Shown here piece after piece: positions 1-64,000 of a stretch of 64,000 bases of DNA (position 1 is its first letter; every line of letters begins with the position of its first letter). The stretch lies in the NCBI RefSeq assembly GCF_021117295.1, contig NZ_CP088247.1, positions 4,603,001 to 4,667,000 on the forward strand. Direction: 5' to 3'. The stretch is from Methylorubrum sp. B1-46. Lineage in GTDB: Bacteria > Pseudomonadota > Alphaproteobacteria > Rhizobiales > Beijerinckiaceae. The position numbers and the translations under genes were made by a program. The notes beneath the pieces are model-generated. The model did no database searches and had not been told where the DNA came from. It was given only the letters and a program-made list of their open reading frames with translations.

Positions 1-564
1 GCCGCCGTCCGCCGCGCCGGAGGCCTGATGCGGCTCTTGAGCGACGGCCAAATCCGCTGTCGCGAAGGGATCGCCCGGATTTGGTAGGACACGGTCCCGT
101 TCCGGCACGTCGCCCGTTTCCGGCATTGACCGTCGGCTAACCGGTCGCGGTCATTCTACGGGGGAGCCACGTTGCGTATCGGCTCGGTCGTGCGAACGAC
201 ACCCCCCGCCGTCCCGGTTCGGACGGCGGGGACGCCGGCCCCCGCCGCACTCCGACGAGGGGCGGCCATAGCCGCCGAGGCGGCAGGCGAGGCCTCGGAT
301 CCCCCGTCAGACCGGTTCGTTGATCGCTCGCGGTTCGTCTTCCTTTCGGCTTCGCCTCGCGATCGCAGATGAAAGCGCGAACGGCCGTCTCGGGGGCGTC
401 CGGAACCGGCGCGTGCTCGGCCGCGGCCGGCCGGTCACGCGGCGGGGCGTCGCGGATCGGAACAGGGTCAAGGGATGGCTTCTTGCCCGGAGGAACCGGC
501 GTCCCCGCGCGGCCGCACCCGCCGTGCCGGAGGGCGCCCCGGACCCACCGCGAAGGATTCGCGC
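1..564. other. Left-edge stretch with no recognisable gene
   Basis: No reading frame here has a convincing ribosome site or a recognisable product. The long minus-strand frame that covers part of it mirrors the downstream plus-strand gene. The only clear structure is a perfect 11-bp inverted repeat (204-214 with 221-231, 6-nt loop, arms CCCCGCCGTCC). It could be a transcription terminator without a T-tract or an RNA hairpin. Confidence 0.4.
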
Positions 565-1038
565 ATGCCCCATCGTTCGACCCGTCTCCGCCTCCCGTCC
601 GTTCTGCTCGCCGCCGTGACCGGCCTCGCCCTGCCGGCCGCCGCCCTGGCCCAGGGGAAACCGCTGCCGCCGCCGGACAGCGACGCGATGCCGCCGGTCG
701 AACTGACCGTCGAGATGCGCGACGGACGTCCCGTCTGCCAGCCGGCGGAACTGCGTCTGCCGGCCGACACCAACGTGGCGCTCAACGTGGTGAGTCGGGC
801 CGATCAGCCGGTGACGATCACTATGCCGGGCCAGTTCGAGAACGGCCGCGTGCTCCACGCCGACGGCGACCTCGTCCACGTGGCGAGCGAGAAGGGGTAC
901 ACGGTCAAGCGGGATGGGCGCGGGCAGTTGCGCCTCCGTACGGTCTCGGCCGGCGAGAAGACCTTCGCCTGCACCGGCGCCAACAGCCGGAGCAACCCGT
1001 TCGAGGGCAAGGTCATCCTGACCCCGCCCTCGGGCTGA
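565..1038 (+). CDS. Secreted protein of unknown function, possibly cupredoxin-like fold
   Basis: A 157-aa product with a clear Sec signal peptide: basic MPHRSTRLR start, hydrophobic VLLAAVTGLALPAAALAQ, probable cleavage after ALA near residue 28. The mature part is rich in beta-strand-like, Val/Thr-rich segments, with two cysteines (PVCQPA and FACTGAN) that could form a disulfide. Its size and strand pattern suggest a small periplasmic beta-sandwich, perhaps cupredoxin-like, but I see no Cys-His-Met copper site. The frame is open further upstream to 475, but the signal peptide fits the ATG at 565. I do not recognise the family. Confidence 0.6.
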   Translation: MPHRSTRLRLPSVLLAAVTGLALPAAALAQGKPLPPPDSDAMPPVELTVEMRDGRPVCQPAELRLPADTNVALNVVSRADQPVTITMPGQFENGRVLHADGDLVHVASEKGYTVKRDGRGQLRLRTVSAGEKTFACTGANSRSNPFEGKVILTPPSG

Positions 1039-1220
1039 GGCCCCGTCCCGTCCGATCGCATCTTGCCGGTGCCGCGCCGCCGGCAACAGCCCCGGCGACG
1101 TCGGCGGGCGATCAGGCTTGGCAGGCCCCATCCCCCATCCTGTAAAGGAAGGGACGAATCCGTGCCCCACCGTTTCGGCCGGGCACGGGTTCGGACCAGA
1201 GGATGCGGGACAGAGAGCGC

Positions 1221-1610
1221 ATGGCGAAGCCGGGGGACGAAGACGAGCAGGCCATCGACCGCCTGACCCTGTACATGCTGAAGGAGACCTATTGCGCGGC
1301 CGCGGGCGCCCTGATGCGGATGAGCCCGCAGGCCGCCGACGCGCTGTTCCAGGCCTTCGAGCGGCAGATCGCCGATGCGCTCCAGCGCATGCATGCCCAC
1401 CGCTCGGAAGGACCGGACTCGACCGCCATTGCCATGGCGGTCGGCGACCGGATCGCTGACATCCTCGATCAGGCCCACCGCCGCCAGTTCGAGCCGGCGA
1501 CCGCGCCGGGACCCGAGGATCGCAGCCTCAAGGCCGTGCGGGAATCGGGTCTCTCCGCCGAGGCGGTCGAGATCCTGGCCGACCTCCAGCGCCGCTTCCC
1601 CGCGCCCTGA
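1221..1610 (+). CDS. Hypothetical small cytoplasmic protein
   Basis: A 129-aa product, mostly predicted helical, with no signal peptide or membrane segment. It starts MAKPGDEDEQ and ends in an amphipathic segment, AVEILADLQRRF. An in-frame ATG at 1203 is an alternative start; the purine run GAGAG just before 1221 slightly favours the shorter form. I do not recognise the family. It stands alone between the secreted protein gene and the convergent MFS transporter gene. Confidence 0.5.
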   Translation: MAKPGDEDEQAIDRLTLYMLKETYCAAAGALMRMSPQAADALFQAFERQIADALQRMHAHRSEGPDSTAIAMAVGDRIADILDQAHRRQFEPATAPGPEDRSLKAVRESGLSAEAVEILADLQRRFPAP

Positions 1611-1611
1611 A

Positions 1612-1635
1612 CCGTCGCCGCATCGGCGGCGACGG
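1612..1635. terminator. Inverted repeat between convergent genes
   Basis: Arms CCGTCGCCG and CGGCGACGG with a 6-nt loop lie directly after the stop of the small plus-strand gene and before the stop of the minus-strand MFS gene. There is no T-tract, so a role as bidirectional terminator is inferred from position. Confidence 0.4.
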
Positions 1636-1655
1636 AGCGAAAACGGGGCGGACTC

Positions 1656-2957
1656 CTACTCCGCCGGCACCGCCCGCGGGGTCAGGGGCGCCGGCTCGTC
1701 CTCGAACGGGCGCTCGGGATGCATGGTGAAGGCCAGCCCCGCACCCAGCAGCAGCAGGCCGATCGAGCCGGCGAACGGCAGGATCCAGTTGCCGGTCAGA
1801 TCGACGATCAGGCCGAAGGTGAGCGGCGAGACGATCGCGGCAAACGCCGAGCCGAAATTCATCAGCCCGCTCGCCGTGCCGGCATATTGGGGCGCGATGT
1901 CCATCGGCACCGACCAGATCGGCCCGATCACCAGCTCGAGGAAGAAGAAGCCACCGCTGAGCAGCAGCGCCACCAGGGTGAGGTCCTTGGTGAAGAACAC
2001 CCCCGCGAGGCAGGCGGCGGCGCCGAGCATGCCGAGGCAGATCACGTTGCGGCGCGCCTTCTGCAGGTCGCCGGTCTTCTTCAGGATGCGGTCGGAGACG
2101 ACGCCGCCGAGCGTGTCGCCGACGACGCCGGCGAAGAACACGCCCGAGGCGAACAGGGCCGAGTTCTTGATGTCGAGGCCGTAGCCGTCCTTGAAGAACG
2201 AGGGCAGCCAGTTGAGGTAGAGCCACAGCGACCAGCCGTAGCAGAAATAGGTCAGCGTCACCGGCGCCATGCGCGGGATCAGCCGGCGCCACGGCACCGG
2301 CGGTTTGGCGGCGGGCTTGGCGGTCCGGTCATGGATCGCGAGCCGCTGCAGATCCTCGTTCGTGATGCTCTTATGCTCGCGCGGGTCGTCCCGGTAGTAG
2401 AACGCCCAGACCAGCACCCAGGCGAAGCTGACGATGCCGAGCACGACGAAGGCGCCGCGCCAGCCCACATAGGCCATCATCAGCACGACGAGCGGCGGCG
2501 TGATCGCGTTGCCGAAGCGGGCGAAGGAGTGGGTGATGCCCTGCGCGAAGCCGCGCTGATCCTTGGCCACCCAGGACTGCATGGCCCGCGTCGCGGTGGG
2601 GAAGGTGGCGCCCTCGCCGAAGCCCAACGCGAAGCGGGCGAGGAACAGCGAGACCACGCCGCCGACGAAACCGGTCGCCACCGTCGCCGCCGCCCAGATC
2701 AGGCCGCAGATGAACAGCGTGCGCCGTGCGCCCCACTTGTCGGCCATGGCGCCGCCGATGATCTGGAACACCGCGTAGGGATAGGCGAAGGCCGAGAAGA
2801 CGAGGCCGAGTTCGGTGTTGGTGAGGCCGAGTTCACCCTTGATCGCCGGCCCGGCGGTGCCGACGTTGACCCGGTCGACATAGGTGATGAAGTACATCAG
2901 GCAGAGCAGGAACAGCACCATGCCCGGCGCCGTCACGCGGCGTGGGATCGTGATCAT
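1656..2957 (-). CDS. MFS transporter, anion:cation symporter (ACS) type
   Basis: A 433-aa major facilitator with about 12 hydrophobic segments. The N-terminus LCLMYFITYVDRVNVGTAGP and the loop between helices 2 and 3 (MADKWGARRTLFICG) are typical of the ACS subfamily, whose members take up organic acids such as glucarate, galactonate, tartrate or phthalate. GGAGGAG stands 6 nt before the ATG. It lies 88 bp downstream of the aminotransferase on the same strand, so the two are probably co-transcribed. By context the substrate could be a small hydroxyacid or an amino acid precursor of glyoxylate; this is inference. Confidence 0.85.
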   Translation of the reverse strand: MITIPRRVTAPGMVLFLLCLMYFITYVDRVNVGTAGPAIKGELGLTNTELGLVFSAFAYPYAVFQIIGGAMADKWGARRTLFICGLIWAAATVATGFVGGVVSLFLARFALGFGEGATFPTATRAMQSWVAKDQRGFAQGITHSFARFGNAITPPLVVLMMAYVGWRGAFVVLGIVSFAWVLVWAFYYRDDPREHKSITNEDLQRLAIHDRTAKPAAKPPVPWRRLIPRMAPVTLTYFCYGWSLWLYLNWLPSFFKDGYGLDIKNSALFASGVFFAGVVGDTLGGVVSDRILKKTGDLQKARRNVICLGMLGAAACLAGVFFTKDLTLVALLLSGGFFFLELVIGPIWSVPMDIAPQYAGTASGLMNFGSAFAAIVSPLTFGLIVDLTGNWILPFAGSIGLLLLGAGLAFTMHPERPFEDEPAPLTPRAVPAE

Positions 2958-3045
2958 CGGGAATCTCCTCCGATTTTATGGGCGAACGCGCCCCGAGCCC
3001 GCGTCTGGCGCGCGGCTCCTCGGAGCGCGGGGGCGATCGACGGAA

Positions 3046-4221
3046 TCAGCCGTCGAGGCCGGAGCGCAGGCTCGCCATGGCGGCGAGCACGCCGCCGCTC
3101 TTGTGCGGTACGCCGGCTGCCGCCAGCCCCATCTCGACGCCGGACAGGGCGCCCATCAGGGTCAGGTCGTTGGTCTCGCCGAGATGGCCGATGCGGAAGA
3201 TCTTGTCGGCGAGCTTCGATAGCCCTGCGCCGAGCGACATGTCGAACTTTTCGAGCACCAGGGCGCGGAAGGCGTCCGCGCCCTTGCCGTCGGGCATCAT
3301 CACCGCGGTCAGCACCGGCGAGTACTCGTCCGGGTTCTGACACAGCACTTCGAGGCCCCAGGCCTCGACGGCGGCACGGGTCGCGGCGGCGAGCCGCTGG
3401 TGGCGGGCGAAGACGTTGTCGAGGCCTTCCTCCAGCATCATCGCCACTGCCTCGCGCAGGCCGTAGAGCAGGTTGGTGGCAGGTGTGTAGGGGAAGTAGC
3501 CGTTGGCGTTGGGCTTCAGCATCTCCTCCCAGTCCCAGTAGGAGCGGGGGAGATTGTTGGATCGTCCGGCCGTCCACGCCTTGTCCGAGATCGCGGTGAA
3601 GCCGAGGCCCGGCGGCAGCATCAGCCCCTTCTGCGAGCCGCTGACGGTGACATCGACGCCCCATTCGTCGTGGCGGTAATCGACCGAGCCGAGCGAGGAG
3701 ATGGTGTCGACGAGAAGAAGCGCCGGGTGCCCGGCGGCGTCGATCGCCTTGCGAATCGCCGGAATGCGGCTCGTGACGCCGGTGGAGGTCTCGTTATGGA
3801 CCACCATCACCGCCTTGAAGGCATGAGCACGGTCCTCGGCGAGCTTGGCCTCGACCAGGGCCGGGTCGACGCCGTGGCGCCAGTCGCCGGGCACGAACTC
3901 GACCTCGATGCCCCAGCGCGCCGCCATCTGCCGCCACAGGGTGGCGAAGTGGCCGGTCTCGAACATCAACACTCGGTCGCCCGACGAGAGCGTGTTGACG
4001 ATCGTCGCCTCCCAAGCCCCCGTGCCGGAGCCTGGATAGATCACCACCGGCCCCTTGGTGCGGAAGATGGTGCGGCAGCCCTCCAGCACCTCGCGGCCGA
4101 GCGCGCCGAATTCCGGCCCGCGATGGTCGATCACCTGCCGATCCATGGCGCGCAGCACGCGCTCCGGCACCGGGCTCGGTCCCGGAATGTGCAGGAAGTG
4201 TCGTCCGGTGCGGCTCGTCAT
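3046..4221 (-). CDS. Serine-glyoxylate-type aminotransferase (class V)
   Basis: A 391-aa PLP enzyme. It has the N-terminal HIPGPSPVPERVL motif, GSGTGAWEA for phosphate binding, VMVVHNETSTGV, the aspartate in LLLVDTISSLGS, and the Schiff-base lysine K198 in SGSQKGLMLPPG. These features match the serine-glyoxylate/alanine-glyoxylate family (SgaA-like), which makes glycine and hydroxypyruvate from glyoxylate and serine. The ATG at 4221 follows GGAGGG at good spacing. It is probably a paralogue of the serine-cycle enzyme, because no serine-cycle gene (hprA, mtdA, fch) is nearby. The divergent GntR gene, hydroxypyruvate isomerase and hydroxyacid dehydrogenase suggest a glyoxylate/serine salvage route. 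Aminotransferase families for other amino donors cannot be excluded. Confidence 0.8.
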   Translation of the reverse strand: MTSRTGRHFLHIPGPSPVPERVLRAMDRQVIDHRGPEFGALGREVLEGCRTIFRTKGPVVIYPGSGTGAWEATIVNTLSSGDRVLMFETGHFATLWRQMAARWGIEVEFVPGDWRHGVDPALVEAKLAEDRAHAFKAVMVVHNETSTGVTSRIPAIRKAIDAAGHPALLLVDTISSLGSVDYRHDEWGVDVTVSGSQKGLMLPPGLGFTAISDKAWTAGRSNNLPRSYWDWEEMLKPNANGYFPYTPATNLLYGLREAVAMMLEEGLDNVFARHQRLAAATRAAVEAWGLEVLCQNPDEYSPVLTAVMMPDGKGADAFRALVLEKFDMSLGAGLSKLADKIFRIGHLGETNDLTLMGALSGVEMGLAAAGVPHKSGGVLAAMASLRSGLDG

Positions 4222-4283
4222 GGTCCCTCCCGTCGGGCCGGATGCCGGGCGCTTCACGTCGCGGCCGGTCGTTTCATCCGATC

Positions 4284-4302
4284 CAATTTGCATTCATTTT
4301 GA
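4284..4302. promoter_or_regulatory. Putative GntR/FCD operator in divergent promoter
   Basis: In the 152-bp gap between the aminotransferase and the gntR gene an A/T-rich island carries TGAATGCA (read on the minus strand) flanked by AAA and AAT. The same TGAATKCA core occurs upstream of the isomerase (5200-5207) and of the FAD dehydrogenase (10145-10152). Position and recurrence suggest the binding site of the adjacent regulator; this is inference. Confidence 0.45.
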
Positions 4303-4373
4303 GTTGAGACAAGAAGTATCATGCCTTCAATCCTCCCATCGACGGCGGCTGAGCCCGCTGCTACGAATTCGCC

Positions 4374-5177
4374 ATGACTTCCGCCACGACATTCGCCGCA
4401 GCCGAGTCGGAGGAGGCGAACGGCCCGATCTCCCTCCCCGCCGGGCACTCGCCCGAGGCCGCGGCCAAGCTTTCCGCCAAGCCTCGGGAAAACCTCGTGC
4501 ATTCCCTTCACGACGAGGTGCTGGCACGGCTGCGCGATTTCATCGTCGAGGGCAATCTCGCCCCTGGCGCGCGGGTGCCCGAGCGGCTGCTCTGCGAGCG
4601 CTTCGGCATCTCGCGCACGCCCTTGCGGGAGGCGCTGAAGGTGCTGGCCTCCGAGGGGCTGATCGACCTGCTGCCGAACCGCGGCGCGCGGGTGCGCCGG
4701 ATCGGCGAGCGCGAGATCGTCGAGTTGTTCGACGTGATGGGCGGCCTGGAGGCTCTGGCCGGCCGGCTCGCCTGCGAGCGTATCACGGACGCGGCCTATG
4801 CCGAGATCGAGCGGCTCCACCACGAGATGTACGGCCACTACCTGCGGCGCGACCTGCACGGCTACTTCGCCTGCAATCAGGCGATCCACGACCGCATCGT
4901 GGAGGCCGCCGACAACGCAGCCCTGAGCGCCACCTACGCCAGCTTCACAGGGCGCCTGCGGCGGGCGCGCTACTCGGCCAATCTCGACGCCAACCGCGAC
5001 CGCTGGGGCGAGGCGATGCGCGAGCATGAGGAGATCCTCGACGCCCTTCGCCGCCGGGCCGGGCCGGAACTCAGCGATATCCTGTTCCGCCATCTGCGCA
5101 ACAAGCGAAAGGCCGCCGCCGATCAAGAGGCGGCGGCGCCCACGCTCGGCGATGTTGTACACGGCGAAAGCGCCTGA
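4374..5177 (+). CDS. GntR family transcriptional regulator, FCD/FadR subfamily
   Basis: A 267-aa regulator. An extended N-terminus (about 40 residues) precedes a winged helix (about 45-110) with LRDFIVEGNLAPGARVPERLLCERFGISRTP in pieces typical of GntR, then an all-helical FCD ligand-binding domain (about 120-245) with the D/H metal-ligand pattern (ACNQAIHDRIVEAA). FCD regulators usually respond to small carboxylates. It is transcribed divergently from the aminotransferase-MFS pair and lies 56 bp before the isomerase, so it is the likely local regulator of glyoxylate/hydroxypyruvate genes. No strong ribosome site is seen before the ATG. Confidence 0.88.
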   Translation: MTSATTFAAAESEEANGPISLPAGHSPEAAAKLSAKPRENLVHSLHDEVLARLRDFIVEGNLAPGARVPERLLCERFGISRTPLREALKVLASEGLIDLLPNRGARVRRIGEREIVELFDVMGGLEALAGRLACERITDAAYAEIERLHHEMYGHYLRRDLHGYFACNQAIHDRIVEAADNAALSATYASFTGRLRRARYSANLDANRDRWGEAMREHEEILDALRRRAGPELSDILFRHLRNKRKAAADQEAAAPTLGDVVHGESA

Positions 5178-5193
5178 GGCGCGCATTTCCCGT

Positions 5194-5210
5194 CATTTTT
5201 GAATGCATTT
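5194..5210. promoter_or_regulatory. Putative operator upstream of hydroxypyruvate isomerase
   Basis: TTTTTGAATGCATTT lies between the gntR stop and the isomerase start, in an otherwise G+C-rich stretch. It contains the palindrome AATGCATT and the shared TGAATGCA core. It is probably a site for the FCD regulator and implies that hyi has its own promoter. Confidence 0.4.
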
Positions 5211-5232
5211 CGCGCAACTCAACGGCTTGTTC

Positions 5233-6009
5233 ATGCCTCGCTTCGCCGCCAATCTGAGCCTGCTGTTCGCGGAGCGACCCCTGCTCGACCGGTTCGCTGA
5301 GGCCCGTGCGGCGGGCTTCGCGGCCGTCGAGATGCAGTTTCCCTATGCCGAGCCGAAGGAGGCTCTGGCCCCGCGCCTGACGGAGGCCGGCCTGCCGCTC
5401 GTGCTGCACAACCTGCCCCCCGGCGATTGGGCGGCGGGCGAGCGCGGCATCGCCATCTTCCCTGAGCGGATGTCCGAGTTCCGCGAAGGGGTCGCGCGAG
5501 CGATCGATTACGCCGGGGCGCTCGGATGCCGGCAGGTCAACTGCCTCGCCGGCCTCGCGCCGCCGGACGCCGAGCGGGCGCGCCTGCGCGCGACGCTGAC
5601 CGAGAACCTCGCCTACGCCGCCGATGCCCTGGGCAAGGCCGGCATCCGCCTGCTGATCGAGCCGATCAACGACCGCGACATGCCGGGCTTCTTCTTGAAC
5701 CGCCTCGCCGATGCGGCTGCGGTGATCGAGGCGGTGGGCTCCGAAAACCTCTTCATTCAGGCGGACCTCTACCACATGGCGCGGATGGGCGAGGATCTGG
5801 TGGACAGTCTCACCGCCCACCGCGCCCGCATTGCCCACGTCCAGATCGCCGACGCCCCCGGCCGCCACGAGCCGGGCACCGGCGGCATCGACTTTGCCGC
5901 CGCCTTCGCGGCCCTCGACCGGCTCGGCTACGACGGCTTCATCGGCTGCGAATACCTGCCTGCCGCCAACACCGAGGCGGGCCTCGGCTGGATGGCGGCT
6001 TACCGCTGA
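5233..6009 (+). CDS. hyi: Hydroxypyruvate isomerase
   Basis: A 258-aa TIM-barrel protein, the usual length for the Hyi/xylose-isomerase-like family. Diagnostic parts are MPRFAANLSLLFAERPLLDRF at the N-terminus (split by family-typical substitutions), LIEPINDRDMPGFFL with the metal-binding Glu, IQADLYHMARM, and GRHEPGTGGIDF near the C-terminus. It interconverts hydroxypyruvate and tartronate semialdehyde. The frame also offers an ATG at 5203, inside the putative operator; the ATG at 5233 matches the family N-terminus. With the aminotransferase it would turn serine plus glyoxylate into tartronate semialdehyde, but no tartronate semialdehyde reductase is present in the window. Confidence 0.88.
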   Translation: MPRFAANLSLLFAERPLLDRFAEARAAGFAAVEMQFPYAEPKEALAPRLTEAGLPLVLHNLPPGDWAAGERGIAIFPERMSEFREGVARAIDYAGALGCRQVNCLAGLAPPDAERARLRATLTENLAYAADALGKAGIRLLIEPINDRDMPGFFLNRLADAAAVIEAVGSENLFIQADLYHMARMGEDLVDSLTAHRARIAHVQIADAPGRHEPGTGGIDFAAAFAALDRLGYDGFIGCEYLPAANTEAGLGWMAAYR

Positions 6010-6020
6010 TCAGATCCGGG

Positions 6021-6137
6021 ATCCCAAAGGGGGCACCCCTTTGGCGGGGTGCAAGGTGGTTTGTAGATCGGGGCAGAGCCCCGGCCTTCTGCCGGGGCTC
6101 TGCCCTGGACCCGCGAAAGGACTTGTCTTTCGAAACC
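6021..6137 (+). repeat. Dispersed palindromic intergenic repeat, copy 1
   Basis: Three hairpins in a row fill the gap between convergent hyi and the SDR gene: CCAAAGGG...CCCTTTGG, GGGGCAGAGCCCCGG paired with CCGGGGCTCTGCCC, and CGAAAGG...CTTTCG. The same order of blocks, inverted, occurs at 19267-19371, and a degenerate right half at 32533-32589. It is non-coding and probably also ends transcription from both sides. Confidence 0.75.
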
Positions 6138-6142
6138 TGTGT

Positions 6143-7015
6143 TCAGAAGATCGGCATGCCGCCCGCGACGGTGATGAGCGCGCCGGAGGTGTAGCTGCTC
6201 TCTTCCGCTGCGAGCATGACATAGGCCGAGGCGAGTTCCGCCGGCTGGCCGGGGCGGTTGAACGGCACTTGGCTGCCGAAGGTCTTCACCGCATCCTCAC
6301 TCATCCCGGCGGGGATGAACGGGGTCCAGATCGGGCCGGGTAGCACGCCGTTCACGCGGATGCCCTTTTCCGCGAGAAGCTGCGCGAGGCCGAGCACCAT
6401 GTTGCTGAGCGCGCCCTTGGTGGCGCTGTAGGCGAAGAGCGTCGGCACCGGGTGCTTGGAATTGACCGAGGAGGTGAAGATCACCGAGGCACCGGGCTTG
6501 AGATGCGCCAGCGCCGCCTTGGTGGCGTAGAACGGGCCGAAGATGTTGGTCCGGAAGTGTTTTTCGAACACTTCGTCGTCGATGTCGGCAACACCTTGGT
6601 TCGGCTGCTGGAAGGCGGCGTTGTTCACCAGAATGTCGAGCCGGCCGAATTCTTGTGCCGTGCGCTCGACGATGTCGCGGGCGTAAGAAGCGTCCTTGAT
6701 GTCGCCGGGAAGCAGCAGGGCGCGGCGGCCCGCCCGCTCGATCCACGCGCCGACGGTCTCCGCGTCCTTCTGCTCGTCGGGCAGGTAGGAGATCGCCACG
6801 TCGGCGCCCTCGCGGGCATAGGCGATGGCCACCGCCCGGCCGATGCCGCTGTCACCGCCCGTCACTAGGGCCGCCTTGCCGGTGAGCTTGCCCGAACCCT
6901 TGTAGCTCTCCTCGCCGTGGTCCGGCTCGGGGGTCATCTTGGGCGTCTTGCCGGGGAAGCTCTGCGGTTGCGTGTCGAAGGGCGGGCGCGGGTACTTGGT
7001 CAGCGGATCGGTCAT
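6143..7015 (-). CDS. Short-chain dehydrogenase/reductase, YghA/general stress type
   Basis: A 290-aa SDR with the long N-terminal extension (PRPPFDTQPQSFPGKTPKMTPEPDHGE) typical of the YghA/YdaD stress-associated group. Visible motifs are TGGDSGIGRAVA for cofactor binding, LVNNAAFQQP, the catalytic SSVNS serine and YSATKGA (YxxxK), and a GGMPIF C-terminus. AGGAG lies 5 nt before the ATG at 7015; a GTG directly upstream (7018) is also possible. The substrate is unknown. It converges on hyi across the repeat and follows the FAD dehydrogenase gene on the same strand. Confidence 0.85.
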   Translation of the reverse strand: MTDPLTKYPRPPFDTQPQSFPGKTPKMTPEPDHGEESYKGSGKLTGKAALVTGGDSGIGRAVAIAYAREGADVAISYLPDEQKDAETVGAWIERAGRRALLLPGDIKDASYARDIVERTAQEFGRLDILVNNAAFQQPNQGVADIDDEVFEKHFRTNIFGPFYATKAALAHLKPGASVIFTSSVNSKHPVPTLFAYSATKGALSNMVLGLAQLLAEKGIRVNGVLPGPIWTPFIPAGMSEDAVKTFGSQVPFNRPGQPAELASAYVMLAAEESSYTSGALITVAGGMPIF

Positions 7016-7092
7016 CACGGCTCCTGTTCGGGGATTGCCGCGACAACCGGGTGCGAGGGCCGCCGTTCCGTGGCGGCGACCCTGGGCCGCGG

Positions 7093-10000
7093 TCAGCCCG
7101 CCGGCACGAGGGCCGCGTCGAGCACGCGGGCGACGTGGATCGCGTCGCGGCCGAGGCCATCGTGGATCTGGTGGCGGCAGCTGGTGCCGTCGGCGACCAC
7201 GAGGTCGTCGGCTGACGCGTTGCGCAGCGCCGGGAACAGCGACAGCTCGGCCATGGCGAAGGAGGCGTCGATCGTGTCCCGCCCATAGCCGAACGCGCCG
7301 GCCATGCCGCAGCAGCTCGATTCGATGACGCGGACATCGAGCCCCGGCACCGCGCGCAACACCGTCTCCACCGCACCCATCGCCCCGAAAGACTTCTGGT
7401 GGCAGTGTCCGTGCAGGTGGGCGACCCGGCCGCCCTGGTCGGCGAGCGGGAGCGTGATGCGGCCGGCGGCGAGGTCGGCGGCCAGAAGCTCCTCGAACAG
7501 GAAGGCTTTGCCTGCCAGTTCGCTGGCCTCCTCCCGCGGCAGCAGCGACAGGAACTCGTCGCGGAAGGTCAGGAGGCAGGAGGGCTCCAGGCCGATGACG
7601 CGGGCGCCGGCCCGCACGAAGGGCAGGAGCGTGTCGAGCGTGCGGCGCGCCTCCGCGCGCGCCCGGTCGGTCTGGCCGGAGGCGAGGTAGGTGCGGCCGC
7701 AGCAGAGCGGGCGGCGCCCTTTGTGTGCGACCACGCGGTGCAGGCGGTAGCCGGCGGCCGTCAAAACCCGTTCGGCGGCCTCAAGATTCTCGCGCTCGAA
7801 AGCGCGGTTGAAGGTGTCGCCGAACAGGACGAGGTCGCGATGGTCGCCCGCCACGTCTTCGGGGTGGGCGACCTCGCCGGATTCCCGCCAGGGCCGGCGC
7901 CATTCGGGCAGCGAGCGGCGAGCCGAGAAACCGGCCCAGCTCTCACCGAAGCGGGCCAGCGCCGGATAGCGGTTGCGCAGGTTCAAGAGCGGCGCGAGCG
8001 CGGCCGCCACGCCGGCATAGCGCGGCATCTCGGCCACCAGCCGCTCCTTCAGCGGCAGGCCGTGCCGGGCGTGGTAATGGTGCAGGAACTCGACCTTCAT
8101 CTTGGCCATGTCGACGCCAGTCGGGCATTCCCGGCGGCAGGCCTTGCACGAGACGCACAGATCCATCGTGCGCTTCATCTCAGGGCTGAGGAAGGCATCC
8201 GGCCCGAGCTGCCCTGAGATCGCGAGACGCAGCGAGTTGGCGCGGCCGCGGGTGAGGTGCTGCTCGTCGCGGGTGGCGCGATAGGAGGGGCACATCGCGC
8301 CCCCGGCGAGCTTCCGGCAGGTGCCGTTGTTGTTGCACATTTCGACCGCCGGGCCGAACCCACCCCAATCCGACCAGTCCAGCGCTGTCTCTCGCGGGGC
8401 GCTCACGGCATAGTCGGGGCCGAAGCGCATCAGGGTGCGGTCGTCCATCTTCAGCGGGCGGACGATCTTGTTCGGGTTCAGGCGGTTGTCCGGGTCGAAC
8501 CCGTCCTTCACCGTCTCGAAAGCGCGGGTGAGCTTGGCGCCGAACAGCGGCTCGACGAACTCGGAGCGCGAGATGCCGTCGCCGTGCTCGCCCGAATAGG
8601 AGCCCTTGTGGCGGCGCACCAGCTCCGCGGTCTCTTCGGCGATGGCGCGCATCTTCCGGACATCGCCGCCCTGCTTCATGTCGAGGATCGGGCGCACGTG
8701 CAGGCAGCCGACGGAGGCGTGGGCGTACCACGTGCCGCGGGTGCCGTGCCGCGTGAACACCTCGGTGACGGCGTCGGTGTAGTCGGCCAGATGATCGAGG
8801 GGGACGGCGCAATCCTCGATGAAGGAGACGGGCTTCGCGTCTCCCTTCATCGACATCATGATGTTGAGGCAGGCCTCGCGCACCTCCCACACCGCCTTCT
8901 GGCGGTTCGGCTCCACCACCTCGACCACGGCGTCGGGAAAGCCGTGATCGGCCATGCACTGGTCGAGCCGCTTCAAGTCGCGCTTCAGGGCAGCGAGGTC
9001 GTCGCCGGCGAATTCGGCGAGCAGCAGGCAGTTCGGCTGCCCCCGGGTGATGTCGGCGAGCGTGGTGCGGAACAGCGGGATGTCGGCGCCGAGCACGAGC
9101 ACGTTGTTGTCCACGAGCTCGACCGCCACGGGATCGAGGGCGACGATGTGCTGCGTCGTCTCCATCGCCGCGCGGAACGAGGGGAAGTGGCACACGCCCA
9201 TGGCGCGATGGGCCGGCAGGCGCGAGAGCTTGAGCGTGACCGAGGTGGTGGCGGCGAGCGTCCCCTCCGAGCCGACGAGGAGATGGGCGAGGTTCGGGCG
9301 CGGCTCGATCAGGGAATCGAGATTGTAGCCGCCGACCCGCCGCTGCACTCGCGGGTACATCTTCTCGATCTCGTCGCGGTGCGCGTCGGCGAGGGCGAGC
9401 ATCCGGCGCGCCAGATCGTCGGCACGGGCGCCGCCGGTGACCGCGCTCGTCGCGTTTCCGGTGAGCCCGAAGCCGAAGGCGGCGCCGTCGTGGAACAGCG
9501 CCTCCAGGGCCAGCACGTTGTCGCTCATCTTGCCGTAGCGCAGCGAGCGGGCGCCGCAGGAATTGTTGCCGGCCATGCCGCCGATGGTGCAGCGGGTCGC
9601 GGTCGAGGGCTCGACGGGGAAGAACCAGCCGTCCGCCTTCAGCCGGGCGTTGAGGCGCTCCAGCACGTGGCCGGGCTCGACCGTGACCGTGCCGCCTTCC
9701 GCGTCGTAGGCCAGCACGCCGTTGAAGTGGCGCGAGCAATCGACCACGAGGCCGGTGCCGATCGGCTGGCCGTTCTGGGAGGTGCCGCCGCCGCGCATGA
9801 TAACGGGCAGGTCGAACTGAGCCGCCACTTTCAGGGTCGCGGCAATGTCGGCGGCGCTCTTGGGGAAGACGACGCCGGCCGGCATGATCTGGTAGATCGA
9901 GGCGTCGGTGGCGTAGCGTCCGCGGGTGAAGGCGTCGAAGCGAGCCTCGCCCTGCAAAACCTCCGCGAGCTTGCGCGGCAGCCCGGCCGCGTTGCGGGCC

Positions 10001-10101
10001 AGCGCTCGCGCGCTCGGGGCCGGTGCGCCGGAGGCTGCCTCGTCTGGCTTCGCACCTGCGCTCAAGTTCCCGCCCAAGCTCCCGCCCAAGTTCGCGCTCA
10101 A
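7093..10101 (-). CDS. FAD-binding and Fe-S 2-hydroxyacid dehydrogenase (YdiJ/GlcD-GlpC fusion type)
   Basis: A 1002-aa fused oxidoreductase. The N-terminal PCMH FAD domain (about 70-290) has MRGGGTSQNGQPIG and GGMAGNNSCGARS; a FAD-oxidase C-terminal domain follows (to about 560). Then come a ferredoxin-like region with CVSCKACRRECPTGVD (about 650) and a cysteine-rich CCG domain (LEPSCLLTF, GHCHQKSFG, SCCGMAGAFGY). The architecture is that of YdiJ-like D-2-hydroxyglutarate/D-lactate/glycolate dehydrogenases that pass electrons to the respiratory chain. The start is TTG, 6 nt after GGGAGGGAGG. By context it may oxidise glycolate or glycerate; the true substrate is not visible. A TGAATTCA element lies about 45 bp upstream. 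Confidence 0.85.
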   Translation of the reverse strand: MSANLGGSLGGNLSAGAKPDEAASGAPAPSARALARNAAGLPRKLAEVLQGEARFDAFTRGRYATDASIYQIMPAGVVFPKSAADIAATLKVAAQFDLPVIMRGGGTSQNGQPIGTGLVVDCSRHFNGVLAYDAEGGTVTVEPGHVLERLNARLKADGWFFPVEPSTATRCTIGGMAGNNSCGARSLRYGKMSDNVLALEALFHDGAAFGFGLTGNATSAVTGGARADDLARRMLALADAHRDEIEKMYPRVQRRVGGYNLDSLIEPRPNLAHLLVGSEGTLAATTSVTLKLSRLPAHRAMGVCHFPSFRAAMETTQHIVALDPVAVELVDNNVLVLGADIPLFRTTLADITRGQPNCLLLAEFAGDDLAALKRDLKRLDQCMADHGFPDAVVEVVEPNRQKAVWEVREACLNIMMSMKGDAKPVSFIEDCAVPLDHLADYTDAVTEVFTRHGTRGTWYAHASVGCLHVRPILDMKQGGDVRKMRAIAEETAELVRRHKGSYSGEHGDGISRSEFVEPLFGAKLTRAFETVKDGFDPDNRLNPNKIVRPLKMDDRTLMRFGPDYAVSAPRETALDWSDWGGFGPAVEMCNNNGTCRKLAGGAMCPSYRATRDEQHLTRGRANSLRLAISGQLGPDAFLSPEMKRTMDLCVSCKACRRECPTGVDMAKMKVEFLHHYHARHGLPLKERLVAEMPRYAGVAAALAPLLNLRNRYPALARFGESWAGFSARRSLPEWRRPWRESGEVAHPEDVAGDHRDLVLFGDTFNRAFERENLEAAERVLTAAGYRLHRVVAHKGRRPLCCGRTYLASGQTDRARAEARRTLDTLLPFVRAGARVIGLEPSCLLTFRDEFLSLLPREEASELAGKAFLFEELLAADLAAGRITLPLADQGGRVAHLHGHCHQKSFGAMGAVETVLRAVPGLDVRVIESSCCGMAGAFGYGRDTIDASFAMAELSLFPALRNASADDLVVADGTSCRHQIHDGLGRDAIHVARVLDAALVPAG

Positions 10102-10140
10102 GTGGAACCTCCCTCCCCTCGCCTCACCAAGTGTTGGGCG

Positions 10141-10158
10141 TTTTTGAATTCATAATTC
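10141..10158. promoter_or_regulatory. Putative operator upstream of the FAD dehydrogenase
   Basis: TTTTTGAATTCATAATTC is an A/T island in G+C-rich surroundings, with a GAATT-CAT-AATTC inverted repeat and the TGAATKCA core shared with 4284-4302 and 5194-5210. It lies 40 bp upstream of the TTG start, so the gene probably belongs to the same regulon as the aminotransferase and hyi. Confidence 0.4.
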
Positions 10159-10207
10159 TCTGACGGGGATGGGTCAAACGCGCTGGCGTCGCGGCTTCCA
10201 GAAAGGC

Positions 10208-10241
10208 GAAGCGGCCGCCGAGGGAGATCGGCGGCCGCTTC
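10208..10241 (-). terminator. Terminator hairpin after phaZ
   Basis: Perfect 13-bp arms GAAGCGGCCGCCG and CGGCGGCCGCTTC with an 8-nt loop, 27 bp past the phaZ stop. Only a short, imperfect T-run follows on the minus strand. Confidence 0.6.
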
Positions 10242-10268
10242 GTGCGATGGGGGCTTCCGACAAAGGGA

Positions 10269-11651
10269 TTACAGGGCGATCCGCTGCGGGATGGCGTCGC
10301 CCCGGCCGGGCCGCTCCGCCCGTTCGAGGGCGGCGTCCGGCCACACGATCGGATCGGCGGGCGCGGCCTCCGGCGGCCGCTTGATCGGATCCTGGCGCAG
10401 CAGGATCGGGTGCGGCTCCGGCGCCGGCACCACGGGGGCCGGCCGCATGGCGGCAGGCCGCAGGCTGCGCTCCATGAAGCCCCGCACCAGCGGCACGATG
10501 TCCTGGCGGAAGCGTGAACCGTTGAAGATGCCGTAATGCCCGGCGCCCGGCTGCATGTGGTAGGTCTTGGCCGCCTCGGGCAGGTTCACCGCGAGATCGA
10601 GCGCGGCCTTTGTCTGGCCAAGCCCGGTGATGTCGTCCTTCTCGCCCTCCACCGCCATCAGGTGGCAGCGACGGATCGCGCCGAGATCGACCGGCTCGCC
10701 GTGATGGCGCAGGGTGCCGCGGGGCAGGTCGTGGCTGATGAAGACCCGCTCGATCGTCTCGAGGTAGAACTCGGCGGTCAGATCCATCACCGCCAGATAC
10801 TCGTCGTAGAAGGCCCGGTGGCGGGCGGCGGAATCGCCATCGCCGCGCACGAGATGGTCGAACATCGCGTGGTGGGCGTCCCGGTGACGTTCGAGGTTCA
10901 TCCCCATGAAGCCGGCAAGCTGCAGGAAGCCCGGATAGACGGCGCGGCCCAGGCCGGGATAGCCCGGCGGCACGGTGTGGATGCAGTGCCGCTCGAACCA
11001 GGCAAACCCCTTCTCCTGGGCCAGGGCGTTGACGGCGGTGGGCGAGCGGCGGGTATCGACGGGCCCGCCCATCAGCACGGCCGTACGCGGCACGAGCGGG
11101 TGATCCTCCGCCTCCATCCGGGCGATGGCGGCGAGCACCGGCACGGAGGGCTGACACACGGCCGCGACGTGGAGATCCGGCCCGAGCGCCGCGAACAGGG
11201 CGATGCAGGTATCGATGTAGTCGTCGAGACCGAACCGGCCGGCGCTCGCGGGCACCTGACGGGCATCGGCCCAATCCGTGATGAAGACCTGATGGCTGTC
11301 GAGGAAGGCCTCGACGGTGCCGCGCAGCAGCGTGGCGTAATGGCCCGACAGCGGCGCGACGATCAGGAGCTTCGGCTTGGCGTCGAGTTCGGCGGACGGC
11401 TCGCCGAAGGCGATGACGCGGCAGAACGGACGCTCCCAGACGATCCGCTCCGGCACGCCGAGCCCGAAGGCGGGCTTGGCGTAGACGCGGGTGGCGCGCT
11501 CGAACATCTCGCAGCCGGCAGCGACGGTGCGGCTCTGGGGGGCATAAGCGAGGGGATTGAAGGGATTCTCGCAGGCCAACCGCGTGGCTTCCGCCGCCAG
11601 GCGCATCGGTGCGAGCATGAGATGGCCAGCCTCGTAAAGAGGGTACAGCAT
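10269..11651 (-). CDS. phaZ: Intracellular polyhydroxybutyrate depolymerase
   Basis: A 460-aa alpha/beta hydrolase of the intracellular PhaZ family. It starts MLYPLYEAGHLMLAPMR. The nucleophile is C166 in AAVCQPSVP, the cysteine variant of the lipase box typical of short-chain-length PHA depolymerases. Later it has VEGEKDDITGLGQT, with the catalytic Asp, and PGAGHYGIFNGSRFR, with the His. It mobilises stored PHB granules to 3-hydroxybutyrate. The C-terminal 60 residues are Pro/Ala-rich and poorly conserved in character. It is monocistronic, with a hairpin on its 3' side. Confidence 0.92.
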   Translation of the reverse strand: MLYPLYEAGHLMLAPMRLAAEATRLACENPFNPLAYAPQSRTVAAGCEMFERATRVYAKPAFGLGVPERIVWERPFCRVIAFGEPSAELDAKPKLLIVAPLSGHYATLLRGTVEAFLDSHQVFITDWADARQVPASAGRFGLDDYIDTCIALFAALGPDLHVAAVCQPSVPVLAAIARMEAEDHPLVPRTAVLMGGPVDTRRSPTAVNALAQEKGFAWFERHCIHTVPPGYPGLGRAVYPGFLQLAGFMGMNLERHRDAHHAMFDHLVRGDGDSAARHRAFYDEYLAVMDLTAEFYLETIERVFISHDLPRGTLRHHGEPVDLGAIRRCHLMAVEGEKDDITGLGQTKAALDLAVNLPEAAKTYHMQPGAGHYGIFNGSRFRQDIVPLVRGFMERSLRPAAMRPAPVVPAPEPHPILLRQDPIKRPPEAAPADPIVWPDAALERAERPGRGDAIPQRIAL

Positions 11652-12036
11652 GCGAGCGCTTCCCTGGAGCAGCTCGCTTGACCCAAGCTGTCCTTTTCTT
11701 CCGTTGGTGGAAAGTGCAACTCCCCGACGTGAGAAAAGGTTTCGTTTTTACAAGATCCCCCTGTTGACGACGCTGCCCGAAATTGAGGATCGGCAAGAAC
11801 AGAGGGGAGTAGGGCCACAGCCCTCGACCGCCATCGATCGTCTGGAACGGTCATGCCCGCGACGTGGCTCGGCGCGGGCGCTCAGGCGGCCCTGCGCGAC
11901 AGTCGGAACGACCCGTCCCGACAAGGCGATCGCATCTTGGCGGATCGCCTTGTCGGGCCCGAACTGGCCGATCCGCTCTGGATGACGGCTTTGGACTTCA
12001 CGCCAGACCCGCGCGGTCTTGCTCGACGATGCGGCT
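11652..12036. other. Intergenic region between gabD and phaZ
   Basis: Both flanking genes run on the minus strand, so this 385-bp region holds the phaZ promoter and the gabD 3' end. The short frames in it show no ribosome site or family features. An A/T-richer segment near 11690-11790 (AAAAGGTTTCGTTTTTACAAG) is the likely phaZ promoter zone. The strong hairpin at 11917-11957 is listed separately. Confidence 0.45.
11917..11957 (-). terminator. Long perfect inverted repeat downstream of gabD
   Basis: Arms CCCGACAAGGCGATC and GATCGCCTTGTCGGG pair over 15 bp around an 11-nt loop, 80 bp beyond the gabD stop. No T-tract follows. It is a probable terminator or mRNA-stabilising hairpin. Confidence 0.5.
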
Positions 12037-13470
12037 TCAGGCGTTGGCCTGCGTCACGAACTTCGTCACGAGATAGGCCTCGATCGCTTCCGAGCCGCCC
12101 TCGCTGCCGTAGCCAGAATCCTTGATGCCGCCGAACGGCGTCTCGGGGAGCGCGATGCCGTGATGGTTGATCGAGATCATGCCGGCTTCGATCCTCTCGC
12201 CCGCTCGGTTCGCCCGGGCAGCCGAGCGGGTATAGGCATAGGCCGCGAGCCCGTAAGGCAGGCGGTTGGCTTCAGCGAAGGCCTCCTCGTCCCCCGAGAA
12301 GCGCCGGATCGCCGCGATCGGCCCGAACGGCTCCTCATTCATGATCCGGGCGTCAAGCGGCACGTCGGCGAAGACGGTGGGCTCGAAGAAGTGGCCGCGA
12401 TTGCCGATGCGGCTGCCGCCGGTGAGAAGCCGCGCGCCCTTGGCCTCGGCATCGGCCACGAAGGCCTCCATCGCCTCGACCCGGCGGCCGTGGACGAGAG
12501 GACCCATCTGCGTGTCGGGGTCGAGTCCATCGCCGACCTTGAGCGCTTTCGAGGCCGCGACGAATCCGTCGATGAAGCGGTCGTACACCCGCTCCTGCAC
12601 GAGGAAGCGGGTCGGGGCGACGCAGACCTGGCCCGCATTGCGGTACTTGTTGGCGGACAGCACCCGCACGGCGGTATCGATATCGGCGTCGTCGAACACG
12701 ATCGCCGGGGCGTGGCCGCCGAGCTCCATCGTCGCCCGCTTCATGTGCTGGCCGGCCAAAGCCGCGAGTTGCTTGCCGACCGTGGTCGAGCCGGTGAAGG
12801 TGATCTTGTGGATCGCTGGATGCGGGATGAGGGTGCCGGAAATTTCGGCCGGATCGCCGTAGACGAGGGCGAGCGCGTCGCCGGGCACGCCCGCGTCGAG
12901 GAAGGCACGCACCAGTTCGGCGCAGGAGGCGGGGGTGTCCTCGGGGCCCTTGAGGATGACCGGGCAGCCGGTGCAGAGCGCCGCCGAGAGCTTTCGCACG
13001 GCCTGGTTGATCGGGAAGTTCCACGGTGTGAAGGCCGCCACCGGCCCGACGGGTTCGCGGGTGACGATCTGGAGCACGCCTTCTGCGCGGGCGGGGATGA
13101 CCCGGCCGTAGGCGCGCCGCCCCTCTTCGGCGAACCACTCGATGATGTCGGCGGCGACCGCCGTCTCGGCGCGCGCCTCGGCGAGCGGCTTACCCTGCTC
13201 GAGCGTCATGGTGCGGGCGATCCCCTCCGCACGCTCGCGCATCAGGGCGGCGGCCCGGCGCAGAACCTTGGACCGGTCGAAGGCGGAGACCCGCCGCCAA
13301 GCGGCGAAGCCGCGCGCGACCGCCTCCAGCGCCTCGTCGAGATCGGCTTGGCTGGCGACCGCGACCCGGCCGATCGACTCGCCGGTGGCCGGATTGAGGA
13401 TCGACAGGGTCTCGCCGCCGCTTCCGGAGCGCCACCGGCCGGCGATATGAAGCGAAACGTCGAGGTCCAT
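12037..13470 (-). CDS. gabD: NAD(P)-dependent succinate-semialdehyde dehydrogenase family
   Basis: A 477-aa aldehyde dehydrogenase of full family length. It has FTPWNFP (N151), the cofactor lysine in ILKGPED (K174), [10 protein letters not shown], the general base in MELGGHAP (E249) and the catalytic cysteine in NAGQVCVAP (C283). The overall pattern, including [13 protein letters not shown] near the end, resembles GabD-like enzymes that oxidise succinate semialdehyde to succinate; related semialdehydes are possible. The ATG at 13470 follows GGAGATGG. No gabT or gab permease is adjacent. Confidence 0.82.
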
Positions 13471-13805
13471 GAGCCATCTCCGCGGGAAGGGACGGCATCC
13501 ATATAGAGGGCGTCTCGCTCGAAGGGGACGCCCGCGCGGCCATGCGCAGGGACGGACCGGCACCGGGGTGGCGGACGATCCCGAACCGGGACGGTCCGCG
13601 GTGGGACCGGAGGGAACCTCGCTCCCGACCCGATCCTCCGTCCCCGGCGGCGCGCGCCCGACCGGTTCCGCGTGTCCCTGGACGGGACGATGGGACCGGC
13701 CGAGACCTTGCATCGGTGTGTGAGCGACCTTGGCGTGTCTCAGGGCCATCCGGCATCCGAGGGTACGCGCTCAACGCGAGGGGCCGATTGCGGCTTGACG
13801 ACCCA
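13471..13805. other. Divergent intergenic region gabD / wzz-like gene
   Basis: This 335-bp G+C-rich region separates divergently transcribed genes and must carry both promoters. An open plus-strand frame runs through it into the Wzz-like gene, but the translation is Arg/Pro-rich and unlike the protein. I see no clear -35/-10 pair, repeat or small gene. Confidence 0.4.
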
Positions 13806-15281
13806 ATGACGACCTATCCGGCCGTGCGCGGAGCCATCCCGCTCTCCTCTCTCGATTGGCCCGCCGCCTCCGCCGGGCAATCCCCCTCGATCACACCGAC
13901 GCAGCTCCTGGCGATGCTCAGGCGCCGCCGCCGGCTCATCGCTCTCTCGATGATCCTCGGCGCCCTCGGCAGCACGGCCTTCATCGCGAGGACCGAACCG
14001 AATTACGTTGCCACCGCACAGGTCATCATCGATCCGCGGGCGCTCCGGGTCGTCGAGCGCGAGGTGACGCCGAGCATCGACAACGCCGACGCACAAATCG
14101 CCTCGGTCGAGAACGAGATGCGCGTGCTGCGGTCGAGCACGGTCCTCAATGCCCTGATCGCCCGCGACCGGCTCGACGCGGATCCCGAATTCGCCGGCGA
14201 CCCGCCGGGCCTGCTGCGTCGGACGAAGGCGGCGCTGTTCGATCTCGTCGGCCTGTCGCCGGCCCGCGCGCCCGATCCGCGTCGCGCGGCCCTCCAAGCC
14301 CTCGAGCGCAAGATCGCCGTCCGCCGCGCCGAGCGCAGCTTCGTCGTCGAGGTGCACGTGGCCACCCGCGATCCCGACAAGTCCGCCCGGATCGCGAACG
14401 ATCTCGTGACGCTCTACACCGAACAGGCGAGCCGGACCCGCGCCGAGCTCGCGCGCCGCTCCGGCGCCTCCCTCGACGACCGCCTCGCCGAACTGCGCGC
14501 CGCCGTCCGCGCGGCGGAAAATCGGGTCGAGACCTTCAGGACCGAGCACGACCTCGTCAGCGCCGACGGCGCCCTGACGCGGGACCGGCGCCTGCGCGAC
14601 CTCAATACCCAGCTTGCCGCCGCCCGGGCCCGGTCCGCCGAGGCACTCGTCCGGATGGAGCAGGCGAGCGCCCTGCGCGGCCGGCTCGACGGCCTGTCGG
14701 AGGCCGTTCAGTCCCAGGCGATGATCCAGTTGCGCTATCAGATCGCCGAGGCTCGCCGGCGCCGGGCCAACCTCGCCAACGTGCTGGGGCCGCGCCACCC
14801 GGAGCTGAACTCGGTCGGCCGGGAGATCGACGCCCTGCAGGATCAGCTCGGCCAGGAGCTGCAGCGGATCGGCGACGCGGCCCGAAACGACTACCGCCGC
14901 GCAAAGCAGACCGAGGAGGAGCTGCGCAGGACGGTCGAGGCGATGTCGACGACCTCACTCGCCGACGACCGCGCTCTCGCCGAGCTGCGCGCGCGGGAGG
15001 CGGAGGCGGAGGCCCAGCGCAAGCTGTTCGCCCAGTACCTCGTGCGCTCCCGCGAACTGATCGAGCAGACGCAGGTCAACGTGAACAACATCCGCGTGAT
15101 CGGTGCGGCCTCCCCGCCCGAGACGCCGACGAACCTGAGCAAGGCCATCGTCCTCGCCATCGGGACGCTGGTCGGCCTCGCGCTCGGCATCCTTGCGGCG
15201 GTCGCCCTCGGCGTCCTGCGCGGCGAGGCGGCGACCACCGCGCGGCCCCCGGCCGGATCGGGCGAGGCGGCGCGTGCCTGA
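13806..15281 (+). CDS. Polysaccharide chain-length determinant, Wzz/GNVR family
   Basis: A 491-aa inner-membrane protein. A first membrane segment (about 44-63, LIALSMILGALGSTAFIA) follows an RRRRR patch; a periplasmic Wzz domain starts with YVATAQVIIDPRALRV; long coiled coils span about 210-430, with the GNVR-like ANVLGPRHPELNS; and a second membrane segment lies near 452-475. There is no C-terminal tyrosine kinase domain, so it is a chain-length or export co-polymerase rather than a BY-kinase. The start is chosen at MTTYP, though no good ribosome site is seen. The following ligase/polymerase gene is likely co-transcribed. Confidence 0.85.
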   Translation: MTTYPAVRGAIPLSSLDWPAASAGQSPSITPTQLLAMLRRRRRLIALSMILGALGSTAFIARTEPNYVATAQVIIDPRALRVVEREVTPSIDNADAQIASVENEMRVLRSSTVLNALIARDRLDADPEFAGDPPGLLRRTKAALFDLVGLSPARAPDPRRAALQALERKIAVRRAERSFVVEVHVATRDPDKSARIANDLVTLYTEQASRTRAELARRSGASLDDRLAELRAAVRAAENRVETFRTEHDLVSADGALTRDRRLRDLNTQLAAARARSAEALVRMEQASALRGRLDGLSEAVQSQAMIQLRYQIAEARRRRANLANVLGPRHPELNSVGREIDALQDQLGQELQRIGDAARNDYRRAKQTEEELRRTVEAMSTTSLADDRALAELRAREAEAEAQRKLFAQYLVRSRELIEQTQVNVNNIRVIGAASPPETPTNLSKAIVLAIGTLVGLALGILAAVALGVLRGEAATTARPPAGSGEAARA

Positions 15282-15359
15282 TCCGCTCTCCAGTCCCGGA
15301 CGCTGCGCTTCGGGAGGGGCCCCGGACACCGTTCCGCGCCCTGCGCCAAGCCCTTCGTC

Positions 15360-16715
15360 GTGTCTCGTTCCATGACCGCCACGAGCCGTCCCGCCACTGG
15401 CCTCCCTGCCGCGAATCCGGCCGCCGGGCTGCGCGCCGCGCCGCTCCTGAGCGGGTTTTCCGGCCAGCGGTGGCGGCTCGCCTTCGTCGTCTTCGCGGTG
15501 ATGATGTGCGTGAACGCGTTCTACGTGGTCTTCCTCGGCAGCAACAACGACGTCGGCAACACGAAGACGCTGATGCCGTCGAACCGGAACAACCTGCTCT
15601 ATGTCGGCCTCTGGCTCGCGCTCTACGCCCTGTCCGTCTGCGTGGTGCTGCGCGACGTGCTGCGCAACGGGATCGACCTCTGCCTGATCGCCGTCCTTCC
15701 GCTCGCCGGCTACATCCTGCTCTCCACCTGCTGGGCGACCGATAGCTGGGCCTCGCTGGTTCCTGCGGGGATGCTCGTCCTGAACATCGCCATCGCCGCG
15801 GCCCTGGCGTCCGTCGTCCATCCGGCGGTGTTCCTGAGCCTGTTTGCCTGGACCAACGTCTTCCTGGTCGCGTCCTCCCTGGTGATGGTGGTGGTCATGC
15901 CCGATGCGGTGCGCACCGACATCACCCGGCCGGGCTTCCTGATGTCGGGCGAGCTGTTCGGGGCCTACGGCAGCAAAACCCTGCACGGCATGTTTGCCGC
16001 AAGCTCCATCCTGATCCTGCTGTTCCTGCCCGGCGCGAGTCCCCGGGGACTACGGGTCCCGGCACTGGCCATCCTCGCGCTCGGGCTGATCCTGGCGAAC
16101 TCGATGTCCTCCGTCAGCGGCATTGCGGTGGCCGGCGTGACGATGCTCGCCGCCCGGCTGCTCCCCGGCTGTGGCCGGGTCATCTTCGCGACGGTGACCG
16201 GGTTCGCGATCCTGCTCTCGCTGATCCTGCCCTTCATCGGCGTCGGCGACATCGCCGTCGCGCTCGGTCGCAGCCCCGACTTCACCGGGCGCAGCAACTT
16301 CTGGCCCTACGCCCTCGAAGCCTTCCGCGACCGGCCGGTGTTCGGCTACGGCTATCTGAGCTTCTTCAACACCGATCCGTTCTCACGGGCCTGGAGCGTG
16401 TGGGAGCGCGAGATGTTCTTCTTCACGCCCGACTTCCACAACACCTTTCTCGACACCCTGGTCGGCCTCGGTCTCGTCGGCGGTGCGTTCTATCTCGTCC
16501 TGCTCTTCGCCTCGTCATCCATCTTCGCGCATCCGAGCCTCGAGCGTCGCACGGCCTTCCTGCTCTCGGCCCTGCTGATCGCCTTCATCCTCAACAGCGC
16601 GACCGGCTACCTCTTTCTGGCACACAACCGGATGTCGACGATCTTCCAGTTCTACTGTCTGTTCGTTCTCTGCCGCCGGTATCGGCCACGCCTGCCGCAG
16701 CCTGCCCTCGCCTGA
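15360..16715 (+). CDS. O-antigen ligase / Wzy-type polymerase family membrane protein
   Basis: A 451-aa protein with about 10-12 membrane segments. The Wzy_C/WaaL signature region is visible: GRSNFWPYALEAFRDRPVFGYGY (in family-typical form), a large periplasmic loop, then DFHNTFLDTLVGLGLVGG. This family joins glycan repeats to each other or to a carrier. The frame starts with GTG at 15360; an ATG four codons later is an alternative. It lies 78 bp after the Wzz-like gene. No glycosyltransferase or flippase gene is adjacent, so the rest of the pathway must be elsewhere. Confidence 0.82.
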   Translation: MSRSMTATSRPATGLPAANPAAGLRAAPLLSGFSGQRWRLAFVVFAVMMCVNAFYVVFLGSNNDVGNTKTLMPSNRNNLLYVGLWLALYALSVCVVLRDVLRNGIDLCLIAVLPLAGYILLSTCWATDSWASLVPAGMLVLNIAIAAALASVVHPAVFLSLFAWTNVFLVASSLVMVVVMPDAVRTDITRPGFLMSGELFGAYGSKTLHGMFAASSILILLFLPGASPRGLRVPALAILALGLILANSMSSVSGIAVAGVTMLAARLLPGCGRVIFATVTGFAILLSLILPFIGVGDIAVALGRSPDFTGRSNFWPYALEAFRDRPVFGYGYLSFFNTDPFSRAWSVWEREMFFFTPDFHNTFLDTLVGLGLVGGAFYLVLLFASSSIFAHPSLERRTAFLLSALLIAFILNSATGYLFLAHNRMSTIFQFYCLFVLCRRYRPRLPQPALA

Positions 16716-16875
16716 GCGGCACCGGTCGGCGGTCCCCCCGATGGGGCAGGCCGATCCGCCGGTGAGCGAGAGGGCGTGGCCATCTCCGCATCCGATATCG
16801 CCAACGAGCATCCCCCCGCGGCGAAACTTCGGGGAGCCTCCGGCATTGCCTTATCGGAAGCTCCGGAGGTTCACG

Positions 16876-17061
16876 ATGGCAGACGCAAAGACGGAGAGGG
16901 AGGCGGCCGGCTCGGTGCCGCCCGGTCGCCCCCTCGGTGAGGGCAGCAAGCCCGAAGAGCAGCCGGATTTGGGACCGACCGGTCCGGCTTCGGTGGAGGG
17001 TGAGAAGCAATCGCCGGATCTCTCGAAGGACAACGCCAAGGGCGGTTACGGCGCGGGTTGA
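16876..17061 (+). CDS. Small hydrophilic protein of unknown function
   Basis: A 61-aa, charged, Pro/Gly-rich product (MADAKTEREAAG... ending NAKGGYGAG) with no predicted fold. Coding is supported by a strong GGAGG 5 nt before the ATG and a typical codon pattern. It looks intrinsically disordered, like small stress-associated hydrophilic proteins. The family is not recognised. Confidence 0.6.
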   Translation: MADAKTEREAAGSVPPGRPLGEGSKPEEQPDLGPTGPASVEGEKQSPDLSKDNAKGGYGAG

Positions 17062-17299
17062 GCAAGCTACGGAGGCGTTGCGGCCGTGGGCTTGCCGAAG
17101 GACCAGGAGTAGCAACCCGTTTTGGATCGGACGCGCGGCCAGCTCGGCTCATCCAAGCGGACGCCACGGCCGGGATTGTCCGACAGAAGTGTCTCGCCCT
17201 GCCGGTTGGCGGCCCAACCCATGACGGACCCAACGGCGACCATATGTTCTTGTTGATCGCGCGGGCCGTCACTCCCTCTACGTCACGCCGGTGTTCAGC

Positions 17300-17737
17300 C
17301 TACGTGAAAAGGGCGTCGGCGGTCGGCATTCGCACGTCGCGATCCTTGGTGAAGGCTTCGAATGATCGGAAGCTTCCCCGATACCGCTTGATGGTGTTGA
17401 GGACCTTCTTGTCCGCGCTGTAGGCGGCCCACCGATCGAACAGATCGCCAACGGTAATTCGCTCGACACTCAGCGCGTTCGCCGCAGGGATGGATGTCGG
17501 GGGAGACGGTCCACGGGCTGTCTCTACGGCCGGGGCAGCCTGCGTGACAGGTTCCTCGATCCTCACCGGAGCGTCAGCCGGGGCACTGCGGTCAACTTCG
17601 TTCTGCCGAGCCTGCCAGACGAGCTTCAAGGCCCCATCGGCGACCGAATGCCAGATACGCGCTTGATTCGGCTCTTTCGTCCACAGCGACAGCTGAACGA
17701 TGGCGCCGCTCGTGACCGACATCCGCAAGCTACCCAC
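17300..17737 (-). pseudogene. Truncated tyrosine recombinase/integrase remnant
   Basis: A 145-aa frame. Its middle, LSLWTKEPNQARIWHSVADG, resembles the N-terminal segment of phage-type integrases. Its end (ITVGDLFDRWAAYSADKK and KRYRGSFRSFEAFTKDRD) resembles the SAM-like core-binding domain. The reading frame stops just after this, so the whole catalytic domain (R..HxxR..Y) is missing; the usual N-terminal beta region is also absent. It starts about 200 bp beyond the 3' end of tRNA-Leu, the common position for an element integrase. It is therefore read as a decayed integration event at that tRNA. Confidence 0.65.
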
Positions 17738-17935
17738 CGGCAGCGACGGACTGTGCCCTCAAGCTCGGGAGAATGTCACGGGGAGTGCGTTGCCGTAGAG
17801 GGTAGACCCCTGTCTTTGGGTCTTTCCACGGTCTGGCTACTCTGAGAGGAACTGTGTGTGAGACCGCTGTGTGAGAGTGCGGTCATCCTCATCTCTATCA
17901 TCCACCTAACCTCTTCCCATCGTTAGGAAAAAGTT

Positions 17936-18020
17936 TGGTGCGGCCAAGAGGACTCGAACCTCCACCCCTCGCGGGACTAGCACCTCAAGCTAGCGCGTCT
18001 ACCAATTCCGCCATGGCCGC
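17936..18020 (-). tRNA. tRNA-Leu (anticodon GAG)
   Basis: On the minus strand, the acceptor stem GCGGCCA (18014-18020) pairs with the segment at 17940-17946, followed by an A discriminator and an encoded CCA. The anticodon stem CTAGC/GCTAG encloses the loop TTGAGGT, giving anticodon GAG for CUC/CUU codons. The long variable arm and the GGTTCGAGTCC T-arm are typical of class II tRNA-Leu. An integrase remnant lies on its 3' side. Confidence 0.95.
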
Positions 18021-18145
18021 CCTTGCCGCCGTGCCGCTTCGTCAGCAGCCGGTGTCTTGTGTGGGCGGCGCAGCGGATAACAGATGCCCGGGGCGGGCAC
18101 AAGCGCCGGATTCGCTTCTTCGCATTTTGCCGCCTCGAAAACGCG

Positions 18146-18451
18146 TCAGAACCCCGCCTCGGCGTCGTCGAGGATCGGCACGGCGCCCTCCCCGATCGTC
18201 ACGCCGGGGGTGCGCACCACGTCGGCCTTGCGGATCAGCTCGGTCACCTCCACCGAGATGCGGTTGCCGGTCACCACGATCTGCCCGCGGGCGATCGGGT
18301 GATCGTTGGCGAGGATCTCGACCATGTCGGTCTCGGTGGCTTCCAACTCGATCACCGCGCCGCGGCCCATGCGCAGCAGCATGTGCAGCGGCATGTGGCT
18401 GCGCCCCAGCACGACCTTGAGATCGACCTGCAATTCGTCCAGGACCGCCAC
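18146..18451 (-). CDS. fliN: Flagellar motor switch protein FliN family (SpoA domain)
   Basis: A 101-aa protein consisting almost only of the SpoA/C-ring domain. It opens with [33 protein letters not shown], in pieces characteristic of FliN, and continues with [22 protein letters not shown]. FliN builds the lower C-ring of the flagellar switch. It is shorter than enterobacterial FliN because the N-terminal extension is missing. No other flagellar gene is present in the window. Confidence 0.88.
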
Positions 18452-18508
18452 GCGCGGATGCTCCCTTTCTCAACGTTCGGAAAACCTTCCGCATGCAAGG
18501 GTGAAGTC

Positions 18509-19255
18509 TTGGTAAACAATTCCTTCACGGCGCCCGCGTCCCGGCTTTCGATCGCACCCGCGACATTCCTGCCGCGCGTGAGCGCGCCGCCGGTGGCCTG
18601 GCGCGTGACCGACGGCCTCGTCGACTACGTCGAGGCGGAGGCCGAGATGGAGGCCCGCGCCACCGCCATCGCACGGGGCGAGGCGGACGAACTGGTCTGG
18701 CTCCTGGAGCATCCGCCGCTCTACACGGCCGGCACCTCGGCCAAGTCCGCCGACCTCGTGGAGCCGGAGCGCTTCCCCGTCCACCGCACGGGGCGGGGCG
18801 GGCAATACACCTATCACGGGCCGGGCCAGCGCATCGCCTACGTGATGCTCGACCTCAACCGGCGCAAACCCGACCTGCGGGCCTATGTGGCGAGCCTGGA
18901 GGCGTGGCTGATCGCGACGCTCGATGCCTACAACGTCCGGGCGGAGCGCCGGGAGGACCGGGTCGGGGTGTGGGTGCGCCGGCCGGACAAGGGCGAAGTG
19001 AACGGTGTCTGCGTCGAGGACAAGATCGCGGCGATCGGCATCCGCGTGCGGCGCTGGGTGAGCCTGCACGGCATCAGCCTCAACGTCGAGCCGGATCTCT
19101 CCCACTTCTCCGGCATCGTGCCCTGCGGCGTGCGCGAGCACGGGGTCACGAGCTTGGCCGATCTCGGCCGCATCGTCAGCCTGCCCGAGGTGGACATGGC
19201 CCTGCGCGCCGCCTTCGAGCCGATCTTCGGCCCGACGCGCGACGAGACGCCGTAG
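18509..19255 (+). CDS. lipB: Octanoyl-[acyl-carrier-protein]:protein N-octanoyltransferase
   Basis: A 248-aa enzyme of the LipB family, transferring octanoyl groups to lipoyl domains in lipoate synthesis. Motifs are [16 protein letters not shown], the core [12 protein letters not shown], the catalytic lysine K172 in [18 protein letters not shown], and the catalytic cysteine C206 in VPCGV. The start is uncertain: TTG at 18509 follows AAGGGTG, an ATG at 18458 would nearly touch divergent fliN, and a GTG near 18578 is also possible. A palindromic repeat follows the stop. Confidence 0.9.
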
Positions 19256-19266
19256 CCGAGGTCGGG

Positions 19267-19371
19267 GGTTTCGAAAGGGCAAGCCCTTTCGCGGGTCCAG
19301 GGCGGAGCCCTGGTGGAAGGGAGATCCGGGCGCTGCCCCGATACCCCGCCAAAGGGATGATCCCTTTGGAT
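19267..19371 (-). repeat. Dispersed palindromic intergenic repeat, copy 2
   Basis: An inverted copy of the element at 6021-6137. It has the same blocks: GGTTTCGAAAGG...CCTTTCGCGGGTCCAGGGC, then GGGCGCTGCCCCGAT, then CCCCGCCAAAGGGATGATCCCTTTGGAT. It again lies exactly between two convergent genes (lipB and the glycosyltransferase). Confidence 0.75.
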
Positions 19372-19381
19372 ACACGGAACT

Positions 19382-20533
19382 TTACGCGTCGGCGGTGGCT
19401 GCAGGCACGACGGGATGCGCGGCGGCAGGCGCCGACCGGCGCAGACGCAGGCCTATGCGCAGCAGCGGCAGGACGAGGCGGGCGAGCCGGATCTGCCCCG
19501 GTAATTGCCTCGGCATCAGCGGGTGGTAGGCAAGGCGCGGGCTGGCGCGATCGACGGCCGCGACGATCTCGCCGACTCGCGGCAGGGCGGCGATGCGGCG
19601 GGCCTCCGCCTCGGGGATGCCGAGCCGGCGCGCCCAGCCGAGGTCGCGGGCGAGCCGGCCCTGGTTGTAGAGGCGTCGCAGCCGCGCCCGCCAGGCGTAG
19701 CGGTGGAGGGCGCGAGGCACCGCTTCCATCCGGGCGTCGCAGAGGGCGTCGGGCTTCTCGCAGCGGGAGCGGATCGTGTCGGCGACGCCGCCGGCCGCGC
19801 GCCCGGTGAGACGGGCCGAGATCAGGACCAGCACCGCACGGTCGTGGCGCACGCGAAAACCCCGCTGCAGCAAGGCGCCGACGAAGGCGCCGTCCTCGCC
19901 GAGCGGGATCTCCGGCATGCCGCCGACTTGCGTGTAGGCGGGAAGCCGCACGGCGAGCGAGGCACCGATGGTGGTGCGGTGGCAGGGCCAGGGATCGTGC
20001 GGATCGGGATCGATGCGCGCCTCCATCTCGGTGATGAGGGCGTCGTAGCTGTCCTCCAGCTGGCCGCGGGCGGGCAGCGAGGGCGGCAGCAGGGCCGCCT
20101 CCTCGGGGATCAGCTCGACCCGGCCGGCGACCGCGTCGGCGCCCGCCGCCAGGGCGGCGAGGTTGGCCGCGACCCAGTCCGGCGGCACGATGCTGTCGGC
20201 ATCCGTCGTCAGGAGGGTCGCCGCTTCGGCCGTGCCCGTCTCTTCGAGCCACGCGACCGCCGCATCCATCGCCGCGCGCCGCGCCCAGCCGGCATGGGCG
20301 CCGGCATGGACACGCTCGATCACCCGAACGGGAATCGACATCTGCGGCACGAGGTCGGCCACGATCCGCTCGGTCCCGTCGGTGCAGTTGTTGAGGAACA
20401 GCACGAGCCCGAGCCGTCCCGGCGCGATCCCGGTCTGCCCGTCGATCGCCTTCAGGCAGCGGGCGATCCGCTCGGCCTCGTTGCGCACGGGGATGGCGAT
20501 CAGGGTATCGAGGATCGAAGAGGCGGGCGGCAC
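19382..20533 (-). CDS. Glycosyltransferase family 2 protein
   Basis: A 383-aa GT-A type enzyme. The N-terminal nucleotide-sugar binding segment is LIAIPVRNEAERIARCLKAI; FLNNCTDGTERI follows, and the DxD-like motif lies in LLTTDADSIVPPDW (about 110). GEDGAFVGALLQRGFRV is the usual acceptor-side ED motif. No membrane anchor is evident, although the C-terminus is basic and hydrophobic. The start is GTG with GGAG 7 nt upstream. Acceptor and sugar are unknown. Confidence 0.82.
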   Translation of the reverse strand: MPPASSILDTLIAIPVRNEAERIARCLKAIDGQTGIAPGRLGLVLFLNNCTDGTERIVADLVPQMSIPVRVIERVHAGAHAGWARRAAMDAAVAWLEETGTAEAATLLTTDADSIVPPDWVAANLAALAAGADAVAGRVELIPEEAALLPPSLPARGQLEDSYDALITEMEARIDPDPHDPWPCHRTTIGASLAVRLPAYTQVGGMPEIPLGEDGAFVGALLQRGFRVRHDRAVLVLISARLTGRAAGGVADTIRSRCEKPDALCDARMEAVPRALHRYAWRARLRRLYNQGRLARDLGWARRLGIPEAEARRIAALPRVGEIVAAVDRASPRLAYHPLMPRQLPGQIRLARLVLPLLRIGLRLRRSAPAAAHPVVPAATADA

Positions 20534-20806
20534 GGACGGGCTCCGGGAGGGCCGAAAAGAGGCACCGGACGGACCGGAATCCGCCCCACGCCTCGCGCCC
20601 TTCTTACGCCACGCTTGATGAACCGCGGCTGATGGTCCCGCACGGCGGAACAGGGCCTGCTTCCCCCGGTTCTCCGGTCGACCCGCAACCGCCTGGCCCT
20701 CGTCCCTCCCCTGGCCTTTCCAAGCCTGCCGACGGCCGCTCGACGCGCCCCACCCGTGCGGAGCCGGCCCCGCGCCGTTCCGACCCGCCTCTCAGGAGAT
20801 CCCCGC

Positions 20807-21964
20807 ATGAGCGTTCTGTCCGCCCTTGGCCTGACCTCGGGCAAGAAGGTCCGCTACGCGGTCGTGGCGCTCGGCGACATCGCGCAGGAGGCGATGCTGC
20901 CGGGCGTGGCGCATACCGGCAATTCCGAGGTCACGGCCTTCGTCACCGGCGATCCCGAGAAGGCGCGCCGGGTCGGCGAGCGCTACGGCGTCACAGAGAC
21001 CTACGGCTACGAGCAGTTCGGCGCACTGCTCGCCTCGGGCACGATCGACGCGATCTATCTCGCCACGCCGAATTGGCGCCACGCCGAGTTCGCGATCCCC
21101 GCTCTCAAGGCCGGCATCCACGTCCTGGTCGAGAAGCCGCTGGAGATCTCAGCCGAAAAATGCCGGGAGATCATGGCGGCGCAGGCGGCCTCCACGGCCA
21201 AGCTGATGGTCGCCTACCGGCTGCATTTCGAGCCGGCGACGCTGGCCACGATCGACCTGATCCGCTCAGGCGAACTCGGCGAGATCCTGACCTTCTCCTC
21301 GACCTTCACGCAGATGGTCTCGCCCGAGAACCACCGGGCGACGAGCGGCGTCGAGGCGGGGCCGATCTTCGACATGGGCCCCTACCCGATCAATGCCGTG
21401 CGCTACCTGTTCGGCGACGAGCCGACCGAGGTGGTCTCGGCCGTCGGCGTGCGCCATCCCGAGGCGGGCCTGGGCGATTTCGACGACACCGTCGCCGTCA
21501 CCCTGCGCTTTCCGCAGAACCGCCTCGCGCAGTTCGTGCTGTCCTATTACGGCAACGTGCTCGACACCTACGCCGTGGTCGGCACCAAGGGCAGCGTCGA
21601 GGTCAATCCGGCCTACATGTACGGCAAGCCGTTGGAGCGCACGGTGACGCTCGGCGAGACGAAGAACCACGAGAGCTTCAAGAACACCGACCATTTCGGC
21701 GGCGAGCTGAAATACTTCTCGGATTGCATCCTGAACAGCACCGACCCCGAGCCCGATGCCGAGGAGGGCTATGCCGACCTGCGGGTGATCGAGGGCATCC
21801 TGAAGGCGCTGGAGAGCGGCGGGCCGGTGACGCTGGAGCCGTTCACGCGCCGGCGGCGCATCGACACCGAGGCGCAGCGGCAGACGCTGAAGGCGCAATC
21901 CGCGCCGGATCTCGTGAACACTTCCAATCCCGGCAAGGGCAAGGAGAAGGTGCCGAAGAACTGA
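20807..21964 (+). CDS. Gfo/Idh/MocA family oxidoreductase
   Basis: A 385-aa NAD(P)-dependent dehydrogenase. The Rossmann start VRYAVVALGDIAQEAMLPG is followed by YLATPNWRHAEFAIPALKAGIHVLVEKPL with the conserved EKP. The C-terminal alpha/beta domain contains GPIFDMGPYPINAVRYLFG, the family D-x-G-x-H-like site with Y in place of H. It resembles glucose-fructose oxidoreductase relatives. CAGGAG precedes the ATG at 20807. The substrate is unknown, probably a sugar or polyol. Confidence 0.85.
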   Translation: MSVLSALGLTSGKKVRYAVVALGDIAQEAMLPGVAHTGNSEVTAFVTGDPEKARRVGERYGVTETYGYEQFGALLASGTIDAIYLATPNWRHAEFAIPALKAGIHVLVEKPLEISAEKCREIMAAQAASTAKLMVAYRLHFEPATLATIDLIRSGELGEILTFSSTFTQMVSPENHRATSGVEAGPIFDMGPYPINAVRYLFGDEPTEVVSAVGVRHPEAGLGDFDDTVAVTLRFPQNRLAQFVLSYYGNVLDTYAVVGTKGSVEVNPAYMYGKPLERTVTLGETKNHESFKNTDHFGGELKYFSDCILNSTDPEPDAEEGYADLRVIEGILKALESGGPVTLEPFTRRRRIDTEAQRQTLKAQSAPDLVNTSNPGKGKEKVPKN

Positions 21965-22010
21965 CGCGGTCTCCAACCCGTATCGCTCGCGCCGCAGGGA
22001 TCCAAAGACG

Positions 22011-22454
22011 ATGATGTTTCTCTACGGCATCGCCCTGCTCGCGGGCATCGCCACGGCGATGCAGCCCGGTCAGAGCACGCAGCTTGCCAAATCGTTCGGT
22101 GAACCCTTCGCGGCCGGGCTCGTCTCGATGCTGGTCGGCACCGCCACCGTGCTCGTCATCGGCCTCGCGACCGGGCGGCTGCACCTGCCGAGCCTTGAGC
22201 AGGCGGGCGCCACGCCCTGGTGGGCCTGGGGTGGCGGGGTGCTCGGGGCCGGCGTGATCCTGGCCCAGCTCTTCGTCGCGCAGCGGATCGGGGCGGCGAG
22301 TTTCCTCGGCCTCCTCGTCACCGCGGGCGTCGTCACCTCGATCACCCTCGACCATTTCGGGCTCGAAGGCTTCGCCACCCATCCCGCGAGCCTCGCGCGC
22401 CTCGTCGGCGGCGGGCTGATGATCGCGGGCGTCGCCCTGGTGGCGCTGTTCTGA
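22011..22454 (+). CDS. DMT superfamily transporter, YdcZ/DUF606 type
   Basis: A 147-aa protein with five hydrophobic segments, the single-repeat layout of the YdcZ (DUF606) family. Signs are MQPGQSTQLAKSFGEPFAAGLVS in pieces at the start and VAQRIGAASFLGLLVTAGVVTS in the middle. It is probably a small dimeric permease; the substrate is unknown. It lies 46 bp after the oxidoreductase and could be co-transcribed with it. Confidence 0.8.
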   Translation: MMFLYGIALLAGIATAMQPGQSTQLAKSFGEPFAAGLVSMLVGTATVLVIGLATGRLHLPSLEQAGATPWWAWGGGVLGAGVILAQLFVAQRIGAASFLGLLVTAGVVTSITLDHFGLEGFATHPASLARLVGGGLMIAGVALVALF

Positions 22455-22473
22455 GCGGGCCTTGCCCCGCCCT

Positions 22474-24426
22474 CTACGCTGCCTGCCGGAGCCGGGGCGT
22501 GTTGGTGGGCGCGGTGCCGGTCCGTGCCCGCTCCAGCGCCGCATCGAGAGCCTCGCTCAGCGAGGTCACGAGCAGGTCGGCCGAGGTCGCGCGGCGCAGG
22601 CGCCCGAGGGAGGCCGGGTCGCGCTCGCGCCAGAAGCCGACGAGGATCGTCACCCCGGGCGCGGCCTTGCGAGCGCGGCGGATGGTGAGGCGAATCTGCG
22701 ACAGGCTGATCGGGTCGAGATAGGAGAAGCAGATCATCGCCGGGCGTTCGCCCTCGGGCAGGCCGTCGCGCAGCGCGTCGACCGTCGTCACCCGCGCGCC
22801 AAGGCCGTGGCGGGAGAGGGTCTGGGCCAGCATCAGGGTTGCCGCCTCGTCGAAGGCGCCCCCGCTCGGCACGCACAGGACCGGCGCCGCGCCGCGCCAG
22901 GCCGGGGCGAGGTCTTCCGGGCCGAGCACGATGCCCGCGGCGCGCCGGTCCGGCCCCACCGCCGCGAAGGCGGCCTCGGCCTCGGCACCTCTCGGCTTGC
23001 GCGAGCGCCGCGGCATGCCGCGCTTGCGCGCCAGCCCCAGCGTTTCGACGACCGCGCGGAAGCCCGCTCCCACCTCGCCCTGCCGCTCCCGGTCGAGCAT
23101 GCCGCGCGCCGCATCCTCCTGGGCCATACGAAGGCCCGGCAGCACGACCTCGTCGTAATAGGTCACGAGCGCCCGCTCCTTGAGGAACAGCCGTCCCTGG
23201 TCGATCGCCTCGGCGGGGTCGCCCGCGAGCATGCGCTGGTAGAAGATCTCCTGCGGGCCGAGGGCCGGGCGATCCCCCAGGATCACGTCGAGGAACCACA
23301 GCCGCTCGACATGGCGCCCGAGCACCACGAGGCAGACGGTGAGCGGGGTGGCGAGCAGCAGGCCGATCGGCCCCCACAGGAAGGTCCAGATCGTCGCCGC
23401 CAGGATCACCGCCATGGGCGAGATGCCGGTGGAGTGGCCGTAGAGCAGCGGCTCGACCACGTGGCCGGCGATGGGCTCGACGATCACGAATAGGATCGCG
23501 ACCTGGATCGCCATCGACCAGCCGGGATCGACCGCCACCGCAATGGCGAGCGGCAGCACCGCCGAGATCACCGCGCCGACATAGGGCACGAAGCGCGAGA
23601 TGCCGGCGATGACCCCGAACAGGATCGGGCTCGGCACGCCGATGAACCACAGGCCGACGCCGATCACGAGGCCGAAGGCGAAATTGAGGATGAGCTGGGC
23701 GATGAAGAAGCGGCTGAGCCGGGCGGCGGCGTCGTCGATCGCCGCGGTGGTGCGGCGCAGGTCGCTCGACCCCGCGAGCCGGATCGCGCGGTTCCGCAGA
23801 TCCTCGCGCTGGAGCAGGATGAAGATCGTGAACAGCAGGATCAGGCCGAGCGTCGCCAGCGGGTGCAGCACCCCGCCCGCCACGCTGCCCAGCGTCTTCA
23901 GCAGACCGGAACGGGGGGCGTGGATCTCGACCTGCATCGGCCGCGCCGCCGTACCCAGCGCCGCGCTCGTCTCGGACTCGGACTTGACGGGCGGCTGCAG
24001 CTCCTTGCCGATCTCTTCCGCCATGTCGAAGAAGCCGGAGAAGGTGTCGGACAGGCCGCCCCGCTCGGCGGTGGCAGCGCGCAGCGCCGTGATCTTGTCG
24101 CGTAGCGTCAGCGAGTAGCGCGGTAGGTCCGCTGCGAGCTGCGCGGCTTCCCGAGCGATCAGGCTGCCCACCGCGCCGAGGGTGCCGAAGGCGAGCAGCA
24201 CGACGAGCAGCACGGCGGCCGCGCGCGGCACCCGGATGCGCCGCAGGGCACGCACGGCGGGGACCAGGACGAAGCTGAGCAGGATCGCGAGCGCTACCGG
24301 CACGAGGATGTCGCGGCCGAAATACAACGCGCTCGCGAGCGTCACCACGAGCAGCAGCGAGGCGAGCGTCGTCACGACCGGCAGCGCCTGGCGCAGGAGC
24401 CGCTGGGTGACCGGATCGGTGGTCAT
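22474..24426 (-). CDS. AI-2E/PerM family permease with an extra C-terminal soluble domain
   Basis: A 650-aa protein. Residues 1-360 form a typical AI-2E exporter-like (PerM) domain with about 8 membrane segments, including ISRFVPYVGAVISAVLP and PIGLLLATPLTVCLVVLGRHV. The remaining roughly 290 residues are soluble. They contain a basic linker (KRGMPRRSRKPRG) and a Rossmann-like part (AGIVLGPEDLAPAW, VLCVPSGGAFDEAATLMLAQTL, PAMICFSYLDPISLSQIRL) resembling a cobalamin-binding or response-regulator-like fold without the DxHxxG cobalamin motif. Most PerM proteins end soon after the membrane domain. The function is unknown. Confidence 0.8.
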   Translation of the reverse strand: MTTDPVTQRLLRQALPVVTTLASLLLVVTLASALYFGRDILVPVALAILLSFVLVPAVRALRRIRVPRAAAVLLVVLLAFGTLGAVGSLIAREAAQLAADLPRYSLTLRDKITALRAATAERGGLSDTFSGFFDMAEEIGKELQPPVKSESETSAALGTAARPMQVEIHAPRSGLLKTLGSVAGGVLHPLATLGLILLFTIFILLQREDLRNRAIRLAGSSDLRRTTAAIDDAAARLSRFFIAQLILNFAFGLVIGVGLWFIGVPSPILFGVIAGISRFVPYVGAVISAVLPLAIAVAVDPGWSMAIQVAILFVIVEPIAGHVVEPLLYGHSTGISPMAVILAATIWTFLWGPIGLLLATPLTVCLVVLGRHVERLWFLDVILGDRPALGPQEIFYQRMLAGDPAEAIDQGRLFLKERALVTYYDEVVLPGLRMAQEDAARGMLDRERQGEVGAGFRAVVETLGLARKRGMPRRSRKPRGAEAEAAFAAVGPDRRAAGIVLGPEDLAPAWRGAAPVLCVPSGGAFDEAATLMLAQTLSRHGLGARVTTVDALRDGLPEGERPAMICFSYLDPISLSQIRLTIRRARKAAPGVTILVGFWRERDPASLGRLRRATSADLLVTSLSEALDAALERARTGTAPTNTPRLRQAA

Positions 24427-24513
24427 GACATCCTCATGATGGCGTACTCACACGTGTCGAGAGAAGCAGAGGGCTTTGGCTTTCGGGGAGGCACGGCCGA
24501 TCCCATCCTCACC

Positions 24514-24587
24514 GGCATCTTGAGGTGCCCCCGCTAGCGAGCCTCGAAGAATCGTCCAGAGGCCGCTTCGCGGCATCTCAGGATGAG
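24514..24587. repeat. Imperfect intergenic palindrome
   Basis: GCATCTTGAGGTGC near the left and GCATCTCAGGATGA near the right end form a REP-like segment in the gap between the permease and the response regulator. Its form (catcctgag... with a G+C-rich centre) recalls intergenic palindromes common in alphaproteobacteria. I see only one copy here. Confidence 0.4.
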
Positions 24588-24623
24588 GGGGTGGATGAGA
24601 TCCGGGATGGGTGGGTCAGCCTC

Positions 24624-24998
24624 TCACTCCCCCGACCCGATCGCCGTGCCGATCTGAGTCAGCAGTTTCGGAAAATCGATCGGCTTCGGGTGGTAGTCGT
24701 CGCAGCCGGCCTGGATCGCCTTGTCGCGGTCGCCCGACATGGCGTGGGCCGTGAGCGCGATGATCGGGATGGCGCGCGTATCGGGCGCGGCCTTGAGGGC
24801 GCGGGCGGTCGACCAGCCGTCGAGGATCGGCAGGTTCATGTCGAGCAGGATCACGTCGGGTTGGGCGGCGCGGGCCTGCTGCACGCCCGCCTCGCCGTCA
24901 TGGGCCAGCACCACCTCGTAGCCGCGGCGTTTCAGCCGGCGGGAGAGGAAGTCCCAGATCTCCTCGTGGTCTTCCACCAGCAGGATTTTACCCGACAC
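24624..24998 (-). CDS. Single-domain response regulator (CheY-like receiver)
   Basis: A 124-aa protein made only of a receiver domain: acidic pocket VEDHEE (E9, D10), phospho-acceptor D53 in ILLDMNLPILDGW, the Thr of ALTAHA and the lysine of HPKPID. There is no output domain. GTG at 24998 follows GAGGGG at good spacing; the frame opens at 25013. It probably relays phosphate in the signalling block that includes the hybrid kinase 1.7 kb away. Confidence 0.9.
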   Translation of the reverse strand: MSGKILLVEDHEEIWDFLSRRLKRRGYEVVLAHDGEAGVQQARAAQPDVILLDMNLPILDGWSTARALKAAPDTRAIPIIALTAHAMSGDRDKAIQAGCDDYHPKPIDFPKLLTQIGTAIGSGE

Positions 24999-25172
24999 GC
25001 CGAAACCCCTCACTCGCGCTGCACGCGCTTTCCGCGACCTAACGCGCGGAAACCCGTTGCGGTCTCATGGGCCTGCACGCAATCCTTATCCCTTGTCATA
25101 TTCGCTGCCTTGTCTCGCTCGGCTCCGCACGGCTAAGGGGAGCGCACGGACGGATCATTCGGGGCGAACGCG

Positions 25173-26534
25173 GTGCGGGATGGCGGGGCGGAGGACGGCG
25201 ATCCGCGCGTCACGGCGCTGCTCGCGCATCTCGCGGAGCGTGAGGCGCCGTTCTCGATCAGCGGGCGCGACGACCTCGCCGGGCTCGCCCTCGGGCGCGA
25301 CGCCCTGACTCCGAGCGTCGATCCGCAGGCGCCGCCTCCGTGGTGGGTGGAAGGGTCGGGCGGGCTCGATCTGGCCGGAGCCGATCTCGCCGACGCCCGA
25401 CTGGAAGAGACGGATCTGTCGGGCGCCAATCTGCGGCGCGTCTCGCTCGCCGGTGCGCTCGCGCGCTCGGCCGATTTTGCGGGCGCCTGCGTGGAAGAGG
25501 CGGATTTTTCCGGCGCCGACCTCAGCGGCGCGCGCTTTACCGGAATCGCAGGGGGCCAAGCCTCCTTCCGCGAGGCGATGATCGAGGATGCCGATTTCTC
25601 CGGCGCGACCATGCGCTTCGCCCGGCTCGACAAGGCTCTCCTCGACGGCGCCCGCTTCGAGGGTGCCGACCTGTGGGGCACCGACTTCACGGGCGCGGAT
25701 GCCGACGATTCCGTGTTCCGCAAGGCCCGGCTCGACGAGGCCAACCTCTCCGACTGCAACCTGACCGGCGCCGACTTCGAGGGCGCGAGCCTTAAAAAGG
25801 CGCGGCTCGTCGGCTCGCGGCTGCGCGGGGCCAACTTCTCCGGCGCCCGTCTCGACGGGGCGGACCTGTCGGGAGCCGACTTCTCCCGCACCAGCCTCGT
25901 TCGGCTCGACCTCACCGCGTGCCGGCTGCACCACGCGCGCTTCGCCGGGGCGTGGCTGGAGGGCGTGCGGCTCTCCGTCGAGCAGATCGGGGGCATGGTC
26001 GGCGAGGAGAAGGCGGGCGAGTACGAGGCGGCGCAGGCGAGCTATCTCGCCCTGGAGCGCAACCTCCAGAGCATCGGCAGCCCCGAGGGGGCGAGCTGGG
26101 CCTACAAGCGCGGGCGCCGCATGGGCCGCCGCCATGCCGGCCAGCGCGCCCGCGAGGCCTTTTTCGCCCGCGACATCCGGGGAACCCTGAGCCACGGCTA
26201 CCGCTGGATCGCCGACCGCTTCGTCGAGTGGCTGTGCGATTACGGCGAGAGCCTGTCGCGGATCGCCCGCGCCTTTCTCGTCGGGATCGTCCTGTTCGCC
26301 GGGGCCTACGGCGCGACCGGCGGGCTGTTCCACGAGGGCGAGAACATCCCGACCTACAATCCCCTCGACCTCGTCAGCTACAGCGCGCTCAACATGATGA
26401 CGGCCAACCCGCCTGAGATCGGCGTGAAGCCGATCGGGCGCGTCACCAACCTGCTGGTCGGTCTTCAGGGGGCGGCGGGCATCGTGCTGATGGGGCTGTT
26501 CGGTTTCGTGCTCGGCAACCGGCTGCGGCGCTGA
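25173..26534 (+). CDS. Pentapeptide-repeat protein with C-terminal two-helix channel-like domain
   Basis: A 453-aa protein. Residues about 62-270 are pentapeptide repeats A(D/N)LXX (for example DLAGADLADARLEETDLSGA), forming a right-handed beta-helix. A charged helical linker (about 275-355) is followed by two hydrophobic segments (about 363-385 and 423-450). Between these lies YSALNMMTANPPEIGVKPIG, placed like the pore helix and filter of two-TM ion channels but lacking TxGYGD. The start is GTG at 25173 with GGGGCG upstream. It is probably a membrane-anchored sensor or channel-like protein. It is divergent from the response regulator and 126 bp upstream of the hybrid kinase. Confidence 0.75.
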   Translation: MRDGGAEDGDPRVTALLAHLAEREAPFSISGRDDLAGLALGRDALTPSVDPQAPPPWWVEGSGGLDLAGADLADARLEETDLSGANLRRVSLAGALARSADFAGACVEEADFSGADLSGARFTGIAGGQASFREAMIEDADFSGATMRFARLDKALLDGARFEGADLWGTDFTGADADDSVFRKARLDEANLSDCNLTGADFEGASLKKARLVGSRLRGANFSGARLDGADLSGADFSRTSLVRLDLTACRLHHARFAGAWLEGVRLSVEQIGGMVGEEKAGEYEAAQASYLALERNLQSIGSPEGASWAYKRGRRMGRRHAGQRAREAFFARDIRGTLSHGYRWIADRFVEWLCDYGESLSRIARAFLVGIVLFAGAYGATGGLFHEGENIPTYNPLDLVSYSALNMMTANPPEIGVKPIGRVTNLLVGLQGAAGIVLMGLFGFVLGNRLRR

Positions 26535-26660
26535 GCGGCGGCTCCGACTTTTGATTGTGCTTTCCCGCAAAAGCCGGCCACAGCTTTTGCGGGCGATGCC
26601 GGGACAGCAAGGCCAAGGCCGCAGCGCCGAGGCGGCAACGCCACGACGGGAGACATCACT

Positions 26661-29051
26661 GTGCCCCTACAGAGCGGGAAGGTGCCGGACACCGGGCCGA
26701 CCATGGCGGATTTCCGCAATCTCGCCGACGCGCTGCCGCAACTCGCCTGGATCGCCGAGGCCGACGGCAACCTCGTCTGGTACAATCGCCGCTGGTACGA
26801 CTACACCGGCACCACACCGGCCGAGATGGCCGATCACGGCTGGCGCAAGCTGCACCATCCCGACCATCTCGAGCGCGCCGCCGCGCGCTTCTCCGCCTGC
26901 ATCGCCGCGGGCGAATCGTGGCAGGACACCTTTCCGTTGCGCGGCAAGGACGGCCGCTACCTCTGGTTCCTGTCGCTGGCCGAGCCGGTGCGCAACGCCG
27001 AGGGCGTCATCGTGCGTTGGTACGGCACCAACACCGACGTCACCGAGACGCGCCTCGCACAGGACGCGCTCGGCCATTCCGAGCAGCGCTTCCGGGCGCT
27101 GGTCGATGCCTCGGCGGCCGTGATCTGGAACACCACGGCCACGGGCGAACTGTTGCCGCCCCAGCCGCGCTGGGCCGCCTATACCGGGCAGAGCGAGGAA
27201 GCCTACCAGGGCTGGGGCTGGGTCGATGCCGTCCATCCCGACGACCGGGCGCGGGCCGCCGAGGTCTGGGCCGAATGCGTCGAGGCGGCGAAGACCTACG
27301 AGGTCGAGTACCGCTTGCGCCGCCATGACGGCGTCTGGCGCGACATGGAGGTGCGCGGCGTGCCGGTGCTCGGCGAGGACGGCACCATCCGCGAATGGGT
27401 CGGGCTCAACATCGACATCACCGCCCGGAAGGAGGCGGAGGCCGCGATCGAGCAAGCCCGCGCCGCGGCGGAGGCCGCCAACCTCGCCAAGAGCCAGTTC
27501 CTGGCCAATATGAGCCACGAGCTGCGCACACCGCTCTCGGCGGTGATCGGCTATTCCGAGATGCTCGGCGAGGAGCTGGAGGATCTCGGTCAGGCCGAGC
27601 TGCTGCCGGATCTGCGCAAGATCGAGTCTTCGGCCCGCCACCTGCTGGGCCTCATCAATGATGTGCTCGACATCTCGAAGATCGAGGCTGGACGGTTGAC
27701 GCTGGCGGCGGAGACCTTCGACGTGGCGACGCTGATCGAGGATGTCACCGCCGCGACGCAGTCGCTCATCACGAAGAAGCGCAACCATTTCCGCCTCGAC
27801 GTCGAGGGCGATCCGATGATCGGCCTCGGCGCGATGCATCAGGACCAGCTCAAGCTGCGCCAGTCGCTGATCAACCTGATCGGCAACGCCGCCAAGTTCT
27901 CGGAAGACGGCGAGATCGTCCTCTCGGTGCGGCGTTTCCGGCAGGACGGTGCCGACTGGATGCGCTTTGCGGTCTCCGACACCGGCATCGGGCTGACGGA
28001 AGAGCAGATCGGCCGGCTGTTCGAGCGCTTCTCCCAGGCGGACGAATCGACCACGCGCCAGTTCGGCGGTACCGGCCTCGGGCTCGCCATCACCCGCGCC
28101 TTCGTCGAGCGGATGGGCGGCTCGATCGGCGTCGAGAGCACGTTCGGCGCGGGCGCGACCTTCACCATCCGCCTGCCGGCCGAACTCGCCGCCCATGAGG
28201 AGGAGGTGGAGGCGCAGAGCGTCGCCGCCCGCGTCCACGAGATCACCGAGGGCGAGGCGCATCTGCACGACGTGGTGCTGCTCGTCGACGACGATCCGGC
28301 CGCCCGCGACCTGCTCCAGCGCTTCCTCGAACGCGAGGGGTTTCGCGTTCGCACCGCCAACGATGGCCGGGCCGGGCTGACGTTGGCGCGGGCGTTGAAG
28401 CCCAGGGCGATCCTGCTCGACATCGAGATGCCGCGCATGGACGGCTGGGCGGTGCTGCACGCGATCCGCACCGATCCCGAGATCGCCGAGACGCCGGTGA
28501 TCATCACCAGCGTGGTCAACGAGTTCAGCCTCGCCCACGTGCTCGGCGCCACCGACTACATGGTCAAGCCGATCGACTGGAGCGCGCTCAAGGACGCGAT
28601 GGAGCGCTACCGCCCCGTCGACCGCGAGGGCAGCGTGCTCGTGGTCGACGACGATGCAGATGCCCGCGAGCGGGTGCGCCGCACGCTCCAGCGGGACGGC
28701 TGGCAGGTGCGCGAGGCCGAGAACGGCGCCGCCGCCCTGGAGAGCCTCGACGCTGAACGCCCGAGCCTGATCCTGCTCGACCTGATGATGCCGGTGATGG
28801 ACGGCTTCGCCTTCCTGCGGGCGCTACGCGGGCGCCCGGACGGCGACAGCATTCCCGTGGTGGTGCTCACGGCCAAGGAGATCACCCCGTCGGAGAAGGA
28901 GAGCCTCGGACGGCAGGCCGACCGGCTGATCATGAAGGGCTCGATGAGCCTGTCCGAGATCGGCCGGCAATTGCGCGACCTCTACGCCCGGCAGGACGGC
29001 ACGCCGCTGCCGGGACAGCTCCAGGGGCTGATCGACAAGCTGCCGCCGTAG
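26661..29051 (+). CDS. Hybrid sensor histidine kinase with two PAS and two receiver domains
   Basis: A 796-aa soluble kinase. It has PAS/PAC domains at about 18-135 ([20 protein letters not shown]) and 140-265. The HisKA domain has phospho-acceptor H286 in [17 protein letters not shown]. The HATPase has [17 protein letters not shown] and [10 protein letters not shown]. Receiver 1 has D587 ([12 protein letters not shown]) and receiver 2 D707 ([12 protein letters not shown]). There is no membrane segment, so the signal is internal. GTG at 26661 follows GGGAG; ATG 26703 is less well supported. Two C-terminal receivers and no Hpt suggest a phosphorelay finishing on separate proteins. Confidence 0.92.
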
Positions 29052-29181
29052 GGTTCGGCCTGTCCGACCCGCCTCAGGGTGAGGAGGGAGAGCATGGCTT
29101 TCTTCGGTGCCGCGCTCCGTCATCCCAGTTTCGCTTGTCAGCGACCCGGAGTGACGGTGGCGGGGGGCTGGGCCGAGCCGA

Positions 29182-30612
29182 TCAGCCGGAAACCGGATCA
29201 GCCCTTGCCTTATCAGCCCTTGCCTTCGCCATCGCCCGTGCCAGCCCCTCGTAGACCCGCGGATCGGTCATCTGCGCCACGTTGAAGCGCATGAAGCCGC
29301 CCGCCGTCTGCGCGACGCTGAACACGTTGCCCGGCGCCAGCACCAGACCCTCGGCCAAGCCGGCGCGGGCGAGCGCGCCCGCGTCCTGCCCCTCGGGCAG
29401 GCGGCACCACAGGGTGAAGCCGCCCCGCGGCACGATCCAGGGCGCGATGCCGAGCGGCTCCAGCCGGGCGGCAGCCTCCCGGCGCGTCCGCGACAGCCGG
29501 CGGCGCAGGGCCTCCAGATGCTTGCGGTAGCTGCCATCCGTGAGCGTGCCGGCGATCACCTCCGCGGCGACCGGGCTCGGGCCGCCGAAGCTCGTCGCCA
29601 CCTGGAGATCGACCAGCGCCTCGATCCAGTCGGGACGCGCCGCGACGTAGCCGCAGCGGATCGAGGCCGAGAGCGTCTTGGAAAAGCTACCGACGCGGAT
29701 CACACGGGCGAGGCCGTCGAGCGCGGCGAGCCGGGGCGAGGGCTCGGGCTCGAGGTCGGCGAAGATGTCGTCCTCGACGATGGTGAGGTCGTGCGCCGCC
29801 GCGAGCGTCAGCAGCCGGTGGGCGGTTTGCGGCGTGAGCGTCGCGCCGGTCGGGTTGTGGAGCGCGGAATTGGTGACGTAGAGGCGCGGGCGATGCTCGG
29901 CCAGCGCCGCGGCGAAGGCCGTGAGGTCGGGCCCCGTCGGCGTGTAGGGCACGCCGACGATCCGCACCGCGTGCACGCGCAGCAAGGCCTGGAAGTTGAA
30001 GTAGCAGGGATCGTCCACGATCACGGTGTCGCCGGGCCGCAGCAGGAAGCGGCCGATCAGGTCGATGGCCTGCGTGCCCGAGGCCGTGAGCAGCACTTGG
30101 TCCGCGCCCAGGTCGATCCCCTCCCCCGCGAGCCGGCGCACGAGGTGACGGCGCAGGGTGAGCGCACCGCGGGCGGCGCCGTAATCGGTCAGCACCCCTT
30201 CCCCGGCCTGCTGCGCGAGACCGCGCACGGCCCGGCGGATCGCTGCATTCGGCATCCATTCCGCCGGGAGCCAGCCGCAGCCCGGCTTGAGCATGTCCGG
30301 CCCGGCATCGAGCGATTGGCGCGAGACCCAGAGCGGATCGATCGCCCGGTCACGCCGCGGCTCCGTCTCGCTCAGCGCCAGCGGCGAGACCGCGCCCGAG
30401 ACGAAAAAACCCGAACCCGGCCGGGCCCGGATCAGCCCCTCCGCCGCCAGCCGGTCATAGGCCTCGACCACGGTCGAGGGCGAGACGCCCATGGTCGCCG
30501 CGAACCGGCGGATCGAGGGCAGCTTTTCGCCCGGAGCCAGCGCCTGGGTGGCGAGCTTGTCGCGGATCGCCGCCATCACTGCCGCCGTACGGCCTCCGAT
30601 CTCATCCGTCAT
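29182..30612 (-). CDS. MocR/PdxR-type GntR regulator with aminotransferase domain
   Basis: A 476-aa fusion. The winged helix (about 10-75) has GEKLPSIRRFAATMGVSPSTVVEAYDRLAAEGLI. The class I aminotransferase-like domain has NSALHNPTGATL, IVEDDIFADLEPEP and the PLP lysine in VGSFSKTLSASIRCGY. MocR proteins sense amino acids or PLP and usually regulate the divergent neighbour. Here that is an EamA exporter, so the pair probably controls export of an amino acid or related metabolite. The ATG at 30612 is chosen because it starts at the GntR domain; the longer frame would run into the operator. Confidence 0.88.
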   Translation of the reverse strand: MTDEIGGRTAAVMAAIRDKLATQALAPGEKLPSIRRFAATMGVSPSTVVEAYDRLAAEGLIRARPGSGFFVSGAVSPLALSETEPRRDRAIDPLWVSRQSLDAGPDMLKPGCGWLPAEWMPNAAIRRAVRGLAQQAGEGVLTDYGAARGALTLRRHLVRRLAGEGIDLGADQVLLTASGTQAIDLIGRFLLRPGDTVIVDDPCYFNFQALLRVHAVRIVGVPYTPTGPDLTAFAAALAEHRPRLYVTNSALHNPTGATLTPQTAHRLLTLAAAHDLTIVEDDIFADLEPEPSPRLAALDGLARVIRVGSFSKTLSASIRCGYVAARPDWIEALVDLQVATSFGGPSPVAAEVIAGTLTDGSYRKHLEALRRRLSRTRREAAARLEPLGIAPWIVPRGGFTLWCRLPEGQDAGALARAGLAEGLVLAPGNVFSVAQTAGGFMRFNVAQMTDPRVYEGLARAMAKARADKARADPVSG

Positions 30613-30647
30613 GGTGCGATTGTTCAGGCATATCGGTGCAAAGAGCC

Positions 30648-30680
30648 ATACAGTTTGGATCAAGCCGTACGGGACTGTAT
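30648..30680. promoter_or_regulatory. MocR operator and exporter promoter candidate
   Basis: The inverted repeat ATACAGT (30648-30654) and ACTGTAT (30674-30680), 26 bp centre to centre, lies between the divergent mocR and eamA genes. A -35-like TTGGAT (30655-30660) is followed 17 nt later by TATCTG, overlapping the right arm. This suggests that the regulator controls this promoter. Confidence 0.5.
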
Positions 30681-30732
30681 CTGTCACTGCCAGGGTTCGT
30701 CATCTAGCCTCGCATCGCCTTCGAGACGAACG

Positions 30733-31632
30733 ATGCCCGAACATCACACGAACAATCCAAGCAGCAAGCGATGGGAGGGGTGGGGCCACGGCCTTCTCGG
30801 CGTGATCATCTTCAGCGGGTCGCTGCCGGCGACGCGGGCGGCGGTGAGCGGCTTCACGCCGCTCTTCCTCACCGCCTCGCGGGCGGTGATCGCCGCCGGA
30901 CTCGGCGCCGCGCTGCTCGCCCTGCTGCGGCAGCGGCGGCCGGCGCGGGGCGATCTCGGGCCGCTCGCGGTGGTGGCGCTCGGCGTGGTGGTCGGATTTC
31001 CCCTGCTGACGGCCCTGGCGCTGCGGCACATTACGTCGGCCCGCTCCATCGTCTTCATCGGCCTGCTGCCGCTGGCCACCGCCCTGTTCGGCCTGCTGCG
31101 CGCCGACGACCGTCCGAAGCCCGCCTTCTGGCTGTTCTCGGGCGCGGGCAGCCTGTTGGTCGTGGGCTTCGCCCTGGCGCATGGCGATGGCGGCGACCTC
31201 ACCGGCGACGGGCTGATGCTCGGCGCGATCGGGTTGTGCGGCCTCGGCTATGCCGAGGGAGCCCGGCTCTCGCGCCGGCTCGGCGGCTGGCAGGTGATCT
31301 CCTGGGCGCTCCTGCTCGCCGTCCCCGCCATGGCGGGGCTGGCCCTCGCGACCTGGCCCGAGACTTGGCCTGAGATCTGGGCCGGGATCGGGCTGCGGGC
31401 CTGGATCGGGCTCGGCTACGTCTCGGTCTTCAGCATGCTGGTCGGCTTCGTGTTCTGGTATCGCGGGCTGGCGCTCGGCGGCATCGCCGGCGTCGGGCAA
31501 TTGCAATTGCTCCAGCCCTTCCTCGGCCTCGCACTGGCCGGCCTCCTGTTGGGCGAGCCGGTCGAGGGCACGATGGTCGCGGTCGCCGCCGGGGTAGTGC
31601 TCTGCGTCGTCGGCGCCAAGCGCTTCGCCTGA
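30733..31632 (+). CDS. EamA/DMT family exporter
   Basis: A 299-aa membrane protein with ten hydrophobic segments in two EamA repeats; the second repeat contains GLGYVSVFSMLVGFVFWYRGLALGG in pieces typical of the family. EamA transporters export amino acids and other metabolites. It is transcribed divergently from the MocR regulator and probably under its control. The ATG at 30733 fits a short hydrophilic N-terminus (MPEHHTNNPSSKRWEG). Confidence 0.85.
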   Translation: MPEHHTNNPSSKRWEGWGHGLLGVIIFSGSLPATRAAVSGFTPLFLTASRAVIAAGLGAALLALLRQRRPARGDLGPLAVVALGVVVGFPLLTALALRHITSARSIVFIGLLPLATALFGLLRADDRPKPAFWLFSGAGSLLVVGFALAHGDGGDLTGDGLMLGAIGLCGLGYAEGARLSRRLGGWQVISWALLLAVPAMAGLALATWPETWPEIWAGIGLRAWIGLGYVSVFSMLVGFVFWYRGLALGGIAGVGQLQLLQPFLGLALAGLLLGEPVEGTMVAVAAGVVLCVVGAKRFA

Positions 31633-31641
31633 GGGGGCGCG

Positions 31642-32376
31642 TCAGAAGCCGGCCGTCTGATCGAAGTCGAGATAGGCGGTCTCGATCACGATCTGCGTCC
31701 GGCTGATGACTTCGAGCTTGCGCAGGATCTCGGAGACATGCGCCTTCACGGTCGAATCGCCGACCTGCAGCTCGTAGGCGATCTGCTTGTTGAGCTTGCC
31801 CTGGCGGATCATGCCGAGCACCCGCATCTGCTGCGGGGTCAGGCGGGCGACCCGCTCGGCGATCGGCGCCTTGTCGCTCCCCCGTGCCGGGGGCGGCGCG
31901 GCGGCAAGGTCGGGCGGCATGAACAGGGCGCCGCCGAGCACCTCGGAGATCGCCCGCGTCAGGGTCGCCTTGTCGACGGCCTTCGGCACGAAGCCTGCCG
32001 CGCCGTGGCGCAGGGCCTCCTGCATGACCCGCGGTTCGGTGACGCCCGAGACGATCAGGATCGGCACGCGGGGAAAGCGCGCGCGGATCGTCGTGAGGCC
32101 CTCGAACCCGGTCACGCCCTGCATCGAGAGATCGAGCAGAGTGAGGTCGATGGCGGGGTTCTGGCCTAAGATCTCGCAGGCCGCACGGATGCCGTCGGCC
32201 TCGTGCAAGGCCGCTTTCGGAAAGGCCAGCGCGATGGCGCTCGCCAGCGCCTCGCGGAAGAGCGGATGGTCATCGACGAGGAGGAGGCGTAGGGCGCCCT
32301 CCCCCGCAAGGACGGGCATGCCCCCGATCTCCCGGTCGCGATCCGATGCGGAATCCGATGCTGCGGTGGCCGTCAT
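31642..32376 (-). CDS. LuxR/NarL-family response regulator
   Basis: A 244-aa two-domain regulator. The receiver (about 30-145) has LLVDDHPLFREAL and D82 in LLDLSMQG. The LuxR-type DNA-binding domain (about 180-240) has LTPQQMRVLGMIRQGKLNKQIAYELQ and STVKAHVSEILRKL, in segments. No partner kinase is adjacent. The start is chosen at MTATAASD (GGAAGG upstream); an ATG at 32436 or an internal MPVLAGEG could also serve. It converges with the exporter gene, with only 9 bp between stops. Confidence 0.88.
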   Translation of the reverse strand: MTATAASDSASDRDREIGGMPVLAGEGALRLLLVDDHPLFREALASAIALAFPKAALHEADGIRAACEILGQNPAIDLTLLDLSMQGVTGFEGLTTIRARFPRVPILIVSGVTEPRVMQEALRHGAAGFVPKAVDKATLTRAISEVLGGALFMPPDLAAAPPPARGSDKAPIAERVARLTPQQMRVLGMIRQGKLNKQIAYELQVGDSTVKAHVSEILRKLEVISRTQIVIETAYLDFDQTAGF

Positions 32377-32532
32377 CGCGGGTCGTGCCTTCCGGCGGGG
32401 CCGGCCTGCGGTCCCATCCCGATTCTCATAGGGCATTTCGGGCGCGCCCGCTTCCCGATCTTTGGTCCAATGCGAGGCGCCCTGTGCCAGGAGATAAGGC
32501 CGAGGCGGCCGACTGTCGCGCCTCCGCTCGAT

Positions 32533-32589
32533 CAGGGCTCTGTCCCGGCCCCGCCCCGGACACCCGAAGGGACCTGTCCTTTGGACACC
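32533..32589 (+). repeat. Dispersed palindromic repeat, degenerate partial copy
   Basis: AGGGCTCTGTCCCGG... GGACACCCGAAGGGACCTGTCCTTTGGACACC matches, with substitutions, the right half of the elements at 6021-6137 and 19267-19371 (GGGCTCTGCCC...GGACCCGCGAAAGG...CTTTCGAAACC). It lies between the GNAT gene and the response-regulator start, both on the minus strand. Confidence 0.5.
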
Positions 32590-32612
32590 GGCGATGGGCG
32601 AAGCGTCGGCCG

Positions 32613-33143
32613 TCACGCGCTTTCGAGGATAAGTTGGCGACGGCCCGGCCGGTGCCCGTCCGCCCCGGTCTCGCGGAAACCGACTTTGTGCAGCAGGCCC
32701 CAGGAGGCGACATTGCCGGGGCGGCACTCGGCCACGACGACCCGGTGCGGGAAGCAGCGGCGCAGGCAATCGAGGGTCGCCAGGACGGCCTCGGTTCCGA
32801 AGCCGCGCCCGCGGGCGCCGCCCGCGATCCAGTATCCGATCTCGACCGCTCCCTCCCCCCGCAGATGCGCGCCCACGACCCCGATGAGCGGGGCGGCCTC
32901 CTCGCGGCTCCAGGCCCCCAGGAAGCGGTCGCGCCCGTGCCGGCCCGACGCGATCAGCGCCTCGGCATCCGCCAGGGTGAAGGGCGTGGGGAGGAAGTCG
33001 ACCGCGCCGGTGATCGCCGGATCGTCGGTGAGCCGGTGCAGCGCCGGCGCATGCTCCGGCCCGAGCGGCGCGATCGCCAGGCGCGCGGTGTCGAGGCCGG
33101 GCAGGTCGATCAGGCTGTCAGGGCGGCCGCGGCGGAGGAACAT
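32613..33143 (-). CDS. GNAT family N-acetyltransferase (RimJ/RimL-like)
   Basis: A 176-aa acetyltransferase. It starts with LDTARLAIAPLGPEHAPALHRL, a RimJ/RimL-like entry. The acetyl-CoA loop is GGARGRGFGTEAV (Q/RxxGxG/A), followed by VVVAECRPGNVASWGLLHKVGF. The substrate is unknown, often ribosomal or antibiotic N-termini in this subgroup. The ATG at 33143 lacks a clear ribosome site. Confidence 0.82.
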   Translation of the reverse strand: MFLRRGRPDSLIDLPGLDTARLAIAPLGPEHAPALHRLTDDPAITGAVDFLPTPFTLADAEALIASGRHGRDRFLGAWSREEAAPLIGVVGAHLRGEGAVEIGYWIAGGARGRGFGTEAVLATLDCLRRCFPHRVVVAECRPGNVASWGLLHKVGFRETGADGHRPGRRQLILESA

Positions 33144-33320
33144 GGCTGGGGACTGTGGTGGCGCGGGTGACAGTCTCAACGTGTGGACGCAGCCGGTTAA
33201 TCCCGCCTGTCTGAGAAAAATCTCGGCTCGAAAAAATCCTGCTACTCCCGCATGGGTGGTGTGCGGGCCGGCTGCGCGAACCATCGCGGGGGGCGCCGGT
33301 TGCCCCGCCAGGAGACCATG

Positions 33321-33758
33321 ATGACCGAGACCCGTGACGAGACCCGGTACGAGCCCCAGGCGCCGCTGGCCGTGGCGGCGCGCAGCGCCTGCCCGCGCTG
33401 CGGCCGGGGCCACCTGTTCAAGGGATTCCTGAACATCGCCCCGCGTTGCGACGTGTGCGGGCTCGACTTCTCCTTCGCCGATCCCGCCGACGGTCCGGCC
33501 TTCTTCGTGATGATGACGACGGCGATCCCGGCGGTCGCCTTCGGCCTGTGGCTGGAGCTGACCTACGACCCGCCGATGTGGCTCCACTTCGTCCTGACGC
33601 TGCCGGTGGTGCTGATCACCTGCACCCTCCCCTTGCGCTTCTTCAAGGGCTGGCTGGTGGCGAGCCAATACGTGCACCGGGCCGAGGAGGGACGGCTCGC
33701 GCGGCCGGCCGCGGCCTCCGCACCGGCCGCGAACCCCGACGCGCCCGGGCCGCGCTGA
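33321..33758 (+). CDS. DUF983 membrane protein with N-terminal zinc ribbon
   Basis: A 145-aa protein. CPRCGRGHLFKGFL and APRCDVCGLDFSFAD form a paired CxxC zinc ribbon (about 22-50). Two hydrophobic segments follow (FFVMMTTAIPAVAFGLWLEL and MWLHFVLTLPVVLITCTLPL). This layout is DUF983, common in alphaproteobacteria and of unknown role. AGGAG precedes tandem ATGs at 33318/33321. Confidence 0.85.
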   Translation: MTETRDETRYEPQAPLAVAARSACPRCGRGHLFKGFLNIAPRCDVCGLDFSFADPADGPAFFVMMTTAIPAVAFGLWLELTYDPPMWLHFVLTLPVVLITCTLPLRFFKGWLVASQYVHRAEEGRLARPAAASAPAANPDAPGPR

Positions 33759-33784
33759 CCCCGGCGGGACCGGTCGGAATCGAA

Positions 33785-33814
33785 AAGCCCGCCCCGAGCG
33801 CTCGGGGCGGGCTT
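33785..33814. terminator. Bidirectional rho-independent terminator
   Basis: Perfect 14-bp arms AAGCCCGCCCCGAG and CTCGGGGCGGGCTT with a 2-nt spacer lie between the convergent DUF983 and lactate permease genes. An AAAA run on the left gives a T-tract for minus-strand transcripts. Confidence 0.8.
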
Positions 33815-33839
33815 CGTCATGCGGTCGTCGACCTGAGCG

Positions 33840-35582
<1,743 letters not shown>

Positions 35583-35883
35583 GGGCTTGGCCCTCCTCCC
35601 ATGCCCCGATCTTGCGCCGGGACCTTCTGGAGTAGGGTGCTAGCAGAGCTGCCAAGCCCGCTCAACGCGCGTCATGATGTATTCAATCCGTGTCCCGAGC
35701 GATGTTTGCCGGGTGACGTTTTTTGGCACCGCGGGCGATGAAGCGCGCGGAAGACCAGCCGGTGGGCGGCATCACGCGGGTGTGAGCAATTGTTTGGGAC
35801 GGGCGAGGAACAGGGCCGGGCACCGCCGGTTCCCGCTGGACGCCTCCGGGCTACTCCGAACGCAGCGAGAGGAATATCCTCCC
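35583..35883. other. Divergent region lldP / manganese catalase
   Basis: This 301-bp region holds both promoters. It includes A/T-richer pieces (CATGATGTATTCAATCC near 35672 and GACGTTTTTTGGCACC near 35715). An open plus-strand frame runs from 35674 into the catalase, but the translation does not resemble the family. No repeat or small gene is seen. Confidence 0.4.
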
Positions 35884-36807
35884 ATGTTCATGCGCGTCGA
35901 CAAGCTACAGGCCGAGCTTCCCGCCCCCAAACGCAGGGATCCGAACGCGGCCGCCGCGCTGCAGGAGCTGCTCGGTGGCAAGTACGGCGAGATGTCCACG
36001 CTCGGGAACTACATGTTCCAGAGCTTCAATTTCCGTAGCAAGGACAAGCTCAAGCCCTTCTACAGCCTGGTGGCCAGCATCACGGCGGAGGAACTCGGCC
36101 ATGTCGAGCTCGTGAGCAACGGCGTGGCCATGCTCAACAACGGGCCCGACAACGACGGCGATACGACGGATGGCGGCGATATCTCGGGTGCGCCCTTCGA
36201 GGACATGAAGGACATTCGGCTGGCCGCGGCCTTCCTCTCGAACGGCGGCGGTGCGGCGCCGATCAACAGCAACGGCGCCTCGTGGAACAACGACTTCATC
36301 ACCTCGACGGGCAACGTCGTCGTCGATCTCCTGCACAACTTCCACCTCGAATGCGGCGCCCGGCTGCACAAGCTTCGGGTCTACGAGACGTTGTCGGACC
36401 CGACCGGCCGCGAGGTCTGCGGCTACCTGCTGGTGCGCGGCTCGGTCCATGCCCACGCCTACGCGCTGGCGCTCAAGCAGATCACCGGCGTCGATCTCGA
36501 CAAGTTCCTGCCGACGCCGAACATCAACCTCGACAAGATCCCCGAGTGCCAGAAGTATCTGCAGGAGGGCTCGCACCGCCGCCTCTACACCTGGAGCCCG
36601 AACGATTACCGCGACATCGCCGGGATCTGGAACAGCGGCGAGCACGCCCTGCCCGGCGATCCGCCGGGTGAACTGGAGGTCGTCGAGGGCATGCCCGACG
36701 GCGGCAAGATCCACCAGCTCACCGGTATCCCCTCGGCCTTCGCGCCGGACTACGCGCCGGAGGAGATGTTCGAGATCGCGCAGAAGCTGACGAAGAAGGC
36801 GCGCTGA
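35884..36807 (+). CDS. Manganese (non-haem) catalase
   Basis: A 307-aa catalase of the dimanganese family, disproportionating hydrogen peroxide. Expected metal ligands are visible: E36 in KYGEMSTL, E70 and H73 in TAEELGHVEL, and the later pair in NFHLECGARLHK and GSVHAHAYAL. The C-terminal part (NDYRDIAGIWNSGEHALPG) is also family-typical. The ATG at 35884 matches MFMRVDKLQ. It is probably cytoplasmic and useful when oxygen-dependent methylotrophy produces peroxide. Confidence 0.93.
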   Translation: MFMRVDKLQAELPAPKRRDPNAAAALQELLGGKYGEMSTLGNYMFQSFNFRSKDKLKPFYSLVASITAEELGHVELVSNGVAMLNNGPDNDGDTTDGGDISGAPFEDMKDIRLAAAFLSNGGGAAPINSNGASWNNDFITSTGNVVVDLLHNFHLECGARLHKLRVYETLSDPTGREVCGYLLVRGSVHAHAYALALKQITGVDLDKFLPTPNINLDKIPECQKYLQEGSHRRLYTWSPNDYRDIAGIWNSGEHALPGDPPGELEVVEGMPDGGKIHQLTGIPSAFAPDYAPEEMFEIAQKLTKKAR

Positions 36808-36814
36808 GGCGCTG

Positions 36815-36843
36815 CTCGGTGGCCGGCGACGTCGGCCGCCGAG
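36815..36843. terminator. Hairpin between convergent catalase and antitoxin genes
   Basis: Arms CTCGGTGGCCG and CGGCCGCCGAG pair over 11 bp (one G-T wobble) with a 7-nt loop. There is no T-tract. Position between convergent genes suggests a terminator. Confidence 0.45.
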
Positions 36844-36854
36844 ACTACGGGGGA

Positions 36855-37229
36855 TCAGCCCGCGAGATCGTTCAGGGAAACCCTGAGAGCCCCTGCAAGC
36901 TTGCCATACGTTTCGATGGTGCCTTCCCGCGCGCCCGTCTCGATCTGCGACAGGTAAGCCTGCGCGAGACCGGCTTGCTTCGCGAGCGCGGCCCCGCTCA
37001 GGCCGCGGTGTTCACGCCAGACACGGACACGGTTTTCGCCGGACAGAAGACGCTCCACGACGGAAGCTGGAACCAGTTCCTCCTCGCCCGCAGCGATCTT
37101 ACGCCGGAACTCCGCGACGGCGGTACGGTCGGCGTTGTCTTCGGCCGCTGCCACCAACGCTTCGAAATCCGATTCCGGCATAAGCACAAGACGCTCGCCG
37201 CCGGGGGTGGTGATGATCCGCGTGTTCAT
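36855..37229 (-). CDS. XRE-family antitoxin of a type II toxin-antitoxin pair
   Basis: A 124-aa protein. The N-terminal half (IITTPGGERLVLMPESDFEALVAAA, in antitoxin-like form) resembles the Phd/YefM-type strand-helix start. The C-terminal half is a HTH_3 domain with VWREHRGLSGAALAKQAGLAQAYLSQIETG, in recognisable pieces. It should neutralise the RelE-like toxin and repress the operon. A GTG directly abuts the toxin stop (37250), but the ATG at 37229 has AAGGA 9 nt upstream. Confidence 0.82.
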   Translation of the reverse strand: MNTRIITTPGGERLVLMPESDFEALVAAAEDNADRTAVAEFRRKIAAGEEELVPASVVERLLSGENRVRVWREHRGLSGAALAKQAGLAQAYLSQIETGAREGTIETYGKLAGALRVSLNDLAG

Positions 37230-37250
37230 GGTTGTCGTATCCTTCGCCAC

Positions 37251-37505
37251 TCAGTCGTACGCGTCGCCCCGTGGTGCGATCCTGATGACGGCAATCACGA
37301 CGCCTTCCTCGGTGAAGAGAACACGCCAATCTCCAACCCGCAGGCGTAGGATGCCGGGCTCGCCCCGGAGAGCCTTCACGTTGTTGGCAAGTGACGCAGG
37401 GTCGGCTGCGTATTGTTCGATCTTGAGGCGGATCTTCCGGGAGACGTCGGCTGGGAGCCGGATCAAAGCCTGCACGGCAGCTTTGCTGTAGACGACCTCA
37501 GCCAT
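37251..37505 (-). CDS. RelE/ParE-superfamily toxin
   Basis: An 84-aa basic protein of the RelE fold: AVQALIRLPADVSRKIRLKIEQ and VKALRGEPGILRLRVGDWRVLF, followed by VIRIAPRGDAY. Conserved R and Y positions suit an mRNA interferase or gyrase-targeting toxin; which one cannot be read from sequence. The toxin gene precedes the antitoxin (reverse order, as in higBA), with the stop and next possible start touching. Two palindromes lie just upstream. Confidence 0.85.
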   Translation of the reverse strand: MAEVVYSKAAVQALIRLPADVSRKIRLKIEQYAADPASLANNVKALRGEPGILRLRVGDWRVLFTEEGVVIAVIRIAPRGDAYD

Positions 37506-37513
37506 GCATCGTG

Positions 37514-37548
37514 CATAGCAGAATGCTATGAAATAGCAATTCGCTATT
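37514..37548 (-). promoter_or_regulatory. Toxin-antitoxin operator palindromes
   Basis: CATAGCA-GAA-TGCTATG (37514-37530) and AATAGC-AATTC-GCTATT (37532-37548) are two adjacent inverted repeats sharing the ATAGC half-site, 8 bp before the toxin ATG. They are A/T-rich in a G+C-rich genome and are ideal sites for autorepression by the XRE antitoxin. Confidence 0.7.
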
Positions 37549-37595
37549 ATGCGCGATCGCAGATTCCGGTGGCCTTCAGCGGTCGCGCCGTCTTT

Positions 37596-38492
37596 TTAGC
37601 GCCCCGTGCGCGCCGCCCGCCACAGCCGCCACAGGCGGCGCCAGCGGGCGATCTCGATCACGCTGTTGAGCGGGTCGTAGCCGGGACGCTCCATCGCCGC
37701 GAGATACGGTTCGACCAGCGCCGTCGGCAGGAAGGCGGGCCGGGCGGCCGGGGCAATGGTGGCACGGGCCGCCTCGTAGGCGGCGAGATGGCGCCGCGCC
37801 AGCGCCCGCAATTCGGCGCAGGTGCGCACCAGTCCCGGTCCGCCGCGGCCCGAGACGATGTCCTCGCGGGTGACGCCGTTCTGGCGCAGCAGGTCGCCGG
37901 GCAGGTAAACCTGCCCCTGGCGCGCGTGCCACGGCAGCGAGCGCAGAAGGCCGGTGATGCCGTAGGCGACGCCGGCATGCCCGGCCGCCGCCGCGCCGCC
38001 GGGTTCGGCCCCTTCCGCGAGCACGAGGCCCGAAAGGCGGATCAGCGCCGAGGCGGTTTCGCCGCAATAGCCCTCCAGATCGTTCACCCGCGGCATCGGG
38101 TCGTCGTAGAGGTCGAACACGCGGGCATCGATCAGGTCGACAAAGGGCTGGCGCCCGAGGCGGCGGGTGACGATGGCGTCCTCCAGCGCCGCCGCGACCG
38201 GGTTGGCCCGCACGTCGCCCCGCGCCTCGCCCTGGAGCGCGTCGCGCCACCATTGCAGGCGGATCTCGCCGGCCATCGGGTTCGTGGCGGCCTCGCGGAT
38301 GCGGGCGATGGTCAAGCTGAAGGCGGCCAGCGCGAATAGGTGCGGGCGGAAGGCGGCGGGCGCGAACAGGGCCGCGAAGTAGCGATCCGGGTCGCCCTCG
38401 CGCACCAGCTCCTCGCAGTGCCGGAAGGCGAAGGCGAGCCCGTCATGGCCGGCCTCCGGGTTCGTCTCGGTTCGGGTCTCGGGGCGCGTCAT
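37596..38492 (-). CDS. Squalene/phytoene synthase family protein (NDUFAF6-like)
   Basis: A 298-aa all-helical isoprenoid-synthase-fold protein: FALAAFSLTIARIREAATNPMAGEIRLQWWRDAL (in pieces), a partial aspartate motif DLYDD, and GITGLLRSLPWHARQGQVYLP. The second canonical aspartate-rich motif is weak, as in the NDUFAF6 group, which assists complex I assembly in mitochondria. Its place next to an Mth938-like (NDUFAF3-like) gene supports a non-biosynthetic, assembly-type role rather than carotenoid or hopanoid synthesis. That role is inference. Confidence 0.78.
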   Translation of the reverse strand: MTRPETRTETNPEAGHDGLAFAFRHCEELVREGDPDRYFAALFAPAAFRPHLFALAAFSLTIARIREAATNPMAGEIRLQWWRDALQGEARGDVRANPVAAALEDAIVTRRLGRQPFVDLIDARVFDLYDDPMPRVNDLEGYCGETASALIRLSGLVLAEGAEPGGAAAAGHAGVAYGITGLLRSLPWHARQGQVYLPGDLLRQNGVTREDIVSGRGGPGLVRTCAELRALARRHLAAYEAARATIAPAARPAFLPTALVEPYLAAMERPGYDPLNSVIEIARWRRLWRLWRAARTGR

Positions 38493-38520
38493 GGAGCGGG
38501 GCTCATGCGGCGTTCGACAG

Positions 38521-38919
38521 TCAGGTGACGGCGATCAGCGCGGCCGCGACCTTGCGGTTCTCGGCCATCAGGATGTTGTAGGTGCGTGCCGCCGCTCCCG
38601 TCTGCATGGTGTCGAGGCCGATGCCTGCGGCCTTGAGGCGCTGGCGCAGGGAATCGGGCAGGAAGACGATGTCGGCGCCCGTGCCGATCAGCAGCAGCTC
38701 GATCCCGTCGGCCTCGGCGAGGATGGGGGCGAGGCTCGGCCCGTCGATGGCGCCGGGCTCGCTCACGTCCCAGGCGCGCACGCCCGAGGGCAGCAGCAGG
38801 ATCGAGCCGCGATGGGACATCTGCCCGAAGCGGAAACCGCCATTGCCGTAAGCGTCGATGCCGTGGCGGCCGGGCAGGAAGCCGTCGTGGATCTGACCCG
38901 GGACCCGTCCCTCGCTCAC
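38521..38919 (-). CDS. Mth938-like (NDUFAF3-type) domain protein
   Basis: A 132-aa single-domain protein. YGNGGFRFGQMSHRGSILLLPSGVRAWDV (in parts), IELLLIGTGADIVFLPDSLRQRL and MQTGAAARTYNILMAENRKVAAALI are hallmarks of the Mth938/DUF498 family, whose mitochondrial member NDUFAF3 is a complex I assembly factor. It lies between secF and the phytoene-synthase-like gene on the same strand and is probably in the sec operon. Confidence 0.85.
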   Translation of the reverse strand: MSEGRVPGQIHDGFLPGRHGIDAYGNGGFRFGQMSHRGSILLLPSGVRAWDVSEPGAIDGPSLAPILAEADGIELLLIGTGADIVFLPDSLRQRLKAAGIGLDTMQTGAAARTYNILMAENRKVAAALIAVT

Positions 38920-39020
38920 GCCGCGTCTCCCCTCATCCCGGATCGGACGATGTCGGACGCCCGGTCACCGACCGCTTTTCGCCGGCTGCGACGGTGCCGC
39001 GGGCGTTTTGCGGCAGACAC

Positions 39021-39962
39021 TTACTCGGCCGCCTGCGGAAGGCCCGCCTGCTGCGACGCCTTCGAGCCCGACAGGCGCAGGCCGATATAGATCAGCGCCG
39101 GAGTCGAGACGAAGATCGCCGAATAGGTGCAGATCACCACGCCGCAGAGCATCACCACGGCGAAGCCGTTGATCGCCTCGCCGCCGAACAGCACCAGCGC
39201 CACCAGCGACAGGGTGGTGGAGAGCGAGGTCATCACCGTGCGCGACATGGTGGAGTTGATCGAGAGGTTGAGCAACTCCACCACGGGAATGGTCTTGTAG
39301 CGGCGCATCAGTTCGCGGGTCCGGTCGAACACGACCACGGTCTCGTTGAGCGAGTAGCCGACGATGGTGAGGATCGCCGCGATCGAGGTCATGTTGAACT
39401 CGATGCGGGTGATGATGAACACGCCCACCGTCAGCACGATATCGTGCAGGGTGCCGACGATGGCACCCAGCGCCAGCTCCCGCTCGAAGCGGAACCACAG
39501 GTAGACCAGCACGGCGAGCACCGAGAGCACGACGCCGATCGTGCCGGACTGCACCAGCTCGCCCGAGACGCGCGGACCGACCGTCTCGGTGCGGCGGAAA
39601 TCGTAGCCGGCGTCGAAGGCGGCGTGCGCCTTCTGCATCACCGCGGTCTGGCCCTGCTCGCCGGCCTGAAGGGGAAAGCGCACCAGCACCTGCCCCTGGC
39701 CGCCGAGTTCCTGAACCTCGGTCTCGCCGAAGCCGAAGCCGTTGGCGGTGTGGCGGATCTCGGCGACGTCCGCCGTATGGCCGGGCTTGGCCTGAAGCTC
39801 GACCAGGGTGCCGCCCTTGAAGTCGATGCCGTAATTGAGCCCGACGGTGATGAACAGCACGAGCGTCACGACCGACATCACCGCCGAGAGCGGGAAGGTG
39901 ACGCGCCGGAACCGCATGAAGTCGAAATGCGATTCGTCGGGCCAGAGGCGAAGCAGGCGCAT
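39021..39962 (-). CDS. secF: Protein translocase subunit SecF
   Basis: A 313-aa membrane protein with six predicted segments. It has the N-terminal RF-motif region (VTFPLSAVMSVVTLVLFITVGLNYGIDFKGGTLVEL, in parts) with the conserved DFKGG, and the C-terminal SYSLNETVVVFDRTRELMRRY and NSTMSRTVMTSLSTTLSLVAL. With SecD it pulls preproteins through SecYEG using the proton gradient. It follows secD by 106 bp in the order yajC-secD-secF. Confidence 0.96.
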   Translation of the reverse strand: MRLLRLWPDESHFDFMRFRRVTFPLSAVMSVVTLVLFITVGLNYGIDFKGGTLVELQAKPGHTADVAEIRHTANGFGFGETEVQELGGQGQVLVRFPLQAGEQGQTAVMQKAHAAFDAGYDFRRTETVGPRVSGELVQSGTIGVVLSVLAVLVYLWFRFERELALGAIVGTLHDIVLTVGVFIITRIEFNMTSIAAILTIVGYSLNETVVVFDRTRELMRRYKTIPVVELLNLSINSTMSRTVMTSLSTTLSLVALVLFGGEAINGFAVVMLCGVVICTYSAIFVSTPALIYIGLRLSGSKASQQAGLPQAAE

Positions 39963-40068
39963 GGTCGGTCTCGGATCATGAAGGCCGGCGCGCGGCGCCT
40001 TGAGCCTTACGAAGCGGTATCGCGGCCCACGCGGTGCGGGCCGCCTCAGGTCCCCGGGCGGGGTTCGA

Positions 40069-41670
40069 TCAGAACGGCAGGGCCTTGGGCCGGAGCCAAT
40101 TGTACCACACCGCGATCATCATGCGCGTCAGCGTCACGGCGGTGATGACGGTGGTGAGGATGCCGAGGATGAACACCACGGCAAAACCCTTCACCGGGCC
40201 GGAGCCCATGAAGAACAGCAGCAGGGCGGCGATCGCCATGGTCGAGTTCGAGTCGATGATGGTGGCGAACGCCCGGTCGAAGCCCGCCTGGAGCGCTGAG
40301 ACCAGGGAGCGGCCGGATCGGGCCTCCTCGCGCATGCGCTCGTAGATCAGCACGTTGGAATCCACCGCCGTGCCGATGGTGAGCACGATGCCGGCGATGC
40401 CGGGCAGCGTCATCGTCGCCTCCAGCACCGACATCAGGCCGAGGATCAGGCCGACGTGGACGATGAGCGCGATGTTGGCGATGAAGCCGAAGGTGCCGTA
40501 GGTCGCGAACATGAAAGCGATGACGAGTCCGGCGGCGACCAAAGTCGCCATCTTGCCGGCCTCGATCGAGTCGCGGCCGAGACCGGGGCCGACGACGCGG
40601 CGCTCGACCACGGTGAGCTTGGCCGGCAGCGCGCCCGCCCGCAGCAGCACCGAGAGGTCGTTGGCGTCCTTGACGGTGAAGTTGCCGGTGATCTGGCCCG
40701 AGCCGCCGGTGATCGCCGAGCGGATCACGGGGGCCGACTGGATCACCCCATCGAGCACGATCGCCATGCGGCGGCCGACATTCTCCGAGGTCGCCTGACC
40801 GAAGCGTTGCGCCCCGCGCAGGTTGAACTTGAAGCTCACCATCGGCTCGTGGGTCTGCGGGTCGAAGGCCGGCTGGGCGTCGGTGAGGTCGCTGCCGTCG
40901 GCCATGACGCGGCGCTCGACCGGCACCTTGGCGCCGCCCTCGTCCTTCGAGGGCAGCATGTCGACGTCGCCCGAGGGCGAGTCGGCCAGCATGCGGAATT
41001 CGAGCTTGGCGGTCTTGCCGAGCTGGTCCTCCAGCTCCTGCGGGTTCTGCAGGCCCGGCACCTGGACAAGGATGCGGTCGGCGCCCTGCTGCTGGATCGA
41101 CGGCTCCTTGGTGCCGCCGAAATCGATGCGCTTGCGCACGACCTCGATCGCCTGGCTGACCGCGCGACGGGTGCGGTCGTTGATGCCGGCATCCGTCAGG
41201 ACGAGCTGGATCGTGCCGTTCTCGGCCTCGTTGACCGAGAGCGTCTGACCGCCGGCGGCCAGCGGATTGTTGATCGGCTGGGCGAGCTCGCGCAGCTTTG
41301 GCAGCACCTTGGCGCGGGCCGCCGCATCGGGGATGCGCAGCTCGACGCCGCGGTTGATCACGCGGATGCCGCCCTCGGGCGAGACGGAGGCCTCGCGCAG
41401 GATGCGGCGCACGTCGTCGCGCAGGCCCGTGACCATCGAGCGGACGAGGTCGGGCTGGTCGATCTCAAGCAGGATCTGCGAGCCGCCCTGGAGGTCGAGG
41501 CCGAGCACGATCGCCCGCTGCGGGATGATCCAGCTCGGGAACCACGACGGCAGGGAGGCCATGAAGGCCTTGCGGCTGTCGGCCGGGATGAAGCTGGGCA
41601 CCGCCAGACTCAGGCCGATCAGGATGACGGCGAGCGTCGCGACGATCTTGGTTTTCGAGAAGCGCAGCAT
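40069..41670 (-). CDS. secD: Protein translocase subunit SecD
   Basis: A 533-aa protein. The N-terminal segment LAVILIGLSLAVPSFI is followed by GLDLQGGSQILLEID (D-LQGG motif), a large periplasmic P1 domain, and the C-terminal five-helix RND-like domain with TIGTAVDSNVLIYERMREE and FATIIDSNSTMAIAAL. The ATG at 41670 is chosen to match MLRFSKTK. It is the middle gene of the yajC-secD-secF operon. Confidence 0.96.
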   Translation of the reverse strand: MLRFSKTKIVATLAVILIGLSLAVPSFIPADSRKAFMASLPSWFPSWIIPQRAIVLGLDLQGGSQILLEIDQPDLVRSMVTGLRDDVRRILREASVSPEGGIRVINRGVELRIPDAAARAKVLPKLRELAQPINNPLAAGGQTLSVNEAENGTIQLVLTDAGINDRTRRAVSQAIEVVRKRIDFGGTKEPSIQQQGADRILVQVPGLQNPQELEDQLGKTAKLEFRMLADSPSGDVDMLPSKDEGGAKVPVERRVMADGSDLTDAQPAFDPQTHEPMVSFKFNLRGAQRFGQATSENVGRRMAIVLDGVIQSAPVIRSAITGGSGQITGNFTVKDANDLSVLLRAGALPAKLTVVERRVVGPGLGRDSIEAGKMATLVAAGLVIAFMFATYGTFGFIANIALIVHVGLILGLMSVLEATMTLPGIAGIVLTIGTAVDSNVLIYERMREEARSGRSLVSALQAGFDRAFATIIDSNSTMAIAALLLFFMGSGPVKGFAVVFILGILTTVITAVTLTRMMIAVWYNWLRPKALPF

Positions 41671-41734
41671 CCGCCCGGTTCCGACTTGTCTGTCATGGGT
41701 GCCGGCTATGCCGGCCGGCACACGCCTGTGGCGC

Positions 41735-42067
41735 TCAGGAGGCCTTGACCGGGGCGCCCTTGACGCGGACCTCGGAGATCATCGTGCGCACCACCTTCAC
41801 GCGCACGTTCGGGGCGATCTCGACTTCGATCTCGGAGGCGTCATCCGCGACCTTGGTGACCCGGCCGACGAGGCCGCCCGTGGTCACGATGGTGTCCTCG
41901 CGGCGGACGTTCTTCACCATGTTCTGGTGATCCTTGAGCCGGCGCTGCTGCGGGCGCAGGATCAGGAAGTACATGATCACGAAGATCAGGACGAAGGGGA
42001 CGAATTGCAACGCGACGTCCGCGCCGCTTCCGGCACCGGTTCCTTGCGCGAAGGCGGGGGTGATCAA
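41735..42067 (-). CDS. yajC: Preprotein translocase subunit YajC
   Basis: A 110-aa small membrane protein. One N-terminal membrane helix (FVPFVLIFVIMYFLIL) is followed by RPQQRRLKDHQNMVKNVRREDTIVTTGGLVGRV, the YajC signature, in segments. The start is TTG at 42067 with AGGAG 9 nt upstream; the longer frame is not YajC-like. It is the first gene of the SecDF operon and lies 64 bp before secD. Confidence 0.93.
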   Translation of the reverse strand: MITPAFAQGTGAGSGADVALQFVPFVLIFVIMYFLILRPQQRRLKDHQNMVKNVRREDTIVTTGGLVGRVTKVADDASEIEVEIAPNVRVKVVRTMISEVRVKGAPVKAS

Positions 42068-42303
42068 CGCCGAACACTCCTGATCGAGGGCATGGGCTCG
42101 TGAGGCCCGGCGACGCCGGAGCCTTGCGACGACGAGCCTGCCGAAAAGCGCGCGGACTATAGCGAGGGGCGATTCGAAAGCAACGGCGGGGCGATGCATC
42201 CGGGCCCGCGGTGCGGCGGTTCCCCTTTTTTCCGGCATCCGCCTACAAGGCGCCACCTCAGCGAGGGCCACCGCCCTCCCCCCGCAACCGGACCCGTCCA
42301 AAC

Positions 42304-43182
42304 ATGGCCCCAGAGCCGACCCCCGCCGACCTCCTCCCGCTCCTGGAGCGGATCGCCGCAGCCCTGGAGCGCGCTGCGCCCCCCGCCGTCCCGAAGGTGG
42401 ACACGCGTGCCGCCGACGCCTTCCTGTGGGGGCCGGAGCGCAGGCTGATCCCGGTGCCGCGGGTCAACCGGGTCGAGATCGGCATCCTCACCGGCATCGA
42501 CCGCGCCCGCGACACCCTGGTCGAGAACACCGAGCGCTTCGCCCGGGGCTTGCCAGCCAACAACGCCCTGCTCTGGGGCGCGCGCGGCATGGGCAAGTCC
42601 TCGCTGGTCAAGGCGGCGCATGCCGAGATCAACGCCCGGCGGCCGGAGGGCAGCCTGCCGATGAAGCTCGTGGAGATCCACCGCGAGGACATCGAGGCGC
42701 TGCCCGAGCTGATGAGCCTGCTGCGCAACGACCCGCACCGCTGGCTCGTCTTCTGCGACGACCTCTCGTTCGATGCCGACGACACCTCGTACAAGTCGCT
42801 CAAGACCGCGCTCGACGGCGGCATCGAGGGGCGGCCCGGCAACGTGCTGTTCTACGCCACCTCGAACCGGCGCCACCTGCTCGCCCGCGAGATGGTCGAG
42901 AACGAGCGCTCCACGGCGATCAATCCGGGCGAGGCGGTGGAGGAGAAGGTCTCGCTCTCGGACCGCTTCGGCCTCTGGCTCGGCTTCCACAAATGCAGCC
43001 AGGACGAATATCTGGCGATGATTTCCGCCTATGTGGATCGCTACGCCCTCGACGTGGCGCCGGAGCGGGTGCGGGCCGAGGCGCTGGAATGGGCCACCAC
43101 CCGCGGCTCGCGGTCGGGGCGCACGGCGTTCCAGTTCATCCAGGATCTCGCCGGGCGGCTCGGGCAGCGGCTCGACGGGTAG
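42304..43182 (+). CDS. DUF815 family AAA-type ATPase
   Basis: A 292-aa P-loop protein. Walker A is GARGMGKSSLVKAAH (about 95-110), Walker B is WLVFCDDLSFD, and the sensor-like segment is FYATSNRRHLLARE. The motif LLWGARGMGKSS and SDRFGLWLGFHKCSQDEYLAMI are typical of DUF815, of unknown role. It is transcribed divergently from yajC. No obvious ribosome site precedes the ATG, so the start could lie upstream. Confidence 0.88.
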   Translation: MAPEPTPADLLPLLERIAAALERAAPPAVPKVDTRAADAFLWGPERRLIPVPRVNRVEIGILTGIDRARDTLVENTERFARGLPANNALLWGARGMGKSSLVKAAHAEINARRPEGSLPMKLVEIHREDIEALPELMSLLRNDPHRWLVFCDDLSFDADDTSYKSLKTALDGGIEGRPGNVLFYATSNRRHLLAREMVENERSTAINPGEAVEEKVSLSDRFGLWLGFHKCSQDEYLAMISAYVDRYALDVAPERVRAEALEWATTRGSRSGRTAFQFIQDLAGRLGQRLDG

Positions 43183-43261
43183 CTCGGAATGCCGTGCATC
43201 CCCTCTCCCCACACAGGGAGAGAGGGGATGCGGCTGAAGACGAGGTGGTCTGAACGAAAAT

Positions 43262-43287
43262 GGCGGCCCCGCAAGGAGCCGCCTTTT
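43262..43287 (+). terminator. Rho-independent terminator after the DUF815 gene
   Basis: Stem GGCGGCCCC / GGAGCCGCC with a GCAA tetraloop and a TTTT run. A larger imperfect repeat (CATCCCCTCTCCC, 43197-43230) lies just before it. Confidence 0.75.
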
Positions 43288-43307
43288 GACTGTAGGCGTC
43301 GGAAAAA

Positions 43308-44669
43308 TCAGCCGCCGAGATGAGGCATCGGATCGACCGGGGTCGCGCCCTTGCGCAGCTCGAAGTGGAGCTGGGGCGAGGTGACGTTGCCGGTCGCGCC
43401 CGACTTGGCGATCGTCTGGCCGCGCTTCACCTTCTCGCCGGGGCGCACGTCCAGCTCGCCGTTATGGGCGTAGGCCGAGACGTAGCCGTTGTTGTGCCGC
43501 ACCAGAACCAGCTTGCCGTAACCCTTCACGTCGGAGCCGGCATAGGCGACCGTGCCGTCCTCGGCCGCCTTGACCGGGGTGCCCTCGGGCACGGCGATGT
43601 TGATGCCCTCGTTGCCGCCCGAGCCGTAGCCGTTGATGATGCGGCCCTTGGCCGGCCAGCGGAACGACTCGGCTGGGGCCTGCGGGGCCGCCGACGGGAT
43701 CGGGGCCGAGGCGTCGGCGCTCGCAACCTTCACCGGAGCGGCCGGCGCCGTCTCCTTCGCAGGCGCCTTAGCCGCTTCCTTGGCCGCTTCCTTGCTCTCC
43801 TTGGCCGCGGCCTTGGCGGCCGCTTCCGCGGCGCGGGCCTCGGCGAGCTTCTTGGCGGCGTCGGCCTTGGCCTGCTTGGCCTCGGCCTCGGCCTTGCGGG
43901 CAGCCTCGGCTTTCGCAGCTTCCTTGGCGGCGTCCTTCGGATCGACCTTCGTCTCGATCTTGGCGACCTTCTCGGTCGCCTTCTGACCCGGGCGCGGATG
44001 CTTGGCGGCCTCGGCAGCCTTCTTCGCCTCGGCGGCCTTGTCGGCGGCGAGCTTCTTCGACTGCGCTGCCTTCTCCGCAGCCTTGGCTTCCGCCGCCTTC
44101 GCCTCGGCGATCTTGGCGGCGGCGGCCTGCCGCTCGGCTTCGCGGCGGGCGTCGAGCGCCTTTGCGGCAGCGGCCTCGGCGGCGCGCTTCTCCGCAGCCT
44201 TGTCGGTGGCCTTGTCCGCGGGCTTGCCGAACTGGAGCTTGGGCTGCGGTGCCGGGGCGGAGGCGCGCGGCGTCATCGCGCGGCTCGCATCCGGGTTCAG
44301 GCCGGACACGCTGCTCGCCATTCCGCCCGAGATCGGCTCGGCCGTCGCGACGCGGGTCGCGGTCTTGGCCGGGGCGGCGCTGATCGCACCGGGGCGCGGC
44401 GACAGGGCCGGCCCGGGAGCGGGCAGCGCCTGGGACTGGATGCGCGGCGTGCGGATCGCCGGAGCGGCCGCCATCTCGCTATCCGCGCCCTCCTCCGGCA
44501 GGCTGCCGGTGGCCGAGGGCTCGCCGGTCAGCGAGGAGAAGGGGTTGGTGAAGGGATCGCCGAGGCGCGAGGCGTCCGACGAGCAGGCGGCGGTGCCGCC
44601 GCCGATCATTCCGATAAGGGCGAAGCGCGACAGCGTCCTCAAGCCCAGAACTTTCCCCCGAACCCGCAT
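43308..44669 (-). CDS. NlpD-like LytM/M23-domain lipoprotein with degenerate active site
   Basis: A 453-aa lipoprotein. The signal ends in the lipobox GGTAAC with C29. A very long Ala/Lys/Glu coiled coil (about 130-310) follows, then a C-terminal LytM/M23 domain (about 335-450). Catalytic zinc ligands are not intact: NEGINIA replaces HxGxD and QLHFEL replaces the HxH motif, as in the NlpD/EnvC factors that activate amidases instead of cutting peptidoglycan. The position after pcm in serS-surE-pcm-nlpD supports an NlpD role in cell separation. LysM is not evident. Confidence 0.82.
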   Translation of the reverse strand: MRVRGKVLGLRTLSRFALIGMIGGGTAACSSDASRLGDPFTNPFSSLTGEPSATGSLPEEGADSEMAAAPAIRTPRIQSQALPAPGPALSPRPGAISAAPAKTATRVATAEPISGGMASSVSGLNPDASRAMTPRASAPAPQPKLQFGKPADKATDKAAEKRAAEAAAAKALDARREAERQAAAAKIAEAKAAEAKAAEKAAQSKKLAADKAAEAKKAAEAAKHPRPGQKATEKVAKIETKVDPKDAAKEAAKAEAARKAEAEAKQAKADAAKKLAEARAAEAAAKAAAKESKEAAKEAAKAPAKETAPAAPVKVASADASAPIPSAAPQAPAESFRWPAKGRIINGYGSGGNEGINIAVPEGTPVKAAEDGTVAYAGSDVKGYGKLVLVRHNNGYVSAYAHNGELDVRPGEKVKRGQTIAKSGATGNVTSPQLHFELRKGATPVDPMPHLGG

Positions 44670-44855
44670 CGACGCACCCGCTTGAACACTGACGCAACGT
44701 GATGCGCTATTCAAACGGGATTCAGGTTAAGCAACCGTTCCCGAGATCCTCACACGGATCGATTTCGCGCCTGATCCGTAAAGGTTGAGGAATTCTCGCG
44801 ACGCTGCCGATCCCGTCTTCGACCCGCGCGGCCCACCCCGTCGACGCGGTCCGGG

Positions 44856-45554
44856 CTACGGCGCGAGCACCCGCCCCGAGGTGAGGGGCCCAAGGCGCAG
44901 GGCCGGTCCTTCCGTCCGCGCGAACGCCGCCGCGCCGTCGCGGGTCAGGGTCACGAGCCGGCTCCCCCGCCCGCTCCAGAACCCCGCCACCAGCCGCCCG
45001 CCGGATTTGAGCGCGGCGGGAAGGTGCGGCGGCAGCGCGGCGAGGCTGCCGTTGAGGAGGATGCGGTCGTAGCTCCCGCCGCGCACCACCTCCGGCGCGA
45101 GCCCGTCGGCGGCCTCGACACTCGCCGCGTCGAAGTCGCGCCCGAGATGGGCCCGCGCGGCGCGGGCGAGCCCCTCGTAGCGCTCCAGGCTCCGCACATG
45201 GGCCGCGCCGAGCTGAACCAGCAGGGCGGTGACGTAGCCGGTGCCTGTGCCGACTTCCAGCACCCGGGCGCCGGGAGCGACGTCGAGGGCGCCGAGCAGG
45301 GCGGCGACCACGCTCGGCGCGGTCATGGTCTGACCGCAGGCGAGCGGCAGGGCGATGTCGCGCCGGGCATGGGCGCGCAGGGCCGGCGGGGCGAAGCGCT
45401 CCCGCGGCACCCGCTCCATCGCCCGCAGCACGGCGGTGTCGCGCACGCCCCGCTCGCGCAGGGCCAGCACGAAGGCGGCGTTGCCGGTCGCCTCCGCCAG
45501 CCCCCTCGCCAGCCCCTCGGCCGATCCCTCGGGATCGTCGGCCTCAGACGGCAT
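44856..45554 (-). CDS. pcm: Protein-L-isoaspartate O-methyltransferase family
   Basis: A 232-aa SAM methyltransferase. The PCMT entry is VPRERFAPPALRAHARRDIALPL, followed by GQTMTAPSVVAALL and motif I VLEVGTGTGYVTALL; ILLNGSLAALPPHL replaces the usual IHVGAAAPEIP. It repairs L-isoaspartyl residues in damaged proteins. It follows surE by 33 bp and belongs to the serS-surE-pcm operon. Confidence 0.88.
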   Translation of the reverse strand: MPSEADDPEGSAEGLARGLAEATGNAAFVLALRERGVRDTAVLRAMERVPRERFAPPALRAHARRDIALPLACGQTMTAPSVVAALLGALDVAPGARVLEVGTGTGYVTALLVQLGAAHVRSLERYEGLARAARAHLGRDFDAASVEAADGLAPEVVRGGSYDRILLNGSLAALPPHLPAALKSGGRLVAGFWSGRGSRLVTLTRDGAAAFARTEGPALRLGPLTSGRVLAP

Positions 45555-45587
45555 GGGGCCCCGAATGGCCGGAGCGACCGCCCCCGC

Positions 45588-46352
45588 TCACGTCCGGAAG
45601 GCCGCGGCGAAGCGGGTCAGTTCCGGCTCGTCGGTGAGGTCGAGCCGCAGCGGCGTCACCGAGATGCGGTTCTCGGCGATCGCCTTGAGGTCGGTGCCGT
45701 TGCCCGGCTCGAACCGCGCCTTGGCAAAGGCGAGCCAGAAATAGGGGTTGCCGCGCCCGTCGTGGCGGGCGTCGATCTGCAGCAGCGCCTGGTTGCGCTG
45801 GCCCTGCGCCGAGACCGCCACGCCCTGCACCTGATCCGGCTCGCAATCGGGAAAGTTGACGTTGACGAGGATGCCGGGCTCGATCCCGATCTCCAGGATC
45901 TTGCGGATCACCCCTGCCCCGTGCGCGGCGGCGCAGGACCATTTCAGGTTGGCCCGCCCGCCCGCGCCGTAGGCCTGGCTCAGCGCGATCGCGCGGATGC
46001 CGAGGATGGTGCCCTCCATGGCGCCGGCGATGGTGCCGGAATAGGTCACGTCCTCGGCGACGTTCTGGCCGCGGTTGACCCCCGACAGCACCAGATCCGG
46101 CCGGTGATCCTTGAGGATGTGCGACACCCCCATGATCACGCAGTCGGAGGGCGTGCCCTTCACCGCGAAGCGCTTGTCCGAGACCTGCCGCAGCCGCAGC
46201 GGATCGTTGAGCGAGAGCGAGTGCGAGACGCCCGACTGGTCGTATTCGGGCGCGACCACCCAGACGTCGTCGCTGAGTTCGCGGGCGATCCCCTCCAGCG
46301 TCTCCAGGCCCGGCGCGTGGATGCCGTCGTCGTTGGTGACCAGGATGCGCAT
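45588..46352 (-). CDS. surE: 5'/3'-nucleotidase SurE
   Basis: A 254-aa survival protein. The N-terminal metal site is [16 protein letters not shown] (two Asp), followed by VVAPEYDQSGVSHSLSL and LSGVNRGQNVAEDVTYSGTIAGAMEG, in segments, all diagnostic. It dephosphorylates nucleoside monophosphates in stress and stationary phase. Its ATG overlaps the serS stop by one base, implying translational coupling. Confidence 0.96.
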   Translation of the reverse strand: MRILVTNDDGIHAPGLETLEGIARELSDDVWVVAPEYDQSGVSHSLSLNDPLRLRQVSDKRFAVKGTPSDCVIMGVSHILKDHRPDLVLSGVNRGQNVAEDVTYSGTIAGAMEGTILGIRAIALSQAYGAGGRANLKWSCAAAHGAGVIRKILEIGIEPGILVNVNFPDCEPDQVQGVAVSAQGQRNQALLQIDARHDGRGNPYFWLAFAKARFEPGNGTDLKAIAENRISVTPLRLDLTDEPELTRFAAAFRT

Positions 46353-47638
46353 CAGTGGTTCGGTCCCTCGATCCGGTTCAGGCCGCCCATGTAGGGCTGG
46401 AGCACCGACGGGATCGTGACGCTGCCGTCGGGGTTCTGGTAGTTCTCCATCACGGCGATCAGCGCGCGGCCGACCGCGACGCCGGAGCCGTTGAGCGTGT
46501 GGACGAAGTTGACGCCCCTGCCCTCCTTGGCCCGGTAGCGCGCATTCATCCGCCGCGCCTGGAACTCGCCGCAGACCGAGCAGGACGAGATCTCCCGGTA
46601 GGTCTGCTGGCCCGGCACCCAGACCTCGATGTCGTAAGTCTTTTGGGAGGCAAAGCCCATGTCGCCGGTGCAGAGCGTCATGACGCGGTAGCTGAGATCG
46701 AGCTTCTTCAGCACGGCCTCGGCGCAGGCGAGCATCCGCTCGTGCTCCTCGTCCGACCTCTCCGGCGCGGTGATCGAGACCAGCTCGACCTTGTTGAACT
46801 GATGCTGGCGCAGCATGCCGCGGGTGTCGCGCCCCGCCGCCCCGGCCTCGGCGCGGAAGCAGGGGGTGAGCGCAGTGTAGCGGAGAGGCAGCTCGTCCTC
46901 GGCCAGAATGCTTTCGCGCACGAGGTTGGTGAGCGGGACTTCGGCCGTGGGGATCAGCCAGAAGCCGTCGCCAGCCGCGAACTGGTCGTCACGAAACTTC
47001 GGCAACTGCGCCGTGCCGAACATCGCTTCGTCGCGCACGAGGACGGGCGGGACAACTTCGGTGTAGCCATGCTCGCTCGTATGCAGGTCGAGCATGAACT
47101 GGCCGAGCGCCCGCTCCAGCCGGGCGAGCTGACCTTTCAGCACCACGAAGCGCGAACCGGAGAGTTTCGCGGCGGCCTCGAAATCCATCAGGCCGGTGGC
47201 TTCGCCGAGTTCGAAATGCTGGCGGCCTTCCGCCAGGCGCGCGCGAGAGGCGTCGAAGCGGCGGTACTCGACATTGCCGTGCTCGTCGGCGCCGGGGGGC
47301 ACATCCGCCTTCGGCCGGTTCGGGATCGCGGCGAGGCGCGCATCGAGGACCTTGGCCGCCTGCGCCTGCGCCGCTTCCAGGCCCGGCGCCTCTTCCTTCA
47401 GGCGGGCGACCTCGGCCATCAGTTCGGCGGCGCGGGCCTCGTCCTTCGCCTTCTTGGCGGCGCCGATCTCCTTGGACAGCGCGTTGCGCCGCTCCTGGGC
47501 CGCCTGCGCCGCCGAGACGGCGCCCTTGCGCGCATCGTCGAGGGCGATCAGCTCGGCGCTCAGGGGCGAGAGACCGCGGCGCTCCAGATCGCGGTCGAAG
47601 GCCTCCGGATTCTCGCGGATGGCGCGGATGTCGTGCAT
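46352..47638 (-). CDS. serS: Seryl-tRNA synthetase
   Basis: A 428-aa class II synthetase. The N-terminal coiled-coil tRNA-binding arm (about 25-105) starts after [22 protein letters not shown]. The catalytic core has motif 2 ([28 protein letters not shown], in parts) and motif 3 ([24 protein letters not shown]). It is the first gene of the serS-surE-pcm-nlpD-like operon. Confidence 0.97.
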
Positions 47639-48117
47639 ATCGGGGCTCTCGAGATCTTGTGCGCGCGAGGGCCCCGCTTTGCCGCATCGCCCCCCGCATC
47701 ACAAGAGTGGGTACGCTGGCGCGCGCCGGGTCGCGGGCATCCGATCCGGGTCGGCGGGGGTGCGCCGTACCGGATTTCCGATAAAATGAGCCGGGAGAGA
47801 GTGGCAAGGATCGCTGCGCATGATCCCGCCACTCCGGCTTGTGGATCACGGCGATCGGCACCACATCGTTGATAATCCCGGCACTTTTCCGCGCCTTTGA
47901 CGGGAGGCGGCCTCTCTCGGATACCGAGTTGGGCGTTCCTGAGAGCTATCTATGAGAAATATAAGTGTAGGGTCCGCTTGAATTGCGCCCAACGGATCGT
48001 CTATATCAAGGGCGTCGAACACGAGGGGCTCGGTGAACAAACGGCCACCACCTCAGTTCGAGGTGGGACGGTCCTGGGACCGACCTTCGTATTCAAATTG
48101 TCATCAGGAGACACGCC
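47639..48117. other. Divergent region serS / pqqA1 with structured leader
   Basis: This 479-bp region is without a supported gene. The right part (47930-48010) is unusually A/T-rich for this genome and holds the pqqA promoter candidate. After it come two hairpins in the untranslated leader: CCACCTC-AGTTC-GAGGTGG (48048-48066) and CGGTCC-TG-GGACCG (48069-48082). The left part holds the serS promoter. Confidence 0.5.
47978..48007 (+). promoter_or_regulatory. pqqA: Promoter candidate for the pqqA pair
   Basis: TTGAAT (47978-47983) and TATATC (48002-48007) with an 18-nt spacer lie about 110 bp before the first pqqA ATG, in an A/T-rich island. The resulting mRNA would carry a leader of roughly 100 nt with two hairpins. 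Confidence 0.5.
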
Positions 48118-48207
48118 ATGAAGTGGTCTGCCCCCGTCGTTGCCGAGATCTGCGTCGGCATGGAAGTCACCTCCTACGAGTCCGCCGAGATCGACACCTT
48201 CAACTGA
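48118..48207 (+). CDS. pqqA: PQQ precursor peptide PqqA, copy 1
   Basis: A 29-aa peptide beginning MKWSAPVVAEICVGMEVTSY, the PqqA signature. E16 and Y20 (E-x3-Y) are the residues joined and processed to pyrroloquinoline quinone, cofactor of methanol dehydrogenase. AGGAG lies 7 nt before the ATG. Copy 2, 62 bp downstream, encodes the same peptide. None of pqqB, C, D or E follows; the next gene converges from the other strand. Confidence 0.95.
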   Translation: MKWSAPVVAEICVGMEVTSYESAEIDTFN

Positions 48208-48217
48208 GAAGGTGCCG

Positions 48218-48232
48218 CCGGCTTCGAGCCGG
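48218..48232 (+). other. Hairpin between the two pqqA copies
   Basis: CCGGC-TTCGA-GCCGG forms a small hairpin 11 bp after the stop of copy 1, followed by a short T-rich stretch (CTTTCATTCATTC). It could weaken transcription into copy 2 or protect the 3' end of copy 1 mRNA. A similar CCGGA-CTCA-TCCGG follows copy 2. Confidence 0.4.
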
Positions 48233-48269
48233 TCCGGCTTTCATTCATTCGTCCAGCAGGAGAAACGTC

Positions 48270-48359
48270 ATGAAGTGGTCTGCTCCCGTCGTTGCCGAGA
48301 TCTGCGTCGGCATGGAAGTCACCTCCTACGAGTCCGCCGAGATCGACACCTTCAACTAA
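48270..48359 (+). CDS. pqqA: PQQ precursor peptide PqqA, copy 2
   Basis: A second 29-aa PqqA identical in peptide sequence to copy 1. The DNA differs by a synonymous change in codon 5 (GCC to GCT) and the stop (TGA to TAA). The 13-bp ribosome-site region is also nearly the same (CAGGAG plus 7 nt). Such near-identity indicates a recent tandem duplication or gene conversion. It is ended by a strong terminator, so the two genes form a stand-alone transcription unit. Confidence 0.95.
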   Translation: MKWSAPVVAEICVGMEVTSYESAEIDTFN

Positions 48360-48393
48360 GAAGGCTGTCGCCGGACTCATCCGGTGAGATCGA

Positions 48394-48428
48394 GGGCGTC
48401 ACCCGAACAGGGTGGCGCCCTTTTCGTT
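48394..48428 (+). terminator. Rho-independent terminator after pqqA2
   Basis: Stem GGGCGTCACCC / GGGTGGCGCCC (11 bp with one G-T wobble), loop GAACA, then TTTTCGTTT. It closes the pqqA transcription unit. Confidence 0.85.
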
Positions 48429-48445
48429 TGCAATGACGCGGCGAG

Positions 48446-48495
48446 AAGCATGAAGGCCGAAGGGTTCTTGGCTGAACCCTTCGGCCTTCATGCTT
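48446..48495. terminator. Perfect 22-bp inverted repeat between pqqA2 and ldtR
   Basis: Arms from 48446-48467 and 48474-48495 pair perfectly over 22 bp (starting AAGCATGAAGGCC) around a 6-nt loop TTGGCT, with TTT after the right arm. It is longer than a usual terminator. It may end ldtR transcripts from the right as well as read-through from pqqA. Confidence 0.6.
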
Positions 48496-48525
48496 TCGGA
48501 ATTGCTCGGTTCGAGGCTTCCTGCA

Positions 48526-48560
48526 CCCGTCATCGCCTCGCTGACGCTCGCGATGACGGG
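48526..48560. repeat. Short REP-like hairpin, copy 1
   Basis: CCCGTCATCGC (48526-48536) and GCGATGACGGG (48550-48560) flank a 13-nt loop. Nearly the same hairpin, CCGTCATCGC...GCGATGACGG, occurs at 61904-61938 next to the P1 peptidase gene. Here it lies 31 bp past the ldtR stop. Confidence 0.6.
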
Positions 48561-48591
48561 AAAAGTCTGCATCAATCCTCGGGAGGGTCGA

Positions 48592-49110
48592 TCACAGCCG
48601 GTAGCGGATCTGGTCGGTCCAGAAGCGCTCCAGGCGGGAGAGCGCGAGGTTGAGACGGCCGAAATCGTCCTCGGAGATGCCGCCGATCGGCTGGATCGTG
48701 CGGGCGTGCTTGTCGTAGAGGCCCTGGATCAGGTCGTGGACCTCGCGGCCCTTCGGGGTCAGGCTGATGCGCACCGAGCGCCGGTCGGTCTTGGAGCGGG
48801 CGTGGTGCAGGAAGCCGGCCTCGACCAGCTTCTTGACGTTGTAGGACACGTTCGAGCCGAGATAGTAGCCCTTGGAGCGCAGCTCGCTCGCGGTCAGCTC
48901 CTTGTCGCCGATGTTGTAGAGCAGTAGCGCCTGGACGCTGTTGACGTCCTCCCGGCCACGCCGGTCGAACTCGTCCTTGATGACGTCGAGGAGGCGGCGG
49001 TGCAGCCGCTCCACGAGGTGCAGCGCCTCGAGATAGGAGCCGGCGGCGCCCTGGGCTTCGGGGGCGGCGTCGGTGGTCTTGAGGGCGGTGTTGGCGGCCT
49101 TCGTGCTCAT
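48592..49110 (-). CDS. ldtR: MarR-family regulator LdtR
   Basis: A 172-aa winged-helix protein. The family-specific N-terminal stretch is SYLEALHLVERLHRRLLDVIKDEFDRRG (in parts), followed by VNSVQALLLYNIGDKELTASEL, GYYLGSNVSYNVKKLVEAGF and the wing HHARSKTDRRSVRISLTPKG. This pattern matches LdtR of Rhizobiales, known to control an L,D-transpeptidase and osmotic tolerance. A palindromic site lies upstream. The first about 25 residues are low-complexity. Confidence 0.88.
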   Translation of the reverse strand: MSTKAANTALKTTDAAPEAQGAAGSYLEALHLVERLHRRLLDVIKDEFDRRGREDVNSVQALLLYNIGDKELTASELRSKGYYLGSNVSYNVKKLVEAGFLHHARSKTDRRSVRISLTPKGREVHDLIQGLYDKHARTIQPIGGISEDDFGRLNLALSRLERFWTDQIRYRL

Positions 49111-49220
49111 CGTGATGCCTTCCTGTCGATTCGTGCCGGCTCTTGCTGGCCGGCCTCGCTTATGAGGTGAACCTAGCCCCCACCGATGAAAGCCGATTTA
49201 AGCGACAGGATGAACTCGCG

Positions 49221-49240
49221 ATTTACTTCTGTCGGTAAAT
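49221..49240. promoter_or_regulatory. Palindromic operator candidate upstream of ldtR
   Basis: ATTTAC-TTCTGTCG-GTAAAT is a 6-8-6 inverted repeat about 110 bp before the ldtR start. A related half-site, ATTTAAGCGACAG, lies at 49196-49208, with CGACAG / CTGTCG 26 bp apart. This suggests an autoregulatory MarR-type site; it is inference. Confidence 0.4.
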
Positions 49241-49271
49241 GCAAAATGAAACGATGATGTTGACCTCTTGT

Positions 49272-49739
49272 TCAGCCTACATCGCGGGCCGCCAGCCAGG
49301 ATAACACGAAGTAAACGGCGACAATGCTTGCCTGCACTGCGATCAGCGGCATCGACATCGGCAGGAGCTGCGGCGTCAGCAGGGCCAGCGTCAGCGCCGA
49401 GGTCGCGGCGAGCAGCCAGACCACCCCGCCCCAGGCGCTCGTCAGCCACAGGCCGACCGCCGCCACGAAGTCGATCACCGCGAAGTAGACGATCGCCGAT
49501 TGCCGGCCCATCGGCAGGTCGGCGAACGGCGTCCGGCCGGGGATCAGGTCCAGGATCTCGCCCCAGGTGGCGAGCCCCTTGGCGAGCCAGATCAGGGCGG
49601 TGATCCGCATGAACCAGACCAGCACCACGTCCCAGCGGGTCTGCGCCCGCGGGGCGGTGCCCTCGATCCGGTCGCCGTTCCCGGCACTTGCCCGCCCGCG
49701 TCCGTCGAGGGTGGTGCCGACCTTGGCGAGCGCCTTCAC
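49272..49739 (-). CDS. Small four-helix membrane protein of unknown function (DUF6163-like)
   Basis: A 155-aa protein with four predicted membrane segments (VLVWFMRITALIWLAKGLATW, IVYFAVIDFVAAVGLWL, VVWLLAATSALTLALL and LIAVQASIVAVYFVLSWLA) after a 35-residue hydrophilic start. It resembles the small DUF6163-type proteins found in Rhizobiales, though I cannot confirm the family. The GTG start overlaps the stop of the hydrolase gene (GTGA), so it is translationally coupled to it. Confidence 0.65.
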   Translation of the reverse strand: MKALAKVGTTLDGRGRASAGNGDRIEGTAPRAQTRWDVVLVWFMRITALIWLAKGLATWGEILDLIPGRTPFADLPMGRQSAIVYFAVIDFVAAVGLWLTSAWGGVVWLLAATSALTLALLTPQLLPMSMPLIAVQASIVAVYFVLSWLAARDVG

Positions 49740-50917
49740 GACCGGATTCCCGCGGCCGGCGCTGCGTCGCGCGGGCCCTGGCTGCCGTCGAAGCGCGGCT
49801 CGGCGGGATCGGGCGGGTCGAAGGCGGTCTCGATCGCCGCGCCGTCGACGTCGTCCAGGGTGGCGGGTTGCCAGGCCGGCCGGTTGTCCTTGTCGATGAT
49901 CACCGCCCGCACGCCCTCGTAGAAATCATGGCCGCGCATCACCCGTTCGGCCAGCCGGTACTCGGCGAGCAGGGCCTCGGCGAATCCGAGTTCGCCGCCC
50001 CGGCGCATCAGCGCCTGGGCGATGGTCAGGCTCGTGGGCGAGCGGGTGCGGATCGTCTTCGCGCTCGCCGCCGCGAAGGCGGAGCCCTCCCCCGCCGCCG
50101 CGTCGAGGCGGGCGACCACCTCCGCGACGGTGTCGGCGGAAAAGCAGGCATCGATCAGCGTCCGCTCGGCAACGAGGGGGCCGGTCTCCGGTGTCGGCGC
50201 ATCGAGGCCCTCGAAGGCGCGGGCGATCGCCCCGCCGCCCGCGAGCCGCTCGATGAGGGTCTCGAAATCGGCCGCCCGCGCCGCGTGGGTCGCGAGCCCC
50301 ACGGCCAGCGCGTCGCCCGCGCTGATCCGGGCGCCCGTGAGCGCGAGGTAGCGCCCGGTGTAGCCGGGCAGGCGCGGCAGGGCGTAGGTCGCGCCGACAT
50401 CGGGGAAGAAGCCGATGCCGGTCTCGGGCATGGCGAAGCTGTAGCTCTCGGCGGCCACCCGCACGTCGCCGTGGAGCGAGAGGCCGACCCCCCCACCCAT
50501 GACGATGCCCTCGATCAGGGCGATGTAGGGCTTCGGAAAGGTCTTCACGGTGGCGTCGAGCCAGTATTCCCCGCGCCAGAACGCCATCACGTCGGCGTGG
50601 CGCCCGGCCCGGCCGAGCGCGTGGATCTGACGGATGTCGCCGCCGGCGCAGAAGGCGCGCCCGCCCGAGCCGCGCACCACCACCCGGGTGACCCGCGCAT
50701 CCGCGGCCCAGGCCCGGAGTTGGCGGTGCATCGCCTCCACCATCGGCAGGGTCAGGGCATTGAGCGCCTTCGGCCGCTTCAGGGTGATCAGCCCGGCCTC
50801 TCCGCGGGTCTCGAAGGCGATGTCGGGCTCGGCCAATTCCGCGCGCACGTCCTCTCGCGAGATCGCTTGCCCGCTCTCTTGCCCGCTTCCTTGCCCGCTC
50901 CCTCGCCCGCCCGACAT
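49736..50917 (-). CDS. 3-hydroxyisobutyryl-CoA hydrolase / enoyl-CoA hydratase family
   Basis: A 393-aa crotonase-fold enzyme, longer than ordinary hydratases and of HIBCH length. It has the oxyanion-hole GRAFCAGGDIRQIHALGR, KPYIALIEGIVMGGGVGLSLHGDVRVA (in parts), and the catalytic E/D region FAMPETGIGFFPDVGATYALPRLPGYTG. It hydrolyses 3-hydroxyisobutyryl-CoA in valine breakdown. The ATG at 50917 follows GGAG; another at 50950 is possible. The first 30 residues are Gly/Ser/Gln repeats (GSGQGSGQESGQ). Confidence 0.85.
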   Translation of the reverse strand: MSGGRGSGQGSGQESGQAISREDVRAELAEPDIAFETRGEAGLITLKRPKALNALTLPMVEAMHRQLRAWAADARVTRVVVRGSGGRAFCAGGDIRQIHALGRAGRHADVMAFWRGEYWLDATVKTFPKPYIALIEGIVMGGGVGLSLHGDVRVAAESYSFAMPETGIGFFPDVGATYALPRLPGYTGRYLALTGARISAGDALAVGLATHAARAADFETLIERLAGGGAIARAFEGLDAPTPETGPLVAERTLIDACFSADTVAEVVARLDAAAGEGSAFAAASAKTIRTRSPTSLTIAQALMRRGGELGFAEALLAEYRLAERVMRGHDFYEGVRAVIIDKDNRPAWQPATLDDVDGAAIETAFDPPDPAEPRFDGSQGPRDAAPAAGIRS

Positions 50918-51126
50918 TCCGCGCTCCACCGCCGTGCTCCACTCCGCCATGCCGCCCCCCGCGCGGATGTCCGCTGCGCGGCCGCGCGGGCCCCTTAGAC
51001 GAACTCCCGGCGGCAGCGTCAACGCTGCGCGGCGATGCCTTCCGCCCTGCGTTGTTTGGCATTTTATTCACATTTGTTTGGTTAGCTTTTCTTCATGAGC
51101 GCAAGCCCCGTTGCCGGGTGGAGTCG

Positions 51127-53235
51127 ATGAGCTGCCCCTATCTCGATCCGCTGCCGGCCGATCTGGGCGAGATCGAGCCGCTGTCGTTTGCAAAGATGAT
51201 CGAGGTTCTCCCCATCGGCGCGATGACCTGCGACCTGAGGACCTTTACGATCGACTACGCGAATGCCTGCTCGATCCAACTCCTGCACACCATCCGCGAC
51301 TCGCTGGATTTCGATCCGGAGCAGATCGTCGGAACATGCATCGACGTCTTCCACCGCCACCCCGGCTATCAGCGCGGACTGCTCTCCAACCCTGACGCCC
51401 TGCCCCACAAGGCCCGCATCCGCTTCGGCGAAGAGTGGCTCGACCTGCACATCCATCCGCTGCCGGACTCGCAGGGGCGCGTCGTGCGCGCGCTGCTGGT
51501 CTGGGCGATCGCGACCGCGGAGGTGGCCAAGGAGCACGAGGAGTACAAGCTCCTTCGCATGATCGACGACATGCCGGTGGCGGTGATGACGGTCGATCCG
51601 GCGAGCTTTGCGATCACCTACATGAACGAGACCTCGAAGCGCACGCTCTCGCAAATCGAGAACCTGCTGCCGGTCAAGCCGGACGCCCTGCTCGGCCAGT
51701 CGATCGACATCTTCCACCGCCACCCGGAGCACCAGCGCCGCCTCCTGGCCGATCCGCGCAACCTGCCCCATCGCGCCCAGATCAAGCTCGGACCCGAGGT
51801 GCTGGATCTGCAGGTCTCCGCGGTGACGGGGACGAGCGGCGACTATATCGGTCCGATGCTGACGTGGTCGGTGATCACCCACCAGGTCGCTGCCGAAGCG
51901 CGGATCCAGCAGCTCGCCCACTACGATACCCTCACAGGGCTGGCCAACCGCACCACCTTCCGCGAGCATCTGGAGGCCGCCCTCAGCCGGCCGCAGCCCT
52001 GCCACGGGCTTCTGTTCATCGACCTCGACGGCTTCAAGCTCGTCAATGACGCCAACGGCCATCTCGTCGGCGACGCATTGCTGAAGCGGGTCGCCGACCG
52101 GCTGCGGGGGCATTGCCGCAGCCCGGAGGTGACCGTCGCGCGCCTCGGCGGCGACGAGTTCGCGATCCTGATCCTGGGCGGCGACACGAGGGCGGCGATG
52201 GACCTCGCCGAAGCCCTGGTGGAAGCGCTGGTCGCGCCCTTCCTGGTCGAGGACGAGCGGCGCTTGCAGATCGGCGCGAGTATCGGCATCGCGGTCGCAC
52301 CCCTGCACGGGACCGACTCGGAAACGCTGCTCTCGCGCGCCGACATGGCGCTCTACGCGGCGAAAGCTGCCGGCAAGAACACCTTCCGCGTCTTCCAGCC
52401 GGAGATGGAGCAGCGGATGACGCAGCGGGTCCGCCTGGAGGCGAAGCTGCGGCAGGCGCTCGAAGAGAAGAACGGCCTGTTCCTGTTCTACCAGCCGATC
52501 ACGGATATCCGCACCGGCCGGGTGACGGCGCGCGAGGGGCTGATCCGCTGGCACCATTCGGCGCGCGGCTGGATCTCGCCCGGCGATTTCATCCCGATCG
52601 CCGAGGAGAGCGGGCTGATCGACGAGATCGGGACCTGGGTGCTGCATCGCGCCTGCACGGATGCGATGAGCTGGGAGGACGAGGCGCGGGTCGCGGTCAA
52701 CGTCTCGCCGCGCCAGCTCGGCACCGGTCGTCTGCTCCAGGCCGTGCTCGCCGCCCTCGTGGCCAGCGGCCTGCCGCCGCAACGCCTCGAACTCGAAGTG
52801 ACCGAGAGCGCGCTGCTCAACGATCACGTCGATTGCATGGGCGAGCTGCGCCGGGTCCGCGGCCTGGGCGTGCGCATCGCGCTCGACGATTTCGGCACCG
52901 GCTTCTCGTCCCTGGCGCATCTGCGCGCCTTTCCGTTCGACAAGATCAAGATCGACGGCTCGTTCGTGCGCGACGCGACCAGCCGCCCGGATTGCGCAGC
53001 GATCGTCGGGGTCGTCGCGGATCTCGGCCGCCGCCTCGGGGTGACGACGGTGGCCGAAGGCGTCGAGACCGCAGCCCATCTGGCCCTCGTCACCGCGGAG
53101 GGCTGCAGCGAGGTTCAGGGCTACCTGCTCGGCCGTCCCGCGCCGCATCCGCGCGATGTCGCGACCATCGAAGGTCTCGTGGCGCACGCGGCCTATGTGC
53201 CGGAGGAGCCGAACGCCGACAACGAGGCCGCGTGA
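51127..53235 (+). CDS. PAS-PAS-GGDEF-EAL cyclic-di-GMP signalling protein
   Basis: A 702-aa soluble protein. Two related PAS domains (about 15-135 and 145-265) each contain IDVFHRHPGYQRGLL or IDIFHRHPEHQRRLL, a haem- or aerotaxis-type PAS variant. The GGDEF domain (about 275-430) has an intact LGGDEFAIL but RSPE at the inhibitory-site position. The EAL domain (about 445-690) has EGL at E470 in place of EAL, with NVSPRQL, LEVTES, DDFGTGFSS, KIDGSFV and AEGVET intact. Either cyclase or phosphodiesterase activity is possible. Confidence 0.9.
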   Translation: MSCPYLDPLPADLGEIEPLSFAKMIEVLPIGAMTCDLRTFTIDYANACSIQLLHTIRDSLDFDPEQIVGTCIDVFHRHPGYQRGLLSNPDALPHKARIRFGEEWLDLHIHPLPDSQGRVVRALLVWAIATAEVAKEHEEYKLLRMIDDMPVAVMTVDPASFAITYMNETSKRTLSQIENLLPVKPDALLGQSIDIFHRHPEHQRRLLADPRNLPHRAQIKLGPEVLDLQVSAVTGTSGDYIGPMLTWSVITHQVAAEARIQQLAHYDTLTGLANRTTFREHLEAALSRPQPCHGLLFIDLDGFKLVNDANGHLVGDALLKRVADRLRGHCRSPEVTVARLGGDEFAILILGGDTRAAMDLAEALVEALVAPFLVEDERRLQIGASIGIAVAPLHGTDSETLLSRADMALYAAKAAGKNTFRVFQPEMEQRMTQRVRLEAKLRQALEEKNGLFLFYQPITDIRTGRVTAREGLIRWHHSARGWISPGDFIPIAEESGLIDEIGTWVLHRACTDAMSWEDEARVAVNVSPRQLGTGRLLQAVLAALVASGLPPQRLELEVTESALLNDHVDCMGELRRVRGLGVRIALDDFGTGFSSLAHLRAFPFDKIKIDGSFVRDATSRPDCAAIVGVVADLGRRLGVTTVAEGVETAAHLALVTAEGCSEVQGYLLGRPAPHPRDVATIEGLVAHAAYVPEEPNADNEAA

Positions 53236-53542
53236 CGACACCAACGGCGAAGGGCATGTGCGCGTCTCGCAGGCGGTCGGCTCCGACCTCGTCCACGCCC
53301 GAACCGAAACCGCATCGATCCAAGCGCATCAAGCTGAATGCGGCTCTGAGTTCTCTCATGATGCGCGTTGCTGCGGCAAACCGGTGTTCACCTCTCCGGC
53401 AGCCGCTTTAGGGTGTCACAACGCGCGCATTTGTTGTTGAGCCCTGCCCGTATCTTCTGCACCTTCGAAGGGCGGGGCGATGGTGCTTGGCCCATCGAGG
53501 CCGCGCGGACCGACGTCCCGGACGAGGCGGAAGGGATGGACG
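53236..53542. other. Intergenic region after the GGDEF-EAL gene
   Basis: 307 bp with no supported gene. It has moderately A/T-richer stretches (near 53270-53400 and GCGCATTTGTTGTTGAG near 53424) that may contain the promoter of the DUF6894 gene. No clear hairpin is seen. Confidence 0.35.
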
Positions 53543-55217
<1,675 letters not shown>

Positions 55218-55245
55218 TCGGCCTGCCTGCGGGAATCGGACGAAC

Positions 55246-55659
55246 ATGCCTCGGCGGCGTCCTCACGGCCGCGTCGCGGCGTTGCTGGGGGCCCTCGCTT
55301 TCTGGCTCGTGGCCGGATCCGGCTGCGACACGGCGCTCGATGCGCACCGGGCGACTCTCTGCCGCCGGGCGGTGCCGGCGCTCGCCCCGCCCGGCGCCGA
55401 GATCGACCTGCTGCGGGTCGGGCCGGGCGCGAGAAGCGGCAGCGTGCGCGTCGATTACCGCCTCACGGGCGGATCCGGATCGCTGCCGAAGGCCGAGGCG
55501 ACGCGGCCCCGCCATCTCGTCTGCCAGTTCGGCGCGGGCGACGACCTCACCGCGCTGACCACCGAGCAGGGGCCGGTGAACGGCGCCTCGCTCTACCTGC
55601 TCAGGCGTTACTATCTGGCGACGCCCGAGGCGGAGGCCGCCGATCCCGGCGCCAAGTGA
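55246..55659 (+). CDS. Hypothetical lipoprotein
   Basis: A 137-aa product. Basic MPRRRPHGR is followed by the hydrophobic VAALLGALAFWLVAGSGC, ending in a lipobox-like AGSGC (C27). The rest is small, soluble, with three more cysteines (LCRRAV, VCQF) and no recognised domain. It lies 28 bp after hemB and could be in the same transcript. Family unknown. Confidence 0.6.
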   Translation: MPRRRPHGRVAALLGALAFWLVAGSGCDTALDAHRATLCRRAVPALAPPGAEIDLLRVGPGARSGSVRVDYRLTGGSGSLPKAEATRPRHLVCQFGAGDDLTALTTEQGPVNGASLYLLRRYYLATPEAEAADPGAK

Positions 55660-55800
55660 GTGAGCCGAGTGAGGGCGTCACGTCGAGGGTGTCACGCCCT
55701 GTCCCGCTCTTGGTTTCGGCTCTCGGTCCCGCTCTTGGCAGCGCCGCACCGTCTCCCCACTTGACCGGATGTGCAAGCAACGGTCGAGGACATACCGGCC

Positions 55801-56295
55801 ATGACGGATTTTCAGCCCGGTTATCACCCCGGCTACACCAACCCGGCGGGGATGCAGGGCTCCGGCGGCTTTCCCGTACCCTATGTGCGGGCGAGCCTCG
55901 GCGGACGCACGGTCGCCTACCTGCTCGACCTCGCCTTCATCTTCGTGTTCACCGCCGTGCTCGCCACCGCCATCGCCATCCTCGGCGTCCTCACCTTCGG
56001 CTTCGCCTGGATGCTGTTCCCGATCCTCGGCATCAGCGGCATCCTCTACAGCGCGATCACCGTCGGCGGCCCGAAACAGAGCACGCTCGGCATGCGCATG
56101 CTCGGCCTGCGGGTGGTGGCGCCCGAGAGCGGCCGCCCGGTCGACGTCCTGACGGCGGCGATTCACGCGCTGCTGTTCTATGTGGCGATCTCGACCTTCC
56201 TGCTCTGGTGCCTCGACGTCCTGTTCGGCTTCGTCCGCTCCGACCGGCGCCTCGGCCACGACCTGCTGCTTGGCCTTGCAGTGGTGCGCGACTGA
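55801..56295 (+). CDS. RDD family membrane protein
   Basis: A 164-aa protein. The N-terminal tail is Gly/Pro/Tyr-rich (FQPGYHPGYTNPAG). The RDD domain contains GGRTVAYLLDLAFIFVF, GPKQSTLGMRMLGLRVV and SDRRLGHDLLLGLAVV, with three membrane helices. RDD proteins are poorly understood and may be transporters or ion channels. The ATG at 55801 fits the usual short N-terminus. Confidence 0.88.
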   Translation: MTDFQPGYHPGYTNPAGMQGSGGFPVPYVRASLGGRTVAYLLDLAFIFVFTAVLATAIAILGVLTFGFAWMLFPILGISGILYSAITVGGPKQSTLGMRMLGLRVVAPESGRPVDVLTAAIHALLFYVAISTFLLWCLDVLFGFVRSDRRLGHDLLLGLAVVRD

Positions 56296-56580
56296 TCCGG
56301 TCTCGCTTGGTCAGAGCAGGGAGCGGATCAGCCAGCCCGCGCGGCGCTTGAGGAGGGCACCCATCGCGCGGGCGCGATGGGATCCCGCCGGAAGCCAAAC
56401 CCGCCATCCCGAAGGGATCAACCGGTCGCTCCCTCCTTCGGGGGAGCCATGGCGGCGGAAGGCCGCCGTCATGGATGCTCGATCCTCCATCAATCCGGTT
56501 GAGCGCGGCCGCGATCCCGCTACATTGACGGAGGCCTTCGGCGCCCGATGCCGCCGGCCCCGAGGGCGAGCCTTCCCAGC

Positions 56581-57327
56581 GTGACGAGCCATCCGCGCGA
56601 CACACCGCAATTCTATCTCACGGCGCCCTCCCCCTGCCCCTACCTGCCGGGCCAGGAGGAGCGGAAGGTGTTCACCCACCTCGTCGGGCGCCGCGCCCGC
56701 GACCTCAACGAGATCCTGACCCAGGGCGGCTTCCGCCGCTCGCAGACCATCGCCTACCGTCCGGCCTGCGAATCCTGCCGCGCCTGCGTCTCGGTGCGGG
56801 TCGTAGTCGAGGATTTTGCCATCACCGGCAGCCAGCGGCGCATCCTTCAGCGCAATGCCGGGCTCATCGGCACGCCGGAGCCCAACCGCCCGGCCTCCGA
56901 GCAATACGCCCTGTTCCGCCGCTACCTCGACGCCCGCCACGGCGACGGCGGCATGGTCGACATGACCGTGCTCGACTACGCGATGATGATCGAGGACAGC
57001 CACGTCGACACGCATCTCGTGGTCTACCGCGAGCGCGGCCCCGACAGCGCGATCCACGGCCGCGGCGTCGGCGCCCCGGTCGCCGTCTGCCTCACCGACG
57101 TGCTCGCTGACGGCTTGTCGATGGTCTACTCGTTCTACGACCCCGAGCAGGCCAGCCGCTCGCTCGGCACCTACATGATCCTCGACCACATCCAGCGCGC
57201 CCGCGCGCTCGGCCTGCCGTATCTCTACCTCGGCTACTGGGTCGATGGCTCCCGCAAGATGGACTACAAGTCCAAGTTCCTGCCCCAGGAGCGGCTGATG
57301 CCGCAGGGCTGGGTGCGGGTGGAGTAG
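56581..57327 (+). CDS. bpt: Aspartate/glutamate leucyl-tRNA protein transferase (arginyltransferase family)
   Basis: A 248-aa N-end-rule aminoacyl transferase. The N-terminal domain starts with [28 protein letters not shown] (in parts), and the cysteine cluster is [11 protein letters not shown]. The C-terminal GNAT-like domain has [24 protein letters not shown] and [20 protein letters not shown]. It adds leucine to proteins with N-terminal Asp or Glu, marking them for ClpAP. GTG at 56581 gives the standard start. Confidence 0.93.
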
Positions 57328-57362
57328 CGGGCGGCGCTGCCGCCTTCAGCCGTCTGCCGCGA

Positions 57363-57926
57363 TCATTCCTGGGTCCACTTCACCACCTTCGCCGGGTTGC
57401 CCGCCACGACCGCGCCCGGCGGGACGTCGCGGGTCACCACGGCGCCCGCGCCGATCACCGCCCCGTCGCCGACGGTGATGCCGGGCAGCAGGATCGCGCC
57501 CCCGCCGATCCACACGTCGTCGCCGATGGTGATCGGCCGGGCCGATTCCCAGAAGGCGGCGCGGCTGGCGCGGTCGAGGGGATGCTCGGCGGTGTAGATC
57601 TGCACCGCCGGAGCGATCTGCGCCCGGTGGCCGATGGTGATCGGGGCGCAGTCGAGGAAGACGCAGTTGAAGTTGCAGAAGAAGTCGTCGCCGACGCTGA
57701 TGTTGCCGCCGTAATCGCAGGCGAAGCCGGGGCAGATCGTCGGGTTGCGCCCGGCCGATCCGAGAAGTTCCCGGACCACCGCCTCCCGGCCGGCCGCGTC
57801 CTCGGGCTCCATGGCGTTGAGCCGCAGCAGACGCTTCTTGGCGGCGTTGCGGAGCTGGACCAGCTCCGGATCGTCGCCGCGATAGAGTTGTCCGGCGAGC
57901 ATCCGCTCGCGCGCGGTCTCGGCCAT
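57363..57926 (-). CDS. Maltose/galactoside O-acetyltransferase family
   Basis: A 187-aa left-handed beta-helix acetyltransferase. The N-terminal Mac domain is [25 protein letters not shown] (in parts). The hexapeptide region contains [20 protein letters not shown], the catalytic His in YTAEHPLD, and [30 protein letters not shown] (in parts). It acetylates sugars; the physiological substrate is unknown. Confidence 0.9.
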
Positions 57927-57954
57927 GTCCGCCTCCCCGAAAATCCCGAAAGAA

Positions 57955-58860
57955 TCAGCCGCGGCTGGCGCGGAAGGTGTCGCAGGATTTGGTCTGGCCG
58001 CTCTTGTAGCCGGTCATGAACCAGCGCATCCGCTGCTCGGACGAGCCGTGGGTAAAGGAATCCGGCACGGCGTAGCCTTGCGACTTCTCCTGCAGCTTGT
58101 CGTCGCCGATGGCGCTCGCCGCATTGAGCGCCTCCTGAATGTCGCTCTGGTCGAGCGAATTCCAGCGGTCGTTGGAGTTCTTGGCCCAGACACCGGCGAG
58201 GCAATCGGCCATCAGCTCGACGCGCACGGAGAGCTGGTTCGCTTCCGTCTTGCTGCTCGCGTTCTGCTGCCGGCTCTGCACCTTGCCGAGGATACCGAGC
58301 ACGTCCTGCACGTGGTGGCCGACCTCGTGGGCGATGACGTAGGCGTAGGCGAAGTCGCCCTTCACACCGAACTTCGTCTGCATCTCCTTGAAGAAGCCGA
58401 GGTCGATATAGACCTTCTTGTCGAGCGGGCAGTAGAACGGGCCCATCGCCGCCTGCGCCATGCCGCAGCCCGAGCGGGTGCCGCCCTGGTAGAGCACCAT
58501 CGTGGTCGGCTTGTATTGCCGCCCGGTCTGGTTCGGCAGAATCTCGTTCCAGACATCCTCGGTATTGCCGAGGATCTTCGTGGCGAACTGGCCGGCGCGG
58601 TCGGTCGGCGCCTCGCGGCGCCGGGCCTGCGTCTCGGGATCGACCCGCTGCTCGCGCTGCTGGCCGCCGCCGGCCATCTGCTGTGCGCCGCCGAGCAGGA
58701 TCGCCGGGTTGATGCCGGTGACCCAGGAGATCAGCAGCACGACGACGATGGTGCCGATGCCGAGGCCCCCCATGCCGCCGCCGGGGAAGCCGCCGCCGCC
58801 ACCGCCCTCGCCGCGCCGATCCTCGACGTTCTCAGAGGCGCGAAAATCGTCCCAGCGCAT
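57955..58860 (-). CDS. Neutral zinc metallopeptidase, YpfJ family
   Basis: A 301-aa membrane-anchored protein. The N-terminal [17 protein letters not shown] and a Gly-rich stretch lead to one membrane helix ([15 protein letters not shown], about 37-52). The periplasmic domain has HEVGHHVQ as zinc site and [25 protein letters not shown] at the end, all typical of the YpfJ/zinc metallopeptidase family. The role is unknown. GGGAG lies 5 nt before the ATG. Confidence 0.92.
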
Positions 58861-58964
58861 AGAGTCTCCCGCCGCCCCGCGTCTTGCCCGGCCTGATCGG
58901 GATTCCGGGCCTGCTTCTAAATGGCCGCGCGGAGGATACGGTTCCGCTTGGCGCCTGCCCCGGC

Positions 58965-59942
58965 CTACTTGGCCGGAGCGCTTCCGTCGAGGGCACTCTT
59001 CAGCATGCGGAAGTCGCGCCAAGCGAGCCGCTTCTGCACCGGCTGGCGCAGAAGGTAGGCCGGGTGGAGGGTGGCGAGCGCCCGGATCTCGCGGCCGTCG
59101 CCGAGACGGTAGGGATAGAAGCGCCCGCGTGCCTTGAGGATGCCGTCCTTGGTGCCGGTCAGGGTCTGCGTGGCGGGCGCGCCGAGGCAGACGAGGATGT
59201 CGGGGTTGGCGAGTTCGATCTGGCGCTCGACGAAGGGCCGGCAGATCGAGATCTCCTGCGGCGTCGGGTTGCGGTTGCCCGGCGGGCGCCAGGGCACGAC
59301 GTTGGAGATGTAGGCGCTCGACCGGTCGAGGCCGATCGCCGCCATCATCCGGTCGAGGAGCTGGCCCGAGCGGCCCATGAACGGCTTACCGATCCGGTCC
59401 TCGTCGGCGCCGGGCGCCTCGCCCACGAACATCACCCGCGCCTGCGGGTTGCCGTCGGCGAAGACGAGGTTTTTCGCGGTGAAGCGCAGTCCGCAGCCCT
59501 CGAAGCCGCGCAGCAGCGCTTCCAGCTCCTCGAGCGTCGTCATCTGCGCGGCCCGCGCGCGGGCGTCGTCCGCCGCCTCGCCGGGTTTGGCGCCGGCCGC
59601 GTTGCCGTAGGTGCGGGGCGGCTCGCGCGGCGGCGGATCGCGGCTCGGCAGCTCGCGCCGGAACTCCAGGGGCGCGTCCTCGCCGGGGGCGGGATCGCGC
59701 TGGGGCAGGGGCTCGCGGGGCAGGGGCTCGTGGGGAAGGGGCTCGCGCGGCAGGGGCTCACGGCGCGGAGCCGGCTCGGCGCGGGGCGCCGGGGCTTGAG
59801 CCGCCGCCTCGGCTTCGGTGAAGCGGTCGTGGGGACGCTCATCAAGGGCCGCGTCGACGCCCGCCTCGACGTGGAAGTCGAGGTAGGACATCAGGTCGGC
59901 TCGGGCGTCGGTATCCGCGTGGCTGGCAGTCATCGATTCCAT
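58965..59942 (-). CDS. Uracil-DNA glycosylase, family 4-like, without complete Fe-S cysteines
   Basis: A 325-aa protein. The catalytic domain (about 125-320) has GEAPGADEDRIGKPFMG, NVVPWRPPGNRNP and LHPAYLLRQPVQKR. Family 4 enzymes hold a 4Fe-4S cluster with four Cys; here the first CxxC reads FEGC and the third site reads VPW, so only two of four remain and the cluster is probably lost. Residues about 53-80 are tandem REPLP repeats. It removes uracil from DNA. ATG 59933 is an alternative start. Confidence 0.85.
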   Translation of the reverse strand: MESMTASHADTDARADLMSYLDFHVEAGVDAALDERPHDRFTEAEAAAQAPAPRAEPAPRREPLPREPLPHEPLPREPLPQRDPAPGEDAPLEFRRELPSRDPPPREPPRTYGNAAGAKPGEAADDARARAAQMTTLEELEALLRGFEGCGLRFTAKNLVFADGNPQARVMFVGEAPGADEDRIGKPFMGRSGQLLDRMMAAIGLDRSSAYISNVVPWRPPGNRNPTPQEISICRPFVERQIELANPDILVCLGAPATQTLTGTKDGILKARGRFYPYRLGDGREIRALATLHPAYLLRQPVQKRLAWRDFRMLKSALDGSAPAK

Positions 59943-60139
59943 GTGGCGTGGGGGCGCCCTGTGGACAACGCCCGAGTGTGCCCTGCGGATCGTCGCACGG
60001 GCGCCTCCTGCGCCGCCCTGCCGCTACCCGAACGGCCTTGCCTTCCTACCTTGGAATCGCTTGAGAGACATCTTGACAATTGCAGGGGCCGGGGCGGCCT
60101 GGGACGGCGCCCGAACCAACGGCCGCAGGAGGGACGAGG

Positions 60140-61813
60140 ATGGCGCTGCCCGAACGCGAAGGCATGGATTTCGATGTGGTGATCGTCGGCGCGGGCCCCG
60201 CCGGCCTCGCCGCCGCGATCCGCCTCAAGCAGCTCTCCGCTGAGAAGGGCGAGGAGATCTCGGTGGTGGTGGTGGAAAAGGGCGGCGAGGTCGGCGCCCA
60301 CATCCTCTCCGGCGCCGTGGTCGATCCGATCGGCCTCGACACCCTGCTCCCCGAATGGCGCGACGACCCGGAACGCCCGCTCAAGACGGCGGTGGAGCGC
60401 GACGAGTTCCTGTTTCTCACCAAGAACAGCGGCGTCAGCATGCCGAACCTGTTCTTCCCCAAGCTTTTGTCGAACCACGGCAATTTCGTCGGTTCGCTCT
60501 CGAACACGGTGAAGTGGCTCGGTGCCAAGGCGGAAGGGCTCGGCGTCGAGATCTACCCCGGCTTTCCGGCCTCCGAAGTGCTCTACGACGAGCGCGGCAC
60601 GGTGACGGGCATCGCCACGGGCGATCTCGGCATCTCCCGCACCGGTGAGCCGCGCGACGACTTCACCCGCGGCATGGAGCTGAAGGCGAAGTACACGGTG
60701 TTCGGCGAGGGCGCCCGCGGCTCGCTCACCAAGACGCTGATCGACCGGTTCGGGCTCAATCGCAACAGCGACCACCAAAAATACGGCCTGGGCGTCAAGG
60801 AGCTGTGGCAGCTCGCGCCGAACAAGTTCGAGCCGGGGCTGGTGCAGCACACGATGGGCTGGCCGTTGCCGAACAAGGCGGGCGGCGGCTCGTGGCTCTA
60901 CCATTTCGACGATGGTCTGCTCTCGGTCGGCTTCGTCACGCACCTGAACTACGAGAACCCGACCCTGTCGCCATTCGAGGAGTTCCAGCGCTTCAAGACC
61001 CACCCGATGATCGCTGAGACCTTCGAGGGCGCCAAGCGGATCGGCTACGGCGCGCGCGCGATCATGGAGGGCGGCTGGCAATCGGTGCCCAAGCTCGTCT
61101 TCCCCGGCGGCTGCCTCGTCGGCGATTCCGCCGGCTTCGTGAACGTGCCGCGCATCAAGGGCTCGCACAACGCGATCCTGTCGGGCATCCAGGCGGCGGA
61201 CGCGATCTTCGAGGCCCTCGTCGCCGGCCGCCAGGGCGACGAACTGACCGCCTACGAGGAGGGCTGGCGCGACAGCCCGATTGGACGCGACCTCAAGCCG
61301 GTGCGCAACGTCAAGCCGCTCTGGTCGAAATACGGCACGCTGGTCGGCGTCGGGCTCGGCGGGCTCGACATGTGGATGAACGCGATTGCCGACGCCTCGC
61401 TGTTCGGGACGCTGGGCCACGGCAAGCCGGATTACGCCTGCCTGAAACCGCTCTCGGAGGTGACGCCGATCGTCTATCCCAAGCCCGACGGCAAGCTGAC
61501 CTTCGACCGGCTCTCCTCGGTCTATCTGTCGAACACCAACCACGAGGAGGACCAGCCGCCCCACCTTCAGGTGAAGGATATGGGGCTGCAGAAGGCCTCC
61601 GAGCACGATGTCTACGGCGGTCCGTCGAGCCGTTACTGCCCCGCCGGCGTCTACGAGTGGGTGGAGGATAAGGCCGCCAGCGACGGCGTGCGCTTCCAGA
61701 TCAACGCGCAGAACTGCGTCCACTGCAAGACGTGCGACATCAAGGACCCGAACCAGAACATCAACTGGGTCACCCCGGAGGGACCGGGCGGGCCGAACTA
61801 CACCAACCTGTGA
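60140..61813 (+). CDS. Electron transfer flavoprotein-ubiquinone oxidoreductase
   Basis: A 557-aa ETF-QO. The N-terminal FAD motif is VVIVGAGPAGLAAAIRL, with EKGGEVGAHILSGAV. GGCLVGDSAGFVNVPRIKGSHNA and the C-terminal 4Fe-4S ligands YCPAGVYE and NCVHCKTCDIKDP (C-x2-C-x2-C) follow. It passes electrons from ETF, reduced by acyl-CoA and dimethylglycine dehydrogenases, to ubiquinone. GGAGGG 6 nt before the ATG gives the start. A large hairpin follows the stop. Confidence 0.96.
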   Translation: MALPEREGMDFDVVIVGAGPAGLAAAIRLKQLSAEKGEEISVVVVEKGGEVGAHILSGAVVDPIGLDTLLPEWRDDPERPLKTAVERDEFLFLTKNSGVSMPNLFFPKLLSNHGNFVGSLSNTVKWLGAKAEGLGVEIYPGFPASEVLYDERGTVTGIATGDLGISRTGEPRDDFTRGMELKAKYTVFGEGARGSLTKTLIDRFGLNRNSDHQKYGLGVKELWQLAPNKFEPGLVQHTMGWPLPNKAGGGSWLYHFDDGLLSVGFVTHLNYENPTLSPFEEFQRFKTHPMIAETFEGAKRIGYGARAIMEGGWQSVPKLVFPGGCLVGDSAGFVNVPRIKGSHNAILSGIQAADAIFEALVAGRQGDELTAYEEGWRDSPIGRDLKPVRNVKPLWSKYGTLVGVGLGGLDMWMNAIADASLFGTLGHGKPDYACLKPLSEVTPIVYPKPDGKLTFDRLSSVYLSNTNHEEDQPPHLQVKDMGLQKASEHDVYGGPSSRYCPAGVYEWVEDKAASDGVRFQINAQNCVHCKTCDIKDPNQNINWVTPEGPGGPNYTNL

Positions 61814-61821
61814 GTGTCTCT

Positions 61822-61884
61822 CACAAAACTCCCGCCGCACTGGCCTCGCCAGTGTGAGAACGGTCGGTGACCGGGAGTTTTGTG
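61822..61884 (+). terminator. Nested inverted repeats after the ETF-QO gene
   Basis: CACAAAACTCCC (61822-61833) pairs with GGGAGTTTTGTG (61873-61884) over 12 bp. Inside lies a second hairpin, CACTGG-CCTCG-CCAGTG. It begins 8 bp after the stop; no T-tract follows, but it lies between convergent genes. Confidence 0.6.
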
Positions 61885-61903
61885 AGGCACTCTAAGCCCC
61901 TCC

Positions 61904-61938
61904 CCGTCATCGCTTCGGCTGAAGCCTCGCGATGACGG
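61904..61938. repeat. Short REP-like hairpin, copy 2
   Basis: CCGTCATCGC (61904-61913) and GCGATGACGG (61929-61938) with a 15-nt centre, nearly the same as the hairpin at 48526-48560. It lies 6 bp from the P1 peptidase stop, between convergent genes. Confidence 0.6.
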
Positions 61939-61944
61939 ACGGGC

Positions 61945-62946
61945 TCACTCTTGTCCGTACAGCTCCCGCCACGTCGGCAGGTCGAGGCAGGGCAGCCGGG
62001 TCGCGGCGTGGACGCCGATGGCGACCGCCCGCGCCAGGGTCTCGGCCGCCACCGTGCCGAGGCGGGCGAGATCGGCCACCTCGTCGGCGAGCGGCACCGC
62101 GCCGGTGGCGACCGCGAACACCACGTCGCCGTCGAGCGGCGTGTGCGCCGGGTGGATCGCGCGGGCGAGGCCGTCCTGGGCGGCGATGGCGAGGCGCTTG
62201 GCCTGCGCCTTGGTGAGCCTCGCGTCGGTGGCGACGACGGCCAGCGTGGTGTTGGCGCCGGGCAGCGGCTCGCGCGGCCAGGACAGGGCGTCGTCGGGCA
62301 CCGGCTGCGGCAGGCCGAGGCCGCCGAACTCAGCCCCGCGCTCGAACGGGGCGGCCCAGAAATGCGGCCCCTGCCCCATCGTCACCCGGCCGAACGCGTT
62401 GACCGCCACCAGCGCGCCGACCTGCGCCGCGAGGCACGGCACCGCGCTCGAGGCCGAGCCAAGGCCGCCCTTGAGGTTGGCGGTGCGCGCCCCGAATCCG
62501 GCCCCGACCGAGCCGAGAGGAATCGCGCCGCCGCGTGCGGCCTCCGCTGCCGCGTAGCCGAGGTCGCGGTAGGGCGGGAAGCGGCCCCAGGCCTTGTCGC
62601 CGCCGTTGAGCAGGTCGAACAGGATCGCGCCGGGCACGATCGGTACCCGCGCGTCGCCGACGGCGAAGCCGCGCCCCGCTTGCCTGAGATGGGCGACCAC
62701 GCCGGCGGCCGCGTCGAGCCCGAAGGCCGAGCCGCCCGACAACACCAGGGCGTCGACTGCCTGGACGGTGGAGGCGGGATCGAGCAGGTCGGTCTCGCGG
62801 GTGCCGGGTCCGCCGCCGCGGACATCCACCGCGCAGGTGAAGGGCGTGTCGAACACGAGCGCGGTGACGCCGCTGGCGATCCGCCCGTCCTCCGCGTGGC
62901 CGACGCGGATTCCCGGAATGTCGGTGATGCGATTGAGCCGGGTCAT
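61945..62946 (-). CDS. P1/S58 family peptidase (DmpA/aminopeptidase-like)
   Basis: A 333-aa self-processing Ntn-like peptidase. The entry TDIPGIRVGHAED is followed by GVTALVFD and VRGGGPGTRETDLLDP, with LVLSGGSAFGLDAAAGVV and NTTLAVVATDA; the T after N is the likely autocleavage site and nucleophile. Members include D-aminopeptidase DmpA, beta-peptidyl aminopeptidase and nylon-oligomer hydrolase; the substrate is not evident. Its ATG overlaps the rarD stop (ATGA). Confidence 0.88.
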   Translation of the reverse strand: MTRLNRITDIPGIRVGHAEDGRIASGVTALVFDTPFTCAVDVRGGGPGTRETDLLDPASTVQAVDALVLSGGSAFGLDAAAGVVAHLRQAGRGFAVGDARVPIVPGAILFDLLNGGDKAWGRFPPYRDLGYAAAEAARGGAIPLGSVGAGFGARTANLKGGLGSASSAVPCLAAQVGALVAVNAFGRVTMGQGPHFWAAPFERGAEFGGLGLPQPVPDDALSWPREPLPGANTTLAVVATDARLTKAQAKRLAIAAQDGLARAIHPAHTPLDGDVVFAVATGAVPLADEVADLARLGTVAAETLARAVAIGVHAATRLPCLDLPTWRELYGQE

Positions 62947-63839
62947 CGTCCCTCCAGTGCCAGGGCGGCTGCCCGCGCGGCCGGGAGTGCCGCGCGGCGC
63001 CGGCGCTCGTGGCGGATCGCATCGGTGGCGTAGAGCATCAGCGCCAGCCAGATCAGCCCGAACAGCACGACCCGATCCGGCGTCAGGGTTTCGCCGTAGA
63101 CCAGTGTGCTGAGCCCCAAAAGGCAGGAGGGCGCGATGTACTGCATCAGCCCGAGGGTCGCGAGGGTCAGGCGCGTTGCCGCGGCGGCGAACCAGATCAG
63201 GGGCAGCGCCGTGGTTACGCCGGTGAGCGCCAGCAGGCCCCAGGTGCGGGCGTCGTCGGGCACCGGCGGCGCGGCGAAGACGAGGTAGGCGAGAGCCGCG
63301 GGCAGGAGCAGGAAGGTTTCGGCGCAGAAGCCGACGGTGCCGTCGACGGCGACGAGTTTGCGCACCAGCCCGTAGAGCGCGAAGCTGACGGCCAGCCCGA
63401 GCGACAGCAGCGGCAGGCGCCCCGCCATCGCCACCGCGACCACCACGCCGAGCACGACGATGGCGACCGCGACGGTCTGGACCGGGCGCAGGCGCTCGCC
63501 GAGGACGAGGGCGCCGAGCGCCACCGAGACCAGCGGGTTGATGAAGTAGCCTAGGCTCGCATCGAGCATGTGCCCGCTCGATACCGCCACGAGGTAGAGC
63601 ATCCAGTTGATCGCGATGAGCCCCGCCGAGACGACGAGCAGGCCGTGGCGCGGCCGTAACGGAAACGGGTTGGCGAGCCGGTTGCGCAGGAGCGCGATCA
63701 GGCCGGTGACGAGCAGTGCCGACCACGCGATGCGCTGCGCCAGGATCGTGCCGGGCGGGATGGCGTCGAGGAGGCGGAAATGCACCGGGACGACGAGGCC
63801 CCAGCTCAGATAGGCGGCGAGCGCGTAGATCAGGCCCAA
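62943..63839 (-). CDS. rarD: RarD-type EamA transporter
   Basis: A 298-aa membrane protein with ten hydrophobic segments. The RarD entry is GLIYALAAYLSWGLVVPVHFRLLD, in parts, followed by SLGYFINPLVSVALGALVLGERL and LMQYIAPSCLLGLSTLVYGE. RarD proteins are DMT transporters associated with chloramphenicol sensitivity in some bacteria. The only in-frame start is TTG at 63839, without a clear ribosome site. It is translationally coupled to the downstream peptidase gene. Confidence 0.88.
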   Translation of the reverse strand: MGLIYALAAYLSWGLVVPVHFRLLDAIPPGTILAQRIAWSALLVTGLIALLRNRLANPFPLRPRHGLLVVSAGLIAINWMLYLVAVSSGHMLDASLGYFINPLVSVALGALVLGERLRPVQTVAVAIVVLGVVVAVAMAGRLPLLSLGLAVSFALYGLVRKLVAVDGTVGFCAETFLLLPAALAYLVFAAPPVPDDARTWGLLALTGVTTALPLIWFAAAATRLTLATLGLMQYIAPSCLLGLSTLVYGETLTPDRVVLFGLIWLALMLYATDAIRHERRRRAALPAARAAALALEGR

Positions 63840-63896
63840 GGTTGCACGGTCAGCGGCGTGGCGGGGCGCCGCTTGTAGCCCGGAGCGGCGGCGCGG

Positions 63897-64000
63897 TCAG
63901 CGCTTGCGGGCGGGGGCCGGGGCGATCTCGCCGCGCATGAGGGCGTTGAGGCGCTCGGTGTCGAAGCCGGTGAGCATGCGCTCCTTCTTCGACTCGGCCG
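63897..64000 (-). CDS. C-terminal fragment of a gene cut by the window edge
   Basis: The minus strand reads open from the right edge to TGA at 63897-63899, giving AESKKERMLTGFDTERLNAL followed by a short basic tail ending PARKR. The frame keeps codon bias typical of the window. It lies 57 bp before rarD on the same strand. Too little is present to name it. Confidence 0.5.
   Translation of the reverse strand, partial: AESKKERMLTGFDTERLNALMRGEIAPAPARKR

Follow-up and report, generated by a model that had tools for sequence, protein, structure and literature searches.

Two adjacent pqqA genes lie at positions 48118-48359 of the 64,000-nucleotide stretch of Methylorubrum sp. B1-46 DNA analysed here (the window). 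The pair is real, functional-looking and old, and is an orphan by position, not by pathway. Very probably it acts as a separately regulated unit dedicated to supplying the precursor peptide of PQQ.

The tandem genes and the distant pqq operon

The two genes and their surroundings are as follows.

46352..47638, reverse strand: serS, the upstream divergent neighbour (TIGR00414, 497 bits)
48106..48110, forward strand: Shine-Dalgarno sequence AGGAG of copy 1 (sequence and alignment)
48118..48207, forward strand: pqqA copy 1, 29 aa, MKWSAPVVAEICVGMEVTSYESAEIDTFN (ORF and PqqA model match)
48208..48269, forward strand: spacer of 62 nt between the copies, holding the Shine-Dalgarno sequence AGGAG of copy 2 at 48258-48262
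48270..48359, forward strand: pqqA copy 2, peptide identical to that of copy 1 (ORF and sequence comparison)
48392..48426, forward strand: intrinsic terminator, hairpin (48392-48422) with T tail (hairpin scan and 16-locus alignment)
48592..49110, reverse strand: ldtR, a MarR-type regulator and the downstream convergent neighbour (NF047395, 275 bits)

The initial annotation had described two 29-aa ORFs, 62 nt apart, which encode the same peptide and differ at one synonymous codon and the stop codon. Positions and differences were borne out, the copies differing at 2 of 90 nt (codon 5, GCC/GCT; stop codon, TGA/TAA). The repeat unit is 111 nt long, with 95% identity and 152 nt from start to start, and includes the Shine-Dalgarno region. 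The peptide passes both PqqA models, TIGR02107 with 36.9 bits (cut-off 20) and PF08042 with 32.2 bits (cut-off 21.1), and E-x3-Y, the residues that become PQQ, is intact in both copies as GMEVTSY, as had been claimed. GMEVT[SA]Y occurs in all 229 pqqA copies collected, most of that motif being required by the finder itself. The strong terminator that had been proposed corresponds to the terminator-like hairpin at 48392-48422, and a similar hairpin and T run are found downstream of the pair in the 16-locus alignment of the window's clade.

A longer ORF (48033-48359, 108 aa) overlaps copy 1 in a different reading frame and finishes in the frame of copy 2; it was set aside because spacer lengths vary (59-72 nt in the window's clade). 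Between the pair and ldtR there is an inverted repeat with 20-nt arms at 48448-48493 (GCATGAAGGCCGAAGGGTTC ... GAACCCTTCGGCCTTCATGC), which may act as a terminator for both transcripts or on the ldtR side only; many of the 16 clade loci have comparable palindromes after the pair, altered in some letters. A second palindromic stretch, which is REP-like, precedes the end of ldtR at 48526-48560 (CCCGTCATCGC ... GCGATGACGGG).

No pqqBCDE genes adjoin the pair, as the initial annotation had stated. The genome search that it had recommended, for pqqBCDE and further pqqA copies, gave three PqqA profile matches, the third of which (C1:2043808-2043864) lies 2.6 Mb from the tandem and heads pqqB, a pqqC-pqqD fusion and pqqE. 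The fusion was found at this locus (L093), and PqqB was assigned by its position and a beta-lactamase-fold match. In the whole genome there is one PqqE match above the cut-off (603 bits), with four weaker radical-SAM matches below it; the pair can therefore feed the sole above-cut-off PqqE in trans. Beside the operon are genes for a response regulator and a histidine kinase, the positional counterparts of MxbM and MxbD of Methylorubrum extorquens AM1 (AM1 tags from passages of PMC6414531 and PMC9320726). The orphan peptide differs from the operon PqqA of the same genome at residues 4, 7 and 9 (S/A, V/I and A/S).

Age and spread of the tandem

The window's clade comprises 16 loci, and the relationship between the copies was assessed by quartets in the 11 two-copy genomes, leaving aside G039 (one copy) and G045, G046, G099 and G101 (three copies). 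At codon 4, copy 1 has TCT in all 11 genomes and copy 2 has TCC in 10, the exception being the window itself (TCT); at codon 5, copy 1 has GCC in all 11 and copy 2 has GCT in 10. Grouping was by copy in 53 of the 55 quartets, which have genomes in common and so are not independent, with none by genome and two ties. The duplication therefore predates the divergence of these genomes: the pair is old relative to ten related genomes, and on this reading both copies would be under selection.

The near-identity of the copies had led the initial annotation to propose recent duplication or gene conversion, which is unsupported for this pair given the copy-specific synonymous sites common to the 11 two-copy genomes; recent duplication is rejected by the quartet test. 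The same copy shows 0-4 differences across the other two-copy genomes of the clade, compared with 2 between the two copies in the window. Pooled over the 10 pairs formed with the window, third positions differ by 4.5% in pqqA (both copies), 17% in serS (203-429 codons aligned per pair) and 10% in ldtR; in the pair with G003, ldtR third positions differ less (6/173) than those of pqqA copy 1 (3/29). Third positions are thus constrained in pqqA, which can explain much of the near-identity.

Beyond the clade the pattern is mixed. In the remaining 64 two-copy orphan genomes, quartets formed with the nearest neighbour grouped 52 times by copy and 6 times by genome, with 6 ties, whereas all pairs (2016 quartets) gave 278 by copy, 1557 by genome and 181 ties. 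The 20 tandems at operon heads gave 16, 1 and 3 by nearest neighbour and 83, 88 and 19 by all pairs. The preponderance of genome groupings among all pairs suggests that copies are homogenised now and then over long times, or that tandems arose more than once. Homogenisation does seem to occur elsewhere, since the first copy in three-copy G045, G046 and G101 is without the copy-1 mark, which three-copy G099 has. A recent origin or recent homogenisation of the window's own pair could also draw on the mere 2 differences in 90 nt, on the identical copies of G029, G056 and G071, and on the copy-1 state (TCT) at codon 4 of the window's copy 2, alone among 11, which may reflect a single substitution or conversion over a very short tract. 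Set against the clade quartets, the nearest-neighbour quartets that go mostly by copy (52/64 orphan tandems; 16/20 operon tandems) and the presence of an orphan tandem in 87 of 111 genomes, we regard such recency as highly improbable.

Those 111 congeneric genomes all have PqqA, and one locus was read in each, the tandem locus where present. The comparison of copy number and spacing across the genus that had been suggested at the outset gave an orphan locus in 88 of them, with the clade spacers varying as described above. Two copies are present in 77 of the orphan loci (2 of these pairs being interrupted by contig ends), three in 9, four in 1 and one in 1, so that 87 have 2-4 copies; the single-copy locus is in G039, a metagenome assembly. 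Of the 85 complete orphan tandems, 30 have copies that do not differ in peptide sequence. The four-copy locus, in G047 (L140, 69-635), has the same peptide throughout and exact 159-nt spacing, at a contig start.

A pqqA tandem directly before pqqB, at the head of the operon, was found in 20/111 genomes (L094, L095, L097, L098, L103, L104, L109, L117, L123-L125, L129, L143, L144, L157, L165, L197-L199 and L202). pqqCD and pqqE follow in 19 of the 20, and in the other (G004, L097) the contig ends after pqqB. This second arrangement also yields two substrate genes, without the promoter block of the orphan loci described below. Only a single operon pqqA was found in G025, G037 (730 contigs) and G110 (390 contigs). 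The orphan unit is dispensable to the genus, since 23/111 genomes are without it (20 with an operon tandem and 3 with a single gene). A family sample of 149 genomes, 8 of which belong to this genus, showed no two model-detected pqqA genes within 100 nt in any other genus, with a model that may miss divergent copies (one in G109 was found by motif search alone). G181, from another genus of the family, has two pqqA genes ~400 nt apart (C53:80323-80844).

Draft contigs end inside the tandem or promoter block or within ~200 nt of them at L112, L114, L140, L166, L170, L171 and L226; as drafts break at the tandem, counts of copies in them may be underestimates. Such breaks at the repeat (G019, G047, G073 and G077) and the one orphan copy of the G039 metagenome assembly are what could be cited for copy 2 being an assembly artefact or a dying relic. 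The window sits within a 5.39-Mb contig, however, its copies differ in both sequence and flanks, and orphan tandems recur in 87 genomes, which leaves that explanation a nearly negligible probability.

A promoter-like block and a clade-specific leader

Upstream of the pair, comparison of the orphan loci points to three further elements.

47950..47967, forward strand: A+T-rich conserved box CTATGAGAAATATAAGTG, with direct repeat TATRAG-N3-TATRAG; lies immediately before the -35 element and is a putative activator site
47977..48006, forward strand: predicted promoter, -35 CTTGAA (47977-47982), 18-nt spacer starting TTGCGCCCAA, -10 CTATAT (48001-48006) (sequence and alignment)
48016..48094, forward strand: probable structured 5' leader, an outer helix closing inner hairpins, with a counterpart in 16 clade loci

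The order upstream of the window pair is CTATGAGAAATATAAGTG, CTTGAATTGCGCCCAA and CTATAT. A simple scan for the sigma-70 consensus gave no promoter at the pair; the block came from cross-genome conservation, and we take CTTGAA and CTATAT to be the -35 and -10 of an alphaproteobacterial promoter. As a pattern, the block consists of [AG]AAATATAAG[TC] followed, 10-11 nt after its AAG, by CTTG(T/A)ATTGCGCCCAA. Within 400 nt of the first ATG, the box [AG]AAATATAAG[TC] is present in 87/88 orphan loci and 0/23 operon loci, the exception being G047, where the 68 nt of contig before the first ATG are too short to show it. The whole block is strict in 83/88 loci, with 1-3 departures from the model in G026, G077, G084 and G095, and AAG and CTTG are 11 nt apart in 85 loci and 10 in 2.

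The first 16 letters of the box are unique in the window genome at up to 2 mismatches. A 14-mer of it has one further 2-mismatch site, compared with three matches of the reversed control, so this site is taken as chance. At up to 3 mismatches, 20 of 25 sampled congeneric genomes have the block (the other five are of the operon type), as against none of 273 sampled genomes from 42 other genera of the family. A search of a collection of 84,980 species gave 66 stretches with one match each to the pattern, 63 from Methylobacterium or Methylorubrum and three from metagenome assemblies; PqqA motifs follow within 700 nt in 63/66, and in the other three the sequence ends 93-172 nt past the element. 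From these distributions the promoter element looks to belong to orphan pqqA loci alone, and no published description of it was recognised in literature searches outside subscription papers.

MxbM is a candidate regulator, by the place of its gene beside the operon and because the orphan genes respond in the same direction as mxa in AM1. Against it, no convincing copy of the box lies near PQQ-dehydrogenase genes: a search for parts of the block near the four above-cut-off PQQ-dehydrogenase genes and the pqqABC/DE region gave only weak 2-mismatch 10-mers. A site shared by mxa and pqq genes is accordingly unsupported, and with no convincing second box site in the genome, no regulon supports an activator.

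The distance from the box to the first ATG in 87 loci is 78-83 nt in 68, 160-164 nt in the 16 loci of the window's clade and 178-192 nt in three. The three longest leaders (G026, G077 and G084; L119, L170 and L177) have a different hairpin-like sequence. In the window's clade the extra stretch is ~82 nt, and its consensus fold is an outer 10-pair helix enclosing two hairpins. Paired cells amount to 98.4% over the 16 loci compared with 34-56% in slid controls, a comparison biased towards the fold, which was itself built from the alignment of these loci. There is modest covariation, with two pairs changed on both sides (21/500 shuffles reach this) and a score reached by 9/500, and 8 of the 10 outer-helix pairs never vary. 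The window's own leader has an MFE of -39.2 (z -2.44) and keeps the outer helix and first hairpin, while its other inner pairs differ from the consensus. The fold is likely, not proven; as the predicted helix begins at about the predicted transcription start (about 48012-48015), it might protect the 5' end. An Rfam search of 47600-48620 gave 11 matches up to E = 1, none above the gathering score. Seven of these sub-threshold matches are to microRNA models, six of them on the downstream palindrome, and they were taken as chance.

Neighbourhood, proposed role and known relatives

In the window's clade the tandem lies mostly between serS and ldtR, and in tblastn searches serS was beside the tandem in this clade only. 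Elsewhere its neighbours are often mgtE on one side and ldtR on the other, or mgtE together with different downstream genes; ldtR is thus also downstream of orphan loci outside the clade. This overlapping chain of neighbours, together with the common promoter block, suggests one ancestral orphan locus whose flanks were replaced over time. A lanmodulin gene is the divergent neighbour in 6/111 loci, from two lineages (G018, G022, G045, G046, G076 and G101), and lies upstream at a distance of about 440-500 nt from the tandem (L111, L115, L138, L139, L169 and L194). All six pass NF053806 with 169-179 bits (cut-off 135), and that of G101 matches solved lanmodulin chains. Three of the six loci are in the window's clade; the window genome has serS there instead. 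The lanmodulin neighbourhood is a link to lanthanides, though not in the window genome, and the pairing is not described in the pqqA passages of the literature that names both.

It is conceivable that the orphan peptides serve not, or not only, PQQ synthesis, as precursors of another modified peptide, for example, or in lanthanide uptake, a role floated in a passage of PMC11317620. The separate promoter-like block, the three residues that differ from operon PqqA, the divergent lanmodulin gene in 6/111 loci and the lanthanide response reported in passages of the AM1 literature would suit such a role. The core is nevertheless that of PqqA, including E-x3-Y, in all 229 copies (under the finder's own requirement noted above), there is a single PqqE above the cut-off, and the identified neighbours of the orphan loci (serS, ldtR, mgtE and eight further clusters, one member each) include no radical-SAM enzyme. 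We consider a role outside PQQ synthesis improbable.

As a supply unit for PQQ synthesis, the pair would work as follows. The sigma-70-type promoter that we infer, with its predicted start site and a putative activator at the conserved upstream box, would direct a two-gene mRNA of ~0.4 kb ending at the strong terminator. Each gene would be translated into the same PqqA, which PqqD, PqqE and the later enzymes, encoded 2.6 Mb away, would convert to PQQ in trans. With substrate genes apart from enzyme genes, peptide supply could be adjusted without altering enzyme supply, which would be useful because each PQQ consumes one peptide. A stoichiometric substrate needs more molecules than enzymes do, a need that extra genes on their own promoter would meet, and both copies of the old duplication would be maintained by selection. 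In the window's clade, closure of the predicted mRNA 5' end in a helix may stabilise the transcript. Separate control is supported by the lanthanide-linked regulation in AM1 and the lanmodulin neighbour in some relatives. The initial reading of the pair as a unit of its own with a role in dosage fits the block-bearing orphan unit in 88/111 genomes and the transcription and regulation of the AM1 copies given in passages in print. More speculatively, the unit could be a private control circuit in which a regulator has the orphan pqqA promoter as its one conserved site in each genome and the PQQ pool is set, according to methanol and lanthanide state, by the supply of peptide and not of enzyme, with the leader of the Methylorubrum clade adding control at the mRNA; this we put forward tentatively, as possible but rather doubtful. 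The promoter block is a defined bait for a regulator linking methanol and lanthanide state to PQQ supply. A caution is that the smallest genes of the pathway may have regulation of their own, or may be fragmented in draft genomes.

Methylovorus sp. MP688 and other Methylophilaceae belong to the Betaproteobacteria, a difference from the window's host. They resemble it in having several pqqA genes (3-12 copies) per usually one pqqBCDE set, according to passages of PMC4109929, and peptide supply in MP688 is reported to be rate-determining, as cited in a passage of PMC11317620. In Methylobacterium aquaticum 22A there are also two pqqA genes, pqqA1A2, whose name suggests an operon-head tandem (the arrangement of 20/111 genomes here), which is without the block; the relevant passages of PMC5784242 have pqqA1A2 up on methanol and pqqBCDE rising only with methanol plus Ca. 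In M. oryzae, pqqA is apart from pqqBC/DE (passage of PMC4161386).

The closest likeness is to pqqA2/pqqA3 of M. extorquens AM1, described in passages of PMC6520949, PMC6414531 and PMC11317620 as two consecutive pqqA genes away from pqqABC/DE that are transcribed and regulated. The AM1 tags there, META1p4628/4629 and MEXAM1_RS21885/RS21890, are taken as the same pair, and were mapped to the window locus by tag order and numbers and by the distance to mxaF. In the window genome the pair is separated by ~103 kb from a gene near-identical to solved MxaF chains. This agrees with the 90-tag distance in AM1 and makes the META1p4628/4629 pair the probable orthologue of the window pair. With La3+, pqqA META1p4628/4629 changed by log2 -3.7/-3.4, compared with -1.7/-2.0/-1.8 for pqqB/CD/E (PMC6414531, in part). 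Orphan pqqA was fourfold higher with NdCl3 than with Nd2O3 in the results of PMC11317620, the discussion stating the reverse, and in strain CM4 two consecutive pqqA paralogues were higher with chloromethane than with methanol (passage of PMC5585157). Published regulation of orphan pqqA is, on these passages, not simple: lowered by La3+, in conflicting directions with Nd and raised by chloromethane. The pqqA passages of the AM1 papers make no mention of a promoter block, leader fold or age of the pair, and the orphan pair is absent from the pqq passages of PMC9320726, which maps starts in DM4.

In AM1, pqqA is reportedly dispensable, going by the title of Toyama and Lidstrom 1998 as cited. Two extra pqqA copies under their own control support an account of this dispensability suggested earlier in a passage of PMC6520949. 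Transposon hits in PMC7391723 include pqqB, pqqCD, pqqE, pqqF and pqqG, with no 'pqqA' in the main text, as expected from redundancy or small size. Orphan pqqA pairs were already known in close relatives; the analysis adds the age of the pair and its wide spread in the genus, together with three points of specialist interest: the single-site promoter block, the leader specific to the clade and the lanmodulin gene beside some of the loci.
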